DNA of 56,622 nt from the NCBI GenBank assembly GCA_040880525.1, contig JBBDIG010000019.1, positions 95,116-151,737 of the forward strand. The letters are read 5' to 3'. The notes under the pieces were generated by a model. That model did not search any database, had not been told where the DNA came from, and saw only the letters and a list, made by a program, of their open reading frames with translations. Source of the stretch: Bacteroidia bacterium (GTDB taxonomy: Bacteria > Bacteroidota > Bacteroidia > CAILMK01 > JBBDIG01). Both the position numbers and the translations under genes were made by a program. Below are positions 1 through 56,622 of this stretch, in pieces (position 1 is the first letter of the stretch; each line of letters opens with the position of its first letter).

Positions 1-296
1 TAGGGTTATGTAGCAATATATTTCCGGCTACGTAGCGATGGCGTTTCAACCCATCACGGGCACAAGTGATCCAAACCTACAATATTATTTACCGATCTTG
101 TTTAGCACATTGACCGGGTAGGGTTATATAACAATATATTTCCGGCTACGTAGCGATGGCGTTTCAACCCATCGCGGGCACAAGTAATCCAAACCTACAA
201 TATTATTTACCGATCTTGTTTAGCACATTGACCGGGTAAGGTTACGTAGCAATATATTTCCGGCTAAGTAGCTATGGCGTTTCAACCCATCGCGGA
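1..296. repeat. 118-bp tandem repeat, about 2.5 copies
   Basis: The same sequence begins at 1, 119 and 237, an exact 118-bp period, with only scattered differences between copies; the third copy breaks off near 296. Each unit carries a GCTACGTAGC palindrome (27-36, 145-154, decayed at 263-272). Next to it is a short stem, GCGATGG pairing with CCATCGC, around a nine-base loop; the stem is perfect in copy 2 (153-175) and has one mismatch in copy 1. There is no start codon with a convincing reading frame. The array runs off the left edge of the window, so its true length is unknown. Confidence 0.9.
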
Positions 297-336
297 TTTT
301 TGGCTATTCCCCCCTGCTCCGGTGCCGGAAGACTGA

Positions 337-408
337 GTAGGGTTGAAACCCTACCCTACGTAGCAATAACATCCTGCTCCGTAGCGATAATGTTTCAACC
401 CCTCGCGG
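337..408. repeat. decayed copy of the repeat unit with a hairpin
   Basis: This stretch repeats parts of the upstream 118-bp unit (CCTACGTAGCAATA, then GTAGCGAT, TTTCAACCC and TCGCGG) but has diverged. It opens with a perfect hairpin at 337-354: GTAGGGTT, loop GA, AACCCTAC. It ends about 65 bases before the first gene. Its role is unknown. Confidence 0.7.
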
Positions 409-473
409 CCACCGGGCAGAAAACAACGAAATTTGACCGTTGCCGTTTCATTAAAAAAACACTAAATAAAATT

Positions 474-866
474 ATGAACAAAGAAATTCAAGCTTATAAC
501 GATTTGCAATCAAAAGAAGATAAGGAGATCAGCAACCTTTTAGCTGAAGAAATTAACCGTGGTCTTCCGGAGGCAGAGAACAAGATCTGGCATGCGCATC
601 CTGTTTGGTTTTTGGACGGAAATCCCATTGCAGGGTATAGCAAGTTAAAAGGTTGTATTCGTTTAATGTTCTGGAGTGGAGCCAGTTTTGATGAAGAAGA
701 ACTGAAGCCCGGTACCGGAAAATTTAAGGACGCCTCCATTCGCTATACCGATGCTGCCGAAATCAATCGCGAAAACCTGAAACGCTGGCTTGAAAAAGCA
801 AGAAATATTCAATGGGATTATAAAAATCTCATAAAGCGAAAAGGTGGACTGGAACGCCTTAAATGA
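474..866 (+). CDS. DUF1801 (YdhG/YjbR-like) domain protein
   Basis: A 130-residue soluble protein starting MNKEIQAYND. The frame is open upstream to 300, but that part runs through the repeat DNA and is not protein-like, so the ATG at 474 was chosen. The central part (IWHAHPVWFLDGNPIAGYSK followed by LMFWSGASF) matches the small alpha/beta fold of the DUF1801 group, whose biochemical role is not established. The tail (LKRWLEKARNIQWDY) is basic and helical. There is no signal peptide or membrane segment. It ends 10 bases before the end of the convergent DUF2071 gene. Family assignment is from sequence memory; function is unknown. Confidence 0.75.
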   Translation: MNKEIQAYNDLQSKEDKEISNLLAEEINRGLPEAENKIWHAHPVWFLDGNPIAGYSKLKGCIRLMFWSGASFDEEELKPGTGKFKDASIRYTDAAEINRENLKRWLEKARNIQWDYKNLIKRKGGLERLK

Positions 867-875
867 GAGTCGCGC

Positions 876-1628
876 TTATACGTTCTCCGAAAATACTGCC
901 GAACCCAATTTTTTATTCCGTTCCTTGTCCCAGGCAATTACCTTAACGCCTGGCGAATAATGCGTGATTTCAGGCGAGTGGTTTAATAAACCGTTAAATT
1001 TTGGATAATCTAATCTCAAATCGCTGACCTTAATTTTATTCAACGGCCATTCAACATGGTGAATGTTAAATTCATTGATCGCTTTATCCTTGTCTTGAAA
1101 TAAGGCATACCGTTCGGTCAGCCATTTATCAATCCCGGATTTGTGGGTCAATTGATTTCCTACTTCATATTTTAAATATAGTTTGTCTTTACTCTTAACA
1201 TTTACGGAACTGCAAAGACCTTTATTTCGAATGATTCTTGAGTACCTGTAAGGCAGGCCAGAAAGTACTTTAGCTACCAGGCAGGAAATTTTGGATCCAC
1301 ATTCCATGCTAAGAAAATAAACTCCTTGTTTGCCCTTGAATTTAACGTATGTCCTGAAGTTGATTTCGTGAAAATTTGAAACAGACGGAAACGAAGGTAA
1401 GTTTCGCAGCCTGACTTTCTCCATAGTAAACGCAACCAATGAAACCCAGGATTCTCCGTTGTATTTCTCAATCTGCAAGTCCTTCGGTACTAACTTTCGT
1501 AATTCCTCATGATCAACCCGCCAATGAAGAAAAACCACATCATTCCATTCCTGGTAATACATCCATTTTCCGGAGGGAAGCGGCCAGGGCCTGTGTTCAG
1601 CATTATTTAATATTTCCTTAAATTTCAA
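876..1628 (-). CDS. YqjF-like DUF2071 family protein
   Basis: A 250-residue protein with the hallmarks of the DUF2071/YqjF family: an early FLHWRVDHEELRKLVPKDL stretch, then WVSLVAFTM and NFHEINFRTYV. The family is widespread and has no proven function; its fold is related to acetoacetate decarboxylase. No methionine codon precedes the conserved region closely. The frame begins with TTG at 1628, and I take that as the start because the sequence is conserved-looking from there (KFKEILNNAEHRPWPLPSGKW). No signal peptide. It is convergent with the DUF1801 gene and on the same strand as the SRPBCC gene, 72 bases upstream, so co-transcription is possible. Confidence 0.8.
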   Translation of the reverse strand: MKFKEILNNAEHRPWPLPSGKWMYYQEWNDVVFLHWRVDHEELRKLVPKDLQIEKYNGESWVSLVAFTMEKVRLRNLPSFPSVSNFHEINFRTYVKFKGKQGVYFLSMECGSKISCLVAKVLSGLPYRYSRIIRNKGLCSSVNVKSKDKLYLKYEVGNQLTHKSGIDKWLTERYALFQDKDKAINEFNIHHVEWPLNKIKVSDLRLDYPKFNGLLNHSPEITHYSPGVKVIAWDKERNKKLGSAVFSENV

Positions 1629-1700
1629 AAGTTTGTATCGTATCCCATCAAATTTGCAAGTAAAATAATTTCCGTTACAATGATGTAATGAGCAAATATT

Positions 1701-2129
1701 TCAATCAGCGCTCCCACTGGTTTCCGTGTACTTCTTAAAGTTATCCAATATCGCCTGCCATCCTGATCGCTGCATTTCTACGTCATTTTCAGTTTCAGCG
1801 TCAAAAGTGGTGGTAACTTTAGTGGCTCCACCAAGGTTTTCAAAATCGGTAGTTGCCTGCCTCCCGTCCGACATGGTGTAGGTAATTTTCTTCTGGTCAA
1901 TCACCTCGTCATAAACCGCTTCAAGATCAAATCCGAAACTTCCGTCTTTGGCCTCCATTCTTGCAAAATATTTTCCGCCCACTTTCAGATCATTTTCAGC
2001 CCTGGGGCATTGCCAGTCATCATTCGCAAAGTTCCACTGAGTAATGTGTCCGGGTTTTGTCCAATAATCCCACACCTTGCTGGTGTCTGCTGAAATGGTA
2101 GCACCAATCTTAACTTTTGTTCGTCCCAT
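1701..2129 (-). CDS. SRPBCC / AHSA1-like domain protein
   Basis: A 142-residue protein of the START-like SRPBCC superfamily, Hsp90-activator-homology (AHSA1) branch. Seen: the entry strand (KVKIGATISADTSKVWDYWT), the helix with PGHITQWNFANDDW, the sheet GGKYFARMEAKDGSFGFD, and a C-terminal long helix containing GWQAILDNFKKY. These proteins form a deep hydrophobic pocket for small ligands; the ligand here cannot be predicted. The frame is open 13 codons further upstream, but MGRTKVK at 2129 lines up with the family start. A 264-base stretch without genes lies upstream (2130-2393). Confidence 0.85.
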   Translation of the reverse strand: MGRTKVKIGATISADTSKVWDYWTKPGHITQWNFANDDWQCPRAENDLKVGGKYFARMEAKDGSFGFDLEAVYDEVIDQKKITYTMSDGRQATTDFENLGGATKVTTTFDAETENDVEMQRSGWQAILDNFKKYTETSGSAD

Positions 2130-2393
2130 TGTAGTTATGATATTTAAAATTTCTGTTTTGATTATCATTAGCCTTTGCTGTGTCGTCCGTTACCCTCCCT
2201 GTATATTGCCGCAAAGTCGTCATTTTCACAGAGCGGTTTCTGTTCCGTATTTCCCTAAACGAAATTAATGCGTTCCGTTTGAAAAACGCTAAACCCGGAT
2301 CATCAAAGAAATCCCTTCCGGCAGGATGATTTTTATGGGAATGGCATACCCAAAGGCGATTTTGAAACAGGATTACTTCTGTTCACTTAACAT

Positions 2394-3329
2394 TCATTTC
2401 TCTATCTTTTTCCGGTTCCACTTTGCGGTGTTTGCAACAGCTTCGTAAGTGGTTTGCAGAAAATCATGCAATGTCTGTCCTGGGTTTTCTGCTTTTCGCA
2501 CATCCTCATATTTTAAAAAATATTCTCCCATCTGAGCATCGTAGAATGCCTCCTTTGGTAAAACCTTTTGGGCGCCAAACTCAGGAGCTGCCGGATAAGC
2601 GTATGCGTAAAAGACGGGAATAGGAAAAGCTTTGCTCCCAAGCCAGAAACCCGCGCTGCTCACTTCCTGTGAATAGGCTTCCTGCATTACTTCCAATGAC
2701 ATGTTGGGTACTCCACCCGGATGCAACGGAGCCGCATTACCTGAAAACCGGGTAACAGCAAGGTCAAACGCTCCCCAAAACAAATGAACGGGACTGGCCT
2801 TGCCAATAAATTCACTTCTGAACTTATGAAAAACTCCATTCGCCCTAAGCATGGCCTGCCAAATAGAAGAAGATGCTTCCGGATCGTATGACTTGTTAAC
2901 GGTATTATCAGCAAATGGAATTGCCGGATCCACTTCGTTTGGACTCGGATGAATTTCTACATCAATGCCGATGCTCCTCAATTTATCAAACAATTCATGA
3001 TAGAATTGAGCAACCGTCATGGGTCGTAAATCCATTTCTGCCACGTCAGTGTCAGAACAGTGCATAAAGATTTTATGCTGTTTAAAATCAAAGTCAATTT
3101 GAAAAACCAGTCCCCGGTAAGGAATGCCATGTGTGGAAAATCCGGTAGATGTAATGTAGAGCGTGCAATGCCAGGAGTGATTTTGCCAGGGCATCGTCCT
3201 CAGCCGGATCTTTCCAACAATTTGAATCCATTGATGGAGCGTTTCGATGGTGTCCTGCATTTCAGGAAAATTAATCTCCGGCCATCTCGGAGCACTATTT
3301 TTATTTTTAGTAAGGCTGATCGCGTTCAT
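2394..3329 (-). CDS. DUF5996 family protein
   Basis: A 311-residue soluble protein recognised as DUF5996: WPEINFPEMQDTIETLHQW near the N-terminus, the PWQNHSWHCTLYITSTG strand pair, then HLFWGAFDLAVTRFSG and AFYDAQMGEYFLKYEDVR near the C-terminus. Function of the family is unknown. A TTG at 3356 would extend the frame by nine residues, but that codon lies inside a palindromic repeat; the ATG at 3329 is the likelier start. It lies 53 bases downstream of rsmE on the same strand, with the palindrome between or overlapping them. Confidence 0.8.
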   Translation of the reverse strand: MNAISLTKNKNSAPRWPEINFPEMQDTIETLHQWIQIVGKIRLRTMPWQNHSWHCTLYITSTGFSTHGIPYRGLVFQIDFDFKQHKIFMHCSDTDVAEMDLRPMTVAQFYHELFDKLRSIGIDVEIHPSPNEVDPAIPFADNTVNKSYDPEASSSIWQAMLRANGVFHKFRSEFIGKASPVHLFWGAFDLAVTRFSGNAAPLHPGGVPNMSLEVMQEAYSQEVSSAGFWLGSKAFPIPVFYAYAYPAAPEFGAQKVLPKEAFYDAQMGEYFLKYEDVRKAENPGQTLHDFLQTTYEAVANTAKWNRKKIEK

Positions 3330-3351
3330 GTGAATATCAATGTTTGTGTAT

Positions 3352-3393
3352 GGCAAATGTAGGGACGCAAAATTTTGCCACCCTACATTTGCC
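3352..3393. repeat. REP-like palindrome at the 3' end of rsmE
   Basis: A perfect 13-bp inverted repeat: GGCAAATGTAGGG at 3352-3364 and its complement at 3381-3393. The 16-base interval contains a second palindrome, GCAAAATTTTGC (3367-3378). The right arm includes the rsmE stop codon (3383-3385). The core, TAGGGACGCAAAATTTTG, has the form of short interspersed palindromes seen in many bacterial genomes. It could fold in the rsmE transcript, but no T-run follows, so it is not a standard terminator. Confidence 0.75.
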
Positions 3394-4093
3394 GGTTCAG
3401 CACATGGACCGCGGCTACGGCCATGAACGCTGCTGTTTCCGTGCGCAGGCGGGTGTCTCCCAGGCTCACTTCTGCGAAACCTTTTGCACAGGCCAGGGCC
3501 ACCTCATCAGGGGTAAAATCTCCTTCTGGGCCAATCAGTAGGGTGACATCTTTTCCTTTTTTATATTGCCTGGCAAGATGCTGCTCCGTACCCGTTTCGC
3601 AGTGGGCGATGAAACATTGCTCAGGATGTTCCCTTTCCAGATAATTTTCCAGAGGCATAATTTCATTAATTGCGGGAAGAAAAGCATTCATGGATTGCTT
3701 CATGGCCTCCACCACTATTTTGTGCAAACGATCGGGCCGTAATCGGCTGCGCTGGGTGCGCTGGCAATTCACAAAGCTGATCTCCGATACGCCAATTTCT
3801 GTGGCTTTCTCCAGAAGCCATTCTACCCGGCTCAGGTTTTTGACAGGTGAGAGCGCCAAATGGATATTGTAATGCCGCTCCTGCTGCTGCTCCAACCGCA
3901 GGTTTCCGATTTGCGCTTCCTTGCCGGCAACTGCCATCAACAGGCCTTTAAAAATGCTGCCTTTGCCGTTGGTAATGTATATTTCATCGCCAGAACGGAG
4001 CCGGAGCACTTTCAGGGCATGGTGCGTTTCATCTGCATTCAGCAGAAATTGATTTACATTAGTCGCCACATTGGGATCAAAAAACAGGTTCAC
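3383..4093 (-). CDS. rsmE: 16S rRNA (uracil-1498-N3)-methyltransferase
   Basis: A 236-residue SPOUT-class methyltransferase that modifies U1498 of 16S rRNA using S-adenosylmethionine. Seen: an N-terminal PUA-like domain (residues 1-70, HHALKVLRLRSGDEI), then the SPOUT domain with EKATEIGV, the SAM-binding knot sequences IGPEGDFTPDE and SLGDTRLRTETAA. Length is normal for the family. The start is GTG at 4093, giving MNLFFDPN, which matches family N-termini. Its promoter appears to lie inside the start of the divergent nhaC-like gene; the two start codons are only 18 bases apart. The stop codon lies inside a palindromic repeat. Confidence 0.95.
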   Translation of the reverse strand: MNLFFDPNVATNVNQFLLNADETHHALKVLRLRSGDEIYITNGKGSIFKGLLMAVAGKEAQIGNLRLEQQQERHYNIHLALSPVKNLSRVEWLLEKATEIGVSEISFVNCQRTQRSRLRPDRLHKIVVEAMKQSMNAFLPAINEIMPLENYLEREHPEQCFIAHCETGTEQHLARQYKKGKDVTLLIGPEGDFTPDEVALACAKGFAEVSLGDTRLRTETAAFMAVAAVHVLNRQM

Positions 4094-4111
4094 GCGGGGT
4101 ATCCATTTTAT

Positions 4112-6052
4112 ATGACGACAAAATTAGAGAATCTGCTCAGGGCTGCGCTGCTCACCTTTCTGCTTGCAATACTCCCGGCAACAATATTTTCCGCTCCATA
4201 CCACAGCTTTTCTGCAGAGTTGCCAACCCGCATCGTGGGCAAAGCAAACGTGGAGGGCTCCATAGTCCTCCTAAATGCTGATGGAGCTGTTGCAGAAGCG
4301 ATTTCTGATACACTGCATTTTCAGGTCAACGGAACGGAAACGGCTGTTGCCGTAGTGAATGGAAAAGGAAACTTTTCTGTAACCGTTGCCGAAAGCCGTA
4401 CGATTACAATACAGGACCGTGAAGGCCATTCGGTTGAATTGCAGGTGACTTCGCTTCCCTTCTGGCTGAGCATATTGCCACCACTCATCGCCATTCTCTT
4501 GGCGCTTATTTTCCGGGAGGTGATTACTGCACTTTTCCTGGGCGTTCTCTCCGGATTATTAATTCTAAATGGGTTCGATTTCAGTGGCCTTATGTTATCC
4601 CTGCTGCGTTTTGCCGATACCTATTTGATTAATGCTATTTCTGATCCCGGACATTTATCGGTGATTGTATTTTCATTATTAATCGGGGGCATGGTGAGTC
4701 TCGTTTCCGCAAACGGGGGAATGACCGGGATTGTGAAACTTCTGACGCGCTATGCCAATTCATCCCGCAGGAGCCAGTTGGTGACCTGGTTCCTGGGCAT
4801 CCTCATCTTTTTTGATGATTATGCCAATACACTGATCGTAGGAAATACGATGCGGCCGCTGACTGACCGCTATAAGGTTAGCCGTGAAAAGCTTGCATAC
4901 ATCGTTGACAGCACGGCTGCTCCTGTCGCGGCCATCGCATTTATCACCACCTGGATTGGGGCTGAACTGGGATACATAAAGGAAGTGGCGGATGCCCTGA
5001 ACCTGCAGGAAAGCCCCTACTCTATTTTCCTCAATTCATTGAAATACGCATTTTACCCCGTTTGTGCGCTGTTTTTTATGTTAATGCTCATCCTGATGGG
5101 CCGGGACTTTGGGCCAATGCTTAAGGCGGAAAGAAAAGCAAGAACAGGAAAAGATGAAAAGCTGGATGCCACAGGGCAGCTGCAATCACCGGCAGATGAA
5201 GGCAGGCCCGAAATGCGTGCAGCATGGCTCAATGCATTCCTGCCGGTTTTTTCGCTGGTTGCTGTTGCCTTTGGTGCTTTGTTGTATACCGGGTATAGCG
5301 AATCAGTATGGAGTGATCCGGGTTTAGGGTTTCTCACCAAAATCGCGCTGACCCTGGGCGAAGCAGATGCTTACCAGGCATTGCTTTGGGCTTCGTTCCT
5401 GAGCCTGCTGCTGGCAATTGTCATTACTTTAGCAAGGCGGGTTATTTCACTTCAAAAAACAGTGGAAGTAATTACCGAAGGAATAAAATCCATGTTCATG
5501 GCCATCATGATCCTGATACTGGCCTGGGTGCTTGCCGCACTCACCTGGGAGCTGAATACGGCTCAGTTTATCGCGAGTGCATTCAGCGGAAATGTGAATC
5601 CACTACTGTTGCCTTTTATTGTGTTTTTAATATCCGCGATCGTTTCTTTTTCAACCGGCTCCAGTTGGGGAACTATGGCGATCTTATATCCGTTGCTTCT
5701 TCCTGTGAGTTATCAGCTTAGCCGGGAAGCCGGTTTTTCAGAAGACCAGACCATGGAATTGTTTTATGAAATCACATCCGTTATTTTAGCAGGGTCAGTA
5801 TTTGGAGATCATTGCTCTCCGATTTCTGATACCACCATTTTAAGTTCCCTTTCTACCTCCTGTTCGCACATAAGCCATGTGCAAACCCAATTGCCCTATG
5901 CCGTAACCGTTGCTTTGACGGTGATGGCAACAGGCCACCTTGTATCAGTGTTTATTCACATCCCCTGGTGGTTGAGTTATTTAATTGCTTTTGCCTTGCT
6001 TTTTTTAACGGCCCGGTTTGCGGGAAAACAAGTTGTTCCGCTCAGAAGTTGA
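4112..6052 (+). CDS. NhaC-type Na+/H+ antiporter with periplasmic N-terminal domain
   Basis: A 646-residue integral membrane protein of the NhaC (IT) superfamily, which exchanges sodium for protons. Seen in the transporter part: FFDDYANTLIVGNTMRP, DSTAAPVAAIAFITTW, FSTGSSWGTMAILYPL and FGDHCSPISDTTILSS, all typical of NhaC. In front of it, residues 1-28 look like a signal sequence or first membrane segment, and residues about 35-115 are a hydrophilic beta-rich domain (RIVGKANVEGSIVLLNADG) before the first clear transporter helix. The frame is open 84 codons upstream but overlaps rsmE; ATG 4112 begins the hydrophobic leader. Residues around 415-450 form a charged cytoplasmic or periplasmic loop (KAERKARTGKDEK). 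The exchanged substrate is inferred only from family. Confidence 0.85.
   Translation: MTTKLENLLRAALLTFLLAILPATIFSAPYHSFSAELPTRIVGKANVEGSIVLLNADGAVAEAISDTLHFQVNGTETAVAVVNGKGNFSVTVAESRTITIQDREGHSVELQVTSLPFWLSILPPLIAILLALIFREVITALFLGVLSGLLILNGFDFSGLMLSLLRFADTYLINAISDPGHLSVIVFSLLIGGMVSLVSANGGMTGIVKLLTRYANSSRRSQLVTWFLGILIFFDDYANTLIVGNTMRPLTDRYKVSREKLAYIVDSTAAPVAAIAFITTWIGAELGYIKEVADALNLQESPYSIFLNSLKYAFYPVCALFFMLMLILMGRDFGPMLKAERKARTGKDEKLDATGQLQSPADEGRPEMRAAWLNAFLPVFSLVAVAFGALLYTGYSESVWSDPGLGFLTKIALTLGEADAYQALLWASFLSLLLAIVITLARRVISLQKTVEVITEGIKSMFMAIMILILAWVLAALTWELNTAQFIASAFSGNVNPLLLPFIVFLISAIVSFSTGSSWGTMAILYPLLLPVSYQLSREAGFSEDQTMELFYEITSVILAGSVFGDHCSPISDTTILSSLSTSCSHISHVQTQLPYAVTVALTVMATGHLVSVFIHIPWWLSYLIAFALLFLTARFAGKQVVPLRS
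4119..4126 (-). promoter_or_regulatory. -7 box for rsmE
   Basis: Read on the minus strand this is TAATTTTG, a perfect match to the Bacteroidota -7 consensus TAnnTTTG. It would start transcription near 4112 and leave a leader of about 19 bases before the rsmE GTG. It sits within the first codons of the divergent antiporter gene. Confidence 0.5.
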
Positions 6053-6079
6053 AGATGTTATTACTGTTTACTTTCTTTG
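6049..6079 (+). promoter_or_regulatory. probable promoter of the T9SS surface protein
   Basis: TTG at 6049-6051 and TTTCTTTG at 6072-6079 are separated by 20 bases, matching the Bacteroidota -33/-7 layout with one mismatch in the -7 box. It overlaps the end of the antiporter gene and would give a leader of about 80 bases before the ATG at 6167. Confidence 0.45.
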
Positions 6080-6166
6080 CAAAAAGCTGGAATGTTGAAT
6101 ACAGTTCCTTCTTTCGCAAGCCGTAATTTGTTTGTTCATTTTTCATTTTTTAAATACTTAATACCT

Positions 6167-9100
6167 ATGACACGTCCTTTTTTACTTGATTTTCTCTATG
6201 ACAGGCGTCAGGAGAGAACGACAAGAAGTTTGGCCAAAAGCCGTCACTTGTCATCTTGGCTCAGAAAATTAATTTTCATTTTAATAGTTAGTGGTTTTTG
6301 TTCGGAATTAAATGCTCAAATTGAATTCACATTAGGTACCGGCAGTGCAGGGTCAAATACAGGAACCAGCTACCCGGCTCCTTATGGAAACTACTGGTGG
6401 GGAGCGAAACATCAGTTTCTTATCCGGGAGGCAGAAATGACCTCTGCCGGTGCTACATCAGGTGATCTTGATGCGCTTGGATTTAACGTAGTGGGTGTAG
6501 AGGGTACGGCCTTGCAGAATTTTACCATCCGAATTCAGCATACCACGCAAACAGCGCTTACCAGTTGGACCACTTCGGGCTGGACCACCGTTTTTAACGC
6601 GAGCTCCTACACGGAAGAACTGGGCTGGAACATGCACGAGTTTAGTTCTCCTTTCTCCTGGAATGGTTCTGATAACATCCTTATAGAAGTATGTTTTAAC
6701 AACGGTAGTTTTACTAATAATGCTTTAACCGCGTGGGATACCTACAGCTACAATGCAAGCATTGAATACCATGCAGATCTTTCCGGGGTATGTGCAAGTA
6801 CCAATACATCCGGAACCCATCAGAACCGGCCGCAAATTCGATTTCAGCGCTTTGTGAACGATGACGTAAGGATTACTGCTTTCCTCGGCCCGGCCAGCGG
6901 TTGTAACCTGGGAACAAATGAAAATCTGGAAGTTACCGTCAGAAACACCGGACTGAATAATATGGCTTCGGGAGACACGATTCCGTTCGGTTATACCATC
7001 AATGGTGGCAGCGTGGAACGGGATACTATGTTTCTGACATCAGCTCTGTCCAGTGGTTCAACCCGGAATTTCACTTTCAGTAATTCTGAAGATCTCAGCA
7101 CAGCCGGAGAGTATGACATCGTACTGTGGACGGAATACCGCCCTGACCTTGTACCCGCTAATGATACTATAAATGTTCAGGTAACAAAAATCCCGTTTGT
7201 CAATACTTTTCCATACACGGAGGGATTTGAATCAGGCAGAGGTGGCTGGACCACCAGCGGCACAGACAGGTGGGAATGGGGATCGCCTGCAGCGGGCATA
7301 ACCTCTGCGGCCAGTGGCACGCAGGCATGGATGACTGACCTGGATGGCGATTATCAAAACAATGACGAAGCTTATCTCATTTCTCCATGTTTTGATTTCA
7401 GCGAAATGAGAATTCCATTTCTTGCTTTTTTCCTCAATTTTGATACGGAAACAAACTGGGATGGATTGGAAATCCAGGCTTCGACTGATAACGTGTCCTG
7501 GAATAAAATTGGCGCGACAGCACCCGGTTTCTATAATAACACCAGCGCTTTTGGCAACCTCGCTCCCCCCAAGTGGAGCGGCAACAGTAGTGGATGGCAG
7601 GAATACAGGTTATCACTCAGAGATCTCACAGGAGAACCCTATGTCCGCTTCCGCTTTCATTTCAGTTCGGATGGCTCGGTTAGCGGTTATCCGGGAACCG
7701 CAATGGATAGTTTCCGCGTAATTGATTCCTGCTCTTTTGCTACCGGAATTTCACCGCTTGTGGACTTCTCAGTGCCTGATACTATTTATACCAACAGCCC
7801 GACAACCTTCCTGAACACTTACGCTGAGCAAATCAAATTTAACTACGGCAGCCATAATTGGTATGTAGACGGCAGCCACGTTTCCAGTCAGTTCGACCTG
7901 CGCCATACTTTTACCGCTGCAGGCCAGTATGATCTGAAACTGGTGACGCGGAGCTGCTGGGGGCTTGACAGTTCTTCGCAAACCATTACGGTGCATAATC
8001 CTACCCGGAAGCCAGAGGCCAGCTTTATAGGTGACAAAAACCTTGTAGAAATATTTGAAACAGTGCAACTCACAGATCTTTCCCTCTATGGCCCCAGTTC
8101 CTGGGAATGGATCGTGCGGGCACCTACTTCCGCATATTTCTGGATTTCAGGTACCGAGTTTTCTCAAAACCCCGGCATTGCGTTTAATGATCCCGGCATT
8201 TACAGCATCTGCCTGGTCGCGACCAATGCTTCCGGTTCTGATACCATTTGCAACCAGGACTATATCGTGGTGAAAGGCAGCCAGAATATGTGTGTTTTTC
8301 CATTTTCTACAGAAGTGCCGTCCGGTAATCTTTATGATGACGGAGGGCCTAATATTGATTATGGAGCGGGCCACAATGGTATAAACCTCTGTGCGTTTTT
8401 AATTGAACCGTGCGCCAGCGCTGTCATATTGCAGCTCAACGAATTTGACCTTGCAGGAGGGGATTATTTGCGCGTATATGATGGCGAAGATGCAACCGGT
8501 ATTCCCCTCTGGAACACAGGTTCATCTCCCAACGGGATGACGGGCCAGATTACCAATGCCAGCGTAGTGGACAGCCTGGTTGCCAACAGCGGTAAAATGT
8601 ACATCGAATTTGAAACCGATAACAGCACAGCCACTATTGATGCAGGTTTTGCCGCTGAATGGTCTACCATACCCGGCAACTTCACTCCGCCTGTTGCTGA
8701 CTTTACAGCTACAGATACAACCTGTGTGGGAATTCCCACCTCATTTGAAAACCTGAGCACAGGCCAGAACCTGACTTATTCATGGGATGTAAATAATGAC
8801 GGTATCCCGGAAAGCAGTGCCCGCAATCTTACTTACAGCTTCTCCTCCACCGGCATTTATAATGTAAGGATGAGAGTCACCAATTGCGGAGGTTCCGATT
8901 CTATGGTTAACAGAGTGGTGGTAGTTATTCCTAACCGCGCTCCCGGGCCACGATTTGCTGCCGATATTCTGCGTCCCAACGTTGGCGAAATAGTGCAACT
9001 GACGGATACAAGCTCTTACTGCGTCAGCGACTGGACCTGGACGATCACACCTTCCACTTTTGATTTTGAAAATGGAACGGATGAGCATTCAGTGCATCCG

Positions 9101-11113
9101 GAGATTTCCTTTAATGCTCCCGGCCAGTACACTGTGAAACTAATGGTAAGCAACGCCAGCGCCTCTGATTCTTTGACCAAAACCAATTATATTGAGGTAG
9201 TGAACTACTGCACTCCGGCTGTCTCCAATCTGAATGCAGATGTAGGGATCAGCCGCGTGAGCCTGGGCACGATCAACAATTCTACCCTGGCCGGAGCCAG
9301 CAATTATACTGACTACACGGCTACGCATTCCACCACGCTTGAGAAAGGCGGCAGGTATGGCATTACGCTGGAACGCGCCACCAACAACAACTCAATGTCG
9401 CGCGAAGCCTGGATTGACTTCAACCAGGATGGCGACTTTGATGAGGTAACCGAATCCATCGCCTTGGAAACAGGAGCGAAAACCCTGAGTTTCACGGATT
9501 CGTTCACTGTTCCTGCAAGCGCACTTACAGGCGCTACAAGGATGCGGGTAGGAGCAGGTTTTGGCAACCAAACCACCAGGCCCTGTGGTCCGCACCAGTT
9601 TGGCGAGTTTGAGGATTACCGCATTATCATCAGCCCGGACATAACGCCTCCGGTCATTGATCTCATTGGTGCCGATACCGTTCGCTTAGCGCAATGCGAT
9701 CCTTACAACGAAGATTCAGCCGTGGTGACTGACAATGTAGATGGCATCATCAGCAGCAGCGTGAATATTGATAATTCGACCATCAATACATGCCAGGTAG
9801 ATACATTTTACGTAACCTATAATGCTACCGATGCCTCTGGTAATGCTGCCATAGAAGTAATCCGGGTGGTCATTATTACGGAAGATACCGTGAAGCCCGT
9901 GCTGACACTTTCCGGACAAAATCCTGATACGATTGAGGTTCACACTACCTATACAGAACCCGGATATTCTGCGTCAGATAATCTGGACGGAAACATTACA
10001 TCTGATGTGGTGGTCACCGGATCTGTAGATACAGCCGTTACAGGAAGTTACCAACTCACCTACACCGTTTCTGATGCGCAGGGCAATACGGCCGTGGAAA
10101 CAAGGACGGTTGTGGTGATGGACCGGACAGCTCCGGTTGTTACGCTTAACGGACCTGCGATTGACACCATCGAACTTTGTTTGCCCTATAACGATTCGGG
10201 GGCAACGGCTTCTGATAATTACGATGCCAGTGTCAACATCATTGCAACCGGAGAAGTGGATACCATTATCCCCGGCACGTACATCCTTGATTATTGCGCA
10301 ACAGACGATGCGGGCAATGGTCCTGCATGTATTTCCAGAACCGTAGTGGTAGTGGATGAAACGCCTCCGGCAGTGGCACTAATTGGAGAGGACACGCTCA
10401 CCATCGAAGTGTATACTTCGCTTGATGACCCAGGCCTTACCATTGATGATGGCTGTAATGAAGATTACACCGTTACCACCGGTGGCGACTGGACTGGAAC
10501 GGCTGACGATCGCGGCTGCTTTACCCTATGGTATTTTGTTACGGATGCTTCCGGCAATAGCGACAGCATTTCCCGGACAATATGCGTAGTAGACGAAACA
10601 GCGCCTGCCATTAGGCTAATAGGTGATCCGGTAATTTACCTGGAGCGCTGGGAAGTTTGGAATGATCCTGAAGCAGAGGCCACCGATAATTTTGATCCGA
10701 ATCCGGAGATAATTATTGGAGGCAACTTTGTGAACACTCAGCTCGAGGGCGATTATTTCATCACCTACCAGGCAGAGGATATGTCCGGCAATTTGTCTGA
10801 AGAGATCTTTAGACTAGTGAAAGTAACCGAGCCCACTACCGGTATTGATTCCGAAAACCTCAGTAACAGCGTTGAGCTATTTCCCAACCCTAACAGCGGA
10901 AGGTTTAACCTGCGGCTGGGGCTGGCAAATGAGGAGCACGTCCGCATCAGCATCCTGAATACGCTCGGCCAGGAACTACAGGTTGTGGAAGATGCTACAA
11001 TTGCTTCTAAGGATTATAGCATTGACCTCAGCACCGAACGGAGTGGAATCTATTTCGTACGGATTCAGGCCGGTAGTCAAACGGTAATGAAGAAAGTGAC
11101 AATTAACCGGTAG
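6167..11113 (+). CDS. giant T9SS-secreted multidomain surface protein
   Basis: A 1,648-residue protein predicted to be exported by Sec and then by the type IX system to the cell surface. Order seen: long basic N-region and hydrophobic signal sequence ending near residue 50 (SELNAQ); an N-terminal beta domain (50-250); a CARDB-like segment; a MAM/lectin-like domain (about 348-530, TEGFESGRGGW); PKD domains near 531-705; a CUB-like domain (708-832, GGDYLRVYDG); two more PKD domains (842-1012); a GEVED domain (1014-1157, WIDFNQDGDFDE); five DUF5011/HYR-type repeats (1160-1555, with DASGN-type ends); and a T9SS type A tail (from about 1568, ELFPNPNSGRFNL to the end). ATG 6167 was chosen over an earlier in-frame ATG because it directly precedes the signal sequence. 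A strong terminator follows. Adhesion or matrix binding is inferred from the domains; no enzyme motif was seen. Confidence 0.9.
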   Translation: MTRPFLLDFLYDRRQERTTRSLAKSRHLSSWLRKLIFILIVSGFCSELNAQIEFTLGTGSAGSNTGTSYPAPYGNYWWGAKHQFLIREAEMTSAGATSGDLDALGFNVVGVEGTALQNFTIRIQHTTQTALTSWTTSGWTTVFNASSYTEELGWNMHEFSSPFSWNGSDNILIEVCFNNGSFTNNALTAWDTYSYNASIEYHADLSGVCASTNTSGTHQNRPQIRFQRFVNDDVRITAFLGPASGCNLGTNENLEVTVRNTGLNNMASGDTIPFGYTINGGSVERDTMFLTSALSSGSTRNFTFSNSEDLSTAGEYDIVLWTEYRPDLVPANDTINVQVTKIPFVNTFPYTEGFESGRGGWTTSGTDRWEWGSPAAGITSAASGTQAWMTDLDGDYQNNDEAYLISPCFDFSEMRIPFLAFFLNFDTETNWDGLEIQASTDNVSWNKIGATAPGFYNNTSAFGNLAPPKWSGNSSGWQEYRLSLRDLTGEPYVRFRFHFSSDGSVSGYPGTAMDSFRVIDSCSFATGISPLVDFSVPDTIYTNSPTTFLNTYAEQIKFNYGSHNWYVDGSHVSSQFDLRHTFTAAGQYDLKLVTRSCWGLDSSSQTITVHNPTRKPEASFIGDKNLVEIFETVQLTDLSLYGPSSWEWIVRAPTSAYFWISGTEFSQNPGIAFNDPGIYSICLVATNASGSDTICNQDYIVVKGSQNMCVFPFSTEVPSGNLYDDGGPNIDYGAGHNGINLCAFLIEPCASAVILQLNEFDLAGGDYLRVYDGEDATGIPLWNTGSSPNGMTGQITNASVVDSLVANSGKMYIEFETDNSTATIDAGFAAEWSTIPGNFTPPVADFTATDTTCVGIPTSFENLSTGQNLTYSWDVNNDGIPESSARNLTYSFSSTGIYNVRMRVTNCGGSDSMVNRVVVVIPNRAPGPRFAADILRPNVGEIVQLTDTSSYCVSDWTWTITPSTFDFENGTDEHSVHPEISFNAPGQYTVKLMVSNASASDSLTKTNYIEVVNYCTPAVSNLNADVGISRVSLGTINNSTLAGASNYTDYTATHSTTLEKGGRYGITLERATNNNSMSREAWIDFNQDGDFDEVTESIALETGAKTLSFTDSFTVPASALTGATRMRVGAGFGNQTTRPCGPHQFGEFEDYRIIISPDITPPVIDLIGADTVRLAQCDPYNEDSAVVTDNVDGIISSSVNIDNSTINTCQVDTFYVTYNATDASGNAAIEVIRVVIITEDTVKPVLTLSGQNPDTIEVHTTYTEPGYSASDNLDGNITSDVVVTGSVDTAVTGSYQLTYTVSDAQGNTAVETRTVVVMDRTAPVVTLNGPAIDTIELCLPYNDSGATASDNYDASVNIIATGEVDTIIPGTYILDYCATDDAGNGPACISRTVVVVDETPPAVALIGEDTLTIEVYTSLDDPGLTIDDGCNEDYTVTTGGDWTGTADDRGCFTLWYFVTDASGNSDSISRTICVVDETAPAIRLIGDPVIYLERWEVWNDPEAEATDNFDPNPEIIIGGNFVNTQLEGDYFITYQAEDMSGNLSEEIFRLVKVTEPTTGIDSENLSNSVELFPNPNSGRFNLRLGLANEEHVRISILNTLGQELQVVEDATIASKDYSIDLSTERSGIYFVRIQAGSQTVMKKVTINR

Positions 11114-11135
11114 CATTTAATTTATTTTTAACTGA

Positions 11136-11174
11136 AAGGGGTTGTGGCTTTTTAGCGGCAACCCCTTTTTTTTT
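11136..11174 (+). terminator. Rho-independent terminator
   Basis: AAGGGGTTG at 11136-11144 pairs perfectly with CAACCCCTT at 11159-11167, followed by an unbroken T-run to 11174. It lies 22 bases after the stop codon of the surface protein. Confidence 0.9.
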
Positions 11175-11215
11175 AATAGCTGAGGAACAATTATTTTGAA
11201 TAGGTTTTTGATAAA

Positions 11216-11869
11216 TTAATTTTCTCTTATTATATCCACCTTTGTGTCAGTACTTGAAAATGGTGCTGGCCAACCCGTATATTGATCCGTTCTGATATAG
11301 AGAAGTCCACGTTTCCCGGAAGAAGTATTTTTAAATCCAAATACTTGTCCACGGGAAAGTATTACCGATTCGGGACTATGCGTCTGTCTTCCTCCTATGC
11401 AACTTCCTTCAGGGAAAATTTCATGGGGCGCTAATACAGTACTCGTATCAGAAAAATAAGTTGCAATCTTGCCTTTATCTGCCTGTGCTGCATCGAAGTC
11501 TGCTTTTGTAAGTGTAGTTGAGTAATATCTTGTTTCCACGGCTGTACTTAACCAGGGATTATAATAATCATCCCAATACCAAACCTGAGACCGTGCAATG
11601 GGGTCAAAGAATCCAGCTTCGACATAGTCATAATTAAATATAAAGGTAATATCAATTTTATCTGTCATTGTCTTTGCTTTACCCGAATCAACTGGTGCCG
11701 ACATACTTCCATCTGTTGAGAAGTAGGCATTCTTTGTATTAAAAGTAAGGTTTAGGAATACCCCGGAAACTGCAGGTGTGGGTGTATCATCTTCTTCTTT
11801 TTTGCAACTTGTAAATAAGACAATGCATAACATGGTAAGCATCGCGATTAATTGATTTTTATTTTTCAT
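11216..11869 (-). CDS. hypothetical lipoprotein
   Basis: A 217-residue protein with a lipoprotein signal: a hydrophobic stretch (LIAMLTMLCIVLF) followed by the lipobox FTSC, so Cys22 would carry the lipid. The acidic EEDD after CKK is typical of Bacteroidota surface-exposed lipoproteins. The mature part is rich in aromatic residues (VWYWDDYYNPWL) and looks beta-sheet, resembling the many unassigned SusE/DUF-type lipoproteins, but no family is recognised. It is flanked upstream by 167 bases with no gene and downstream by the terminator of the convergent surface protein. A secreted envelope role is all that can be inferred. Confidence 0.8.
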   Translation of the reverse strand: MKNKNQLIAMLTMLCIVLFTSCKKEEDDTPTPAVSGVFLNLTFNTKNAYFSTDGSMSAPVDSGKAKTMTDKIDITFIFNYDYVEAGFFDPIARSQVWYWDDYYNPWLSTAVETRYYSTTLTKADFDAAQADKGKIATYFSDTSTVLAPHEIFPEGSCIGGRQTHSPESVILSRGQVFGFKNTSSGKRGLLYIRTDQYTGWPAPFSSTDTKVDIIREN

Positions 11870-12036
11870 TTTATTTTGTATTTTACTTTGTATTTAATTT
11901 CCTACTTGTAAGTGCTTTTCGGTTTCGCCACCTCCTCACCGGCCAACCTGCCAAAAGTAAGTAAAACTAACATTACCAAGTACTGGCTGCTAAAACAATG
12001 GGATTTTGTGAATGCTGCAGCGGACATCTGCTCAAT

Positions 12037-14091
12037 CTACCAGCCCAGGAGTTCCTCAATTTTCTTTGCCACTTTTTCAGCGCTAGGCAACATCAGTTTT
12101 TCCATGGCCACATTCAGCGGAACGGCCGGGAGGTCTATAGCGCCCATTGTCATGACGGGAGCATCCAGTTCTGTAAAGCAGTTTTCCTGAATGCGGCAGG
12201 CAAGCGCCTGGGCAAAGGAATTGTTCAGCGTTTCTTCGGTAAGCACCAGGCATTTGTTGTGGCGCCTGACAGCCTCGTACACCGCTTCATCGTCACATGG
12301 CACGAGCGTGCGCAAGTCAAGGATCTCTATCTGTCCGGGATAATTCTTAGAGGCATTCAGCGCCCAATGTACGCCCATCCCGTATGTTACGATCACGATG
12401 CTTTCGCCATTGTCAATCCGCTGCTGCCCTGCTTCCTGAAAAATGCGGGCTTTGCCAAAAGGAATGATGTAGTCCTCATCAGGCTCAGGCGATTTTGCGG
12501 CTTCGGTGCCGGGCACTTTGCTCCAGTAAAGGCCTTTGTGTTCCAGCATTACCACAGGGTTCGGATCGTGATAAGCCGCTTTCAGTAATCCCTTCATATC
12601 GGCTGCATTGGAGGGATAGGCTATTTTAATTCCCTTCACAGGGGTGATCACCGATTCATGACAGCCGGAGTGGTAAGGGCCTCCGCCACCATACGCACCG
12701 ATCGGCACCCGGATGATGGAACCTACCGGGAACTTGCCCATCGTCAGGTAACAGGATTTGCTCATCTCTGTGATGAGTTGGTTCAGTCCTGTAAATATGT
12801 AATCGCAAAACTGCACCTCTACAATCGGCTTGATGCCCACGGCTGCCATTCCTCCTGTAGAGCCAATAATGTATGCTTCCTGGATTGGCGTGTTGAATAC
12901 GCGGTCATCCCCGTATTTCTGGCCCAGGGTTGCCGCTTCGCGAAAAACGCCACCGAGGCGCTTGCCTACATCCTGGCCGTACAGAATGCACCTTTCATCA
13001 TCGCGCATCAGTTCGTCAATGGCATGAAGGGCCGCATCTACCATTATGGTTTTTTCAGCACCTGCCGGGGAGCGCTCGCCCTTTTCTTCGGTTATAGAAG
13101 TTGGCGCATACACATGATGCATGAGCGATTCAGGTTCCGGATCGGGCTCAGCTTTGGCGCGCTCAAAATCGCGGGCCACCAGCTTGATTGCCTCTTCATT
13201 AATTTCCGCCAAGTCGTCATCTGTAATCTCATGTTTATTTTTCAGATACGCCTCCATCCTGGGGATGGGATCGCGCTGCCGGTGCAGGTCGAGGTCGGCA
13301 TTATCACGGTAAAACTCCATTCGGACGCCTGACGTGTGGTGGCCCAGAAGCGGACAGGTGGCGTGCAGCAGCAACGGTTTGCGTTCGTTGCGAACATAGT
13401 TTATTGCCTTAAACATCGCCTCATAACTTTCGCTGAATTCGGTTCCATCCACCTTCATCCGGTGCATTCCTTTAAAACCAGCGGCAAATTCATAGGCATC
13501 CATCGCTGCCATTTCATCGCTCGTTACGGAAATTCCCCATTCATTATCCTGCACCAGATAGAGCACCGGCAGGTCGTTCAATACCGCCTGCTGAAACGCC
13601 TCGGAAACTTCACCTTCCGTAATGCAGCCATCACCGAGGGAGCAAAGCACTACAGGCTTTTCTCCAGCTTTCAGGAGGTTGCGACCTTCGAGGTATTTGA
13701 GGCCGTGCGCCATGCCTGTTGTAGGAATGGCCTGCATTCCCGTAGCACTGCTTTGGTGCGGGATGGTAGGAAATCGCGGATCGTTGCTGGAAGGATGCGC
13801 ATAGTAGCTGCGGCCGCCAGAAAATGGATCGTCACGCTTGGCCAGCAGTTGCAGCATAAGTTCGTAGGGCGTAAAACCCATCGCCAGTAAAAACGCATCG
13901 TCACGATAATAAAATCCGCCATAGTCGTGCGGTTTCAGTTGCAGTCCGGCAGCAATCTGTATGGCCTCATGGCCGCGGGCGGTGGCATGTACATAGTGCG
14001 TGATCTGCCGGTTGGCGTCATAGATCGCAAACATGGCACGTTCTGTACACATCAGGCGGTAAGCTTTCAGCAGCAGCTCCTTCTCAAGCAT
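12037..14091 (-). CDS. 2-oxoacid dehydrogenase E1, fused alpha and beta subunits
   Basis: A 684-residue thiamine-diphosphate enzyme in which E1 alpha (residues 1 to about 335) and E1 beta (about 350-684) are one chain, a common arrangement in Bacteroidota. Seen: the ThDP motif from GDGCITEGEVSEAF to VQDNEWG in the alpha half, and GGVFREAATLGQKYG, TPIQEAYIIGSTGGMA and PIGAYGGGGPYHSGCHE in the beta half. It would decarboxylate a 2-oxoacid and pass the acyl group to a lipoyl E2 partner. The similarity pattern fits the branched-chain (2-oxoisovalerate) type better than pyruvate, but the substrate is inference. No E2 or E3 gene is nearby. A near-perfect -7 box lies just upstream. Confidence 0.93.
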   Translation of the reverse strand: MLEKELLLKAYRLMCTERAMFAIYDANRQITHYVHATARGHEAIQIAAGLQLKPHDYGGFYYRDDAFLLAMGFTPYELMLQLLAKRDDPFSGGRSYYAHPSSNDPRFPTIPHQSSATGMQAIPTTGMAHGLKYLEGRNLLKAGEKPVVLCSLGDGCITEGEVSEAFQQAVLNDLPVLYLVQDNEWGISVTSDEMAAMDAYEFAAGFKGMHRMKVDGTEFSESYEAMFKAINYVRNERKPLLLHATCPLLGHHTSGVRMEFYRDNADLDLHRQRDPIPRMEAYLKNKHEITDDDLAEINEEAIKLVARDFERAKAEPDPEPESLMHHVYAPTSITEEKGERSPAGAEKTIMVDAALHAIDELMRDDERCILYGQDVGKRLGGVFREAATLGQKYGDDRVFNTPIQEAYIIGSTGGMAAVGIKPIVEVQFCDYIFTGLNQLITEMSKSCYLTMGKFPVGSIIRVPIGAYGGGGPYHSGCHESVITPVKGIKIAYPSNAADMKGLLKAAYHDPNPVVMLEHKGLYWSKVPGTEAAKSPEPDEDYIIPFGKARIFQEAGQQRIDNGESIVIVTYGMGVHWALNASKNYPGQIEILDLRTLVPCDDEAVYEAVRRHNKCLVLTEETLNNSFAQALACRIQENCFTELDAPVMTMGAIDLPAVPLNVAMEKLMLPSAEKVAKKIEELLGW

Positions 14092-14116
14092 GAATTCTTT
14101 CTTTTATTGAACCGGC

Positions 14117-14124
14117 CAAAATTA
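14117..14124 (-). promoter_or_regulatory. -7 box for the E1 gene
   Basis: The minus strand reads TAATTTTG, a perfect TAnnTTTG box. Transcription would begin near 14110, giving a leader of roughly 19 bases. No TTG at the ideal -33 distance was seen. A hairpin, ATGGACA/TGTCCAT at 14169-14188, lies upstream and could be a regulatory site. Confidence 0.5.
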
Positions 14125-14289
14125 GGGAAAATGCACAGCGAATGAGGCGTAAAGCGCAGGAACGTTCAATGGACACCCGGCTGTCCATCCTATTTAAGTT
14201 TTTAAAAAATGATTATTAATATTTAATAAAAAATAAATATATGCGAAAAATTAAATTAAGAAGAACAGTACCTCTTCGATTAATATTCA

Positions 14290-14928
14290 TTATTTCTTTT
14301 GAAAAATAAAAACCCGGTTATCAGTATTATAAATTAAATTCCAATTAAAATTAGATTCTAAAAATGTCATCGTTTTCTTGTGAAAAAAAGAAACATGAGC
14401 CCGGTCACGGGTATAATACCAATTCTTAAAAAGGTCAAAGCTTTCCCAGATTTCCGTCATCACAATTAAATATCCGTTTTTATTCAATAATAATTGCAGC
14501 CTTTTCATTTCGTTTGATGGATAAAAAAAATGTTCAAAACACTCTGTAGCAAAAATAAAATTGTAGGAGGCATCGGCATCCAGTGCAGGATAAAAGAGCG
14601 GATCATAATGGTCACATATAATGTCATGCTTTTCGAGAAGCCTCGATATTGTGGGTGCCGGGCCACAACCGAAATCCAGACCTCGCATCTCAGGGTTTAA
14701 GTATGGCAGAGCCGGATTCACCGCCCGGTTCAGAAAATTCACATACCCTGCCTGCTCTATTCCATTGTTATGCTCCAGGTATCGCTTCTTCTCCTCGGCT
14801 GCCGGAAGAAAATACTTCTCATCTGCATGAATCAGAAAACAACGGTCGCAAAACCAATACTTCCTGCTATCTTTTCCTCTGACCTCTTTCTTCAGATCCT
14901 GCGATAAACACAATGTGCAATGAGCCAT
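14290..14928 (-). CDS. class I SAM-dependent methyltransferase with zinc-ribbon-like head
   Basis: A 212-residue protein. Two cysteine pairs at the N-terminus (CTLC at 4-7 and CDRC at 27-30) suggest a small zinc-binding ribbon. The methyltransferase core follows: LDFGCGPAPTISRLL is the SAM-binding motif I, and FIFATECFEHF is the motif around the acceptor strand. The C-terminal part is basic and aromatic. This layout is shared by methyltransferases acting on sugars, lipids or small molecules (methyltransf_23 type), so the substrate is not predictable. It is preceded by a 252-base divergent intergenic region holding a hairpin and followed by an AT-rich 198-base gap. Confidence 0.85.
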   Translation of the reverse strand: MAHCTLCLSQDLKKEVRGKDSRKYWFCDRCFLIHADEKYFLPAAEEKKRYLEHNNGIEQAGYVNFLNRAVNPALPYLNPEMRGLDFGCGPAPTISRLLEKHDIICDHYDPLFYPALDADASYNFIFATECFEHFFYPSNEMKRLQLLLNKNGYLIVMTEIWESFDLFKNWYYTRDRAHVSFFHKKTMTFLESNFNWNLIYNTDNRVFIFQKK

Positions 14929-15002
14929 TCAAAATTAATTTTATAGGATAGGATTCTTGCCTGACGCAAAATTCGCTAACTAAATTAAAATAAGGCAACT
15001 AT

Positions 15003-15028
15003 GCTTTTGCCTGTATGAGAGCAAAAGC
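15003..15028. repeat. inverted repeat in a divergent intergenic region
   Basis: GCTTTTGC at 15003-15010 pairs perfectly with GCAAAAGC at 15021-15028 around a ten-base loop. No T-run follows on either strand, so it is not an obvious terminator. It lies between the divergent methyltransferase and serine hydrolase genes, where an operator would be expected. Confidence 0.4.
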
Positions 15029-15180
15029 CAGATAAGTAAATGCATAATTCGTTGTAGAAGCATGTGTTGAGATACGGCATCTTTAAAACAAAAACCCGGA
15101 TATTCAATTTCAAGGAAAAATTTTCGCTACCGGTTTCCGTTTCATCCGAATGTCTTTGCCACTACTCTGAAGTACAGTTT

Positions 15181-16218
15181 ATGAAAATGCTATTGCTCTT
15201 GGCTTTAATTGCCATACCCTTTTTCTGTAACGCCCAGGATTTAAAGAATAAACATTTGGATGAACTGTTCGACCGGCTGGAGACAAAGAACCAGGCTATG
15301 GGCAGCTTCAGCATTGCGGAAAAGGGTAAGGTTGTATATCAGCGGGCGTTTGGGTACGCCAGCCTTAATCCGGAGATAAAAGCGGATAGCACAACTCGCT
15401 ACCAGGTGGGTTCAATCTCCAAAACCTTTACCGCTGTTATCATCCTGCAAATGGTGCATGAAGGAAAACTCTCGCTACAGGAGCCATTGTTCAGGTTCTT
15501 TCCCAAATGGCCGCAGGCAGAGCAGATAACTATTGAGCAACTGCTGCGACATCGTAGCGGCATTCATAATTTCGGAGAAGACCGCTCAGAGAAATACAGC
15601 CTGGTGAATCCACAGACAAGGGAAGAGATCCTGGAAATCTTTGAGCAGGCTCCGATTGACTTTAAACCGGGCAGCCGTGCAGAATATAACAATGCCAATT
15701 ATGTGGTATTGAGCCTGATTGCAGAAGAAATTGACGGCACCTCTTTTACTGAAACCTTTCAGGCAAGAATTGTAAAGCCATTGCAGCTCCGGTATACTTA
15801 TGTGGGCCGGAATGCGGGACAGCCCAGCCATGAGGCTCAGTCGTATTATTGGCGAAGAGGCTGGCAAAAGCACCCGGAAGGAGATCTGTCAACACTCATG
15901 GGAGCCGGAGCGATAGTTTCTACGCCAGCAGAGGTGAACGTCTTCTTTGCAGCGATATTCAATGAGGAATTCTTCCCGCAGGAAATGATATCAAAAATGA
16001 TCTCCCTGGAAGATGGTTTTGGAATGGGTATTTTCCGCTACCCGTTTAACCACCGCTCTTGTTACGGTCATGCCGGCTCCATAGGCGCCTTTGAGTCCAT
16101 GGCCGCCCATTTCCCTGACGAAGAAATCAGTTTTGCCCTTTGCCTCAATGCTACACGAAGGCCACTGAACGATGTTTTGGTCGAGGCGCTGAAGGTTTGG
16201 TTTGGAGAGTTCGACTAA
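15181..16218 (+). CDS. serine hydrolase, beta-lactamase family (class C type)
   Basis: A 345-residue exported enzyme of the penicillin-binding-protein/class C beta-lactamase-like family. Seen: an N-terminal signal peptide (MKMLLLLALIAIPFFCNAQ, cleavage after residue 18-19), the SxxK motif in GSISKTF with the nucleophile serine, the YxN motif in EYNNANY, and HAG in YGHAGSIGAF in the place of the KTG triad. Members are peptidases, esterases or D-aminopeptidases rather than true resistance enzymes, so the substrate is open. The frame is open upstream to 15064, but the ATG at 15181 starts the signal peptide. The family's usual length is about 350-400, so it is complete. Confidence 0.9.
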   Translation: MKMLLLLALIAIPFFCNAQDLKNKHLDELFDRLETKNQAMGSFSIAEKGKVVYQRAFGYASLNPEIKADSTTRYQVGSISKTFTAVIILQMVHEGKLSLQEPLFRFFPKWPQAEQITIEQLLRHRSGIHNFGEDRSEKYSLVNPQTREEILEIFEQAPIDFKPGSRAEYNNANYVVLSLIAEEIDGTSFTETFQARIVKPLQLRYTYVGRNAGQPSHEAQSYYWRRGWQKHPEGDLSTLMGAGAIVSTPAEVNVFFAAIFNEEFFPQEMISKMISLEDGFGMGIFRYPFNHRSCYGHAGSIGAFESMAAHFPDEEISFALCLNATRRPLNDVLVEALKVWFGEFD

Positions 16219-16277
16219 TTTACCATGCGGAAATCGTGAAACCGGATATTGAGGGAGAGGAACTAAAGACATCCCAG

Positions 16278-16505
16278 TCAAGCAAATGGATTCTGCACCT
16301 TCATTCCAAGAATTTGCTGACCATGATTTGAATCTTCAGTAATTAGTACAGAACAGTTAGCCCTGTCTGCCGCAGCAACAATTAACGCATCCCAAAATGA
16401 AAGTTGCCGGGTAAGCATAATATCCAATGCTATTTGCACCACAGAAAGGGGAGTTTCAACTATTTCAAAAAGATCGGGCTGACGGCAATAAGCCTCAACG
16501 ATCAT
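16278..16505 (-). pseudogene. VapC-type PIN toxin remnant (C-terminal half)
   Basis: The 75 codons encode the second half of a PIN-domain toxin: LTRQLSFWDALIVAAADRANC and LITEDSNHGQQI match the C-terminal conserved block of VapC-like ribonucleases (acidic residues D and ED). The N-terminal half, with its first catalytic aspartate, is missing. Reading upstream in the same frame, the sequence stays open only to a TAA at 16527-16529, and no other frame in 16506-16637 shows a PIN start. No antitoxin gene is present. It is therefore a truncated, probably inactive gene between the serine hydrolase and the glycosyltransferase. Confidence 0.75.
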
Positions 16506-16637
16506 TACTTTTGTGCGGCCATAACATTAACGCTCGTTCACATTTACAAGCCGATATGAGAAACCAGATTTTTCCCGTCATACCTGCGTTTTGCATTGAT
16601 TACCGGGAAGTTTCGCTAAATGTTATATATTCTGAGA

Positions 16638-17957
16638 ATGGCTAAACCGCTGAAGCTACTTATCCTAAATTATTATTGGCCTCCGGCAGGAGGTTCTGGC
16701 GTACAGCGATGCCTGAAATGGGCAACCTTGTTACCGGAAATGGGAATTGAAACCGTGGTGCTCACGGTGGACGCTGACCAGGCGAATTATCCGCTTCGTG
16801 ATGAAAGCATGATGAAGGAAGTACCGGACTGGCTTCCCGTTTACCGCACTTCTACGCTGGAACCTTATGGCGTATACAAGCGATTTGCAGGTAAAGGAAA
16901 GGTGCCTACCGCAGGGTTTGCAAATGAAAGCAACCCTACGCGACTTCAGAAATTTTCACGCTTTATCCGGGGGAATCTTTATGTGCCGGATGCCCGCAGA
17001 GGCTGGAACCAATTTGCGATACCCAAAGCCCTGGAAATTGCGGCAAAGCATAAAGTAGATGCAATCCTCACTTCCAGCCCTCCGCATAGCACTCAACTCA
17101 TTGCCAGAGCCGTAAAAAGGAAAACCGGTTTGCCGTGGATAGCAGACCTGGCCGATGCCTGGACTGAAATATATTGGTACCCTGAGCTGCGCCATTTGCC
17201 TTTTGCCAAAAGAAAAGATGCTGCGTATGAAAGATCGGTAATGGAAGAATCGGATGCCGTGGTCACCATTAGTGACTTGCTCAAAGAACAGTTTATGGCA
17301 AAAGCTCCGGGAATTTCAGATGAAAAATTTACGATTATTCATAACGGCTATGATGAATCGGATTTCAACATGCCTTCCCGGCCACCCAAAGACAGATTTA
17401 TTATCACCTACACAGGAACGCTTGCGGATTCATACGAACCGGATATTTTCTGGAACGTGCTAAAAAGAATGGTGGAGGAAAATCCTGATGTGGCCTATAC
17501 GCTCAGGTTTGTAGGCGATCTTTCTCCGGGTATCAAGTCTCACCTAAAAAGGCTAGGATTAGAAGCTAATGTAGAATATACGGGATACGTTTCCCATGCA
17601 GAAGCTGTGGAACTGATGATGGCCTCCACGGCATTGTTGCTCATTATTCCAAAGTTCAAAGCTGATGTGGGAAATTTGCCCGGTAAAATTTACGAATACC
17701 TTCGCGCGCAGAAACCCATTTTCAATATTGGGCCACCGCACGGAGAAAGTGCCAAAATTATAGAGGAATGCCAGGCCGGTAAAACCTTCGGACGAAACCA
17801 GGAAGATGAACTTTACCGCTATTTCTTTGATCTTACCCGCCAATGGAAAAATAATCCTGACCTTGACATCAGCCTGGAAAATGCTCCCTACCAAAAGTTT
17901 TCACGCCTGAATGAAACAAAGCAATTGGCAGAAATTGTGAAAAAAATAACATCTTAA
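16638..17957 (+). CDS. glycosyltransferase, GT4-like
   Basis: A 439-residue cytoplasmic glycosyltransferase of the GT-B fold. Seen: the N-terminal Rossmann domain (YWPPAGGSGVQRCLKWATLL), typical of GT4 enzymes; VTISDLLKEQF and IIHNGYDESDF in the hinge; and the C-terminal donor domain, where a KIYEYLRAQKPIF stretch replaces the usual E-x7-E signature. It probably transfers a sugar to a surface glycan or lipid. ATG 16638 was preferred to 16620 because MAKPLKLLILNYYWPP is the family-like start. It is followed, 28 bases on, by the LolC/E-type permease, with which it could be co-transcribed. Donor and acceptor sugars cannot be predicted. Confidence 0.88.
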   Translation: MAKPLKLLILNYYWPPAGGSGVQRCLKWATLLPEMGIETVVLTVDADQANYPLRDESMMKEVPDWLPVYRTSTLEPYGVYKRFAGKGKVPTAGFANESNPTRLQKFSRFIRGNLYVPDARRGWNQFAIPKALEIAAKHKVDAILTSSPPHSTQLIARAVKRKTGLPWIADLADAWTEIYWYPELRHLPFAKRKDAAYERSVMEESDAVVTISDLLKEQFMAKAPGISDEKFTIIHNGYDESDFNMPSRPPKDRFIITYTGTLADSYEPDIFWNVLKRMVEENPDVAYTLRFVGDLSPGIKSHLKRLGLEANVEYTGYVSHAEAVELMMASTALLLIIPKFKADVGNLPGKIYEYLRAQKPIFNIGPPHGESAKIIEECQAGKTFGRNQEDELYRYFFDLTRQWKNNPDLDISLENAPYQKFSRLNETKQLAEIVKKITS

Positions 17958-17985
17958 GCTTTCTCTGAACCGTAGCAAATCCCCT

Positions 17986-19224
17986 ATGAATTTCTCATTC
18001 TTTGTTGCCCGCAAATACTTCTTTGGAAGCAGAATTTCAAATGTAATTCACATTATTTCAGCCATTTCGCTGCTGGGCGTAATGGTAGGCACTTTCGCAT
18101 TGATAGTGGTGCTGAGCGTTTTTAATGGATTTGAAAATGTGGTGCTTTCACTTTTCAATTCATTCGATTCAGAAATTAAGATCACGCTGGCTGAAGGCAA
18201 GTTTTTCCATCCAGATTCAGCACGATATGATGAACTGGCGCAGCTTCCGGAAGTCCGCGGCATAACCCCTGTGCTGGAAGATAATGCCTTGCTGAAGTAT
18301 GACGAAAACCAGGAGATTGCCACGCTAAAGGCCATCCGGCCCGAGTATCTTGCTACCACAGGGATTGATACGATGATATACGTAGGGGAAAGTATTCTGC
18401 TCGAAAACTCCATTCCTTTTGCCTTGCTGGGAGCCGGGGTGGCCGGCAAAATAGGTGTAAACATCTTTAGCGAATTCAGCCGGTTGCAGGCATTCTATCC
18501 AAATAGAGATGCTAAGCGAATTATCAGCCTCACGCCTGACAGGGCCTTTATCCGGATGAATATTTTCCCGGCCGGTGTCTTTTCCATTCAGCAGGATTTT
18601 GATTCGAAGTATGTGTTGGTGCCGATCTCCTTCGGGCGGGAGCTATTCAACGAACCGGAAAAGGTTACAGCAATCGAGATTAACCTGCAGCCGGGGGTAA
18701 ACCTGGAAAAGATGCGCGAAAAAGTGGAGACACTGACAGGTCCCAAATTCGTGGTGGAAGACAGGTTTCAGCAACACGCCTTGCTATACCGCATTATGAA
18801 AACAGAAAAAATTGCGGTTTACCTTATCCTGACTTTCATCCTGCTGATTGCTGCCTTCAACCTGATAGGCTCGCTGGTAATGCTGGCCATTGAGAAGAAA
18901 AAGGATATGTCCGTTCTGAAAAGCATGGGCGCAAATGCCGGGCTTATTCGCAGAATATTCCTGTATGAAGGAATGTTGCTTTCCGGAATTGGTGCCGTGG
19001 TGGGTATTGGCCTTGGATATTTAATCTGTTGGTTGCAGCAGGAGTATTCGCTCATTAAGATAAATAGTGGGAGCACTTTCGTGCTCAAAGCTTATCCTGT
19101 AGATTTTCGCCTCACGGATTTCGTCCTTGTTTTCTGCACTGCTATTGTTCTCGGCCTCATCGCTTCTTATCTGCCTGCACGCATTGCATACAAGCAACTC
19201 AATGTAGCAGATTTGCATAAATAG
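17986..19224 (+). CDS. LolC/LolE-type ABC transporter permease
   Basis: A 412-residue inner-membrane protein of the FtsX/MacB-like permease family, LolC/E branch, which with the LolD ATPase extracts lipoproteins from the inner membrane. Seen: one membrane segment near residues 18-45 (IHIISAISLLGVMVGTFALI), a large periplasmic domain, and three C-terminal segments (IAVYLILTFILLIAAFNLIG; MLLSGIGAVVGIGLGYLI; VLVFCTAIVLGLIASYL). The coupling-helix region EKKKDMSVLKSMGA is typical. Length fits (about 410). The LolD partner is not in the window. A probable terminator follows. Confidence 0.9.
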   Translation: MNFSFFVARKYFFGSRISNVIHIISAISLLGVMVGTFALIVVLSVFNGFENVVLSLFNSFDSEIKITLAEGKFFHPDSARYDELAQLPEVRGITPVLEDNALLKYDENQEIATLKAIRPEYLATTGIDTMIYVGESILLENSIPFALLGAGVAGKIGVNIFSEFSRLQAFYPNRDAKRIISLTPDRAFIRMNIFPAGVFSIQQDFDSKYVLVPISFGRELFNEPEKVTAIEINLQPGVNLEKMREKVETLTGPKFVVEDRFQQHALLYRIMKTEKIAVYLILTFILLIAAFNLIGSLVMLAIEKKKDMSVLKSMGANAGLIRRIFLYEGMLLSGIGAVVGIGLGYLICWLQQEYSLIKINSGSTFVLKAYPVDFRLTDFVLVFCTAIVLGLIASYLPARIAYKQLNVADLHK

Positions 19225-19245
19225 AAGGCACCCTGTATAACCAAA

Positions 19246-19280
19246 GAAGCCCCGCAATGATTCGCGAGGCTTCCTTATTT
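19246..19280 (+). terminator. hairpin terminator after the LolC/E-type gene
   Basis: GAAGCC at 19246-19251 pairs with GGCTTC at 19268-19273, strengthened by an inner CGC/GCG. A T-rich stretch (CTTATTTG) follows. It lies between convergent genes and could also act weakly for the minus strand. Confidence 0.65.
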
Positions 19281-19312
19281 GCTATTTGTTATTAAGGATC
19301 AATGAAAGTGTG

Positions 19313-20431
19313 CTACACTGCCGTGTTCGCTTCCTCAAAATATCTTTTGATAAGTGCGACCTTCCCAAATTCTTCCAACCGGCCAGCCGATACAAATACG
19401 ATCTTTCCCCCCTTATCCAGCACCATTTCAATAAGATCGTCCACCGCATCTGCCATCCGGCCATTGTGCCGGCCATTGTCGCTCAGCGCAATATCGAATC
19501 CATCTTCCCCGAGGTAGCCTTCATGATGATAGCCTTCCTCTACCAACAGTGTATCTACGTTTCCGGTGCTTACAGCTCGCCAGGCCTCCCTCAGCCCCTG
19601 CGAAACTTTTTTCTTTCCGATTGCCTCACGGAGGCGGGCCATATTTTCATCAATGGTTTTTTGGATGTAACCATCTACCACCGGCTGTAGTGCCTGTCTC
19701 AGTTCATGCACCGGTTTGCTCCCGGTTTTGCCCTCAATTGTTTCGATCACATATCGCGCTGATTTCGCGTGCTCCTTAAAATAACTGACCGGCTTGGTTG
19801 TGCCCATGACAATAAGCGGAAAGGAGTCGTTCTTCAGATAATCGAAAAGATTGTTGTCCACTTCATGGATGAACTTTTCCATGTATTTGTCTTTATAGTA
19901 GCCTTTTTCGCGGGCGTGAGGTGTGGGGGCCTCCACATTTTCCTGCGATGGGCTCAGGAATTTTGTCGGGAATTTTTCATCCATAATCTCCTGCAATTCA
20001 TACCCATAGCCCATAAAGAGGCGCACAGGATCTTCTGATATATTTAATACCCAATATTGAAAAAGCCGGTTGGTGGCATAAACAAGATCACGGAGTTCAA
20101 AGGAATGATCGTCAATCACAATGCGTTCATCAGGTTTATAAGGAATATGCACGATCCGGGAAAAAGATGGCGTAGCGAAAATGCCCACCCCATTTAAGGT
20201 ATGCTGGTAATCAATGTCCTTTTCAAGTCCCTGGATATTTTCCATGAGTTTATTGGCTTGCTCTCTGCCAAATTTCCTTTCAAGTTCTTTTTCAGTCTTC
20301 TGAATAAGCGTTTTCATTCCAATGGAATTCTGCTTGCTTTCCGGGAAAACCATTTTCATCGGAGCAATTATAGATACATAAGGTCCTTGCTGTTGCTTCC
20401 GTAAAAGATCAATTTCCTTGTTCAGATTCAT
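19313..20431 (-). CDS. baeRF3-like (archaeo-eukaryotic release factor family) protein
   Basis: A 372-residue soluble protein that I place in the bacterial archaeo-eukaryotic release factor (baeRF) group, baeRF3 type. Seen: an N-terminal domain (KEIDLLRKQQQGPYVSIIAP), the LNGVGIFATPSFSRI strand, and a C-terminal L7Ae-like segment with DTLLVEEGYHHEGYLG and KGGKIVFVSAGRLEEFGK. The group is proposed to bind ribosomes, and some members act as hibernation factors, but this protein's role is inferred. It stands alone, with 40 bases to the upstream glycosyltransferase on the same strand and a terminator in front of its 3' end from the neighbour. Confidence 0.75.
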   Translation of the reverse strand: MNLNKEIDLLRKQQQGPYVSIIAPMKMVFPESKQNSIGMKTLIQKTEKELERKFGREQANKLMENIQGLEKDIDYQHTLNGVGIFATPSFSRIVHIPYKPDERIVIDDHSFELRDLVYATNRLFQYWVLNISEDPVRLFMGYGYELQEIMDEKFPTKFLSPSQENVEAPTPHAREKGYYKDKYMEKFIHEVDNNLFDYLKNDSFPLIVMGTTKPVSYFKEHAKSARYVIETIEGKTGSKPVHELRQALQPVVDGYIQKTIDENMARLREAIGKKKVSQGLREAWRAVSTGNVDTLLVEEGYHHEGYLGEDGFDIALSDNGRHNGRMADAVDDLIEMVLDKGGKIVFVSAGRLEEFGKVALIKRYFEEANTAV

Positions 20432-20471
20432 ATTTTCATTAATTTAAAAGGTGAAGATGAAAAGAGAAAGT

Positions 20472-21257
20472 TCAGGAGATTCTTTCCCTGGCGTTTGAAT
20501 TTAATTGATAAAGCTTGGTATACCGAAGAAATCGTGAATAAGCTGAGAGTACTGCTATTACAAATCCATAGAATCCGTCCATAAAACCTCTCCTGATAAA
20601 ATAGGTGCTGAAGAATTTCGCACCTGGTGAAAATACAACCTTCCATATCGAAAAATGTTTGCCTTTTGCCTTTAGTTCCAGGGCGGATAATGTGCTGAAT
20701 TTGTTGATCTGTTCCACATGTTGTGCAACAGAACTAATCGTAAAATGATAGCACACTCCATTAAGCGTTCGCGGAACGATCCCGGCCTCAAGTTCAAGTT
20801 TTTCATGCACATAATCTCCGACCCATTTTGCCTGCCTGCGGTCAAATAATCGCACCTTGTAGTCAGGATACCAGCCACTGTGCCGGATCCATTTTCCGCA
20901 ATAATTGTTGAGTCGATTGATGGTGAAGAACCTTTCTTTGCCGGATTTCGTTTGCGCTAATTCGTTCTGAAGTGCAGGAGACAGCACTTCATCAGCATCA
21001 AGAGAAAAAATCCAGTTATGCCGGGCAAGCGTGTTAGCAAAATTTTTGGTCTGGGAATATCCCATCCACTCGTGCTGTACAAAGCGAACAGGGAACTCTT
21101 TGCAAATTTGTTCTGTAGCATCGGTGGAAAAAGAATCCACAACCAGAATTTCATCCGCGATGCCCTGCACGGAAGCCAGGCAGCGTTCAATATTTTTCTC
21201 TTCATTATGAGTGATAATAACCACTGACAAGAAATTTTCATGAGTTTTACCCGCCAT
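20472..21257 (-). CDS. glycosyltransferase family 2 (WaaE/KdtX-like)
   Basis: A 261-residue GT-A fold glycosyltransferase. Seen: the start SVVIITHNEEKNIERCLAS, the nucleotide-sugar motif LVVDSFSTDATEQIC, and the metal-binding DXD-type site FSLDADEVL; then HSGWYPDYKVRLFDRRQAKW and VHEKLEL, which are typical of WaaE/KdtX lipopolysaccharide-core glucosyltransferases. The C-terminus has a short hydrophobic stretch (GFVIAVLSAYSRFL), suggesting membrane association. It would add a sugar to the lipopolysaccharide core, but the sugar is not predictable. It diverges from the sigma factor gene (start codons 42 bases apart). Confidence 0.88.
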   Translation of the reverse strand: MAGKTHENFLSVVIITHNEEKNIERCLASVQGIADEILVVDSFSTDATEQICKEFPVRFVQHEWMGYSQTKNFANTLARHNWIFSLDADEVLSPALQNELAQTKSGKERFFTINRLNNYCGKWIRHSGWYPDYKVRLFDRRQAKWVGDYVHEKLELEAGIVPRTLNGVCYHFTISSVAQHVEQINKFSTLSALELKAKGKHFSIWKVVFSPGAKFFSTYFIRRGFMDGFYGFVIAVLSAYSRFLRYTKLYQLNSNARERIS

Positions 21258-21299
21258 AAGCCTTCTTCAGATTTTCACTTAACCCAGCGATAAAGATAC

Positions 21300-21854
21300 A
21301 TGGTGCAGGAGCTGACCAAAGCAGAACAGGAGAAAATATTTAATGAGGAATTTCTCCCGCATATAGAATCTGTATACAATTTTGCCTTTTATTTAACCAA
21401 TGATGAGGAGGATGCAAAAGATTTGCTTCAGGAAAGTTTTCTGAAAGCTTACAAATATGCAGGCTACTATCAGGAGGGAACGAACGCAAAAGCATGGCTG
21501 TTGAAAATTCTCAAAAATACCTTTATTAATGAGTACAGGAAAAAGAGCACAAAACCCAGGCAGCTTGATTATGACAACATAGAGGGCCGTGAGGTTTCTG
21601 AAGATATGGGCATTGTAGACCTGAGGCACGAGGTATTTAAAGAAATGATTGGCGATGAGATCACAAAGGCCATCAATGAACTTCCTGCCGACTACAGGCT
21701 TATTATACTGCTCTGCGATCTGGAGGGTTTCAAATATGAAGAAATTGCCAAGATCGTGGACGTGCCTGTCGGAACCGTGAGATCCAGGCTGCACAGGGCA
21801 CGGAATTTATTAAAAGAGAAATTGGCTGATTACGCAAAGAAAAAAGGTTTTTAA
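21300..21854 (+). CDS. ECF-type RNA polymerase sigma factor
   Basis: A 184-residue sigma-70 family factor with sigma region 2 (residues about 20-90; EEDAKDLLQESFLKAYKYAGYY, AWLLKILKNTFINEYRKK) and region 4 (125-180; ELPADYRLIILLCDLEGFKYEEIAKI, GTVRSRLHRARNLLKEKL). The helix-turn-helix RSRLHRAR is the standard -35 contact of ECF factors. Length is normal. It is followed after two bases by a zinc-binding anti-sigma gene, so the pair is a stress- or redox-responsive regulatory module. The trigger and the regulon are unknown. Confidence 0.93.
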   Translation: MVQELTKAEQEKIFNEEFLPHIESVYNFAFYLTNDEEDAKDLLQESFLKAYKYAGYYQEGTNAKAWLLKILKNTFINEYRKKSTKPRQLDYDNIEGREVSEDMGIVDLRHEVFKEMIGDEITKAINELPADYRLIILLCDLEGFKYEEIAKIVDVPVGTVRSRLHRARNLLKEKLADYAKKKGF

Positions 21855-21856
21855 AA

Positions 21857-22084
21857 ATGGTTACTTGCAAGGATGTAGGACAAAAGGTGAATCTGTTGCT
21901 GGACAATGAACTGCCGGAAAAAGAACAGCAGGAGGTGCTGGAACATCTTCGGGAATGCAAATCCTGCTGTGAGCTTTATGAGGCTGAGGCACATCTCAAA
22001 AACCAGATCCGCAGCCAGCGGGGACATCATCCGGTTCCAAAAAAAGTGATAGAGGAAGTGACGGCCATGCTGAGCGGGCACTAA
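21857..22084 (+). CDS. zinc-finger anti-sigma factor
   Basis: A 75-residue protein with the zinc-binding H-x3-C-x2-C motif in HLRECKSC (residues 30-37) of the RsrA/ChrR-type anti-sigma group. Its N-terminal helix (VGQKVNLLLDNELPEKE) is the usual sigma-binding zone. It has no membrane segment, unlike many anti-sigmas, so it is cytosolic and probably releases the sigma factor when the zinc site is oxidised. It starts two bases after the sigma gene, consistent with translational coupling. Confidence 0.85.
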   Translation: MVTCKDVGQKVNLLLDNELPEKEQQEVLEHLRECKSCCELYEAEAHLKNQIRSQRGHHPVPKKVIEEVTAMLSGH

Positions 22085-22123
22085 GAGAATCTCTACTTTT
22101 GAAGCCTACCACAACAAAGGCTG

Positions 22124-23026
22124 ATGCCCGACCTTTCAAAACAGTCGCAATTTCTTCACTATTCCAATAAGCGGTTTCTGGCCAGGTGCATTTCGCTGGT
22201 CGAAAACCAGGCTGGAAACTATCAGGAAATCCTGACGGGATTGCAGATTCCTCCTGTGCCCGTGATTGGAATTACCGGACCTCCGGGCGCGGGCAAAAGC
22301 ACGTTAATCAATGCGCTCCTCAAGAAACTGACTGACACCGGCAAGTCTGTTGGCGTCATCGCAGTGGACCCCTCCTCCCCCTTCAACTTCGGCTCTTTGC
22401 TTGGCGACCGCATCAGGATGGGTGATTTCTATAATCATCCCAATGTGTTTATCCGTTCGCTGGCAAGCCGTGGTTCTTTGGGCGGGCTTTCGCTCAAAGC
22501 TTTCGAGGTGGTGGATGTAATGAAAGCAGCCGGTTTCGATTATGTCATCATAGAAACGGTGGGCGTAGGCCAGTCAGAAGTGGAAATAGCCGGCCTGGCC
22601 GATACGGTGGTTGTGGCGCTGGTTCCCGAATCCGGAGACGAAATACAGGTGATAAAAGCCGGACTAATGGAAATCGCTGACATTTTTGTCGTGAACAAAG
22701 CTGACCGGCCGGGTGCAGAAATTTACATCGCCAACCTGCGGAAAATGGTGAAGCATGGATCTGACCACAACTGGCAAATCCCGGTGGTGCAAACTTCTGC
22801 ACTGAAAAATGAAGGAATTGATTCGCTCATCAAATCAATAAAACAACATATAAACAGTGGCAGCATCCAGCAAAAGAAACTTTTGCTCATGGCCGAAAAA
22901 GCTTACCGCCTGATCCAGCAGCAGCGAATGAAAGATATACAGAAGGAAGTCCTCATCAAAGAACTGGAAATAAAGCTGGCGGAACCTTCCTTTAATATTT
23001 ATAAATACATAAGTGAAAATTTTTAA
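22124..23026 (+). CDS. meaB: MeaB-type GTPase (methylmalonyl-CoA mutase chaperone)
   Basis: A 300-residue G3E-family P-loop GTPase. Seen: Walker A (GPPGAGKSTLIN), the SIMIBI switch stretch (GVIAVDPSSPF), LLGDRIRMGD, IETVGVGQSE and the specificity motif NKAD. MeaB/ArgK proteins protect and load the cobalamin cofactor of methylmalonyl-CoA mutase. No mutase gene is present here, so the partner lies elsewhere in the genome. It is 39 bases behind the anti-sigma gene and may be read through from that operon. The N-terminus starts at the ATG at 22124 and the length is normal. Confidence 0.92.
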   Translation: MPDLSKQSQFLHYSNKRFLARCISLVENQAGNYQEILTGLQIPPVPVIGITGPPGAGKSTLINALLKKLTDTGKSVGVIAVDPSSPFNFGSLLGDRIRMGDFYNHPNVFIRSLASRGSLGGLSLKAFEVVDVMKAAGFDYVIIETVGVGQSEVEIAGLADTVVVALVPESGDEIQVIKAGLMEIADIFVVNKADRPGAEIYIANLRKMVKHGSDHNWQIPVVQTSALKNEGIDSLIKSIKQHINSGSIQQKKLLLMAEKAYRLIQQQRMKDIQKEVLIKELEIKLAEPSFNIYKYISENF

Positions 23027-23189
23027 TTCTATCGAATTCGGGGGAATTAAAATCGGGGTTATACGAAGCGACTTGAGATGTGTGCGGCTGTGAATCATGG
23101 CTATTCTTTTTCAATTGCTTTCTATCCCCATTCATTTTTCTTTTTGTTAAATGATAATATTGCCTTGTCTGTCAATATCTGTCCGTCTG

Positions 23190-23444
23190 TTAGGTTCTTT
23201 TTTGAATAATTTTCGGTTCAACAAAGACGTCCTCTACAAAACCAAAATTCTGAGGTGAAATTACTTTTAGCGTTCCTTCAAAATTCTTGATCGCTTCAGT
23301 GGTCAGATGAGATTCAGCTTTTTTAGCAGTTAATATTTTGAAAAACCCGTCCTTCCCTTCACCATTGAACCGCACCTTTAAGATATCACCTATTTCTGGT
23401 TTTTGGCCAAATGACCGGAATAGTTGAGCAGTGAATGTGCATTC
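23190..23444 (-). pseudogene. in-frame coding remnant downstream of the YhcG-like gene
   Basis: Eighty-four sense codons follow the TAA stop of the YhcG-like gene in the same reading frame, with no ATG, until a stop at 23190-23192. The first methionine-capable codon is a GTG at 23375. The residues look real: PEIGDILKVRF, then HLTTEAIKNFEGTLKV and NFGFVEDVFV, resembling a beta-barrel (OB or cold-shock-like) C-terminal segment, but no family is identified with confidence. A gene start is missing, so it is probably the tail of a gene whose front was lost when the YhcG-like gene arrived. Read-through of the TAA is possible but unsupported. Confidence 0.4.
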
Positions 23445-24584
23445 TTAACTGTCATCTGGCAGATCCAACTTTCCCGCCAGTTCATGCAGCTTTTTTCTCA
23501 AGACTTCCTTATCTATCAGGCGGGTTTCATAGTCTGCAATTATTGCAGGGGATACATTTCTGGCTAATGAGTATTCCACTACTTCCGTATCTTTTCCTTT
23601 GCAAAGTAGAATGCCAATACTTGGATTTTCATCGGCTCGCTTCACATCCCGATCCAGCGCTTCCAGGTAAAAATTAAGCTTTCCCAAAAACTCCGGTTTG
23701 AATTCCTCAATTTTAAGTTCGAACATAACCAGGCATTGCAGTCCGCGGTGGTAAAAAAGCAGATCGGTATGATAATCTTTGTTGCCTACCTGAATACGAT
23801 ACTGATTGCCCATGTAGGTGAAGTCCCTGCCAATCTCCAGGATGAATTTCCGCAGGTTTTCCGTCAGCGCTTTTTCAAGATCTGATTCAGAATGCAGCTC
23901 AGGCAGATTGAGAAATTCAAAAATGTAAGGGTCTTTGAAAATCCCTTCCGGGAGCGTTTTTTGAATACTACGGATTTGCCGGTCGCTCGACAGGGTACGC
24001 TCAAAAAGCCCTGAGTTCAGATGGCGCTCTAATTCCCTGACCGATAGTTTTTCCTTGATAGCGGAAAGCAAGTAGAATAGCTTTTCTTCCGGTGTTTTAG
24101 TCTTGGATAGAATCAACAGGTGGTGTGTCCAGCTTAATCGTGTCAGCACTGATGACACAAATATAATATGCTGATTACCAGGGTATTTAAATTGTGTCAG
24201 CCCTGGTGACACACTTGCATTCTTTCCCCTTTTATTGCGGGGATCTGCTCCAGATTCGGTATCGTTCTCCTTTGTCTGCCGTTCCTTCCAAAACCCCACA
24301 CAAGCGGACGAGGGAGCATAGGTTTCATAAAACTGCCTCATGCGGTATAATCCCCTCCTGTTAAACCCCTTTATGCCCGGAATCTTGTCCTGAATAAACC
24401 CGGCCAGTTCATCCACCGTTTTGTCGCCCCAGCTACCTTCAGCTACTTTTTTAGAAACCATCCTCCCAATCTGGTAATAGAGCAATACCAGTTCTTCATT
24501 CACTTTGGCAAAAGCTCTTTGCCTGGCTTCATGGATCAGGTGGGTGATTTGGTGAAAGTCGTTATGGAGAGGAGGTGCGGGCAT
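23445..24584 (-). CDS. YhcG-like DUF1016/PD-(D/E)XK nuclease protein
   Basis: A 379-residue protein with the N-terminal DUF1016 domain (residues about 8-170; LYYQIGRMVSKKVAEGSWGDK) and the C-terminal PD-(D/E)XK nuclease domain (about 195-350): the acidic residue in HTDLLFYH (D274) and the catalytic ELK (E290-K291) in VMFELKIEEFKPE are visible. YhcG proteins often travel with restriction systems or defence islands, but none is seen here. The family's HHLLILSK segment is preceded by extra sequence: residues 101-142 include a low-complexity charged stretch and a partial duplication (VSPGLTQF and VSSVLTRL, 18 residues apart). The start is the ATG at 24582-24584. DNA binding or cleavage is inferred, not shown. 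Confidence 0.88.
   Translation of the reverse strand: MPAPPLHNDFHQITHLIHEARQRAFAKVNEELVLLYYQIGRMVSKKVAEGSWGDKTVDELAGFIQDKIPGIKGFNRRGLYRMRQFYETYAPSSACVGFWKERQTKENDTESGADPRNKRGKNASVSPGLTQFKYPGNQHIIFVSSVLTRLSWTHHLLILSKTKTPEEKLFYLLSAIKEKLSVRELERHLNSGLFERTLSSDRQIRSIQKTLPEGIFKDPYIFEFLNLPELHSESDLEKALTENLRKFILEIGRDFTYMGNQYRIQVGNKDYHTDLLFYHRGLQCLVMFELKIEEFKPEFLGKLNFYLEALDRDVKRADENPSIGILLCKGKDTEVVEYSLARNVSPAIIADYETRLIDKEVLRKKLHELAGKLDLPDDS
24140..24212 (-). repeat. near-duplicate palindromes inside the YhcG-like gene
   Basis: The 19-base palindromic block GTGTCA-(7)-TGACAC occurs at 24140-24158 and again, with two differences, at 24194-24212, exactly 54 bases (18 codons) apart. The second copy is overlapped by another inverted repeat (ACCAGGG at 24177-24183, CCCTGGT at 24201-24207). 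The unit is in frame and produces the VSxxLT repeat in the protein. It suggests an internal duplication or a small palindromic insertion. Confidence 0.7.
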
Positions 24585-24917
24585 GTACTAAAATTTAAAT
24601 GTGCATAATTGCTCAGACATTGTATGCGTTTTTGTTTTTTTCTGAAATTGCGAACACAGTGCGTTGGTTTTTGCGAAGATGCAGTAAAACTAGCAACATA
24701 GTTCCAACTGTCTTTTTGAAAAACCACTTCTGGTTCCAAATTTTCCGTTAATAACTTGACAAGGTATGCACCACCAGGGCAATGATTGAATGAATATCCT
24801 GTATAATATTTTTGAACGATTTTAAATTCTCATAGAATTATTAAAATACGATTCCAAGGGAAAATCTCATTGTTTATTTAAATAAATTCCACATTTCTTT
24901 TTTTCACGAAACCTCTA
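24585..24917. other. 333-bp gap, AT-rich, possible gene remnant
   Basis: No convincing gene. On the minus strand a frame from about 24827 down into the YhcG-like gene is open and translates to a stretch with PGGAYLVKLLTENL (about 24735-24776), which looks a little like the end of a T9SS sorting domain but has no start and no neighbour to belong to. The rest is AT-rich and without a clear promoter or terminator. Confidence 0.3.
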
Positions 24918-26270
24918 TTATTCCGCCACCTCTATTCCGTTCTTTCTTACCTGGATGGCTGCCCGGTTTATGTCAGATGGGCCATTTTCCAACTTCAGCA
25001 CACCGCGCGGACAAACAGAAGCACAAATGCCACAGCCCACACAACTGGCACGAACTATATTCTGCTGCCGTTGTGCGTACCACCTCACGTCTATGCCCAT
25101 TTCGCAAAATGCGGAGCAGTTGCCGCAACTGATGCATTGCCCGCCATTAGTTGTAATTCGAAACCTTGAATAAAACCGTTGAATAATTCCAAGAATGGCG
25201 GCCATTGGGCAACCAAACCTGCACCAAACCCGGCTCCCCATCAGCGGATAAAAGCCCACGCCAATCACCCCGGCAAAGATGGCCCCGATATAGAAACCAT
25301 ACCATTCCGCCAGATCGCCCGAAATGCTGCTGAGCCAGCCAATTTCCAGCGTGAGACTGGCCCAAAGCAGCATGGTGGTAAACGTGATAATGGCTAGCAC
25401 TCCGTAAACGATCCAGCGCTCAAATTTCCAGGCAATGAGCCGCTTATCGCTGAGATGCCGATACGGGTCGCCAAATGTTTCTGCAAGGCCGCCACAGCCG
25501 CAAACCCAACTGCAATACCAGCGTTTGCCGTAAAAATAGGTAAGAACAGGCGTAGCAATAAAACTCATCACCGCTCCCCAAAAAACCATGAACGTACCCA
25601 ATGCCCCGGGATCGGATACAAGGGAATGGACATCATTCGGGAACAAATAGTTGAACTGAAGCGGCCAGAAGTAGCTGAAGTAAAATTCCGGCTCCTTGAA
25701 AAACATAAGAATTGCCGGCAGGAGAAAAGCAAAACCAAGCTGAAAAAACATCAGCGTTGCCGTCCGGATGAGATGATAGCGGCTGTGTTGATATTTATAC
25801 ATAAACTTCACGCCCATCACCAGAATGGCCAGGGTATACAGTAATCCATAAAGGAACCAATGGTCAGCCGGTGCATTGCGAATGGCCTGGCTCATGGGTT
25901 CCACCATAGCTACCAGGTTGTGCAGCCAATCGCCAAACCAATAAATAATAATATAAAAGCCGGTAAACAGGATGGCCGTTATCCAGCCCGTCCATCCGCG
26001 GAATTGCATGGCGCTGAAGGTAATGCCATCATTATGGATGCCGGGTTTCATCCCTCTGGCCTGGCCAAAAATGTAAAGCAAAGCACCTCCGGAAATCAAT
26101 CCGGCAGACAATAAAAGCGAAATCCACGGCCCGCCAATTAACCCGAAAAATGCAATGACGAACGTACACAGCAATCCGGTAAAAGAAATGGCCAAACCGG
26201 CCATTTCCACAGCACTGTTATAGTGCGGTTTTATCTCGGTGTCAGAATTCAGAATTGCATAAGGATGCAT
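24918..26270 (-). CDS. membrane polyferredoxin (NapH/CcoG-like)
   Basis: A 450-residue membrane iron-sulfur protein. Several hydrophobic segments lie in the N-terminal 330 residues. The cysteine motifs seen are WYCSWVCGCGG and WCRFGCPM, typical of the NapH/YccM/CcoG family, followed by two ferredoxin-type 4Fe-4S motifs: CISCGNCSAFC and CVGCGICASVCPRG. Such proteins pass electrons across or along the membrane. It begins 15 bases after the stop of the FAD oxidoreductase gene (on the minus strand), so the two are an operon and probably act together. Direction of electron flow and final acceptor are unknown. Confidence 0.9.
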   Translation of the reverse strand: MHPYAILNSDTEIKPHYNSAVEMAGLAISFTGLLCTFVIAFFGLIGGPWISLLLSAGLISGGALLYIFGQARGMKPGIHNDGITFSAMQFRGWTGWITAILFTGFYIIIYWFGDWLHNLVAMVEPMSQAIRNAPADHWFLYGLLYTLAILVMGVKFMYKYQHSRYHLIRTATLMFFQLGFAFLLPAILMFFKEPEFYFSYFWPLQFNYLFPNDVHSLVSDPGALGTFMVFWGAVMSFIATPVLTYFYGKRWYCSWVCGCGGLAETFGDPYRHLSDKRLIAWKFERWIVYGVLAIITFTTMLLWASLTLEIGWLSSISGDLAEWYGFYIGAIFAGVIGVGFYPLMGSRVWCRFGCPMAAILGIIQRFYSRFRITTNGGQCISCGNCSAFCEMGIDVRWYAQRQQNIVRASCVGCGICASVCPRGVLKLENGPSDINRAAIQVRKNGIEVAE

Positions 26271-26285
26271 GTTGCTTTTTTTAAT

Positions 26286-27608
26286 TTAGAAAAAACGAAA
26301 GATTTTGCGCCTGTGTTTTTCAGCCGGGTTATCAGGAAATAATTTATTATAATTAAGCCTAATGGCTTCATTATGTTTTTCATGGAATTCAGGATTGAAC
26401 TGGCACGCTTCCAGGTGCTCGACCACGTATTTCAATGTTTTTTTGTTTGTCATCCAATCCTCGCACACCAACTGCCTGTAGCGCTGCCCCAGGATGTTAA
26501 ATCCTGTAATGGCCGTGGTTTCAGCATCATACACCAGCCGTACACTTTGCCGGCCATTGGGATGCTGCCAGAATAAGCTGGCATCACCGCCTTCAAAAGT
26601 CCGGGGAGCGTGGCCATAGACCTGCCATTCGATTCCAAAAAACTTGGCAGAATTAAAATAATAACCTGGATCATAAGGTATTTTTTTCCCGCAAATTACC
26701 CTGGCCACATGCCTGCCCATAATTGCCCCGGTATACCACACCGGGGAAATGGCACGATGTCCCGGAGGAGGTTTGCGCAACTCCACGCAATCTCCCGCTG
26801 CATAAACGTCCTCTACCGAGGTGCGCAGGAATGTATCTGCAAGCACGCCACTACCGGTTTCGATCCCTGAGTTTTTCACAACATCCAGATTGGGATGCAC
26901 GCCTACCGCAATGCCCACGAAACCACAAGAAATTCTTTCGCCCGCATTTGTCCTTATGGCATTCACGCGTCCGTGTTCATCGCCTTCAATGGCGGCCAGT
27001 TCAGTTTCAAGCCGTAAATCCACCCCGTGTCTCCGGATTTCTCGGCTTATCATGCTGCCTTCTTCATTCGGAAATATGAGGTCATAGAATTCCTTCTCAC
27101 GCACAAGGAATGTTACCGCGATTTTTCGTGAGAGCTGCATTTCTGCCATTTCAACGCCTATTAAACCTCCGCCCACGACCACGGCCTGCTGCACATTGCG
27201 GGTATGTTCTTCCATCAGTTCCAGGTCCGGAATACCATAAAGCGTTTGAACGCCCCGCAGGTCCGCGCCTTCTACATTCAACCGGTTGGATTTTGAACCA
27301 CTGGCAATTAGCAACTTATCATAATCCAGGCGCTTCCCGCTCCGCAGGATGAGTTGCTTTTCGGCTGTATTGATTTGGTTCACATAATCCCGGAGCAGGC
27401 CAATGCGGTTTTTTTCCCAGAACCAGTCTTCATAAGGCTTGAGGTTTTCATACGCCATGTGGCCCATATATAAGTACATCAAAGCGGTCCGTGAGTAGAA
27501 ATGCTCCGTCTCGTCAGAAATCACCGTAATGCGGTGGTCGCTCAGCTTGCGAATATGCCGGGCTGCCGTTATTCCGGCAATGCCGTTCCCTATAATTGCG
27601 ATGTGCAT
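26286..27608 (-). CDS. NAD(P)/FAD-dependent pyridine nucleotide oxidoreductase
   Basis: A 440-residue flavoprotein of the pyridine-nucleotide disulfide oxidoreductase superfamily. Seen: the FAD dinucleotide motif IGNGIAGITAARHI at the start, LLIASGSKSNR, the NAD(P) motif VVVGGGLIGVEMAEM, and the second FAD motif VYAAGDCVEL. The usual redox-active cysteine pair is absent, so this is a ferredoxin- or rubredoxin-reductase-like type (NirB N-terminal domain or AIF-like). A 25-residue upstream extension exists, but the ATG at 27608 begins with the FAD motif. It forms an operon with the downstream membrane polyferredoxin, suggesting NAD(P)H-to-membrane electron transfer. Confidence 0.9.
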   Translation of the reverse strand: MHIAIIGNGIAGITAARHIRKLSDHRITVISDETEHFYSRTALMYLYMGHMAYENLKPYEDWFWEKNRIGLLRDYVNQINTAEKQLILRSGKRLDYDKLLIASGSKSNRLNVEGADLRGVQTLYGIPDLELMEEHTRNVQQAVVVGGGLIGVEMAEMQLSRKIAVTFLVREKEFYDLIFPNEEGSMISREIRRHGVDLRLETELAAIEGDEHGRVNAIRTNAGERISCGFVGIAVGVHPNLDVVKNSGIETGSGVLADTFLRTSVEDVYAAGDCVELRKPPPGHRAISPVWYTGAIMGRHVARVICGKKIPYDPGYYFNSAKFFGIEWQVYGHAPRTFEGGDASLFWQHPNGRQSVRLVYDAETTAITGFNILGQRYRQLVCEDWMTNKKTLKYVVEHLEACQFNPEFHEKHNEAIRLNYNKLFPDNPAEKHRRKIFRFF

Positions 27609-27892
27609 GGCTTGCTTTGCTGATCCTTCAATCTGAATTCGTGCCCAATATAAAGGCTTAAAACTCCAAAAGCACGATTGCAAAAAGCTTTTGCATAACC
27701 TGACAAATCAAAACCAGGGAGATTTCACCCCTCGGCACTCTCACTTTTAAAGCAAAAAGATCATTCCTTTTATTTTGCGAATCCTTCGGTTTGTGGGCAA
27801 ATTTCAACTAAAAATATTAGCCTAATCAAAATCACACGTTTATTTAAAAATTTAAAAACGTTTTGTAAAAATCAAAATATCACTTTTAATTT
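27609..27892. other. 284-bp intergenic region, AT-rich
   Basis: No gene. It holds a short perfect hairpin (GCAAAA, loop AGC, TTTTGC, 27680-27694) about 75 bases before the FAD oxidoreductase start and an AT-rich section (27825-27892) before the YdeI-like stop. The hairpin could be an operator for the redox operon. No strong TAnnTTTG box was found. Confidence 0.35.
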
Positions 27893-28456
27893 TTACTGTA
27901 CCATTCCATACATTTTATTCTTTTTTGTCATCTTAATAAAATAATTTAATCTCGTCTTAAATACTTCCGGACGCTGGCGGGCGCCATCTACCCAGCCTAT
28001 GCGGATGCGTTTATAAGATTCAGGAAACTGCTGAAAATTCTTCCAGACCTCTTTATCCTTCTTCAACTCAAGAATCAAGTCATCCGGCATCACCGTCTTC
28101 TCGTGCAGGTCAGCTTCAGTAAATGCATGGCGAATGCTTTCCATTCCTGCTTCCGTCATTTTTTTAGCCAGGATAAGCCGCTTTACCCGCTCCCTGTTCA
28201 TGGGCGACAACTCGCTACGCGGCCTGCGTGGCGAAAACCGCTGTGCAAAGGCCTGATCGTCAATCGGCTTAATGGTGCTGTCAATCCAGCCAAAACAAAG
28301 CGCTTCTTCCACTGCATCATTATACGGCAAGCGGGGCTTATCAGCATTTTTCCTGTAATAAATCAGCCAGATATCCCGCTCCGTTTTATGATGCTCTTCT
28401 AACCATTTTCGCCAATCATCGCGGTGGGTAACGTAGAGCGTTTTCGTAATTTCCAT
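27893..28456 (-). CDS. YdeI/OmpD-associated family protein
   Basis: A 187-residue soluble protein of the YdeI (bacteriocin-protection/OmpD-associated) family. Seen: FYVTH-type start (TLYVTHRDDWRKWLEEHH), the characteristic block ALCFGWIDSTIKPID, and the FSPRRPRSELSPMNRERVKRL stretch; the tail contains WKNFQQFPESYKR. In enteric bacteria a relative affects porin levels and polymyxin sensitivity; here only the family can be stated. It is complete. It sits alone between AT-rich gaps on both sides (27609-27892 and 28457-28641). Confidence 0.88.
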   Translation of the reverse strand: MEITKTLYVTHRDDWRKWLEEHHKTERDIWLIYYRKNADKPRLPYNDAVEEALCFGWIDSTIKPIDDQAFAQRFSPRRPRSELSPMNRERVKRLILAKKMTEAGMESIRHAFTEADLHEKTVMPDDLILELKKDKEVWKNFQQFPESYKRIRIGWVDGARQRPEVFKTRLNYFIKMTKKNKMYGMVQ

Positions 28457-28641
28457 TTCCTGTGCTTATTTCTTTTCCGAAGAAAAATCTTCCCGGTATC
28501 AATTTACATTCAATAATATTATTTACAGAATATTCATTTGAATTTTCCCAAATAAAAATTAAAAATTCCGCATTTTAATTAAATATTTAAAAAACGCAAT
28601 GCTGGGAAGACAGCCGCCAATTAAAGCTCTTTTTTAAAAAA

Positions 28642-29415
28642 CTACTTTCCTTTAAAATCCGGCTTCCGTTTTTCGATAAAAGCGTTCATTCCTTCCTTCT
28701 GGTCTTCAGAGGCGAAAAGCATGTAGAAGTTTTTGCGCTCAAAGTAGAGGGCCTCCTGCAGGTGCATGTCGTGCGCCTTATTCACTGATTCCTTCGCCAT
28801 TTGCACGGCAATGGGAGACATTTCAGCAATCTCCGCTGCGAGCTTTATGGCTTCCTCCAGATACAGATCTACCGGCACCACTTTGTTTACCAAGCCGAAC
28901 TGGAGCGCTTCCTGCGCAGAAATAAATTTCCCGGTGAGCACCATTTCCATAGCACGGGCTTTTCCTACAGCCCTGGTGAGCCGCTGCGTCCCTCCGGCTC
29001 CGGGCATTACGCCAATCTTTATTTCCGGCTGACCAAACTGTGCAGTTTCAGATGCCACGATCATATCGCAGATCATGGTGAGTTCACAGCCGCCACCCAA
29101 TGCAAATCCGGAAACAGCCGCAATAACAGGCTTTCTCGTTTTGCGTATCTGGTCCCATGTGCTGAATTGGTCCACCTTGAGCATGTCAATGGCCGTTTTC
29201 CCTGCCATTTGCTTAATGTCGGCCCCGGCTGCAAATGCGCGTTCGTTGCCGGTGATCACGATTGCCCGCACTTCATCATCCGCATCCAGTTCTTTCAGCG
29301 AATCCCGGATCTCCCCCATGAGCTGCAGGTTCAGGGCGTTCAGTTCCTTGGGCCTGTTCAGCCGAATGATGGCAACTCGCTTGGCCGCCAGCTTTTCTAC
29401 AAGAATAAATTCCAT
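28642..29415 (-). CDS. enoyl-CoA hydratase (crotonase)
   Basis: A 257-residue crotonase-fold enzyme that hydrates trans-2-enoyl-CoA in fatty-acid or short-chain acid breakdown. Seen: the oxyanion-hole segments AFAAGADIKQM and GFALGGGCELTM, and both catalytic glutamates, in ETAQFGQPEIKIGVMPG (the second in GQPEIKIG). The terminal KRKPDFKGK is typical. Length is standard. It is monocistronic as far as seen, with a perfect -7 box just upstream and no beta-oxidation partners in the window. The substrate range is inferred from the family. Confidence 0.92.
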   Translation of the reverse strand: MEFILVEKLAAKRVAIIRLNRPKELNALNLQLMGEIRDSLKELDADDEVRAIVITGNERAFAAGADIKQMAGKTAIDMLKVDQFSTWDQIRKTRKPVIAAVSGFALGGGCELTMICDMIVASETAQFGQPEIKIGVMPGAGGTQRLTRAVGKARAMEMVLTGKFISAQEALQFGLVNKVVPVDLYLEEAIKLAAEIAEMSPIAVQMAKESVNKAHDMHLQEALYFERKNFYMLFASEDQKEGMNAFIEKRKPDFKGK

Positions 29416-29439
29416 AACCTATTTTTTAAAATTAAAGGC

Positions 29440-29447
29440 CAAAATTA
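29440..29447 (-). promoter_or_regulatory. -7 box for the enoyl-CoA hydratase gene
   Basis: The minus strand reads TAATTTTG, matching TAnnTTTG perfectly; the start codon lies about 25 bases downstream. No TTG at the usual distance was seen. Confidence 0.45.
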
Positions 29448-29603
29448 ATAAGTAAAAATTGGAAGCATAATGGAATTGAAGAGCCTCTGAATTTACTTTT
29501 CGAAAACAGAAAATGACATACATGTCCTCCTGCATCCTGAAATAATAAAAGACGATCTTTTTAATAAATGGAAATCTATCTCTGGACTTCAATCACAGGA
29601 AAA

Positions 29604-30170
29604 TTAATCTAAACTACCGATAAAAACTCTTCCCAAAATTGCGATCCAGCTTCCTGTGAACACGCCAATCAGCGCTCCGAAAATAACATCCACAGGAAAA
29701 TGAACTCCCACATACACCTGTGCATAAGAGACGGTTGCGGCCCAGATTATTCCTGCCGGGATAAGCCATCGTATATGGCGGCCCAGCATCACAATAAGGA
29801 AAAACGATAGCCCAAAATGATTAGCCGCATGAGCGCTGGGGAAGCTCTTGCCGCTGCCACAATTGATCAGCAACCGCACCTCGCCTGCCAGGTTTGCATC
29901 ATGGCATGGGCGCAGCCGCTCCACGCGCGGCTTAATATAAGAGGCGGTAACCTGATCAGTAATTGTAACCGATAAAATAATGAGCAGCACCATCGCCAGC
30001 CCTTTCAGCCTAAAATTGATCCCCAGAAAAGTGAGGAAAAAAGCATAAACCGGTGCCCAAAAAAACTTGTCGCGCAGTGCAGGCATCAACAGGTCCAGCA
30101 CCGGGTTTACCCACTGGCCGTTAATAAGCCGGAAAGCAGCATAATCCCATTGCATGAGGCTTTCAAACAT
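29604..30170 (-). CDS. PAP2-family membrane phosphatase
   Basis: A 188-residue membrane phosphatase of the PAP2 superfamily. The three catalytic motifs are visible: KPRVERLRPC, the central FPSAHAANHF, and SYAQVYVGVHFPVDVI. Several hydrophobic helices surround them. Family members dephosphorylate phosphatidic acid, undecaprenyl pyrophosphate or lipid A. The start at ATG 30170 overlaps the end of the upstream methyltransferase gene (stop at 30163-30165) by eight bases, so the two are translationally coupled. The lipid substrate cannot be told from the sequence. Confidence 0.9.
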   Translation of the reverse strand: MFESLMQWDYAAFRLINGQWVNPVLDLLMPALRDKFFWAPVYAFFLTFLGINFRLKGLAMVLLIILSVTITDQVTASYIKPRVERLRPCHDANLAGEVRLLINCGSGKSFPSAHAANHFGLSFFLIVMLGRHIRWLIPAGIIWAATVSYAQVYVGVHFPVDVIFGALIGVFTGSWIAILGRVFIGSLD

Positions 30171-30897
30171 GATCAGGTTTTTGTGCAATGATAATGAGCC
30201 GGTCAGATGATGCCGGGTCGAATAGCGCTAAATCATAGCTACCGAAAACATCAGTAATCGAAAAATCCTTCAGGAAATCTCTGAAGTCATCAATATTAAG
30301 ACACTCCACCCGCTCAAAGAAAAGGTGCTCTTCACCATTATCATTTATACGGATTTCCTTAACAATGAAGCCCTTCTCTGTAAATCTCCTGATATGGAAC
30401 TGGATGCCATCGCGGCTAAAATCTTCCTCCCTCCTGAGGTTTGCAATTACTTTGTTGCAATTCAGGAAGTCTATCACCACGTATCCTCCCGGAGCCAGCG
30501 TATCATATATATTGCTTATTACCTGGCGGTTTTCATCCTGCGATTCAAAATATCCGAAACTGGTAAACAGGTTGATCTGAATATCAAATTCATGATCTCC
30601 AAAAGGCTCCCGCATATCATGGATGTGGAAGCGGAGATTTTCCTTTTCCCCTCGTTTGGCTTCTTTAATATTCTCCTCAACAATGTCAATGCCCGTCACC
30701 TCATAACCTTTGGAGGCAAGATAGGCGGCATGTCGTCCTTTTCCGCAGGCTACATCAAGGATGCGTGCTTTTGGCGCAGGGTGCAGGTGATCCAGTAATT
30801 TGTCAAGAAAAATTTTGGCTTCCGCAGTATCGCGGTGCTGATAAAGTATTTTATAATACCTCGTTCCGAACCAGTTCAGGAACCAGTCTTTTTTCAT
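30163..30897 (-). CDS. class I SAM-dependent methyltransferase
   Basis: A 244-residue methyltransferase. Motif I is VACGKGRHAAYLASKG, followed by VTGIDIVEENIKEA and a post-motif LAPGGYVVIDFLN. There is no membrane segment. The protein resembles the methyltransf_25/31 group, which act on many small molecules, so the substrate is unknown. The ATG at 30897 was taken as the start; seven more codons are open upstream. It heads a two-gene unit with the PAP2 gene and has its own promoter (30916-30923). Confidence 0.85.
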   Translation of the reverse strand: MKKDWFLNWFGTRYYKILYQHRDTAEAKIFLDKLLDHLHPAPKARILDVACGKGRHAAYLASKGYEVTGIDIVEENIKEAKRGEKENLRFHIHDMREPFGDHEFDIQINLFTSFGYFESQDENRQVISNIYDTLAPGGYVVIDFLNCNKVIANLRREEDFSRDGIQFHIRRFTEKGFIVKEIRINDNGEEHLFFERVECLNIDDFRDFLKDFSITDVFGSYDLALFDPASSDRLIIIAQKPDHV

Positions 30898-30915
30898 TAA
30901 ATGCCTTGTTTTCTG

Positions 30916-30923
30916 CAAAAGTA
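30916..30923 (-). promoter_or_regulatory. -7 box for the methyltransferase/PAP2 unit
   Basis: The minus strand reads TACTTTTG, a perfect TAnnTTTG box. It would give a leader of only about 12 bases before the ATG at 30897. Confidence 0.5.
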
Positions 30924-30960
30924 AAAGAATTGAGAGAAGCCCTGCCGGCCCTGCTGCAAC

Positions 30961-30993
30961 TTGAGGCTTTACAGGAACTGCCGCTTAACTTTG
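30961..30993 (+). promoter_or_regulatory. promoter for the asparaginase-like gene
   Basis: TTG at 30961-30963 and TAACTTTG at 30986-30993 (perfect TAnnTTTG) are separated by 22 bases. Transcription would start near 31000 and the ATG at 31021 follows about 21 bases later. One of the best-matched promoters in the window. Confidence 0.65.
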
Positions 30994-31020
30994 CCGCCAT
31001 AATTTTTGAATGTCACCTCA

Positions 31021-31509
31021 ATGAAAATCCGCATCCTGATAACCGGGGGCACCTTCGACAAAGAGTACAATGAGCTGAATGGAGAACTCTATTTCCGCGA
31101 AACCCATGTGCCGGCCATGCTGGAATTAGCGCGTTCCCGGCTGAAGGTGGAGGTGGAGACGCTGATGCTTGTGGACAGCCTTGATGTAACACAACGCGAC
31201 AGGGAGCTGATGATCGAAGCCTGCACCCGCTCAGAGCAAAGCAAAATTGTGATTACCCACGGGACAGATACGATGGCTGAAACAGCTAAGGTTTTGGCAA
31301 GTGCCGTTTCTGATAAAACCATCGTGCTGATGGGCGCTATGATTCCCTATAAGTTCGGCAGTTCGGATGGGCTTTTCAATCTGGGTTGTGCTTTAGCATT
31401 TGCGCAAACGCTGCCAAGAGGAGTTTACATTGCCATGAACGGAAAATACTATCATTGGTATAACGTGAGAAAAAACCGGGAACTGGGTCTTTTTGAGGAA
31501 CTTTCCTAA
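31021..31509 (+). CDS. stand-alone asparaginase N-terminal-domain protein
   Basis: A 162-residue protein equal to the N-terminal domain only of type I/II L-asparaginase: ILITGGTFDKEY carries the first catalytic threonine, and THGTDTMAETA the second. The second asparaginase domain (about 150-170 residues) is absent, and the sequence ends cleanly with a stop. Such single-domain asparaginase-like proteins occur in Bacteroidota, so it is probably not a broken gene. Hydrolysis of asparagine or another amide has to be inferred. ATG 31021 gives MKIRILITGGTF, the family start. Confidence 0.8.
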   Translation: MKIRILITGGTFDKEYNELNGELYFRETHVPAMLELARSRLKVEVETLMLVDSLDVTQRDRELMIEACTRSEQSKIVITHGTDTMAETAKVLASAVSDKTIVLMGAMIPYKFGSSDGLFNLGCALAFAQTLPRGVYIAMNGKYYHWYNVRKNRELGLFEELS

Positions 31510-31537
31510 AACATTGGGAGCCCGGCATTTGCCGAAA

Positions 31538-33370
31538 TTATTCGGTCTCTTTCTCGTACAGTTCTTTTTCCAGCAACTGCTTTTTATAGAGTTCTGCGTA
31601 ATAACCGTTGCTGCTGATCAGATCGCTGTGGGCGCCCCGCTCCACGATCCTGCCTTCATCCAGCACGAGGATATTGTCTGCGTTCTTTACGGTTGAAACT
31701 CTGTGGCTGATGAGAACGGTGGTTTTCCCTTTCATTACTTTACCCATATTTTTCAGGATCTCAGCCTCAGTGTGTGTATCAATGGCGGAAAAACTGTCAT
31801 CGAATATTAAAACTTTGGGATTTCCTATAATTGCTCTGGCGATGGCCACCCGTTGTTTCTGTCCGCCAGAAAGCGTAATGCCGCGTTCACCCAGGCCCGT
31901 TTCAAAACCCTCTGGGAAATCATGAATATCTTTCAGCACGTCAGCGGTTTCTGCCGCTTCCCTCAACAAACTCTCCCTTTCCTGTTCGGTCAGTTCTTCC
32001 GTGGCCTGCAAGTGCTGATGGTAGCCGAAGAAAATATTGTTGGCAATTGAATCTGAAAAAAGGAAATCATCCTGTGGCACATATCCTATTTGCTGGCGGT
32101 ACAGGTCAGGGCGCAATGATGAAATATCTTCGCCTTCAATCAATACGCTCCCCTGTTGCGGATCGTATAATCGCATCATCAGGTAGGCGATTGTGCTTTT
32201 ACCTGAACCCGTGCGGCCAATTATTCCCAGCATTTCCCCGGAGTTTACCAGGAATGAAATATCCTTCAAAGCCTGGATACCTGTATCGGGATAAACAAAG
32301 GAGACATTCCTGAATTCAATATTTCCATTTACCTGAAGTACTTTGCCTTCTTCGGGCACAATGTCAGAAGGCGTTTCCAGTAATTGGTTGATGCGTGCCT
32401 GCGAGGCAGCCGCCCGCTGCACCAATGAAGTTACCCAACCGATGGATGCCACGGGCCACGTGAGCAAATTCACATAAATAAAGAACTCTGCAATATTGCC
32501 GGGAGTGATAAGCCCCTGCATCACGAGCTGTCCGCCCACGTATAGCGTGATCAGTGTACTTACTCCGATCAGCAACAGAATGAGCGGGAAAAATAGGGCA
32601 TCCACGCGTACCATCGCCATGGACTTTTCGCGGTAGACATTCACCTCTTCGCCAAAATGATCCTTTACGCTTTGCTCTGAGGAAAAAGATTTGATGACCC
32701 GGATCCCCGAAAAAACTTCCTGGACAAAAGTGGTGAGCCGCGAAAGCTGCTCCTGTATTGCCGTACTGCGCTTGTGGATGATATTGTTCACAAAATAAAT
32801 GGAAAGCGCCAGCACCGGCAACGGCAGCAGCGTGTATAATGTAAGCTTCACATTCACGGAGAGCATGATGGCCACCACAAGCACAATGAGCGTCACCAGG
32901 TTTATGGTATACATAATGGCCGGACCCAGGTACATCCGCACCCTGCTTACATCCTCCGTGATCCTTGCTATCAAGTCTCCAGTGTTGTTTCTTCTGTAAA
33001 AGGAAAGCGATAACCGCTGATAATGATGGTAAATTTCATTTTTCAGGTCATACTCAATCTTCCGGCTCATCACAATAATAGTTTGCCGCATGAAGAACAT
33101 GAACAGCCCCCTGCTCAAAGCAAGCGCAATTACCAGCGCTGCAAAGAGAAGCAGGATCTGCCCGAGCTGCTCCAGGAGATGCGACTGAATTCCGGTGTTA
33201 TCAGAAAGCCTGTAAAGTAGGATGTTCTGCCCTACCAGGTCGAATGCATGGCGCACCACCTGGGCCGGAAAGACGCCAAAGAAGTTGGAGATGACGACAA
33301 AGAAAACGCCCCATAAAAGGCGCTTGCGGTATTTAAAGAAATATTTGTTGAGGTGCCAGAGTGATTTCAT
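31538..33370 (-). CDS. ABC exporter, fused permease and ATPase (MdlB/MsbA-like)
   Basis: A 610-residue half-transporter: a six-helix permease domain (residues about 15-320) and an ATPase domain (about 335-600). Walker A is GRTGSGKST, the signature LSGGQKQRVAIARA, and Walker B VLIFDDSFSAID, with the H-loop in LISHRVSTVKNADN. It probably works as a dimer exporting a drug or lipid; the transported substrate is unknown. The start lies at 33370. It is convergent with the asparaginase-like gene (28 bases apart) and divergent from leucine dehydrogenase. Confidence 0.9.
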   Translation of the reverse strand: MKSLWHLNKYFFKYRKRLLWGVFFVVISNFFGVFPAQVVRHAFDLVGQNILLYRLSDNTGIQSHLLEQLGQILLLFAALVIALALSRGLFMFFMRQTIIVMSRKIEYDLKNEIYHHYQRLSLSFYRRNNTGDLIARITEDVSRVRMYLGPAIMYTINLVTLIVLVVAIMLSVNVKLTLYTLLPLPVLALSIYFVNNIIHKRSTAIQEQLSRLTTFVQEVFSGIRVIKSFSSEQSVKDHFGEEVNVYREKSMAMVRVDALFFPLILLLIGVSTLITLYVGGQLVMQGLITPGNIAEFFIYVNLLTWPVASIGWVTSLVQRAAASQARINQLLETPSDIVPEEGKVLQVNGNIEFRNVSFVYPDTGIQALKDISFLVNSGEMLGIIGRTGSGKSTIAYLMMRLYDPQQGSVLIEGEDISSLRPDLYRQQIGYVPQDDFLFSDSIANNIFFGYHQHLQATEELTEQERESLLREAAETADVLKDIHDFPEGFETGLGERGITLSGGQKQRVAIARAIIGNPKVLIFDDSFSAIDTHTEAEILKNMGKVMKGKTTVLISHRVSTVKNADNILVLDEGRIVERGAHSDLISSNGYYAELYKKQLLEKELYEKETE

Positions 33371-33410
33371 AAATAAGAATTGGCCGGCAATTCACAATTT
33401 GAAAAATTCC

Positions 33411-33418
33411 TACTTTTG
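33411..33418 (+). promoter_or_regulatory. -7 box for the leucine dehydrogenase gene
   Basis: TACTTTTG at 33411-33418 is a perfect TAnnTTTG box. A TTC rather than TTG stands at a suitable distance (33391-33393). The ATG at 33461 follows 42 bases after the box. Confidence 0.5.
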
Positions 33419-33460
33419 CACAAATTCGTGAGGCATTAATTAATCAGAAAAAGGCTACCT

Positions 33461-34558
33461 ATGACGCTCGTTAAAGAGGAAATTGAGATTCAAAATGTAA
33501 TTTTTGACCGGCTAACGGAATATCATTATGAGCAGTTAGTGTTTTGCCATGACAAAAATACAGGATTGCGGGCAATCATAGCTATTCACAATACCCACCT
33601 TGGCCCCGGACTTGGCGGCACTCGCATGTATCATTATAATAATGACCAGGATGCGATCACAGATGTTTTAAGGCTTTCCAGAGGAATGACTTACAAAGCA
33701 GCCATCTCAGGTCTCAACCTGGGTGGAGCTAAAGCCGTCATTATCGGAGATCCCTATAAGCACAATTCGGAGGGCTTGATGCGGAGATTCGGCAGGTTCG
33801 TAGAAACCCTGGGCGGACGATATATTACTGCTGAAGACGTGGGAACCACCACCGAAGACATGGAGTATATTAAAATGGAAACCGACCATGTAGTGGGTCT
33901 GCCGGAAATGTATGGAGGCGGAGGCGATCCATCACCGATGACGGCTTATGGCACCTACCTGGGAATGAAAGCCAGTGCACTGGAGGCTTACGGAAACGAG
34001 AGCCTCTCAGGAAAAAAGATATTAGTAGAAGGCATTGGGAAGGTAGGCCGCCACCTCGTTGAACTGCTGGCAAAAGAAAATGCCAAGATATACGTAGCAG
34101 ACATCAACCCTAAGAGTATAGATTATGCGGTGAAAGAGTTTGGCGCTACCCACGTTGAACTTGAAAATGTACCTTCCGCTGAAATGGATATCTATTCTCC
34201 CTGTGCGCTTGGAGCCACCGTCAATTCCGACACCATTCCCCAGTTCAAGTGCGACATCATTGCAGGAGCAGCAAACAACCAGTTGAAGAATGATATTGAA
34301 CATTCGGCCTTGCTGAAAGAAAGAGGTATTCTTTACGCTCCGGACTATCTGATCAATGCCGGTGGCCTCATCAATGTCTACACAGAATTAAATGGCTATA
34401 ACCGGGGAATTGCCCAATCACGCACGGAAAAAATATTTGATGTAACATGTGAGATTTACAAGACTGCAACACAGGAAAGCATTACTACTTATGCAGCTTC
34501 TCAGGTTATCGCTGAAAAACGTATTCATGACATTGGCCAAATTAATTTGCCTTACTAA
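33461..34558 (+). CDS. leucine/phenylalanine/valine dehydrogenase
   Basis: A 365-residue amino acid dehydrogenase of the Glu/Leu/Phe/Val family, which reversibly deaminates branched-chain amino acids with NAD+. Seen: the substrate-site GLGGTRMY, the catalytic-lysine segment GLNLGGAKAVI, the AEDVGTTTEDM stretch, and the NAD-binding GIGKVGRHLVELL. Length is normal for leucine dehydrogenase. It is followed after 72 bases by nusB on the same strand. This links to the branched-chain E1 gene at 12-14 kb: the two could serve the same catabolic route, an inference. Confidence 0.92.
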   Translation: MTLVKEEIEIQNVIFDRLTEYHYEQLVFCHDKNTGLRAIIAIHNTHLGPGLGGTRMYHYNNDQDAITDVLRLSRGMTYKAAISGLNLGGAKAVIIGDPYKHNSEGLMRRFGRFVETLGGRYITAEDVGTTTEDMEYIKMETDHVVGLPEMYGGGGDPSPMTAYGTYLGMKASALEAYGNESLSGKKILVEGIGKVGRHLVELLAKENAKIYVADINPKSIDYAVKEFGATHVELENVPSAEMDIYSPCALGATVNSDTIPQFKCDIIAGAANNQLKNDIEHSALLKERGILYAPDYLINAGGLINVYTELNGYNRGIAQSRTEKIFDVTCEIYKTATQESITTYAASQVIAEKRIHDIGQINLPY

Positions 34559-34630
34559 ACGGGAAGTCAACCGGACCCCGCAACAGTTCCATCTCATTTT
34601 TCATCTTAAAACTTACCCTCAATCCACTTC

Positions 34631-35581
34631 ATGCTGAGCAGAAGACATATTCGATTGAAGGTGATGCAGGCCCTCTACGGATACGAAATTTCCGGAAACT
34701 ATCCTGAATTAGGTGTTTTAACCAAAAACCTGATGAAAAGCATAAATAAGCTTTACAGCCTGTATCTGTATTTGCTTTTGCTTGTCGAAGAACTTGGCCG
34801 CTTTGCCGAACACTACGAGGAAGAAACCAGGGCGAGGGCATTTCAGGGAAGCGAATTGCAGAAAAAACACCTGAGATTTCTGCAAAACCCGGTGGTTCAT
34901 AAACTCATACATTCTGAGCTTTTCCATAAAAAACTTAATACCTACGATGTAGTTTGGGTGCCGGATCAGGATGCAACCCGCAAGCTCTTTGTAGACCTCA
35001 AAAACAGCACAGAATACAGGGATTATATTAGTACCAATACTCCTAATAAGTATCAGGATCATGACCTTGTGACTTTTATCATTAAACATTTCACCACCAA
35101 CTCTTCCCTCTTTACACATCTTCTCGAAGAGGAATTTTACAATTGGTTCGATGATGAGAAAGTAGCTGTCAACATGGCACTTAAAACAGTAAAGGGAATG
35201 GCCTTTGATAATGAAGAAGACTTCCTTCTGCCGTTGACGGATAATGAAGAGGAAAATTTCGATTACGCCAAGTCACTTCTGAAATTTACGGTGCGAAATA
35301 ATGCTGAACTGCAAAAAATGGTGGATGACAGAATTAGTAAATGGGAGCCAAAACAAGTAGCCGTGGTAGATATTATTATTTTAAAAATGGCCCTGGCTGA
35401 ATTTCTTTATTTCCCATCTATTCCTACCAAAGTCACCATCAACGAGTACATTGAATTATCAAAAAATTACAGCACGATACAAAGCAAGAAGTTCATTAAT
35501 GGAGTATTAGACTCCCTCCTAAAGATCCTGACCGTGGAAGAAAAAATCAATAAAACCGGAAGGGGACTGATTTCGAATTAA
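34631..35581 (+). CDS. nusB: transcription antitermination factor NusB
   Basis: A 316-residue NusB with the long N-terminal extension usual in Bacteroidota: the first half (MLSRRHIRLKVMQALYGY) is followed by a helical insertion, and the C-terminal NusB core carries VVDIIILKMALAEF, VTINEYIELSKNY and KFINGVLDSLL. It is an RNA-binding component of the rRNA antitermination complex, working with NusE (S10) and boxA. Length is about twice the E. coli protein because of the extension. The gene is the head of a cluster (nusB, DUF1573, yajC, CdaR-like, coaE) conserved in the phylum. Confidence 0.92.
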   Translation: MLSRRHIRLKVMQALYGYEISGNYPELGVLTKNLMKSINKLYSLYLYLLLLVEELGRFAEHYEEETRARAFQGSELQKKHLRFLQNPVVHKLIHSELFHKKLNTYDVVWVPDQDATRKLFVDLKNSTEYRDYISTNTPNKYQDHDLVTFIIKHFTTNSSLFTHLLEEEFYNWFDDEKVAVNMALKTVKGMAFDNEEDFLLPLTDNEEENFDYAKSLLKFTVRNNAELQKMVDDRISKWEPKQVAVVDIIILKMALAEFLYFPSIPTKVTINEYIELSKNYSTIQSKKFINGVLDSLLKILTVEEKINKTGRGLISN

Positions 35582-35610
35582 TTTTTTAACCAATAAACAA
35601 AACTAAAAAA

Positions 35611-36066
35611 ATGAAATACCTGAGTATTTTTTTCGCAATGGCGCTTTTCACCTTTACTGCTTGTGATGAAGCCTCTGAAACTGAGGAGAGCATTGACTCT
35701 TCAGTAGTAGAGAATAATGCAACCGCAAATGAAGATGGTGAAAGCAGCAACCAGGCGGCACAAATTAATTTCAGTGAAACGGAGCATAACTTCGGAACCA
35801 TTCAGGAAGGAACCCAGGCAACATATACCTTTAAGTTCACGAATACAGGCACTTCCGATCTTGTGATCTCCGATGCAAAACCGAGTTGTGGCTGCACCGT
35901 CCCTACCTGGACTAAAGAGCCGTTGAAACCTGGCGATGAAGGCTCCATTGACGTGGTATATGACAGCAAAGGAAGGCCGGGTTCATTTACCAAAACCATT
36001 CAGGTGACAAGCAATTCAGAGCCGGCTTTAACCGTGCTTACCATCAAAGGTGAGGTGCAGGAATAA
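35611..36066 (+). CDS. DUF1573 lipoprotein
   Basis: A 151-residue lipoprotein. The signal sequence runs to the lipobox FTAC (Cys18). After an acidic, low-complexity linker (residues 20-50), the DUF1573 domain begins: FSETEHNFGTIQEG, FTNTGTSDLVISDAKPSCGCT, GDEGSIDVVYDS and KTIQVTSNSEPA. DUF1573 is a cadherin/Ig-like domain widespread in Bacteroidota with no proven role. It lies 29 bases behind nusB and 60 before yajC, in the same transcription unit. Confidence 0.9.
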   Translation: MKYLSIFFAMALFTFTACDEASETEESIDSSVVENNATANEDGESSNQAAQINFSETEHNFGTIQEGTQATYTFKFTNTGTSDLVISDAKPSCGCTVPTWTKEPLKPGDEGSIDVVYDSKGRPGSFTKTIQVTSNSEPALTVLTIKGEVQE

Positions 36067-36126
36067 TTTAAAGGCAGGTGCCGGCCAATTATTCATTATT
36101 ATTTTAAAAAAGAAAGAACAGTCTAC

Positions 36127-36456
36127 ATGAACCAACTAACAGGAATTCTGCTGATGTCACCGCAGGCAGACGGAGGATTTGATATTGTGAGTTTCCTCCC
36201 TTTTATTCTCATCATAGTCGTGATCTACTTCTTTATGGTGAGGCCACAGCAAAAGAAGGCCAAGGAACAGAAATCATTTCGCGCCAATCTTAAAAAGGGC
36301 GATCGCGTGGTAACCATTGGAGGAATCCATGGTAAAATAGTGGACGTAAAGGAGGGGACTTTCCTGGTGGATGCCGGGAACAACATCCGCTTTACTATAG
36401 AGCAATCGGCCGTATCAATGGAGGCCACAAAAGGCGCCCCACTCGAAAAAACCTGA
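36127..36456 (+). CDS. yajC: preprotein translocase subunit YajC
   Basis: A 109-residue single-span membrane protein. Residues about 18-40 form the membrane helix ([22 protein letters not shown]), with the typical FMVRPQQKK boundary, and the C-terminal part carries the Sm-like domain ([21 protein letters not shown]). YajC associates with SecD/SecF and YidC at the translocon. It is part of the conserved nusB-coaE block. Confidence 0.93.
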
Positions 36457-36463
36457 TTTTAAT

Positions 36464-37438
36464 GTGAAAGAATCTGCTTTTTTAAACCAGTTGCTCAGCC
36501 GCTTTAAGATAAACCGCAATTCAGAGTGGATTATCTTTTTCTGGTGTATACTGATCGCATCTGTATATTGGTTTATGAAGGCCATGAATAAGCGCTATAC
36601 CAGCACTGTGGATATGCGGGTGGAATATGTGAATGTTCCTGAAGACCGGACATTTACCCAAGCTCTGCCTGAGATGCTGAATTTAAGAGTAAATGCACAG
36701 GGCTGGGATCTGTTTGCTTATTCCCTGAAGCGTCAGGTGGCCTCCTATAACCTGGATATAGGAAATGCAGGTAATACTCCTTACGTGGTGCCCATGAACA
36801 ACTCGGATGAGATAGTCGGGCATCTTTCCTCTGATGTGGAAATACTCACCGTTTCGCCTGATACGATTCCGGTTATGATGGAATCCTTGGAGCAGAAGAC
36901 AGTGCCTGTATTGCTCCTGACGGATAGCATTTTCCCGAAGCAATACGGACTTTCCGAAGAAATTTCGGTTGAGCCGGATTCTGTTGTCGTTTCAGGCCCG
37001 AAGTCGGTGGTACAGGAAGTAGAGCATGTCGCAACCAAAAAGATCTCTTTGCAGAATTTAACGAGAAGCACGACCCGTCAGGTGGAATTGGAAAAGTTTC
37101 AAGAAGCGAATATTAAATACAGCACTGATCAGGTGCAGGTATATCTTCCGGTGGAAAAACTTACGGAAGGGAAAGTGGAGGTTCCAATAGATATTATCAA
37201 TCTGGCTCCGGAAGATTCGGTTTCACTGATCCCCCAACGGACCACTATCACTTTTCAAACTGCGCTTAGCAACTATTCCAATATCTATCCCGGCCGTTTT
37301 CAGGTAACCGTGGATGCGGCTGCGATTGATAACAGCAGCCGCACTCAGCTCAAAATTTCAGTGGCCACCAAACCTCCATTTACGTACAACCTGCGGCTCA
37401 AACCCGAATATGTGGACTACATAAGGCAGACAAAATGA
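36464..37438 (+). CDS. CdaR family / YbbR-like domain protein
   Basis: A 324-residue protein with one N-terminal membrane segment (residues about 22-40; WIIFFWCILIASVYWF) and YbbR-like beta domains behind it (RVEYVNVPEDRTF, VVSGPKSVVQEVEHV, VEVPIDIINLAPEDSV). The family includes the regulator of the c-di-AMP cyclase, but in Bacteroidota it sits between yajC and coaE and its partner is unproven. The start is GTG at 36464, since the ATG at 36462 would be out of frame and ends at once in TGA. Its stop overlaps the coaE start by four bases. Confidence 0.85.
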   Translation: MKESAFLNQLLSRFKINRNSEWIIFFWCILIASVYWFMKAMNKRYTSTVDMRVEYVNVPEDRTFTQALPEMLNLRVNAQGWDLFAYSLKRQVASYNLDIGNAGNTPYVVPMNNSDEIVGHLSSDVEILTVSPDTIPVMMESLEQKTVPVLLLTDSIFPKQYGLSEEISVEPDSVVVSGPKSVVQEVEHVATKKISLQNLTRSTTRQVELEKFQEANIKYSTDQVQVYLPVEKLTEGKVEVPIDIINLAPEDSVSLIPQRTTITFQTALSNYSNIYPGRFQVTVDAAAIDNSSRTQLKISVATKPPFTYNLRLKPEYVDYIRQTK

Positions 37439-38058
37439 TGATGAAGGTGGGAATAACTGGCGGAATTGGCAGTGGCAAGTCCACCGTCTGCAAAATATTT
37501 GAGGGACTCGGCATCACGGTTTACAATTCGGATATTCGCGCTAAAGAGTTGATGAACAGCCGTCCGGATATCATTGAACAGGTTAAGAAACTCTTTGGAG
37601 AAAATATTTATTCCGATCAAAACAAGTTGAAGGGAAAGGAACTGGCAGCCATCGTTTTTAAGAACAAGCGTGCGCTGGAAAAACTGAATGCTATCGTTCA
37701 TCCAGCGGTACAGCAGGATTTTGAGCGATGGGTTATGATGCAGAATATGCACCTCCCCTATATCCTTAAAGAAGCCGCACTGCTCGTGGAAACCGGCAGC
37801 CATAAACTGTTGCACTATCTCATTTGCGTTACGGCTCCGCTTGAGTTGAGGATCAAAAGAATAATGGATCGCGACCACGTAGACAGGAAAGCGGTGATGG
37901 AGCGGATCAACAACCAGTTGCCGGAACAGGAAAAGGTTGCTGCGGCTGATTACGTTATTAGAAATGATGAAGATTCTCTGCTGATTCCGCAGATCCTGGA
38001 AATTCATGAAGAACTCAGCAAGAAGTCAAAGGAACGCACCCGGAATCTCACCTTCTGA
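37435..38058 (+). CDS. coaE: dephospho-CoA kinase
   Basis: A 207-residue P-loop kinase that phosphorylates dephospho-CoA in the last step of coenzyme A synthesis. Seen: Walker A in VGITGGIGSGKSTVCKIF, the lid residues and the Asp in YNSDIRAKELM, LNAIVHPAVQQDF, and the RIKRIMDRD segment. Three ATGs in a row (37435, 37438, 37441) are possible starts; the first overlaps the stop of the preceding gene as ATGA. Length is normal. Confidence 0.94.
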   Translation: MMMKVGITGGIGSGKSTVCKIFEGLGITVYNSDIRAKELMNSRPDIIEQVKKLFGENIYSDQNKLKGKELAAIVFKNKRALEKLNAIVHPAVQQDFERWVMMQNMHLPYILKEAALLVETGSHKLLHYLICVTAPLELRIKRIMDRDHVDRKAVMERINNQLPEQEKVAAADYVIRNDEDSLLIPQILEIHEELSKKSKERTRNLTF

Positions 38059-38076
38059 AACAAGGAATAAAAAAGC

Positions 38077-38113
38077 GGCCCGGATTCCACATTTTGTGGA
38101 TAATTAACCGGCC
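38077..38113. terminator. hairpin between coaE and gyrB
   Basis: An inner perfect stem TCCACA/TGTGGA (38085-38099) lies inside an outer GGCCCGG/CCGGCC. No T-run follows on the plus strand; on the minus strand a run of T follows. So it may be a weak terminator for coaE or just a structured leader. It ends about 24 bases before the gyrB promoter TTG. Confidence 0.4.
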
Positions 38114-38136
38114 TAAAAGCCTTGTTATTACAGTAT

Positions 38137-38168
38137 TTGCAGCATTTTTGTGTCTGTTAAAAAGTTTG
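38137..38168 (+). promoter_or_regulatory. promoter of gyrB
   Basis: TTG at 38137-38139, a 21-base spacer, and AAAGTTTG at 38161-38168 (one mismatch to TAnnTTTG). Transcription would start near 38175, about 12 bases before the gyrB ATG at 38187. Confidence 0.5.
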
Positions 38169-38186
38169 TATTAATCCAAGAAAAAA

Positions 38187-40133
38187 ATGTCAGAAAAGAG
38201 CAATAGTTATTCAGCGGAGAATATCCAGGTACTCGAAGGTCTCGAAGCCGTAAGGAAGCGTCCCGCAATGTACATTGGCGATGTAGGAAACCGGGGACTG
38301 CATCACCTGGTGTATGAGGTAGTTGATAACTCCATAGATGAAGCAATGGGAGGATATTGTGATGACATTAGAGTCATCATTCACCCTGATAACTCCGTAA
38401 CCGTAACAGATAACGGGCGGGGTATTCCTGTGGAAATGCATAAAAAAGAAAACCGGTCAGCGCTGGAAGTTGTAATGACCGTGCTCCATGCAGGAGGTAA
38501 ATTTGATAAAGACACATACAAGGTTTCAGGAGGCCTGCACGGAGTGGGTGTATCTTGTGTAAATGCGCTTTCAAGCCACCTCACGGCCGAGATTCACAGA
38601 AATGGGAAAAAGTATATTCAGGAATTCGAAAAGGGAAAACCCCTCTACAGTGTAAAAGAAATAGAAGATAGCGAAAAGACTGGAACCATTATCACTTTTA
38701 CGGCTGATAACGGGATCTTCAATTCGGTGGTGTTTAAGTATGAAACCCTTGCCTCACGATTGCGGGAATTGTCCTTCCTGAACAAAGGCGTTCGACTCTC
38801 AATTACGGATGAGCGGGAACCGGACGATGAAGGGAAACCTCGCCATGAAGATTTTTATTCAGAGCTGGGCTTGATTGAATTTCTCCAATATCTGGATGGC
38901 AACAGAGAAACGCTAACCGTGGAACCTATGTATTTTGAAGGTGTAAAAAATGAAGTGCCGATTGAAATCGCATTTCAATACAATACCTCCTTCAGCGAAA
39001 ACATGCATAGTTATGTGAATAACATCAATACAGTAGAGGGAGGAACCCATATTGCGGGATTTCGCAGGGCGCTTACCCGGACACTAAAGAACTACGCTGA
39101 AAAAGAAGGCCACCTCTCCAAAGTAAAATTCGAGATTAGTGGTGATGACTTCCGTGAGGGCCTTACCGGAGTGATCTCAATAAAGGTAGCTGAGCCGCAG
39201 TTTGAAGGCCAGACCAAAACCAAACTAGGGAACTCTGACGTAATGGGAGCGGTAGATGGTTTTGTATCAGAACACCTGAACAATTTCCTTGAAGAGCACC
39301 CCAAGGAAGGCAGGATGATCATCAATAAAGTAGTGCTGGCCGCTACAGCCCGCCACGCTGCCCGCAAAGCACGCGAAATGGTGCAGCGCAAGAATGCCTT
39401 CAGCGGACTGAACCTGCCGGGCAAGCTGGCAGACTGCTCTTCGAAAGATCCTTCAATCTCAGAAATTTACCTCGTGGAGGGTGAATCAGCAGGCGGAACC
39501 GCCAAGCAAGGCCGCGACCGCGTATTCCAGGCTATTCTGCCATTGAAGGGGAAGATCCTCAACGTGGAAAAGGCAATGGAATACAAGATCTACGAAAATG
39601 AGGAAATCAAGAACATGTTCACTGCGCTCGGCATCACCATAGGCACCGAGGAGGATGAAAAAGCACTGAACCTCAGCAGGCTCCGCTATCACAAAATCAT
39701 CATTATGACGGATGCTGACGTGGACGGCAGCCACATCAGAACATTGGTTCTTACCCTCTTTTTCCGGTACATGCAGGATCTTATTAAAGGAGGATATTTA
39801 TACATTGCCACGCCACCATTTTATCTGGTTCGTAAAGGCAAGGAAGAAGTTTACTGCTGGACCGATGAGGAAAGAGACCAAGCCATCGCACAACTTTCTG
39901 GCGAAAACCAGCGAACTTCTGTAAGTGTGCAGCGATATAAGGGTCTCGGTGAAATGAACGCAGAACAGCTCTGGCAAACCACCATGAATCCTGAGTTCCG
40001 CACATTGCGGCAGGTGACTATAGAAAGCGCAGCAGAATCTGATCATATTTTCAGTGTGCTTATGGGAGATGAAGTTCCGCCACGCAGAGAATTTATTGAG
40101 CGGAATGCAAAGTATGCCAACCTGGACCTGTAA
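38187..40133 (+). CDS. gyrB: DNA gyrase subunit B
   Basis: A 648-residue type II topoisomerase ATPase subunit that with GyrA introduces negative supercoils. Seen: the GHKL ATPase site (VVDNSIDEAMGG, DNGRGIPV, GGLHGVGVSCVNALS), the transducer domain, and the Toprim motifs EGESAGG and DADVDGSHIRTL. The C-terminal end (RYKGLGEMNAEQLWQTTM, RREFIERNAKYANLDL) is the usual GyrB ending. Length 648 is short, as in other Bacteroidota. It has its own promoter and a strong terminator. Confidence 0.97.
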   Translation: MSEKSNSYSAENIQVLEGLEAVRKRPAMYIGDVGNRGLHHLVYEVVDNSIDEAMGGYCDDIRVIIHPDNSVTVTDNGRGIPVEMHKKENRSALEVVMTVLHAGGKFDKDTYKVSGGLHGVGVSCVNALSSHLTAEIHRNGKKYIQEFEKGKPLYSVKEIEDSEKTGTIITFTADNGIFNSVVFKYETLASRLRELSFLNKGVRLSITDEREPDDEGKPRHEDFYSELGLIEFLQYLDGNRETLTVEPMYFEGVKNEVPIEIAFQYNTSFSENMHSYVNNINTVEGGTHIAGFRRALTRTLKNYAEKEGHLSKVKFEISGDDFREGLTGVISIKVAEPQFEGQTKTKLGNSDVMGAVDGFVSEHLNNFLEEHPKEGRMIINKVVLAATARHAARKAREMVQRKNAFSGLNLPGKLADCSSKDPSISEIYLVEGESAGGTAKQGRDRVFQAILPLKGKILNVEKAMEYKIYENEEIKNMFTALGITIGTEEDEKALNLSRLRYHKIIIMTDADVDGSHIRTLVLTLFFRYMQDLIKGGYLYIATPPFYLVRKGKEEVYCWTDEERDQAIAQLSGENQRTSVSVQRYKGLGEMNAEQLWQTTMNPEFRTLRQVTIESAAESDHIFSVLMGDEVPPRREFIERNAKYANLDL

Positions 40134-40161
40134 AGAAGCACCTGTTTCTTTAACCAACCCG

Positions 40162-40192
40162 AAGCCTGTGCCCCTGTGGTACAGGCTTTTTT
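40162..40192 (+). terminator. Rho-independent terminator of gyrB
   Basis: AAGCCTGT at 40162-40169 pairs with ACAGGCTT at 40181-40188, a perfect 8-bp stem, and a T-run follows to 40192. The stop codon of gyrB is 29 bases before. Confidence 0.92.
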
Positions 40193-40634
40193 ATTCTGGG
40201 GTTTTGCAACCGGGACGCTAAGAAGAAAGCAATTCAACGTCTGTTCTAACATCTGTGCCCCATCGGTAGCATTCGAGGGTTAATAAGGTTAGTTGGGATT
40301 ATAATCTACCGATGTTCCTAAGATTTAAAGAAAATTAGAATAAGGGTTTTCAGTTTGGGTATAGTTCGAGCCTGAAATTGAAGCGGCTGCTTTAAAACCT
40401 AATTTTCACAACCAACCTTAATAACTGCTGGTGTACCTCTCTCACGCCAACCTTATTCTAATGCTGCTTAATTCCCACCAACTGGTGCGAGCATTCCCAT
40501 ATCCTTGCGTGATATTTCGAGATTGAGGAACTTTTTTATAAAAGAGGAATTAATGGAGACGGCAAATAAATTCAATTTATCGCTGAAGTTTGTTTCAGAA
40601 TTAAATTCTTTATCCGATTCATTTTTCTTTTAAA
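40193..40634. repeat. gene-free structured region with repeated motif
   Basis: No gene. A motif of the form (G)AATAAGGTT(A/G)GTT occurs four times: forward at 40279-40295 and 40334-40348 and inverted at 40409-40425 and 40449-40462. The outer forward copy and first inverted copy match at 15 of 17 positions; the second pair matches at 14 of 15 with one extra G. A separate perfect 9-bp stem CATCGGTAG/CTACCGATG (40261-40269, 40306-40314) encloses the first copy, and CACCA/TGGTG lies at 40476-40487. This density of related inverted motifs points to binding sites, a mobile-element remnant or a structured RNA; which is unknown. Confidence 0.6.
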
Positions 40635-41258
40635 ATGCAAATCAACACCAATCGGTGGAACCGCTTTCGGTACGCGTTGTATTCTCCGCTTTATGATTTT
40701 GTGGTTGGCAGCTTCACCCAACCCATGCGCAAAAAGTCGCTGGCAAACCTGCACTTGCCGCCTGGCAGCAAAATTCTCCTGATCGGGGCCGGAACAGGGC
40801 TCGACCTGCCTTACCTTCCTGAACATCTTGCCGTCACCGCAATTGACATCACGCCCGCCATGCTGCACAAACTCCAGCGCAAGGCAAAGCGACTGAACCT
40901 GCAGGTTGAAACGCACCTGATGGACGGACATCACCTCCATTTTCCTGATGCCATTTTCGATGCCGTGGTGTTGCACTTCATTATTGCGGTGATTCCCGAT
41001 CCTGTTGCCTGCATCCGCGAGGCTGAAAGGGTTTTGAAACCGGGCGGAACAGTATTCATTCTGGACAAATTTCTGCCCGACCATGCCCAGCCGAATCTTT
41101 TTAGAAGAATCATGAATCCTTTGGCAAATCTTGTCGCCACGGACATCAATCGCAGAGCAGGCGAGATTTTAGCGAAAACCAATTTAGTTCAGATTGCAGA
41201 AGTTCCGATGGCTTTCAATGGCACCTTCAAATCTGTGAAGGCGAAAAAACCTGAATAA
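40635..41258 (+). CDS. class I SAM-dependent methyltransferase
   Basis: A 207-residue methyltransferase. Motif I reads ILLIGAGTGLDLPYLP and the following acidic stretch AIDITPAML is the cofactor ribose binder; a GTVFILDKFLPDHA motif III follows. It resembles the phosphatidylethanolamine/UbiE-like methyltransferases in length and pattern (KPGGTVFILDKF). The substrate is unknown. The start follows an AT-rich leader after the repeated-motif region, so it may be controlled by that region. No partner gene is close; the PPIase gene follows on the same strand. Confidence 0.85.
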   Translation: MQINTNRWNRFRYALYSPLYDFVVGSFTQPMRKKSLANLHLPPGSKILLIGAGTGLDLPYLPEHLAVTAIDITPAMLHKLQRKAKRLNLQVETHLMDGHHLHFPDAIFDAVVLHFIIAVIPDPVACIREAERVLKPGGTVFILDKFLPDHAQPNLFRRIMNPLANLVATDINRRAGEILAKTNLVQIAEVPMAFNGTFKSVKAKKPE

Positions 41259-41323
41259 TTCCACCATAGATGCTTTTATTTGCATCTTTATTTACAATCA
41301 AGAAAAACAAAATATTATTTAAG

Positions 41324-41998
41324 ATGAAAACAAACAACATCTGGCTGATACTCCTTTTGGGCTTCTTCGCCATCAGTTCCTGTAAAAAGGATGATGATAC
41401 CGAACCCATTATAACACCTGATCCTACCGACACCATTCCTGATGAAAAATTTGAAGTGATAAATATCAACACCACCAACGGTGATATTTGGATTTGGCTA
41501 TATGACACCACTGCGCAGCACAAAGCCAATTTCCTGAAACTTGCCGGTGAGGGATTTTATGATAGCACAACCTTCCACCGTATCATTGACGGTTTTATGA
41601 TTCAGGGAGGCGACCCAAATTCCAAGGATTCCGACACAACCAATGATGGCACCGGAGGTCCTGGCTATACCATCCCGGCCGAATTTGTAAGTACACTCAC
41701 GCACGTGCAGGGAGCAGTGGCTGCCGCCCGGCAGCCGGATTCTGTCAATCCGCAAAAAGAATCAAGCGGGTCGCAATTCTACATCGTTGAAAACGAAAGT
41801 GGCACACCTCATCTTGATGAAAACTACACTATATTCGGTCAGGTAATGGCCGGCATTAATGTAGTGGAAACCATAGCCATCCAGCCAAAGAACCAGGCCA
41901 ATAACCGACCGTATGCTGATATTAAAATGACAGTAAAAGTGGCGGAAAAAACCGAAGCTGAGCTCAAGACCGAATTCGGCTGGGACATTCCTCAATAA
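41324..41998 (+). CDS. cyclophilin-type peptidylprolyl isomerase lipoprotein
   Basis: A 224-residue lipoprotein with a lipobox (ISSC, Cys20), a short acidic linker, and the cyclophilin domain (about residues 50-210). Family motifs are partly visible: FHRIIDGFMIQGGDP, GTGGPGYTIPAEF and SGSQFYIVENESG. The catalytic arginine in FHRII is present. It would isomerise proline peptide bonds of proteins at the outer membrane or periplasm. The start at ATG 41324 puts the signal peptide first (MKTNNIWLILLLGFF); an earlier in-frame ATG is not followed by a signal sequence. No partner is evident. Confidence 0.92.
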   Translation: MKTNNIWLILLLGFFAISSCKKDDDTEPIITPDPTDTIPDEKFEVININTTNGDIWIWLYDTTAQHKANFLKLAGEGFYDSTTFHRIIDGFMIQGGDPNSKDSDTTNDGTGGPGYTIPAEFVSTLTHVQGAVAAARQPDSVNPQKESSGSQFYIVENESGTPHLDENYTIFGQVMAGINVVETIAIQPKNQANNRPYADIKMTVKVAEKTEAELKTEFGWDIPQ

Positions 41999-42079
41999 AT
42001 AAGAAGGATGAATTGCGGTATTCTGGTTTCTTTTGAAAACTACATACACTTTGGAATTCAATCTTAAAACTCACCAGGC

Positions 42080-42490
42080 ATGAATTACTGGCTTTTAAAA
42101 TCAGAACCTGATACTTACTCCTGGGATGATCTTGTCCGTGAAAACCGGACGATGTGGGAAGGAGTACGAAATTATCAGGCAAGAAATAATTTGCAGGAAA
42201 TGAAGTTGGGCGACCTTGCCTTTTTCTACCATAGCTTTGATAAAGAGATTGTCGGAATTTGCAAAGTGGTAAAGGAACATTTTCCTGATCCTACAGCAGA
42301 CGATGAAAAATGGGTGGTTGTGGAAGTGGAACCGGTAAAGCCCGTGAATCGTAAGGTTTCCCTCAAGGAAATTAAGGCAGAGGCAAAGCTAAAAGACCTG
42401 AAGTTGGTAACGCATAGCAGGCTTTCAGTAGCGGAAGTTTCGGAAGCTCATTTTAAGCATATCCTGAAAATGACGGAAACAAAGATTTGA
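42080..42490 (+). CDS. EVE-domain protein
   Basis: A 136-residue EVE-domain protein: MNYWLLKSEPDTYSWDDL, MWEGVRNYQARNNLQEMKLGDLAFFYHSF and VEVEPVKPVNRKVSL. EVE belongs to the PUA-like folds that bind modified bases in nucleic acids; EVE proteins are reported next to restriction systems but are also common housekeeping genes. It ends six bases before the pyrR ATG (42496), implying co-transcription. Its target here is unknown. Confidence 0.9.
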   Translation: MNYWLLKSEPDTYSWDDLVRENRTMWEGVRNYQARNNLQEMKLGDLAFFYHSFDKEIVGICKVVKEHFPDPTADDEKWVVVEVEPVKPVNRKVSLKEIKAEAKLKDLKLVTHSRLSVAEVSEAHFKHILKMTETKI

Positions 42491-42495
42491 AGCCG

Positions 42496-43032
42496 ATGAA
42501 TCCTGTGGTACTTTTAGAAGACAAACGATTTTCCATAGCAGTGGACAGGCTGTGCTATGAGCTGATCGAGAACCATTCGCGGTTTAGCAACAGCGTACTG
42601 ATCGGTCTGCAGCCGAGAGGCATTTACCTCGCGAAAAATCTTTATCAGCGCCTGCTCGAACTTCAGCCGGATTCGGTAATTCAGTACGGAAATCTTGATG
42701 CTACTTTTTACCGCGATGATTTTCGCAGGCGGGAAATGCCCATCATTCCGCAGCCACAGGAGATGAATTTTGTGGTGGAAGGCAAAAAGGTAATCCTGGT
42801 GGATGACGTGCTGTTTACCGGCCGTACGGTGCGTTCAGCGCTGGATGCCCTCGTAGATTTTGGCCGGCCTGAAAAGGTGGAACTGTTAGTTTTGGTTGAC
42901 AGGCGATACAGCCGCCACCTGCCAATTGAGCCCGATTATGTAGGGATCACCGTAGATACGCGCTCTTCTCAGCGGGTAAAGGTGGACTGGCAGGAAACGG
43001 ACGGAGCAAATAAAGTGATGCTCATCAACTAA
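42496..43032 (+). CDS. pyrR: PyrR-type phosphoribosyltransferase
   Basis: A 178-residue phosphoribosyltransferase of the PyrR family, which is bifunctional in some bacteria: uracil phosphoribosyltransferase and pyr operon attenuator. The PRPP-binding motif VILVDDVLFTGRTVRSAL is seen, as is the N-terminal FSIAVDRLCYELIENH and the LVDRRYSRHLPIEPDYVG C-terminal region. Outside Gram-positives, Bacteroidota PyrR may be enzymatic only, so the regulatory role is unproven. The frame has a TTG at 42487, but ATG 42496 matches the family start (MNPVVLLEDKRF). It follows the EVE gene closely. Confidence 0.85.
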   Translation: MNPVVLLEDKRFSIAVDRLCYELIENHSRFSNSVLIGLQPRGIYLAKNLYQRLLELQPDSVIQYGNLDATFYRDDFRRREMPIIPQPQEMNFVVEGKKVILVDDVLFTGRTVRSALDALVDFGRPEKVELLVLVDRRYSRHLPIEPDYVGITVDTRSSQRVKVDWQETDGANKVMLIN

Positions 43033-43063
43033 AGCTTCTCCGGTCTATTTGTGTGGCCGTTCT

Positions 43064-43089
43064 TTCAAATTCTTTGAAGTATTTCAAAG
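43064..43089. repeat. overlapping alternative hairpins between convergent genes
   Basis: TTCAAA and TTTGAA (43064-43078) form one perfect stem, and CTTTGAA and TTCAAAG (43072-43089) form another that shares the middle arm, so only one can form at a time. They lie between the convergent pyrR and rimK stop codons. No T-run is adjacent. A terminator role for both directions is possible. Confidence 0.4.
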
Positions 43090-43093
43090 TATC

Positions 43094-43999
43094 TCAGTGC
43101 CCTACCTTGTCCCCTTTCAGTTTCCGTGTGCGCTGGTCTTCTATGAATTGTATGATTTTCCCGGCAATATCCTTTCCTGAGGCCTTCTCAATTCCCTCAA
43201 GGCCGGGCGAAGAATTAACCTCCATCACCAGCGGGCCGCGGTTGCTGCGTAAAAGGTCCACTCCGGCAATCTTAAGCCCCAGCGCTTTGGCAGCGTTTAC
43301 GGCCATTTTCTTCTCTTCTGCCGAAAGCTTTACCGGGTTTCCTGTACCGCCCATGTGCAAATTGCTCCTGAATTCTCCTTCAGCGCTGGTGCGCATCATA
43401 CTGCCCACCACTACTCCATTTACGATGAAGGCCCGCAAATCCGAGCCTTTCGCCTCCTGAATATATTCCTGGATCATGATATTCACCCTCAGCCCATAAA
43501 AGGCATCCAGCGCTGATTTTGCGGCACTTACGCTTTCTGCCAGTACCACGCCCTTTCCCTGCGTTCCTTCGAGAAGCTTAATGATGATGGGCGTGCCGCC
43601 TAAATGCCGGATTATGGAAGCCACATCTTCCGGACCTGAAGCGAAGGCCGTTTTAGGCAGTCCGATATGTTCTTGCGCCAGGATCTGAAGGCTCCGGAGC
43701 TTATCCCTGGAACGCACAATCGCCTGTGAACTGACGGTGGAGAATACGCCCATCAGTTCAAATTGCCGCACCACGGCAGATCCGAAAAAAGTCCGCGAAG
43801 CTCCAATTCTTGGAACGATAGCATCAATATCCTCCAGTCTTTTTTTGTGATAATAAATAATGGGTTTCCCCTTTTCCACAATTACCTGGCATTTCAAATA
43901 ATCAACGATCTCTACATCATGCCCGCGCTGCTCTGCCGCTTCAATGATCCTGCGGGTAGAATAAAGGCTTTGGTTTCTTGAGAGAATAGCAATTTTCAT
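43094..43999 (-). CDS. rimK: RimK-type ATP-grasp ligase
   Basis: A 301-residue ATP-grasp enzyme of the RimK family, which in enteric bacteria adds glutamates to ribosomal protein S6. Seen: [18 protein letters not shown] at the start, [17 protein letters not shown] in the ATP-binding domain, [20 protein letters not shown], and [25 protein letters not shown] with the metal ligands E and N. It starts at the base where the partner zinc-protease gene ends (43999), a coupled pair. Whether S6 is the substrate here is inferred. Confidence 0.92.
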
Positions 44000-44484
44000 T
44001 AGGTGCTGCTGTGTTTGGGCTTGTTCTTTTTTATTCTTGCTTTTACAAATTTCTGAGACAGATTAATCCTGTCAGTGTCTACAATATATCGTTGCTTTAA
44101 TAGTTTTCGCCCCAGCAGTACGGGGTATTCCATTTTACTGCGATCGGCAAGGGAAAGTTCCAGGTCAAGCAGTTCATCAAACAACCGGATGGTAGTTTTG
44201 ATAATATACCGTTTCTCGCTGTGGCCAAATGAACTCTTTACCTGCTTTACCTTATAAAGTGGCAGCGAATATTGATTGTTATTATATGCAGGATGAGAAG
44301 GGTCAAGCAATTTGAAGCTTACGAAAGTTTTACGTTTTTGCTTAAAAACCCTGACATCGTGGCAATGAAGAGCCGAAGTATAGGCACCGGTATCAATTTT
44401 TGCATCAACACCCATCAGATTTAATGAAGGAAAATCCACCTTCTCCTTTCGGCCAATAACCTGTTTGTCAGTAATAATCAGCAT
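43999..44484 (-). CDS. RimK-associated retropepsin-like zinc-protease family protein
   Basis: A 161-residue protein of the RimK/LysX-associated ATP-dependent zinc protease family (retropepsin-like fold). The motif [16 protein letters not shown], with DTG like aspartic proteases, is clear, and the [10 protein letters not shown] strand near the C-terminus also fits. The family travels with RimK, sharing an operon in many bacteria; it may process or regulate the polyglutamate tag. It overlaps rimK by one base and follows the outer-membrane protein gene by 22 bases. Confidence 0.87.
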
Positions 44485-44506
44485 AATGGCCTTATGTGCC
44501 GGTAAT

Positions 44507-45388
44507 TTATAGCCTGAAAGTAACGCCAGTAAAAACGTTCAGTCCCGGCATCAGTTCAGTCAATCCTACAAAGGCACCGGCATCTATTATAATATCTTTT
44601 ACGGGTTGATAGATGATGCCCGCGTTGGCTGAATAATGCCATTCATATTCCTCGTACCAGAAACTTGTTACTACTTCTCCGAAGCCTTTCAAATCAAAAT
44701 CATTGAGGATTGGGAACGAAACGCTGAGGCTATGGTCAGTGAAAAAAGTTTTCCCCGGTTTACCATGTGCCGTTCCCATAGCGCCTATGGATACGTCCTG
44801 ACTCAAACGGTAAGAAACAGGCACAGCAATCCCAACATCTTCAAGCTGATCTTCGCTTCTCAGCAAATCCACAATTCCGTAAGGCATCACGCCCAATGCG
44901 AACTTGCTTCCATTATTGCCCACCAGATTAAACTTAAAACGCAGGCCCGCAGCCGGCACAAAGTTCATAGACAGTTGCGTTTGAGAATCCAGTTGCTCTT
45001 CCCTAAAGCTCAGCAGTGGTAGCACCAGTTGCATATCCACCTGCTGGCTCAGGCCAACTTTGATAATATTATTAAGTACCACAACATTATCAAGGTACAC
45101 CGGGCGATCTTCATCGAAAAAATTTCCCCCGAAATCAAATAATACAAAATCAGTCTCGATCTGGGCGCGGCCGGCATCCACCGTGATGGGGCTTTCTGTG
45201 TAGTCGGGCCGGTCCGGGCTTAAATCGCGCAGACGCCTGTCGGGGACCGGATTACCGAGAGAATACTTCCTGACCTTGGGAGGAGGCACTTCAATGGTAT
45301 CATCAGGAGTTTCCTGCGAGAGAAGCGGCACCGGATTGAGGAGGAAGGAAAGCATGAGTGCAGCAACAGCTATCAGGTAAAATTTCAT
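44507..45388 (-). CDS. outer-membrane transporter-like protein (MetA-pathway/DUF family)
   Basis: A 293-residue beta-barrel-like envelope protein. It has a signal peptide (MKFYLIAVAALMLSFLLN and SQET cleavage region), then RPDYTESPITVDAGRAQIETDF, a motif typical of the MetA-pathway phenol-degradation-like outer membrane proteins, and aromatic, alternating-strand sequence to the end (VFTGVTFRL). It is a likely outer membrane channel or lipid transporter of unproven role. ATG 45388 starts the signal peptide, and an in-frame upstream ATG would not give one. It is upstream of the rimK pair on the same strand, so the three genes may be one operon. Confidence 0.78.
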   Translation of the reverse strand: MKFYLIAVAALMLSFLLNPVPLLSQETPDDTIEVPPPKVRKYSLGNPVPDRRLRDLSPDRPDYTESPITVDAGRAQIETDFVLFDFGGNFFDEDRPVYLDNVVVLNNIIKVGLSQQVDMQLVLPLLSFREEQLDSQTQLSMNFVPAAGLRFKFNLVGNNGSKFALGVMPYGIVDLLRSEDQLEDVGIAVPVSYRLSQDVSIGAMGTAHGKPGKTFFTDHSLSVSFPILNDFDLKGFGEVVTSFWYEEYEWHYSANAGIIYQPVKDIIIDAGAFVGLTELMPGLNVFTGVTFRL

Positions 45389-45442
45389 GGGTAAGGATTG
45401 ATTGATTTGAAAAGGCAAATTACACGAGAATTTTTTAGAACC

Positions 45443-45973
45443 TTATAAAGGCAAAGTTGAGGATTGATCGTCAATTCTTGCAAGCAGCAATTTGGCTAAG
45501 TCCTTTTCTGATACATGCAGCGGATCAAGGATGATCGCTGACTGCAGATAATAAGCTTCTCTTTCTCTCAGTTTGGCTGCAATTAACGCGATTAAATCAT
45601 TTCCGGTTCTGTTTTCCAGCAATGGCCTCACATTTTTCTCCGCAACTGCCCGTCTCGCGATTTCCTGTAAAGGCACTTTCAGGTAGAGCGTAAGGCCCGA
45701 AGCATTCATATATTCCATATTATCTGCAAAACAGGCAGTGCCTCCACCGGTTGCCACCACTCCATTTTTCAGCTTTAATTCGAGGAGCGCCATCCGCTCC
45801 ATTTTACGGAAAGCCGCTTCACCCTCTGCACTGAAGATCTCTGCAATGCTTTTACCGGCCGTGGCCTCAATTACCTCATCCAAATCCACGAACGTCCGAT
45901 TCATTGCCTTCGCCAGTGCCCTGCCATAAGTGGTCTTTCCGGATGCCATAAATCCTGTTAAAAAAATATTCAT
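45443..45973 (-). CDS. aroK: shikimate kinase
   Basis: A 176-residue P-loop kinase of the aromatic amino acid pathway that phosphorylates shikimate at the 3-position. Walker A is in FLTGFMASGKTTYGRAL; the shikimate-binding DLDEVIEA and RKMERMALLEL, the GGG of VVATGGGTACF, and the lid arginines (RPLLENRTG) are visible. ATG 45973 was chosen as it puts MNIFLTGFM at the start; five upstream codons (MILLA) are possible. It stands 55 bases upstream of the outer-membrane protein gene, possibly the same unit. Confidence 0.93.
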   Translation of the reverse strand: MNIFLTGFMASGKTTYGRALAKAMNRTFVDLDEVIEATAGKSIAEIFSAEGEAAFRKMERMALLELKLKNGVVATGGGTACFADNMEYMNASGLTLYLKVPLQEIARRAVAEKNVRPLLENRTGNDLIALIAAKLREREAYYLQSAIILDPLHVSEKDLAKLLLARIDDQSSTLPL

Positions 45974-46047
45974 GGCCAATAATATCATTTAAATTAATAC
46001 CTGGAACTTTTGAACCTCTCGCCCCGCGGGTTCATTGAATTAAAGTT

Positions 46048-46296
46048 ATGATCAGAAAAACCGTGATGTATATCATTGCATTTGTTGCGGCAACCATCCT
46101 ATGCAGTTCCTGCCAACGCTGCATTTCCTGTGCATTGGTGGATCGTGAAGGACAGGTGCTGGAAAGGTATGATACAGAATGCACCAAGCGAAAGCTGCTG
46201 AAAGCGTATCGTGAGGAATGCACCAACTCCGCCCGGAAGCTGGAATTAGATTGCCACTGCAAATTAGCCCGTTCACGCGAGCGTGTTGTTGAGTAG
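46048..46296 (+). CDS. small cysteine-rich lipoprotein
   Basis: An 82-residue protein with a lipoprotein-like signal: hydrophobic residues 7-18 then CSSC, with Cys19 or Cys22 as lipidated residue. Eight cysteines occur in all (19, 22, 25, 28, 45, 58, 69, 71), and the mature part has a CQRCISC cluster and a CHC pair, suggesting disulfides or a metal site. No family is recognised. It overlaps the 3' end of the convergent CpsB-like gene by 24 bases, an unusual tail-to-tail overlap, and diverges from aroK. Length and regular charge pattern support it being real. Confidence 0.6.
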   Translation: MIRKTVMYIIAFVAATILCSSCQRCISCALVDREGQVLERYDTECTKRKLLKAYREECTNSARKLELDCHCKLARSRERVVE

Positions 46297-47016
46297 CGGA
46301 AGTTTGCACAGTTTGCGGAAATATTTGGACGTCATCGCTTCTTTTAAACGAGGAATATGACGCGGAGTATGAATATCGCTGCCGGCAAAATGGGCCATTC
46401 CCGCGTCTATCAGTTTCTCGCAGATTAATTTCGCCTCCGGGCTATAGTATTTCGTGAGGGAGAGCAGGTTGATCTGGAAAAGCACCTTCTTCTCTAATAA
46501 TTTTTCATACCTGGAAAAATCTTCCTGCATAAAAATATATCGCTCAGGATGGGCCAGCACAGGTTTATATCCGGCAACCTGGATCTGGAAAATGGTTTCT
46601 TCAAATCCGGCAGGTTCATTCCAGTAAGAAGTTTCAACCAATAAATATTTCTTTCCCATTGTGAGGAGCGGCCCGGCATTGAGTTTTTCCATAAACCACT
46701 CATCAAGATAATATTCGGCTGCGGCCTCCACCTCTATATCAATTCCTTCCTGCTTTATTGCTTCGTTCAGTTTGCTTAGTCCGCCCAGGATAATCTCCGG
46801 AGTATTCCTGAAGAAATCACCCGTAATGTGAGGCGTGGTGATAAGCTTCTTATAGCCCAGCTTTTTCATGGATGCAGCCATTTGTAGCGCTCTCTCCATA
46901 TTTTTAGCTCCGTCATCTATGCCGGGTATCAGGTGCGAATGGATGTCCACCAACAACTCCTCTTGTGGCAGTTCCGGAGGGGTCGGTTGTTTTTTAAGAA
47001 AATTAAGAATTCCCAT
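46273..47016 (-). CDS. CpsB/CapC-type tyrosine-protein phosphatase (PHP fold)
   Basis: A 247-residue metal-dependent PHP-domain phosphatase. The metal ligands are seen in VDIHSHLIPGIDDGAK, GYKKLITTPHI, YKPVLAHPERY and HFAGSDIHTP, all typical of CpsB/YwqE. Such enzymes dephosphorylate tyrosine kinases controlling capsule chain length. ATG 47016 begins MGILNFLKK; seven more codons are open upstream. The downstream end overlaps the small lipoprotein gene. The upstream neighbour is a flippase-like ABC exporter, consistent with polysaccharide export. Confidence 0.9.
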   Translation of the reverse strand: MGILNFLKKQPTPPELPQEELLVDIHSHLIPGIDDGAKNMERALQMAASMKKLGYKKLITTPHITGDFFRNTPEIILGGLSKLNEAIKQEGIDIEVEAAAEYYLDEWFMEKLNAGPLLTMGKKYLLVETSYWNEPAGFEETIFQIQVAGYKPVLAHPERYIFMQEDFSRYEKLLEKKVLFQINLLSLTKYYSPEAKLICEKLIDAGMAHFAGSDIHTPRHIPRLKEAMTSKYFRKLCKLPLLNNTLA

Positions 47017-47074
47017 ATAAAAATTTAAAAAGGACAATAGAAATCAATGCTGTACCTTCATTCAGCTTCAGCTA

Positions 47075-48907
47075 TCAATTTTGCGTAAATCCCTCACCGG
47101 TATTGAACTCCTCAGGCGTAAGCGAAGCAATAAGTTCCGGATAATTATATTCACGCAGGGCCTTTCCTTTTTTCAGGAGGATAATGCGGTTGCAAACCTT
47201 CAGTGTGCTCATCCTGTGCGCTATGATGATAATTGTTTTCTTCAGGCTTTTCAAGGTGCGCAGCGAATGCAAAATTTCCTGTTCGGTTTCCATGTCAATA
47301 GCATTGGTGGCTTCGTCAAAAAGGAGGATGTCTGCATCCTTGTAGAGGGCCCGTGCTATGCCTATCCGCTGCAACTGGCCGGATGAAAACCGCACCCCAC
47401 CTTCGCCCATTTCTGTCGCCAATCCGCTGGGGAGGGTGGCCACCAGGTCGCTGAGTCCGGCCTGCTTCACTGCCTGGGCAAGTTTGTCTCTGTCTACCTC
47501 TGCCGGTTCCGTTCCCAATGCTATATTTTCTTCCACGCTTCCGTTTACAACAAAAAGATCCTGCTTTACCAGGCCAATGTGTTTATGCCAGTCCGCCAGC
47601 GCAATATCAGAATAGTCTTTCCCATCCACCACAATTTTTCCGCTGGCAGGCTTCAGGAAGCGCAACAGCAGGTAAAGGAAAGTGCTTTTCCCCGCTCCCG
47701 ATTCACCAAAAATTCCGAGTGTATCGCCTTTTCTGATGGTGAATGAAAGCTTGTCCAGCAAAGGCCCTTTCATGTTTTCATAAGCGAACGAAACATTTTC
47801 CACCTTTATCTCTTTGTCCAGCGCAAACGGAAGGGCTGCTGCCGTATCCTTTTCCTGCACAGCTTCGGCAGGCTCGTCTGATTCGCGGAGGATGTCAATG
47901 GTGTGCCGGTAGTTTTTCATGCTGATCAGCGCTCCGATAATGCGGTTGAAAGAAGGCAGCAACCGATAAGCGGCTGCGGCAAAAATGCTGAGGAATACTA
48001 TCGGAGCACGAAAATACCCTGCAAAATAGAGGGTATAAAAGAATATCAGCGAAATAGCCAGAACTGCCCCCAACTCCAGAATTTTGTGAGGAGCCGCATT
48101 ATAAGTGTAAATGGATGTCATAAGGCGGTGCATTCCGCTTTGCCGCTGCACAAATTGCTGCGAAAAGAACTCCTCCTTGCCATGTAATTTTAAATCAACA
48201 AACCCTTTGAATGCCTGATGCAGGCTTTCGTAAGCCACCGGCTGCAGTTTGATCTGTTTCTTGCCCAGCCTGCTCACCTGGTTTTTTATGAAATAGTATG
48301 AAATAAAGATGACGGGGCCTAGCACCACCGCCAGGAAAATCAGCAGCTTTAAATTATATATCCCAATGCCAATGCCTATTAAAATAATGATCATCAATTC
48401 GCTGAAAAAAGAAAGGCCGGGAATCATAATACCAAAGGCGAAGAGCGTGGGTACGTTCATGGCGTTGTTCACCAGGCCATAGCTGTTGTTGTTTTTGAGA
48501 AAGAGATAGTCCTTGGCAAAATATCGCTTCACCTGTTTTTCGCTGAGGCGTGTGGAGAGGTTGAAAGCAAACTGCGCCTGCATATGCTGGATGAAAAGCA
48601 GGTAAACGGTTTTAATAATAAAAAAAATCAGGATGCAAAGGAGCAGCATCAGGATAAAATGAATTAGGCTCGGCTCCCCGAAATATTCATGGAAAAGGCT
48701 GAGATATTTTTGCTCTGAGATAAGGTCAGGATTAGCGATCATCATGATGACCGGGACAAACATCGCTACGCTGAGCACATCTGTGATCCCGCCCACGGCA
48801 ATTCCAAGCAGCAGCAGCAGCGCATGGGTCTTTTCCTTCGGGCTCAGCCACTTCCTGAGTTGCGAAAGCGTTAAAACGAGGATATTATTTGAAAAAGAAA
48901 TTCGCAT
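47075..48907 (-). CDS. ABC exporter of the lipid-linked-oligosaccharide/peptide type
   Basis: A 610-residue fused ABC half-transporter. The permease part has six hydrophobic segments (residues about 30-330), and the ATPase domain begins near 370. Walker A is GESGAGKST, the signature FSSGQLQRIGIARA, and Walker B ILLFDEATNAID; the H-loop is in IIIAHRMSTL. The permease resembles PglK-type flippases for lipid-linked sugars, but substrate is inferred. The ATG at 48907 is supported because a perfect -7 box lies at 48917-48924, which would overlap an earlier start. Confidence 0.88.
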   Translation of the reverse strand: MRISFSNNILVLTLSQLRKWLSPKEKTHALLLLLGIAVGGITDVLSVAMFVPVIMMIANPDLISEQKYLSLFHEYFGEPSLIHFILMLLLCILIFFIIKTVYLLFIQHMQAQFAFNLSTRLSEKQVKRYFAKDYLFLKNNNSYGLVNNAMNVPTLFAFGIMIPGLSFFSELMIIILIGIGIGIYNLKLLIFLAVVLGPVIFISYYFIKNQVSRLGKKQIKLQPVAYESLHQAFKGFVDLKLHGKEEFFSQQFVQRQSGMHRLMTSIYTYNAAPHKILELGAVLAISLIFFYTLYFAGYFRAPIVFLSIFAAAAYRLLPSFNRIIGALISMKNYRHTIDILRESDEPAEAVQEKDTAAALPFALDKEIKVENVSFAYENMKGPLLDKLSFTIRKGDTLGIFGESGAGKSTFLYLLLRFLKPASGKIVVDGKDYSDIALADWHKHIGLVKQDLFVVNGSVEENIALGTEPAEVDRDKLAQAVKQAGLSDLVATLPSGLATEMGEGGVRFSSGQLQRIGIARALYKDADILLFDEATNAIDMETEQEILHSLRTLKSLKKTIIIIAHRMSTLKVCNRIILLKKGKALREYNYPELIASLTPEEFNTGEGFTQN

Positions 48908-48916
48908 GGGTCGATG

Positions 48917-48924
48917 CAAATTTA
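48917..48924 (-). promoter_or_regulatory. -7 box of the flippase-type ABC gene
   Basis: The minus strand reads TAAATTTG, a perfect TAnnTTTG box. Transcription from it would start only a few bases before the ATG at 48907, giving an almost leaderless mRNA, which also argues against the longer upstream start. Confidence 0.45.
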
Positions 48925-49096
48925 GGCAGAAGTGAAAAGTACCTCCTTATTTATATTTTTCATTTTTATAAGAAATAATTCCCGAACCTTTAAAGTTGTC
49001 TCTTTTTCAATAAGATATGCCTGATCTGCATTTCTTCAGGTAGTCCGTCATTCATTTATTTACCCAAATTGAGTAATGGATTTAAGCGTTTAATTC

Positions 49097-49104
49097 TAAT
49101 TTTG
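49097..49104 (+). promoter_or_regulatory. -7 box of the Kazal-domain gene
   Basis: TAATTTTG at 49097-49104 is a perfect TAnnTTTG box; a TTG 25 bases upstream is slightly too far. The ATG at 49114 would be nearly leaderless, which supports this start over the earlier in-frame one. Confidence 0.4.
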
Positions 49105-49113
49105 AAGTCATTT

Positions 49114-49590
49114 ATGAAAATCCTACCGCTTTTCTTTCCTCTGCTTTTCTGGTCTCTTGTTGCGGCTGCCCAGTTGCAGCAGGATGGATGTATTGACGAA
49201 TTTCAGATATTGCCGGGTACGGAATGCGGTATTGACATCAACCCGGTTTGTGGCTGTGATGGCGTTACCTACCGCAACGATTGCGAAGCCCGGCAGCTTA
49301 ATGGCGTGATCAGCTATACCGATGGCATTTGTGGCAACATCGCGTTCTATTTTCACCCCAACCCTATAGAGCACAGCCAATTGCTCATCGTGAGGATGCT
49401 GCGCAAGTTTGAAGGTGATGTTGATCTCTACATTTCCAGTTGGCAGGGAAAGCAGCATTATTTCCAGCGCTACTATTCAGTTACCGAACTGGAGATTACC
49501 ATTTCGGTGGACCAGCTTCCACGGGGCGTTTATATTATCTACGCAATAGCTGACGGAGAACCATATATCAGCAAATTTGTGCGGTATTAA
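49114..49590 (+). CDS. secreted Kazal-domain protein
   Basis: A 158-residue exported protein. Signal peptide residues 1-20 (MKILPLFFPLLFWSLVAAAQ) are followed by a Kazal-type serine protease inhibitor domain, recognised from NPVCGCDGVTYRNDCEA with its cysteine spacing, and then a C-terminal beta-rich part (FYFHPNPIEHSQLLIV ... LPRGVYIIYAIADGE) that resembles a T9SS type A sorting domain. A secreted inhibitor or attachment protein is likely. It is followed directly by the deacetylase-like gene (stop TAA 49588-49590, next start 49591). Confidence 0.75.
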   Translation: MKILPLFFPLLFWSLVAAAQLQQDGCIDEFQILPGTECGIDINPVCGCDGVTYRNDCEARQLNGVISYTDGICGNIAFYFHPNPIEHSQLLIVRMLRKFEGDVDLYISSWQGKQHYFQRYYSVTELEITISVDQLPRGVYIIYAIADGEPYISKFVRY

Positions 49591-50925
49591 TTGCCCGGCA
49601 CCTTGTCATCCTCTCTTACCATTTTTACTGATTGTGACGGCCCCAGGTTGCGCTATGTAGCGCAGGTCATATTTCATTTTCATCTTAATGTGGAATATCG
49701 CATCCTGCAATTGGGCACTAATGCCAATCCCGGGGAGGCAACCCTTTATTATTCAAAAGATAAACCTGCGGAAGACCAGCTTTACATTCCGGCCTCCGGA
49801 TTTTTAGCAGCAAGCAAAATTGAAGTTATTGAAACGCCTGTTCTGTGGCAAAACGCAGTGCCGCTTCTTTTTCCTTTGGCCGGAACCGGTGAGTCTGCTT
49901 TCGATCTTTTCTCGGCTGTGTTCTGGTGTCTCAGCCGTTACGAAGAATATTTACCCCACCAGGCAGATGAGCATGGACGCTTCCAGCCGAAAAGCTCGCT
50001 GGCCTCCAGGGAAGGTTTTCTTCAGTTGCCCGTGGTGGACATCTGGATTTCCATGCTGCGCGACAGGCTGCTGAAGCATTTTCCAGCGCTAAATCTTGAA
50101 GCACCGCAATCTGAATTTGTGCCCACAATTGATGTAGATCAGGCATTTTCGATCAAAGGAAAAGGATTAATCCGGACAGCAGGCGGCATGGTACGCGACC
50201 TGCTGAAAAATCCGGCAAACGTTTCGAATCGCTTGAAAGTGCTGGCCGGCCTCAAACCCGATCCTTATGACAATTTTGACTACCTCGACCATCAGTTTGA
50301 AAAATACCGGCTCCGGCCTGTTTTCTTTGTACAGGTGGGCAAGACCGGGAAGTTTGACAAAAACCTGGATCCGCAGAGTACACAAATGCGGAAAATCCTT
50401 TCCCGGCTCAATAAGTACCAGGTTGGCCTCCATCCTTCTTATCGCTCACACAATGAACCTAGGATCCTGAAGCAGGAAAAAGAGCAGCTTGAAGTATTGC
50501 TGCAAAAACCTGTGCGGATGAGCCGCCAGCACTTCCTCAGAATGAAATTGCCCGAAACCTGCCGTGAACTGGCGGCTGCCGGAATTGAGGAGGATTACAC
50601 GATGGGCTACGCGGCAGAAACCGGTTTCCGGGCAGGGACAGCCAAACCTTTTCCCTTTTATGATCTTGAAAAAGAAAAACAGGAAAAGCTGATGATCCAT
50701 CCTTTCTGCGTAATGGACGTAACCTGCAGGCATTATCTGGAACTGACCCCAGCACAGGCCAGCGAACGGGTGCAGATGCTGATGCAGCAGGTACAGCGAT
50801 CAGGCGGCACTTTCATCAGCCTTTGGCACAATGAGACGTTGAGTGAAACAGGTATATGGAGCCGCTGGAGAAAGATATTCGAAACCATGCTCGCTGAAGG
50901 CTCAGCAATGAACCACCGGAAATGA
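49591..50925 (+). CDS. polysaccharide-deacetylase-like protein (DUF7033)
   Basis: A 444-residue protein of the polysaccharide deacetylase-like group with an N-terminal DUF7033-like part: IFTDCDGPRLRYVAQVIF, then AFDLFSAVFWCLSRYEEYLP and a NodB-like barrel with PTIDVDQAFSIKGKG, VGLHPSYRSHNE and FISLWHNETLS. The TxDxDxA segment and the HPS segment occupy the places of deacetylase metal ligands. The start codon is TTG at 49591, immediately after the preceding stop; a second TTG at 49603 is also possible. The end overlaps the next gene by four bases (ATGA). Glycan modification is inferred from family and context. Confidence 0.8.
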   Translation: MPGTLSSSLTIFTDCDGPRLRYVAQVIFHFHLNVEYRILQLGTNANPGEATLYYSKDKPAEDQLYIPASGFLAASKIEVIETPVLWQNAVPLLFPLAGTGESAFDLFSAVFWCLSRYEEYLPHQADEHGRFQPKSSLASREGFLQLPVVDIWISMLRDRLLKHFPALNLEAPQSEFVPTIDVDQAFSIKGKGLIRTAGGMVRDLLKNPANVSNRLKVLAGLKPDPYDNFDYLDHQFEKYRLRPVFFVQVGKTGKFDKNLDPQSTQMRKILSRLNKYQVGLHPSYRSHNEPRILKQEKEQLEVLLQKPVRMSRQHFLRMKLPETCRELAAAGIEEDYTMGYAAETGFRAGTAKPFPFYDLEKEKQEKLMIHPFCVMDVTCRHYLELTPAQASERVQMLMQQVQRSGGTFISLWHNETLSETGIWSRWRKIFETMLAEGSAMNHRK

Positions 50926-51842
50926 AGATTTACCACCTGAAGCACCGGGAAATTGATAAGCAGAAGTGGGACCTCATGGTGGCGGCTTCGCGAAATCGCC
51001 TGCCCTATTGCTTTTCATGGTTTCTGGATATTGTGAGTCCGGGGTGGGAAGCTCTCATCACGGCTGATTATGAATACCTTTTTCCGCTCACAGGCAAAAG
51101 GAAGTATGGCGTACATTACCTTCCACAGCCTGACTATACGCAGCAACTCGGACTATTCTCGGTGTATGAGGTCACAGAAACTGACGTCCGAAAATTCCTC
51201 GAAGCCATCCCTGCAAAATATCGCTATATTGATATTCAATTTAATTCAGCCAACAGGCTTCTCGGCATTTCCGATTTTGAAGTAAAAAGACGCAGAACCC
51301 ATTATCTCGATCTTTCGCCTCCCTACGGAGAATTGAAGAAAAATTATGCGCAACTAAGAAAGAGAAACCTGAAAAAAGCTGCTAAAAAGCACGTAAGCGT
51401 AGAGGTAAATGCAGACCCGGCAATGGCGCTGGATTTTTATTATAGCTCGCTTGGACGCAAGCTCAAAGGCGTGGGGCGCAAACAAATGGCATTGCTGAAA
51501 AAATTAGTGGCAGCGCTGATGGCCAGAAAAATGTGCCGCCTCTACTCCGCTCACGACTCGCTGGGCCAGCTCATGAGCATCAGCTTTTTTATTATTGACA
51601 GAGATTATTGTATTTACCTGATCGGTTCCTCCAACGAAGCGGGGAGAAATTTGGGCGGGCACACGCTGTTGTTTGATCAACTCATCCGGGATTTTGCTTC
51701 CACATCGAAAATCCTGGATTTTGAAGGCTCAGAAATACCTTCCATCGCCAATTTCTTTAAAAGTTTTGGCAGTGAAGAAATTTTATATTTGCAAATACGC
51801 GCTAACAAACTTCCAATCCTGTTAAGATGGTTCAAAGAGTAA
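50922..51842 (+). CDS. GNAT/FemAB-like acyltransferase-related protein
   Basis: A 306-residue protein. The C-terminal half (residues about 150-300) looks like a FemAB/GNAT-type fold: ALDFYYSSLGRKLKGVGRKQM, LMSISFFIIDRDYCIYLIGSSNEAGRN and HTLLFDQLIRDFAS, ending with FEGSEIPSIANFFKSFG, a pattern I know from FemAB-like sugar or peptide acyltransferases. No signal peptide. It is translationally coupled to the deacetylase-like gene (four-base overlap), suggesting joint modification of a surface glycan, and overlaps upp by 16 bases at its end. The exact reaction is unknown. Confidence 0.75.
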   Translation: MKIYHLKHREIDKQKWDLMVAASRNRLPYCFSWFLDIVSPGWEALITADYEYLFPLTGKRKYGVHYLPQPDYTQQLGLFSVYEVTETDVRKFLEAIPAKYRYIDIQFNSANRLLGISDFEVKRRRTHYLDLSPPYGELKKNYAQLRKRNLKKAAKKHVSVEVNADPAMALDFYYSSLGRKLKGVGRKQMALLKKLVAALMARKMCRLYSAHDSLGQLMSISFFIIDRDYCIYLIGSSNEAGRNLGGHTLLFDQLIRDFASTSKILDFEGSEIPSIANFFKSFGSEEILYLQIRANKLPILLRWFKE

Positions 51843-52483
51843 TAAACCTTGGCGAAAGCAATTCCCTTGTAAATGAATTCGTAAGTGAACTGCGAGATGA
51901 AACGGGGCAGCAAGACCGGATGCGATTCAGAAGAAACCTCATCCGGCTGGGAGAGATCTTCGCCTATGAGATCAGCAAGCACCTGGAGTGGGAGAATCGT
52001 GAGGTAACCACACCCCTGGGGGTTTCCACAATTCCCCGGCTCAAGGATCAGCCGGTATTGGCCGCCATTCTGCGGGCCGCACTGCCCATGCACCAGGGAA
52101 TGCTGAATTTCTTTGACAAGGCTGACAACGCATTTATCTCCGCATATCGCCAACCCTCTTCAGAAGACGGTTTTGAGATCAGAATAGAATACGTTTCCGC
52201 TCCTGCGCTGGCTGACAGGGTGATTGTGGTGGTAGATCCCATGCTGGCCACAGGTTCTTCCCTGGTACTTGCCTGCGAAGAATTATTAAAAAATGCCAAA
52301 CCAAAACACCTGCACCTGGTAAGCGTTATCAGCAGCGTTGTGGGCATTGACTTCGTAAAGCACCGCCTGAGCAACTTCACCATCTGGACCGCAGCGATTG
52401 ATGAAGAGCTCACTGCCAAAGCGTACATTGTGCCCGGCCTGGGTGATGCAGGCGATCTTGCCTATGGCGAAAAAGACGTATGA
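51827..52483 (+). CDS. upp: uracil phosphoribosyltransferase
   Basis: A 218-residue enzyme that makes UMP from uracil and PRPP in pyrimidine salvage. Seen: LGVSTIPRLKDQPVLAAILRAA, the PRPP-binding VVVDPMLATGSSLVLA and the uracil-site stretch YIVPGLGDAGDLAYG. Length and ending are standard. It starts at ATG 51827 inside the last codons of the preceding gene (16-base overlap), so it is co-transcribed. With the PyrR homolog at 42.5 kb it gives the organism two candidate uracil salvage enzymes. Confidence 0.95.
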   Translation: MVQRVINLGESNSLVNEFVSELRDETGQQDRMRFRRNLIRLGEIFAYEISKHLEWENREVTTPLGVSTIPRLKDQPVLAAILRAALPMHQGMLNFFDKADNAFISAYRQPSSEDGFEIRIEYVSAPALADRVIVVVDPMLATGSSLVLACEELLKNAKPKHLHLVSVISSVVGIDFVKHRLSNFTIWTAAIDEELTAKAYIVPGLGDAGDLAYGEKDV

Positions 52484-52501
52484 TTTCTCAAATTTTGCTG
52501 A

Positions 52502-53458
52502 ATGTTAGAAGCCGTAGCCTTTCTTATTCTGGGAGTAGTCGTTCTTCTGGGAGGAGGCGAATTGCTGGTGCGCGAAGCTATAAAAGTTGCTTTGCGGGCG
52601 AGGATTTCCATTCTGGTCGTAGCCTCCACTATTGTGGCTTTTGCTACCTCCGCTCCTGAGCTTGTGGTGAGCATCTATGCCGCCTTTTTCGGCACTCCTG
52701 ATATTTCTGTCGGAAATGTAGTGGGATCCAACATTTCCAACATCGGACTTATCCTAGGCGCCACGGCCATCATCCGGCCCGTAATCCTCCGAAAAACCAC
52801 CCTCACCTTCGACTGGCCCATAATGATCATTTCAGCATTAATGCTCATTATCTTTTCCTGGAACTTTAGTCTTGGCTTTATAGAAGGCAGCATTTTCATT
52901 ATTTGCCTCATTTTCTACAGTTCCTATCTCATCATTAATTCCCGCAAATCAGGCGTGGACCAGAGCAATCCCGCAAAAGAGATAGAGGAAGAAGAGAAGA
53001 AAGCAAAAAAGCATCGCCCGGTGATCGTTCATATTGTATTGCTGCTGGTCGCTATTTTGGCGCTTTACCTCGGCTCCAGGTGGTTCGTTTGGGGAGCCAC
53101 AGAACTTGCTGTTTATTTTGGCGTGAGTGAACGAATCGTTGCCCTCACCATCGTCTCAATCGGAACCAGCCTGCCGGAAATGATGACCTCCATTATTGCG
53201 GTGGTGAAACGAAATGCTGACATCGCTGTCGGGAGCCTGGTCGGCTCCAACATATTTAATATCTTCAGCATTCTGGGCATTACAGCCTTATTAAAGCCTA
53301 TTCAAATATCAGAAGTGTTTTTGCAGCTCGACTATTTTTGGATGATCGGCCTGTCCCTTCTCCTCTTTCCGCTCATGCATAAGCATGACAAGATCACTCG
53401 TGGCGGAGGATTCATGCTTCTGGGTTTTTACCTGCTCTATCTTGTTTATATACTGTGA
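52502..53458 (+). CDS. calcium/sodium antiporter (CaCA, YrbG-like)
   Basis: A 318-residue membrane exchanger with ten or so membrane segments. Both alpha repeats are clear: AFATSAPELVVSI and GTSLPEMMTSIIA, each with a nearby GNVVGSNISNIGL or GSLVGSNIFNIFSI block, the ion-coordinating hallmark of the CaCA superfamily. It would exchange Ca2+ for Na+ or H+. A charged cytoplasmic loop (EIEEEEKKAKKH) divides the halves. Its stop overlaps the next gene start as TGATG. Confidence 0.93.
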   Translation: MLEAVAFLILGVVVLLGGGELLVREAIKVALRARISILVVASTIVAFATSAPELVVSIYAAFFGTPDISVGNVVGSNISNIGLILGATAIIRPVILRKTTLTFDWPIMIISALMLIIFSWNFSLGFIEGSIFIICLIFYSSYLIINSRKSGVDQSNPAKEIEEEEKKAKKHRPVIVHIVLLLVAILALYLGSRWFVWGATELAVYFGVSERIVALTIVSIGTSLPEMMTSIIAVVKRNADIAVGSLVGSNIFNIFSILGITALLKPIQISEVFLQLDYFWMIGLSLLLFPLMHKHDKITRGGGFMLLGFYLLYLVYIL

Positions 53459-53991
53459 TGGAACAGGCGCTGAAAATACTCAGTGTGATAGCCCTCTGTT
53501 CCTTTAAATACCTGATGGGAAACGGGCTTGCCATAGTGTATGGATTCGACTTTTTTACCGCACTGCTTTCCACGGTGGCCGGAGGTGTAGCCGGTGTAAT
53601 CTTCTTCATTTATCTGGGCCACCAGGCACGGAAAGCACTGGCCTACTTCTTCCCCGGATTGCGAAACCTGCGGCCCGCATGGAGTGTCCCGCTTAGCAGC
53701 AAAACCGGAACAGGACCGGAGAGCACAAAGCCAGAAAAACCCATGAGCCGCAAAGAGCGGTGGATACAACGCATTATAAATAACTATGGGCTGGCCGGCA
53801 TAGCAATACTCACCCCTGTGCTTTTTACTGTGCCTGTCGGGGCATTCATCGCTGTGGCCCTGGATTTTCCCCGGCTCAGGATTGTCTTTTATATGGCCGG
53901 ATCATTTTTCCTCTGGTCCCTTTTTATGCTTGGCCTGGCATCTCTTACCGGCATTGATGTGCCATCGCTTTACCGTGATCTGGAATTTTAA
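53458..53991 (+). CDS. hypothetical membrane protein
   Basis: A 177-residue protein with four hydrophobic segments (near residues 5-30, 33-55, 110-135 and 140-165) and a charged central loop (TGPESTKPEKPMSRKER). The end (TVPVGAFIAVALDFPRLRIVFYMAGSFFLWS) slightly recalls small multidrug-export or SNARE-associated-type membrane proteins, but no assignment is safe. A GTG at 53455 precedes; ATG 53458 overlaps the stop of the exchanger gene, so translation is coupled. It ends at the boundary with the AT-rich region. Confidence 0.75.
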   Translation: MEQALKILSVIALCSFKYLMGNGLAIVYGFDFFTALLSTVAGGVAGVIFFIYLGHQARKALAYFFPGLRNLRPAWSVPLSSKTGTGPESTKPEKPMSRKERWIQRIINNYGLAGIAILTPVLFTVPVGAFIAVALDFPRLRIVFYMAGSFFLWSLFMLGLASLTGIDVPSLYRDLEF

Positions 53992-54302
53992 GCAATCAAG
54001 TCAGCAGACCGTATCAACGCTTACGAAGTATTTTCCTTCTTTGCTGAGAAACTTGTGTTTACGGCTTCTACCGCTTAGTTTTGCTAAAGGTGATGGGATT
54101 AAGATACGCGCCCCAGGAGCGTGCCAGATCAGGGGTGTTCAGTATCCATTGAGAATATTGATATTTGAAGGTTGAGGGCTAAACTTGATAAAAATCACAT
54201 AATAACACCCTCAGTGGAGGGCTAAATGTGATAAAATGACATATATAAACAAGTTGTGCGTCAGCTAAAAAAACCACTAACCGAAATATTAAACCGTAAA
54301 CC
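53992..54302. other. 311-bp gap at the edge of the AT-rich region
   Basis: No gene. It contains two direct repeats with the sequence GAGGGCTAAA followed by a TGATAAAA-type stretch (54174-54200 and 54217-54243), about 43 bases apart. Near the end GTTGTGCG occurs at 54253-54260, 50 bases before the next start codon; it resembles the outer end of the attC-like palindrome found after the next gene. Composition changes to AT-rich from about 54.2 kb. Confidence 0.55.
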
Positions 54303-55544
54303 ATGAACAAATTATCAAAGTACATTTTGGGTTTGGCCCTTACATTAATTGGAGTAGTAACAATAGCAAAAACATCGTTTCTCGGTGGACTACTCATAAT
54401 TATTACCGGATTAAGTCTAATTCCACCAATATCAGACAAACTCATTGAAAGACTTTCTTTTCTTGCAAAGAGACCAGTCAGAATAGCGTTTAAAATAAGT
54501 CTTTTGATTCTTGGACTTGCTGTAACAGGTAGTACATTGGACAAGCAAGAACCTGAAATAAATAGCACCAATTTAGCTCAAGGTTCTGCCTCGGAAAAAT
54601 CTCCGTATCAGAACTATTTAAACGAAGTCGAAAAAAGAGTAGCCTCACTCCCCGAAGAACAAAAGGCATGGAGAAATAACAAATTGACTGAACTCAAGGA
54701 AATGAACACTTACAAATTACTTGTAGATAACGAAACCGTTTCAGTAGATTACATTCCTGTCCTAAATGCCATTTCTAACGGAATGACATACATAAGTTCG
54801 GAAGGATTTAGTGTAGATGAAGTAATCATCAAGCGACTTGAACAAATGACAAATGGAGACGAATTAGTAAGATTTTCAATAACCGTAATAGGACTTGCAC
54901 AACCACAACGCGGTGGCTTGACTAATGAAATCATTGATGTTTTCGTCCGCTACAAAAATCGCTACAAGTATTATGGTGAACCAAGTGTAGTATTCGATGC
55001 CGATGGCAAGCAGACAGGAAAAATAGAATTCAACTATGACTTGTCTTCGCTATTTGGTGTTATTGCCCCGACAAACAAAGAAGTCCTAAATGCGGTTTAT
55101 GAGGCTCGTTCAAAAGGACTATCCGTATGGAACGATGAAGGAGACTACACTTACAACTATATTGCTACAAAAAGAGGTTATAACGACTACTTGAAACGAA
55201 TTTATCCAAGTAGCCCATATTACATTGACGCAGACTTTGAATTATCGGCAACTCAACTATTCAAAGCTTATGACGACAACGAAGTTGCTGCCGATGACAA
55301 ATACTTAGATCGAAAACTAATGGTTCACGGTGTCATTGAAGACATTGGGAAAGACATCATGGGAGACCCTTATGTGTCTCTCGGTGTGGACTACTTACAG
55401 AGCGTAAATTGTTATTTCTCGGACGACAACATGAACGTCATTTCAAAATTGAGAAAGGGACAAAACCTGACCGTTATCGGAGTCTGTAAGGGGAAAACAT
55501 TGAACATTTCGGTTAGTTTGAACGACTGTATAATTTGGGAATAA
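54303..55544 (+). CDS. membrane protein with C-terminal tRNA_anti-like (OB) domain
   Basis: A 413-residue protein. Two hydrophobic segments open it (residues about 7-45, LGLALTLIGVVTIAKTSFLGGLLIIITGLSLI) and a third follows near 60-80. The long middle part is hydrophilic. The C-terminal 100 residues (ATQLFKAYDDNEVAADDKYL to the end, containing KLMVHGVIEDIGK and LRKGQNLTVIGVCKGKT) match the tRNA_anti-like/OB-fold domain, which is found at the ends of many accessory membrane proteins. No function is established. AT-rich codon use differs from the genes before it. The attC-like element follows 15 bases after the stop. Confidence 0.75.
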   Translation: MNKLSKYILGLALTLIGVVTIAKTSFLGGLLIIITGLSLIPPISDKLIERLSFLAKRPVRIAFKISLLILGLAVTGSTLDKQEPEINSTNLAQGSASEKSPYQNYLNEVEKRVASLPEEQKAWRNNKLTELKEMNTYKLLVDNETVSVDYIPVLNAISNGMTYISSEGFSVDEVIIKRLEQMTNGDELVRFSITVIGLAQPQRGGLTNEIIDVFVRYKNRYKYYGEPSVVFDADGKQTGKIEFNYDLSSLFGVIAPTNKEVLNAVYEARSKGLSVWNDEGDYTYNYIATKRGYNDYLKRIYPSSPYYIDADFELSATQLFKAYDDNEVAADDKYLDRKLMVHGVIEDIGKDIMGDPYVSLGVDYLQSVNCYFSDDNMNVISKLRKGQNLTVIGVCKGKTLNISVSLNDCIIWE

Positions 55545-55558
55545 AGAAAAAGCCGAAC

Positions 55559-55689
55559 GCACAACACAGGCTATAGCAAATGCGGGCTGAGTGCTTAAAT
55601 ATCAACATATTACAACCAATCAACTTTACGGTACGCAGACAAGAAATTGGTTTCTAATCCCGCACTTGCCATAGCCAAATCCGTTGTCA
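55559..55689 (+). repeat. attC-like imperfect palindrome between accessory genes
   Basis: Left GGCTATAGCAAATGCGGG (55569-55586) and right CCCGCACTTGCCATAGCC (55659-55676) pair at 16 of 18 positions. Outside them ACAAC (55561-55565) pairs with GTTGT (55683-55687), and an inner AACCAAT/ATTGGTT lies at 55614-55620 and 55646-55652. The left end GCACAAC (55559-55565) differs from the attC box RYYYAAC at one base; the right end GTTGTCA fits GTTRRRY less well. The next start codon is about 20 bases on. No integrase was found in the window. Confidence 0.5.
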
Positions 55690-55707
55690 CACATTTAAAA
55701 ACGACAC

Positions 55708-56610
55708 ATGAAAAGTAAAACGACAGCAGCATTATTGGCTTTCTTTTTAGGTGGACTTGGTGTTCACAGATTTTATCTCGGACAACCAATTTTGGGAATT
55801 GTCTATTTGCTTCTCTGTTGGACCTTTATTCCTGCAATAGTTGGCCTAATTGATTTCATAGTCTTGCTATCATATTCTGACCAAAAATTTAACTCAAAGT
55901 ACAATAAGTCAAGTATTCAAAAGACGAGACATTCAGAAGCTATATCAAATTCTGACAAAGGCAAAACGAACACCGATAAATTGGTTAATGTAACAAGTCG
56001 AAAAGTTGGTAATAACACAACGGAAATGACAATCGACCTTAATGAAGAAAACATAGTTGCACTTTTTAAGGAGAAACAAGAGCAAAGAGAAGCAGAAATA
56101 AAAAACTTCAACTATGTTCCAATGCAAATCCAGCGTCAAGGTATTCAACTTCTTGAAAGCATTAACATATTAAACACAACGAAAAGTATTGACACATTAA
56201 TTGGACGATATGAGTTTATTTCTAACATGTATGACAACTTTGTAAAAGCCTCCTACAATAAAAGGTATATTTCTGATATTCAAGTGGCAATTGACCAATA
56301 CAAGTCAATGTACTATGATAGAATTTTAAAAGACTACGAACTTCAACTTTTAGTACAACCAGAGCACGAAAAATTAACCGACTACTATTCTGACTGCCTT
56401 TTCAACTGTTTCAATGGATTTTACAAAGAGCAAAAAGAACAGATTGAAACCCTTAAAAGAGACGATGCAAAGCAAAGAAGAAAAGAAAAGATTATTGAAG
56501 TAGCGGATAATACAATATCAGAGTTCGACAAAAACGGCTCAGACAATGACCGATTTAAGCCTTTATTATGTCTTAGCCCCCTAATAAGCTGGAGTAAAAT
56601 CACATTTTAA
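55708..56610 (+). CDS. TM2-domain protein, possibly truncated
   Basis: A 300-residue protein that begins with a TM2 domain (residues about 1-60): AALLAFFLGGLGVHRFYLGQ and LLLCWTFIPAIVGLIDFIVLL are the two membrane segments with the signature GVHRFYLG. The remainder is hydrophilic and helical (residues 75-270), ending with coiled-coil-like KEQKEQIETLKRDDAKQRRKEK. The last 25 residues turn abruptly hydrophobic (LLCLSPLISW), and the DNA there has AAAATCACAT, similar to the 54.2-kb direct repeats. This may mark an insertion that replaced the real C-terminus. TM2 function is not proven. Confidence 0.7.
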   Translation: MKSKTTAALLAFFLGGLGVHRFYLGQPILGIVYLLLCWTFIPAIVGLIDFIVLLSYSDQKFNSKYNKSSIQKTRHSEAISNSDKGKTNTDKLVNVTSRKVGNNTTEMTIDLNEENIVALFKEKQEQREAEIKNFNYVPMQIQRQGIQLLESINILNTTKSIDTLIGRYEFISNMYDNFVKASYNKRYISDIQVAIDQYKSMYYDRILKDYELQLLVQPEHEKLTDYYSDCLFNCFNGFYKEQKEQIETLKRDDAKQRRKEKIIEVADNTISEFDKNGSDNDRFKPLLCLSPLISWSKITF

Positions 56611-56622
56611 TTTAGGTCTGCT

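Follow-up and report, generated by a model that had tools for sequence, protein, structure and literature searches.

Towards the end of the stretch of DNA analyzed here (the window, 56,622 nucleotides of contig JBBDIG010000019.1 from a Bacteroidia bacterium), a long imperfect palindrome lies between two genes, which raises the question of what kind of element it is. A preliminary description, made from the letters of the window, had likened it to an integron attC site and had suggested a cassette array.

Structure of the palindrome

The palindrome is real and spans positions 55557 to 55691 of the plus strand. Its left stem arm (GGCTATAGCAAATGCGGG, 55569-55586) and right stem arm (CCCGCACTTGCCATAGCC, 55659-55676) are Watson-Crick paired at 16 of 18 positions, the exceptions being stem positions 7 and 12, where the left arm carries A (A.C on the top strand, T.G on the bottom strand). 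The outer boxes contain ACAAC (55561-55565) and GTTGT (55683-55687). The former belongs to an inverse core box, R''-like, that reads ACGCACAAC (55557-55565), and the latter to a core box, R'-like, that reads GTTGTCACA (55683-55691), whose part 3' of the first G is already the following cassette. The upstream gene stops at 55544 and the downstream gene starts at 55708. The paired arms, the ACAAC/GTTGT ends and the location between two genes are thus as the preliminary description had reported them. It had also placed the boxes near the integron core; the GTT is indeed constant throughout the family of sites described below, but the RRRY that follows it in the integron consensus GTTRRRY is not kept, the window box being GTTGTCA.

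The paired-arm pattern matched once in the window against 0.00 expected, none of 100 window shuffles containing it. The single-strand folding proposed earlier gave -25.1 kcal/mol for the bottom strand (z = -3.94, a value that none of 200 shuffles reached) and -19.3 kcal/mol for the top strand (z = -2.40). Taken together, the shuffle counts and the fold z-scores indicate that the palindrome is not due to chance. Other inverted repeats in the region were discarded because they looked like chance.

Conservation and distribution of the site family

A covariance model was built from an alignment of 46 sites, that of the window among them. The alignment contains an 18-pair stem; at seven of the pairs, one or more sequences carry compensated changes. 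The pairs at positions 7 and 12 remain G-T on the bottom strand, and variants with changed neighboring pairs still keep both wobbles. Among ungapped stems, the A/G asymmetry was found at position 7 in 57 of 64 and at position 12 in 59 of 64. The two non-Watson-Crick positions of the window stem are therefore a conserved asymmetry of the family and not random decay. For their part, 81 stems were free of bulges and 27 had one bulged base on the left arm (position 6-7), the bulged stems shown being mostly from Christiangramia echinicola. Since about a third of the classified stems have a bulge, the wobble mark is not universal.

The bottom strand was the more stable one in 134 of 145 sites, and it may be the strand recombined by an integrase. 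Similarly, among array sites without the 18-mer used for recruitment, it was the more stable in 77 of 85 (Wilcoxon p 1.8e-14).

A species-level genome collection contains the left 18-mer of the palindrome in 55 stretches, almost always as part of a whole element of ~140 bp. These stretches were mostly from Bacteroidota, with some from Chlorobi, Balneola, Melioribacteraceae and Neomarinimicrobiota. Of 148 Bacteroidota genomes sampled evenly, 47 had sites, either single or in same-orientation arrays. The genome of the window itself gave six covariance-model matches and contains three close copies of the window site, all near contig ends, which suggests that arrays of these sites broke the assembly. 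The search for further copies that had been called for was thus successful both in this genome and well beyond it. Sites of this genome were also noted on its contigs C19 (position 88820), C45, C46 and C55, several near contig ends. No site of the family was found in the phage records searched. One predicted viral contig (IMG/VR, 29 kb; L071:9168-9302) holds a site, which may be phage-borne or host contamination, and among plasmid records a close copy of the long attC was found on a Persicobacter psychrovividus plasmid alone (NZ_AP025294.1, 326520-326644).

Cassette arrays and box exchange

The covariance-model search revealed same-orientation arrays with cassette-typical spacing, with 34 matches genome-wide in C. 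echinicola. The median cassette length was 881 bp, and the longest open reading frame lay in the orientation of the site in 57 of 64 cassettes. The proteins encoded are diverse: 62 of them matched 53 Pfam families, and each of the 25 families listed occurs once.

In integrons, a cassette starts with bases complementary to the outer box of the site that it carries, since the two derive from a single circular molecule. In the arrays, the right box of one site and the left box of the next were identical (6/6 beyond GTT) in 44 of 64 consecutive pairs and matched at at least 5/6 in 53, compared with 4.1 on average and 11 at most under shuffled pairing; the 11 pairs below 5/6 count against a platform that exchanges boxes. 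The left and right boxes of one and the same site agreed in only 9 of 84 cases. In a second, later set of loci, neighboring boxes matched in 14 of 25 pairs (shuffles: mean, 1.3; maximum, 6). The arrays thus have a hairpin site after the gene and boxes common to neighbors through a circular form, as integrons do.

The integrase linked to the arrays

A tyrosine integrase adjoins the arrays in two layouts, upstream and co-directional or divergent. In each of the 16 site-integrase pairs that lie within 25 kb of an N-terminally extended integrase, the sites were downstream in the same orientation. A second group, of short integrases, had its sites at the opposite side and directed away from the gene, which is the arrangement of classical integrons. 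Across the 148 genomes, sites and a strong integrase match co-occurred with p 7e-7 (N-extended integrases) and 5e-9 (any), although 15 of the 47 genomes with sites had no strong integrase match and 18 genomes had an integrase and no detected sites.

In 8 of 11 co-directional loci, the first cassette, with a box matching at 9/9 positions, started 24 to 133 bp after the integrase stop, which locates attI there. In three divergent loci, attI lay 79 to 167 bp from the integrase start. As in integrons, attI is thus found beside the integrase gene.

The catalytic R, K, HxxR, H and Y columns were invariant in the 23 integrases aligned, as expected of tyrosine recombinases. The distance between KxxKDR and HxLRH was 58 to 63 residues in the array-linked integrases versus 100 in four canonical IntI, and the IntI-specific insert near patch III, a mark of integron integrases, is absent from them. 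None reached the TIGR02249 cut-off, and in a tree the IntI rows formed their own clade (100/100) with the array-linked integrases outside. The search for a tyrosine integrase of the integron type, suggested by the preliminary description, therefore yielded a related tyrosine recombinase beside the arrays, although one without the IntI-specific insert. At low thresholds, TIGR02249 was uninformative as an integrase detector and was set aside, since Xer proteins match it everywhere.

These results bear on a first alternative, in which the palindromes are attC sites of the ordinary kind on which a canonical IntI acts in trans, and the insert-less integrase next to them is an unrelated Xer-like enzyme. 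The site architecture is attC-like, and genomes of Chlorobi and Balneola do combine a canonical IntI with a site-like stretch. However, no canonical IntI above the curated TIGR02249 cut-off was found in 19 Bacteroidota array genomes (G040-G061), nor any in 40 relatives, and the covariance model found no site of the family beside the four canonical IntI genes of Chlorobi and Balneola (L115-L118). It is the insert-less integrase that adjoins the arrays in consistent layouts, with attI at its end, and we regard movement by a canonical IntI as improbable. One Balneola genome appears to hold both kinds of integrase.

Most co-directional integrases begin with one or two units of ~70 residues, predicted to fold as beta-beta-alpha-beta-beta-alpha (pLDDT 88.6). 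The top Pfam match of the unit was HARP (E 0.006 and 0.021, short of the curated cut-off), and the top PDB profile match was the HARP domain of SMARCAL1 (E 0.018). A fold search with the domain gave nothing below E 0.1, with XPB, SMARCAL1 HARP and MutS in the top ten, all as weak matches. XPB, HARP and MutS domains bind DNA structures. We put forward, as a lead only, the hypothesis that the predicted N-terminal domain is HARP-like. It is absent from the divergently oriented integrases and thus not essential to the whole system.

A decayed platform in the window

The window contains no integrase gene, as had been noted before, but a trace of one is present. Positions 54136 to 54258 align with the integrase 3' end and attI of contig C45 of the same genome (75% identity, E 4e-16). 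The integrase remnant covers 29 bp of the plus strand (54140-54168; CAG TAT CCA TT. GAG AAT ATT GAT ATT TGA), with a one-base deletion that breaks the frame. It is followed by an attI-like site (54169-54253, plus strand), which aligns with attI on contigs C45 and C55 (ATATATAAAC.AGTTGTG), contains imperfect direct repeats at 54171-54193 and 54214-54236, and has its putative crossover point G|TT at 54253.

At this point lies the left boundary box of a first cassette (GTTGTGCGT, 54253-54261, plus strand). The box is the exact reverse complement, at 9/9 positions, of that at 55557-55565, and cassette 1 is thus complete (54254-55683, plus strand), with matching boxes at G|TT on both sides and the palindrome as its attC-like recombination site (plus strand in the family alignment A1). 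Its gene (54303-55544, plus strand) encodes 413 amino acids with a C-terminal tRNA_anti-like (OB-fold) domain (Pfam PF12869, E 1.9e-21). Relatives of the gene in 296 genomes matched through the C-terminal domain only, and movement of the cassette could not be traced.

Cassette 2 begins at the core box and is incomplete (55684-56568, plus strand), its attC lying outside the window. Its gene, from 55708 onward, encodes a TM2 domain (PF05154, E 2.3e-19). The last 54 bp of the window (56569-56622, no strand assigned) are a repeated sequence, of which contigs C50 and C52 have identical copies (52 to 54 bp) at their ends and C4 contains one; they are probably the end of an insertion sequence that interrupts the TM2 gene.

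Contig C45 carries a broken integrase with the N-terminal domain, followed by attI, a gene and a site, and contig C55 likewise ends in attI. Together with the remnant in the window, this indicates several decayed platforms in the genome. As the genome holds only remnants of integrases of this family, the copy in the window may no longer be active, barring an integrase that acts in trans. On contig C6 (L074, G000:C6:42000-50031), a C-terminal integrase fragment occurs twice (3292-3610 and 5682-5990), each time followed by an attI-like end and a gene, and several similar fragments were noted in genome G001. Solo attI platforms may be duplicated or mobile.

Movement of cassettes and resistance genes

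If the sites delimit cassettes, the same cassette should be found in different places with breakpoints at the core box. One cassette, 99.8% identical, was found at attI in one genome, and in a Petrimonas bin and in Brumimicrobium oceani it stands behind attC sites that differ; the identity runs from GTT to the next GTT. An array of Allomuricauda contains a 551-bp cassette twice, with the same GTT edges. The first cassettes common to Algoriphagus and Cyclobacterium start at the core box, and so do those common to two Psychroflexus genomes. Together with the box exchange between neighbors, these identical cassettes with GTT breakpoints support the cassette array that had been suggested from the window alone.

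Resistance genes were found in the same setting. In a complete Bacteroidota genome, three genes come after an integrase remnant and attI, namely tet(X), one for a class D beta-lactamase, and aadS (locus L159, G129:C1:805500-825400, positions 11887-15216, minus strand), each with its own attC and with boxes matching at 9/9 positions. A tet(X2) cassette occurs with the same edges, exactly from the G of GTT to the next GTT, in the 11 plasmid records listed, from Bacteroides, Myroides, Riemerella, Sphingobacterium and Empedobacter; in the five records read, its neighbors differ on the left or on the right. Both the tet(X2) and the aadS cassette thus recur in other Bacteroidota with GTT breakpoints and different neighbors (plasmid loci L161-L165). 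On the Acinetobacter indicus plasmid p80-1-2-tetX3 (L147:3552-4407), the 'tyrosine recombinase' that precedes tet(X3) is a 221-residue C-terminal piece of the integrase family, with an attI-like end behind it. A full tet(X3) cassette was rejected there, since the downstream half does not fit, and the resemblance is limited to the attI side.

The moved cassettes also speak to a second alternative, that the palindromes mark the ends of transposable elements, or of non-autonomous repeats, and lie between genes by accident. The palindromes are indeed repeated and break assemblies, but the moving unit is a gene plus its site rather than the site alone, its boundaries lie at the core box, and the terminal box differs from cassette to cassette, whereas transposon ends would be constant. 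The box exchange contradicts this alternative as well, which leaves very little probability for such elements. A role of the hairpins as transcription terminators or as regulatory RNA elements is equally hard to credit: they do lie just 3' of genes (median, 21 bp from the stop to the end of the inverse core), but a search of the palindrome against Rfam matched no family, the better-folding strand is the bottom (antisense) one, and box exchange between neighbors would be meaningless for a terminator; the GTT breakpoints of the moved cassettes speak against it too.

Comparison with known systems

The Bacteroidota arrays resemble integrons in several ways. Their cassettes comprise one or few genes, point the same way and have a hairpin site behind the gene; boxes are exchanged at G|TT, attI lies next to the integrase gene, and the bottom strand folds better. 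Other features set the arrays apart. First, the array-linked integrase is without the IntI-specific additional domain, described as a defining characteristic that is necessary for integron recombination (PMC9668308). Second, most of the hairpins, including that of the window, are without the two extrahelical bases described for attC (PMC3053210). Third, the core box is GTT but not GTTRRRY. Fourth, there are two layouts, with the integrase upstream and co-directional in one and divergent in the other. An integron-like subgroup of tyrosine recombinases in which the IntI-specific domain is not fully conserved has been reported, the insertion being regarded as essential for integron function (PMC8138268); unlike that subgroup, the insert-less members found here adjoin cassette arrays.

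The arrays also resemble the recombinase-associated acquired interbacterial defence (rAID) clusters of Bacteroidales, the biogenesis of which was called unresolved in a preprint (PMC12247911). In both, a tyrosine recombinase of related type precedes a row of short genes that share one orientation and have conserved motifs between them, but the rAID sites are about half as long, with the core (A/G)TTA, and the cargo consists mostly of immunity genes. Intact relatives of the window platform share this arrangement, of which the window keeps only the integrase remnant, and the window cargo encodes tRNA_anti-like and TM2 domains rather than orphan immunity genes. On a Bacteroides ovatus BFG-107 plasmid (L148:7977-17056), an integrase relative heads an immunity-gene cluster, and its intergenic motifs of ~70 bp gave 7 of 12 perfect matches in the box test and 9 of 12 at at least 4/5. 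Our reading of this cluster as rAID comes from its content and the published description (PMC12247911).

In Riemerella anatipestifer, attC-like stem-loops have been described after aph(3')-IVb, which integrates with 27-bp 5' and 140-bp 3' regions and no flanking homology (PMC13148043). The authors suggested site-specific recombination on the attC-like structure and named no integrase or platform (PMC13148043). As described, these stem-loops would be in keeping with the Bacteroidota cassette sites. Finally, tyrosine recombinases linked to IS91-type transposases have the same catalytic fold and likewise no insert; they differ in their link to a transposase and, in the one example read, by the lack of an N-terminal extension.

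Discussion

The palindrome is very probably the attC-like site that ends a gene cassette within a Bacteroidota platform of the integron type, which has decayed in the window. Array structure, box exchange, attI position, integrase linkage, the breakpoints of moved cassettes and the folding asymmetry, all of them features of the sequences themselves, point in this direction. The preliminary description had named three findings that would speak against its reading: a hairpin without extrahelical bases, no copies elsewhere and no integrase. The first is what was found, whereas both copies and an adjacent integrase exist elsewhere. From sequence comparison, the platform would work like an integron, yet it is better described as a variant than as a canonical integron, since the IntI-specific domain, the extrahelical bases and GTTRRRY were looked for and are lacking.

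We propose that the tyrosine integrase encoded beside an array would recognize the hairpin as folded from the bottom strand, cleave the outer box at G|TT and join circular cassettes into the attI next to its own gene, and we infer that it is this array-linked enzyme that catalyzes the recombination. The substrate would be single-stranded DNA, in which the recombining strand would be marked mainly by the two positions that are G.T on the bottom and A.C on the top strand rather than by extrahelical bases, and the N-terminal domain would bind the hairpin. Decay in the window has left the integrase remnant, attI, cassette 1 with its site and the start of cassette 2.

A wider proposal, which we advance tentatively and rate at somewhat less than even, is that of a second integron lineage in the Bacteroidota, in which an Xer-like integrase took up folded single-stranded sites without the IntI insert. 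A HARP/XPB-DRD-like N-terminal domain would, in many members, recognize the hairpin or strand junction, and the G.T wobbles would tell the strands apart. This lineage would also have assembled the rAID clusters and first mobilized tet(X), aadS and other resistance genes.

IntegronFinder requires a tyrosine-recombinase profile that overlaps the profile of the IntI-specific domain (PMC9668308) and should thus miss these integrases. The platform would account for the repeated occurrence of tet(X) and aadS, with unchanged edges, in unrelated plasmids of the Bacteroidota, and it offers a mechanism for the formation of rAID immunity arrays, the process called unresolved in PMC12247911. Integron-type recombination and the IntI-specific domain, thought to be inseparable, would come apart. 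If the platforms are active, they would constitute a common gene-capture system in a large phylum abundant in the human gut, one that the open-access literature has so far seen in pieces.
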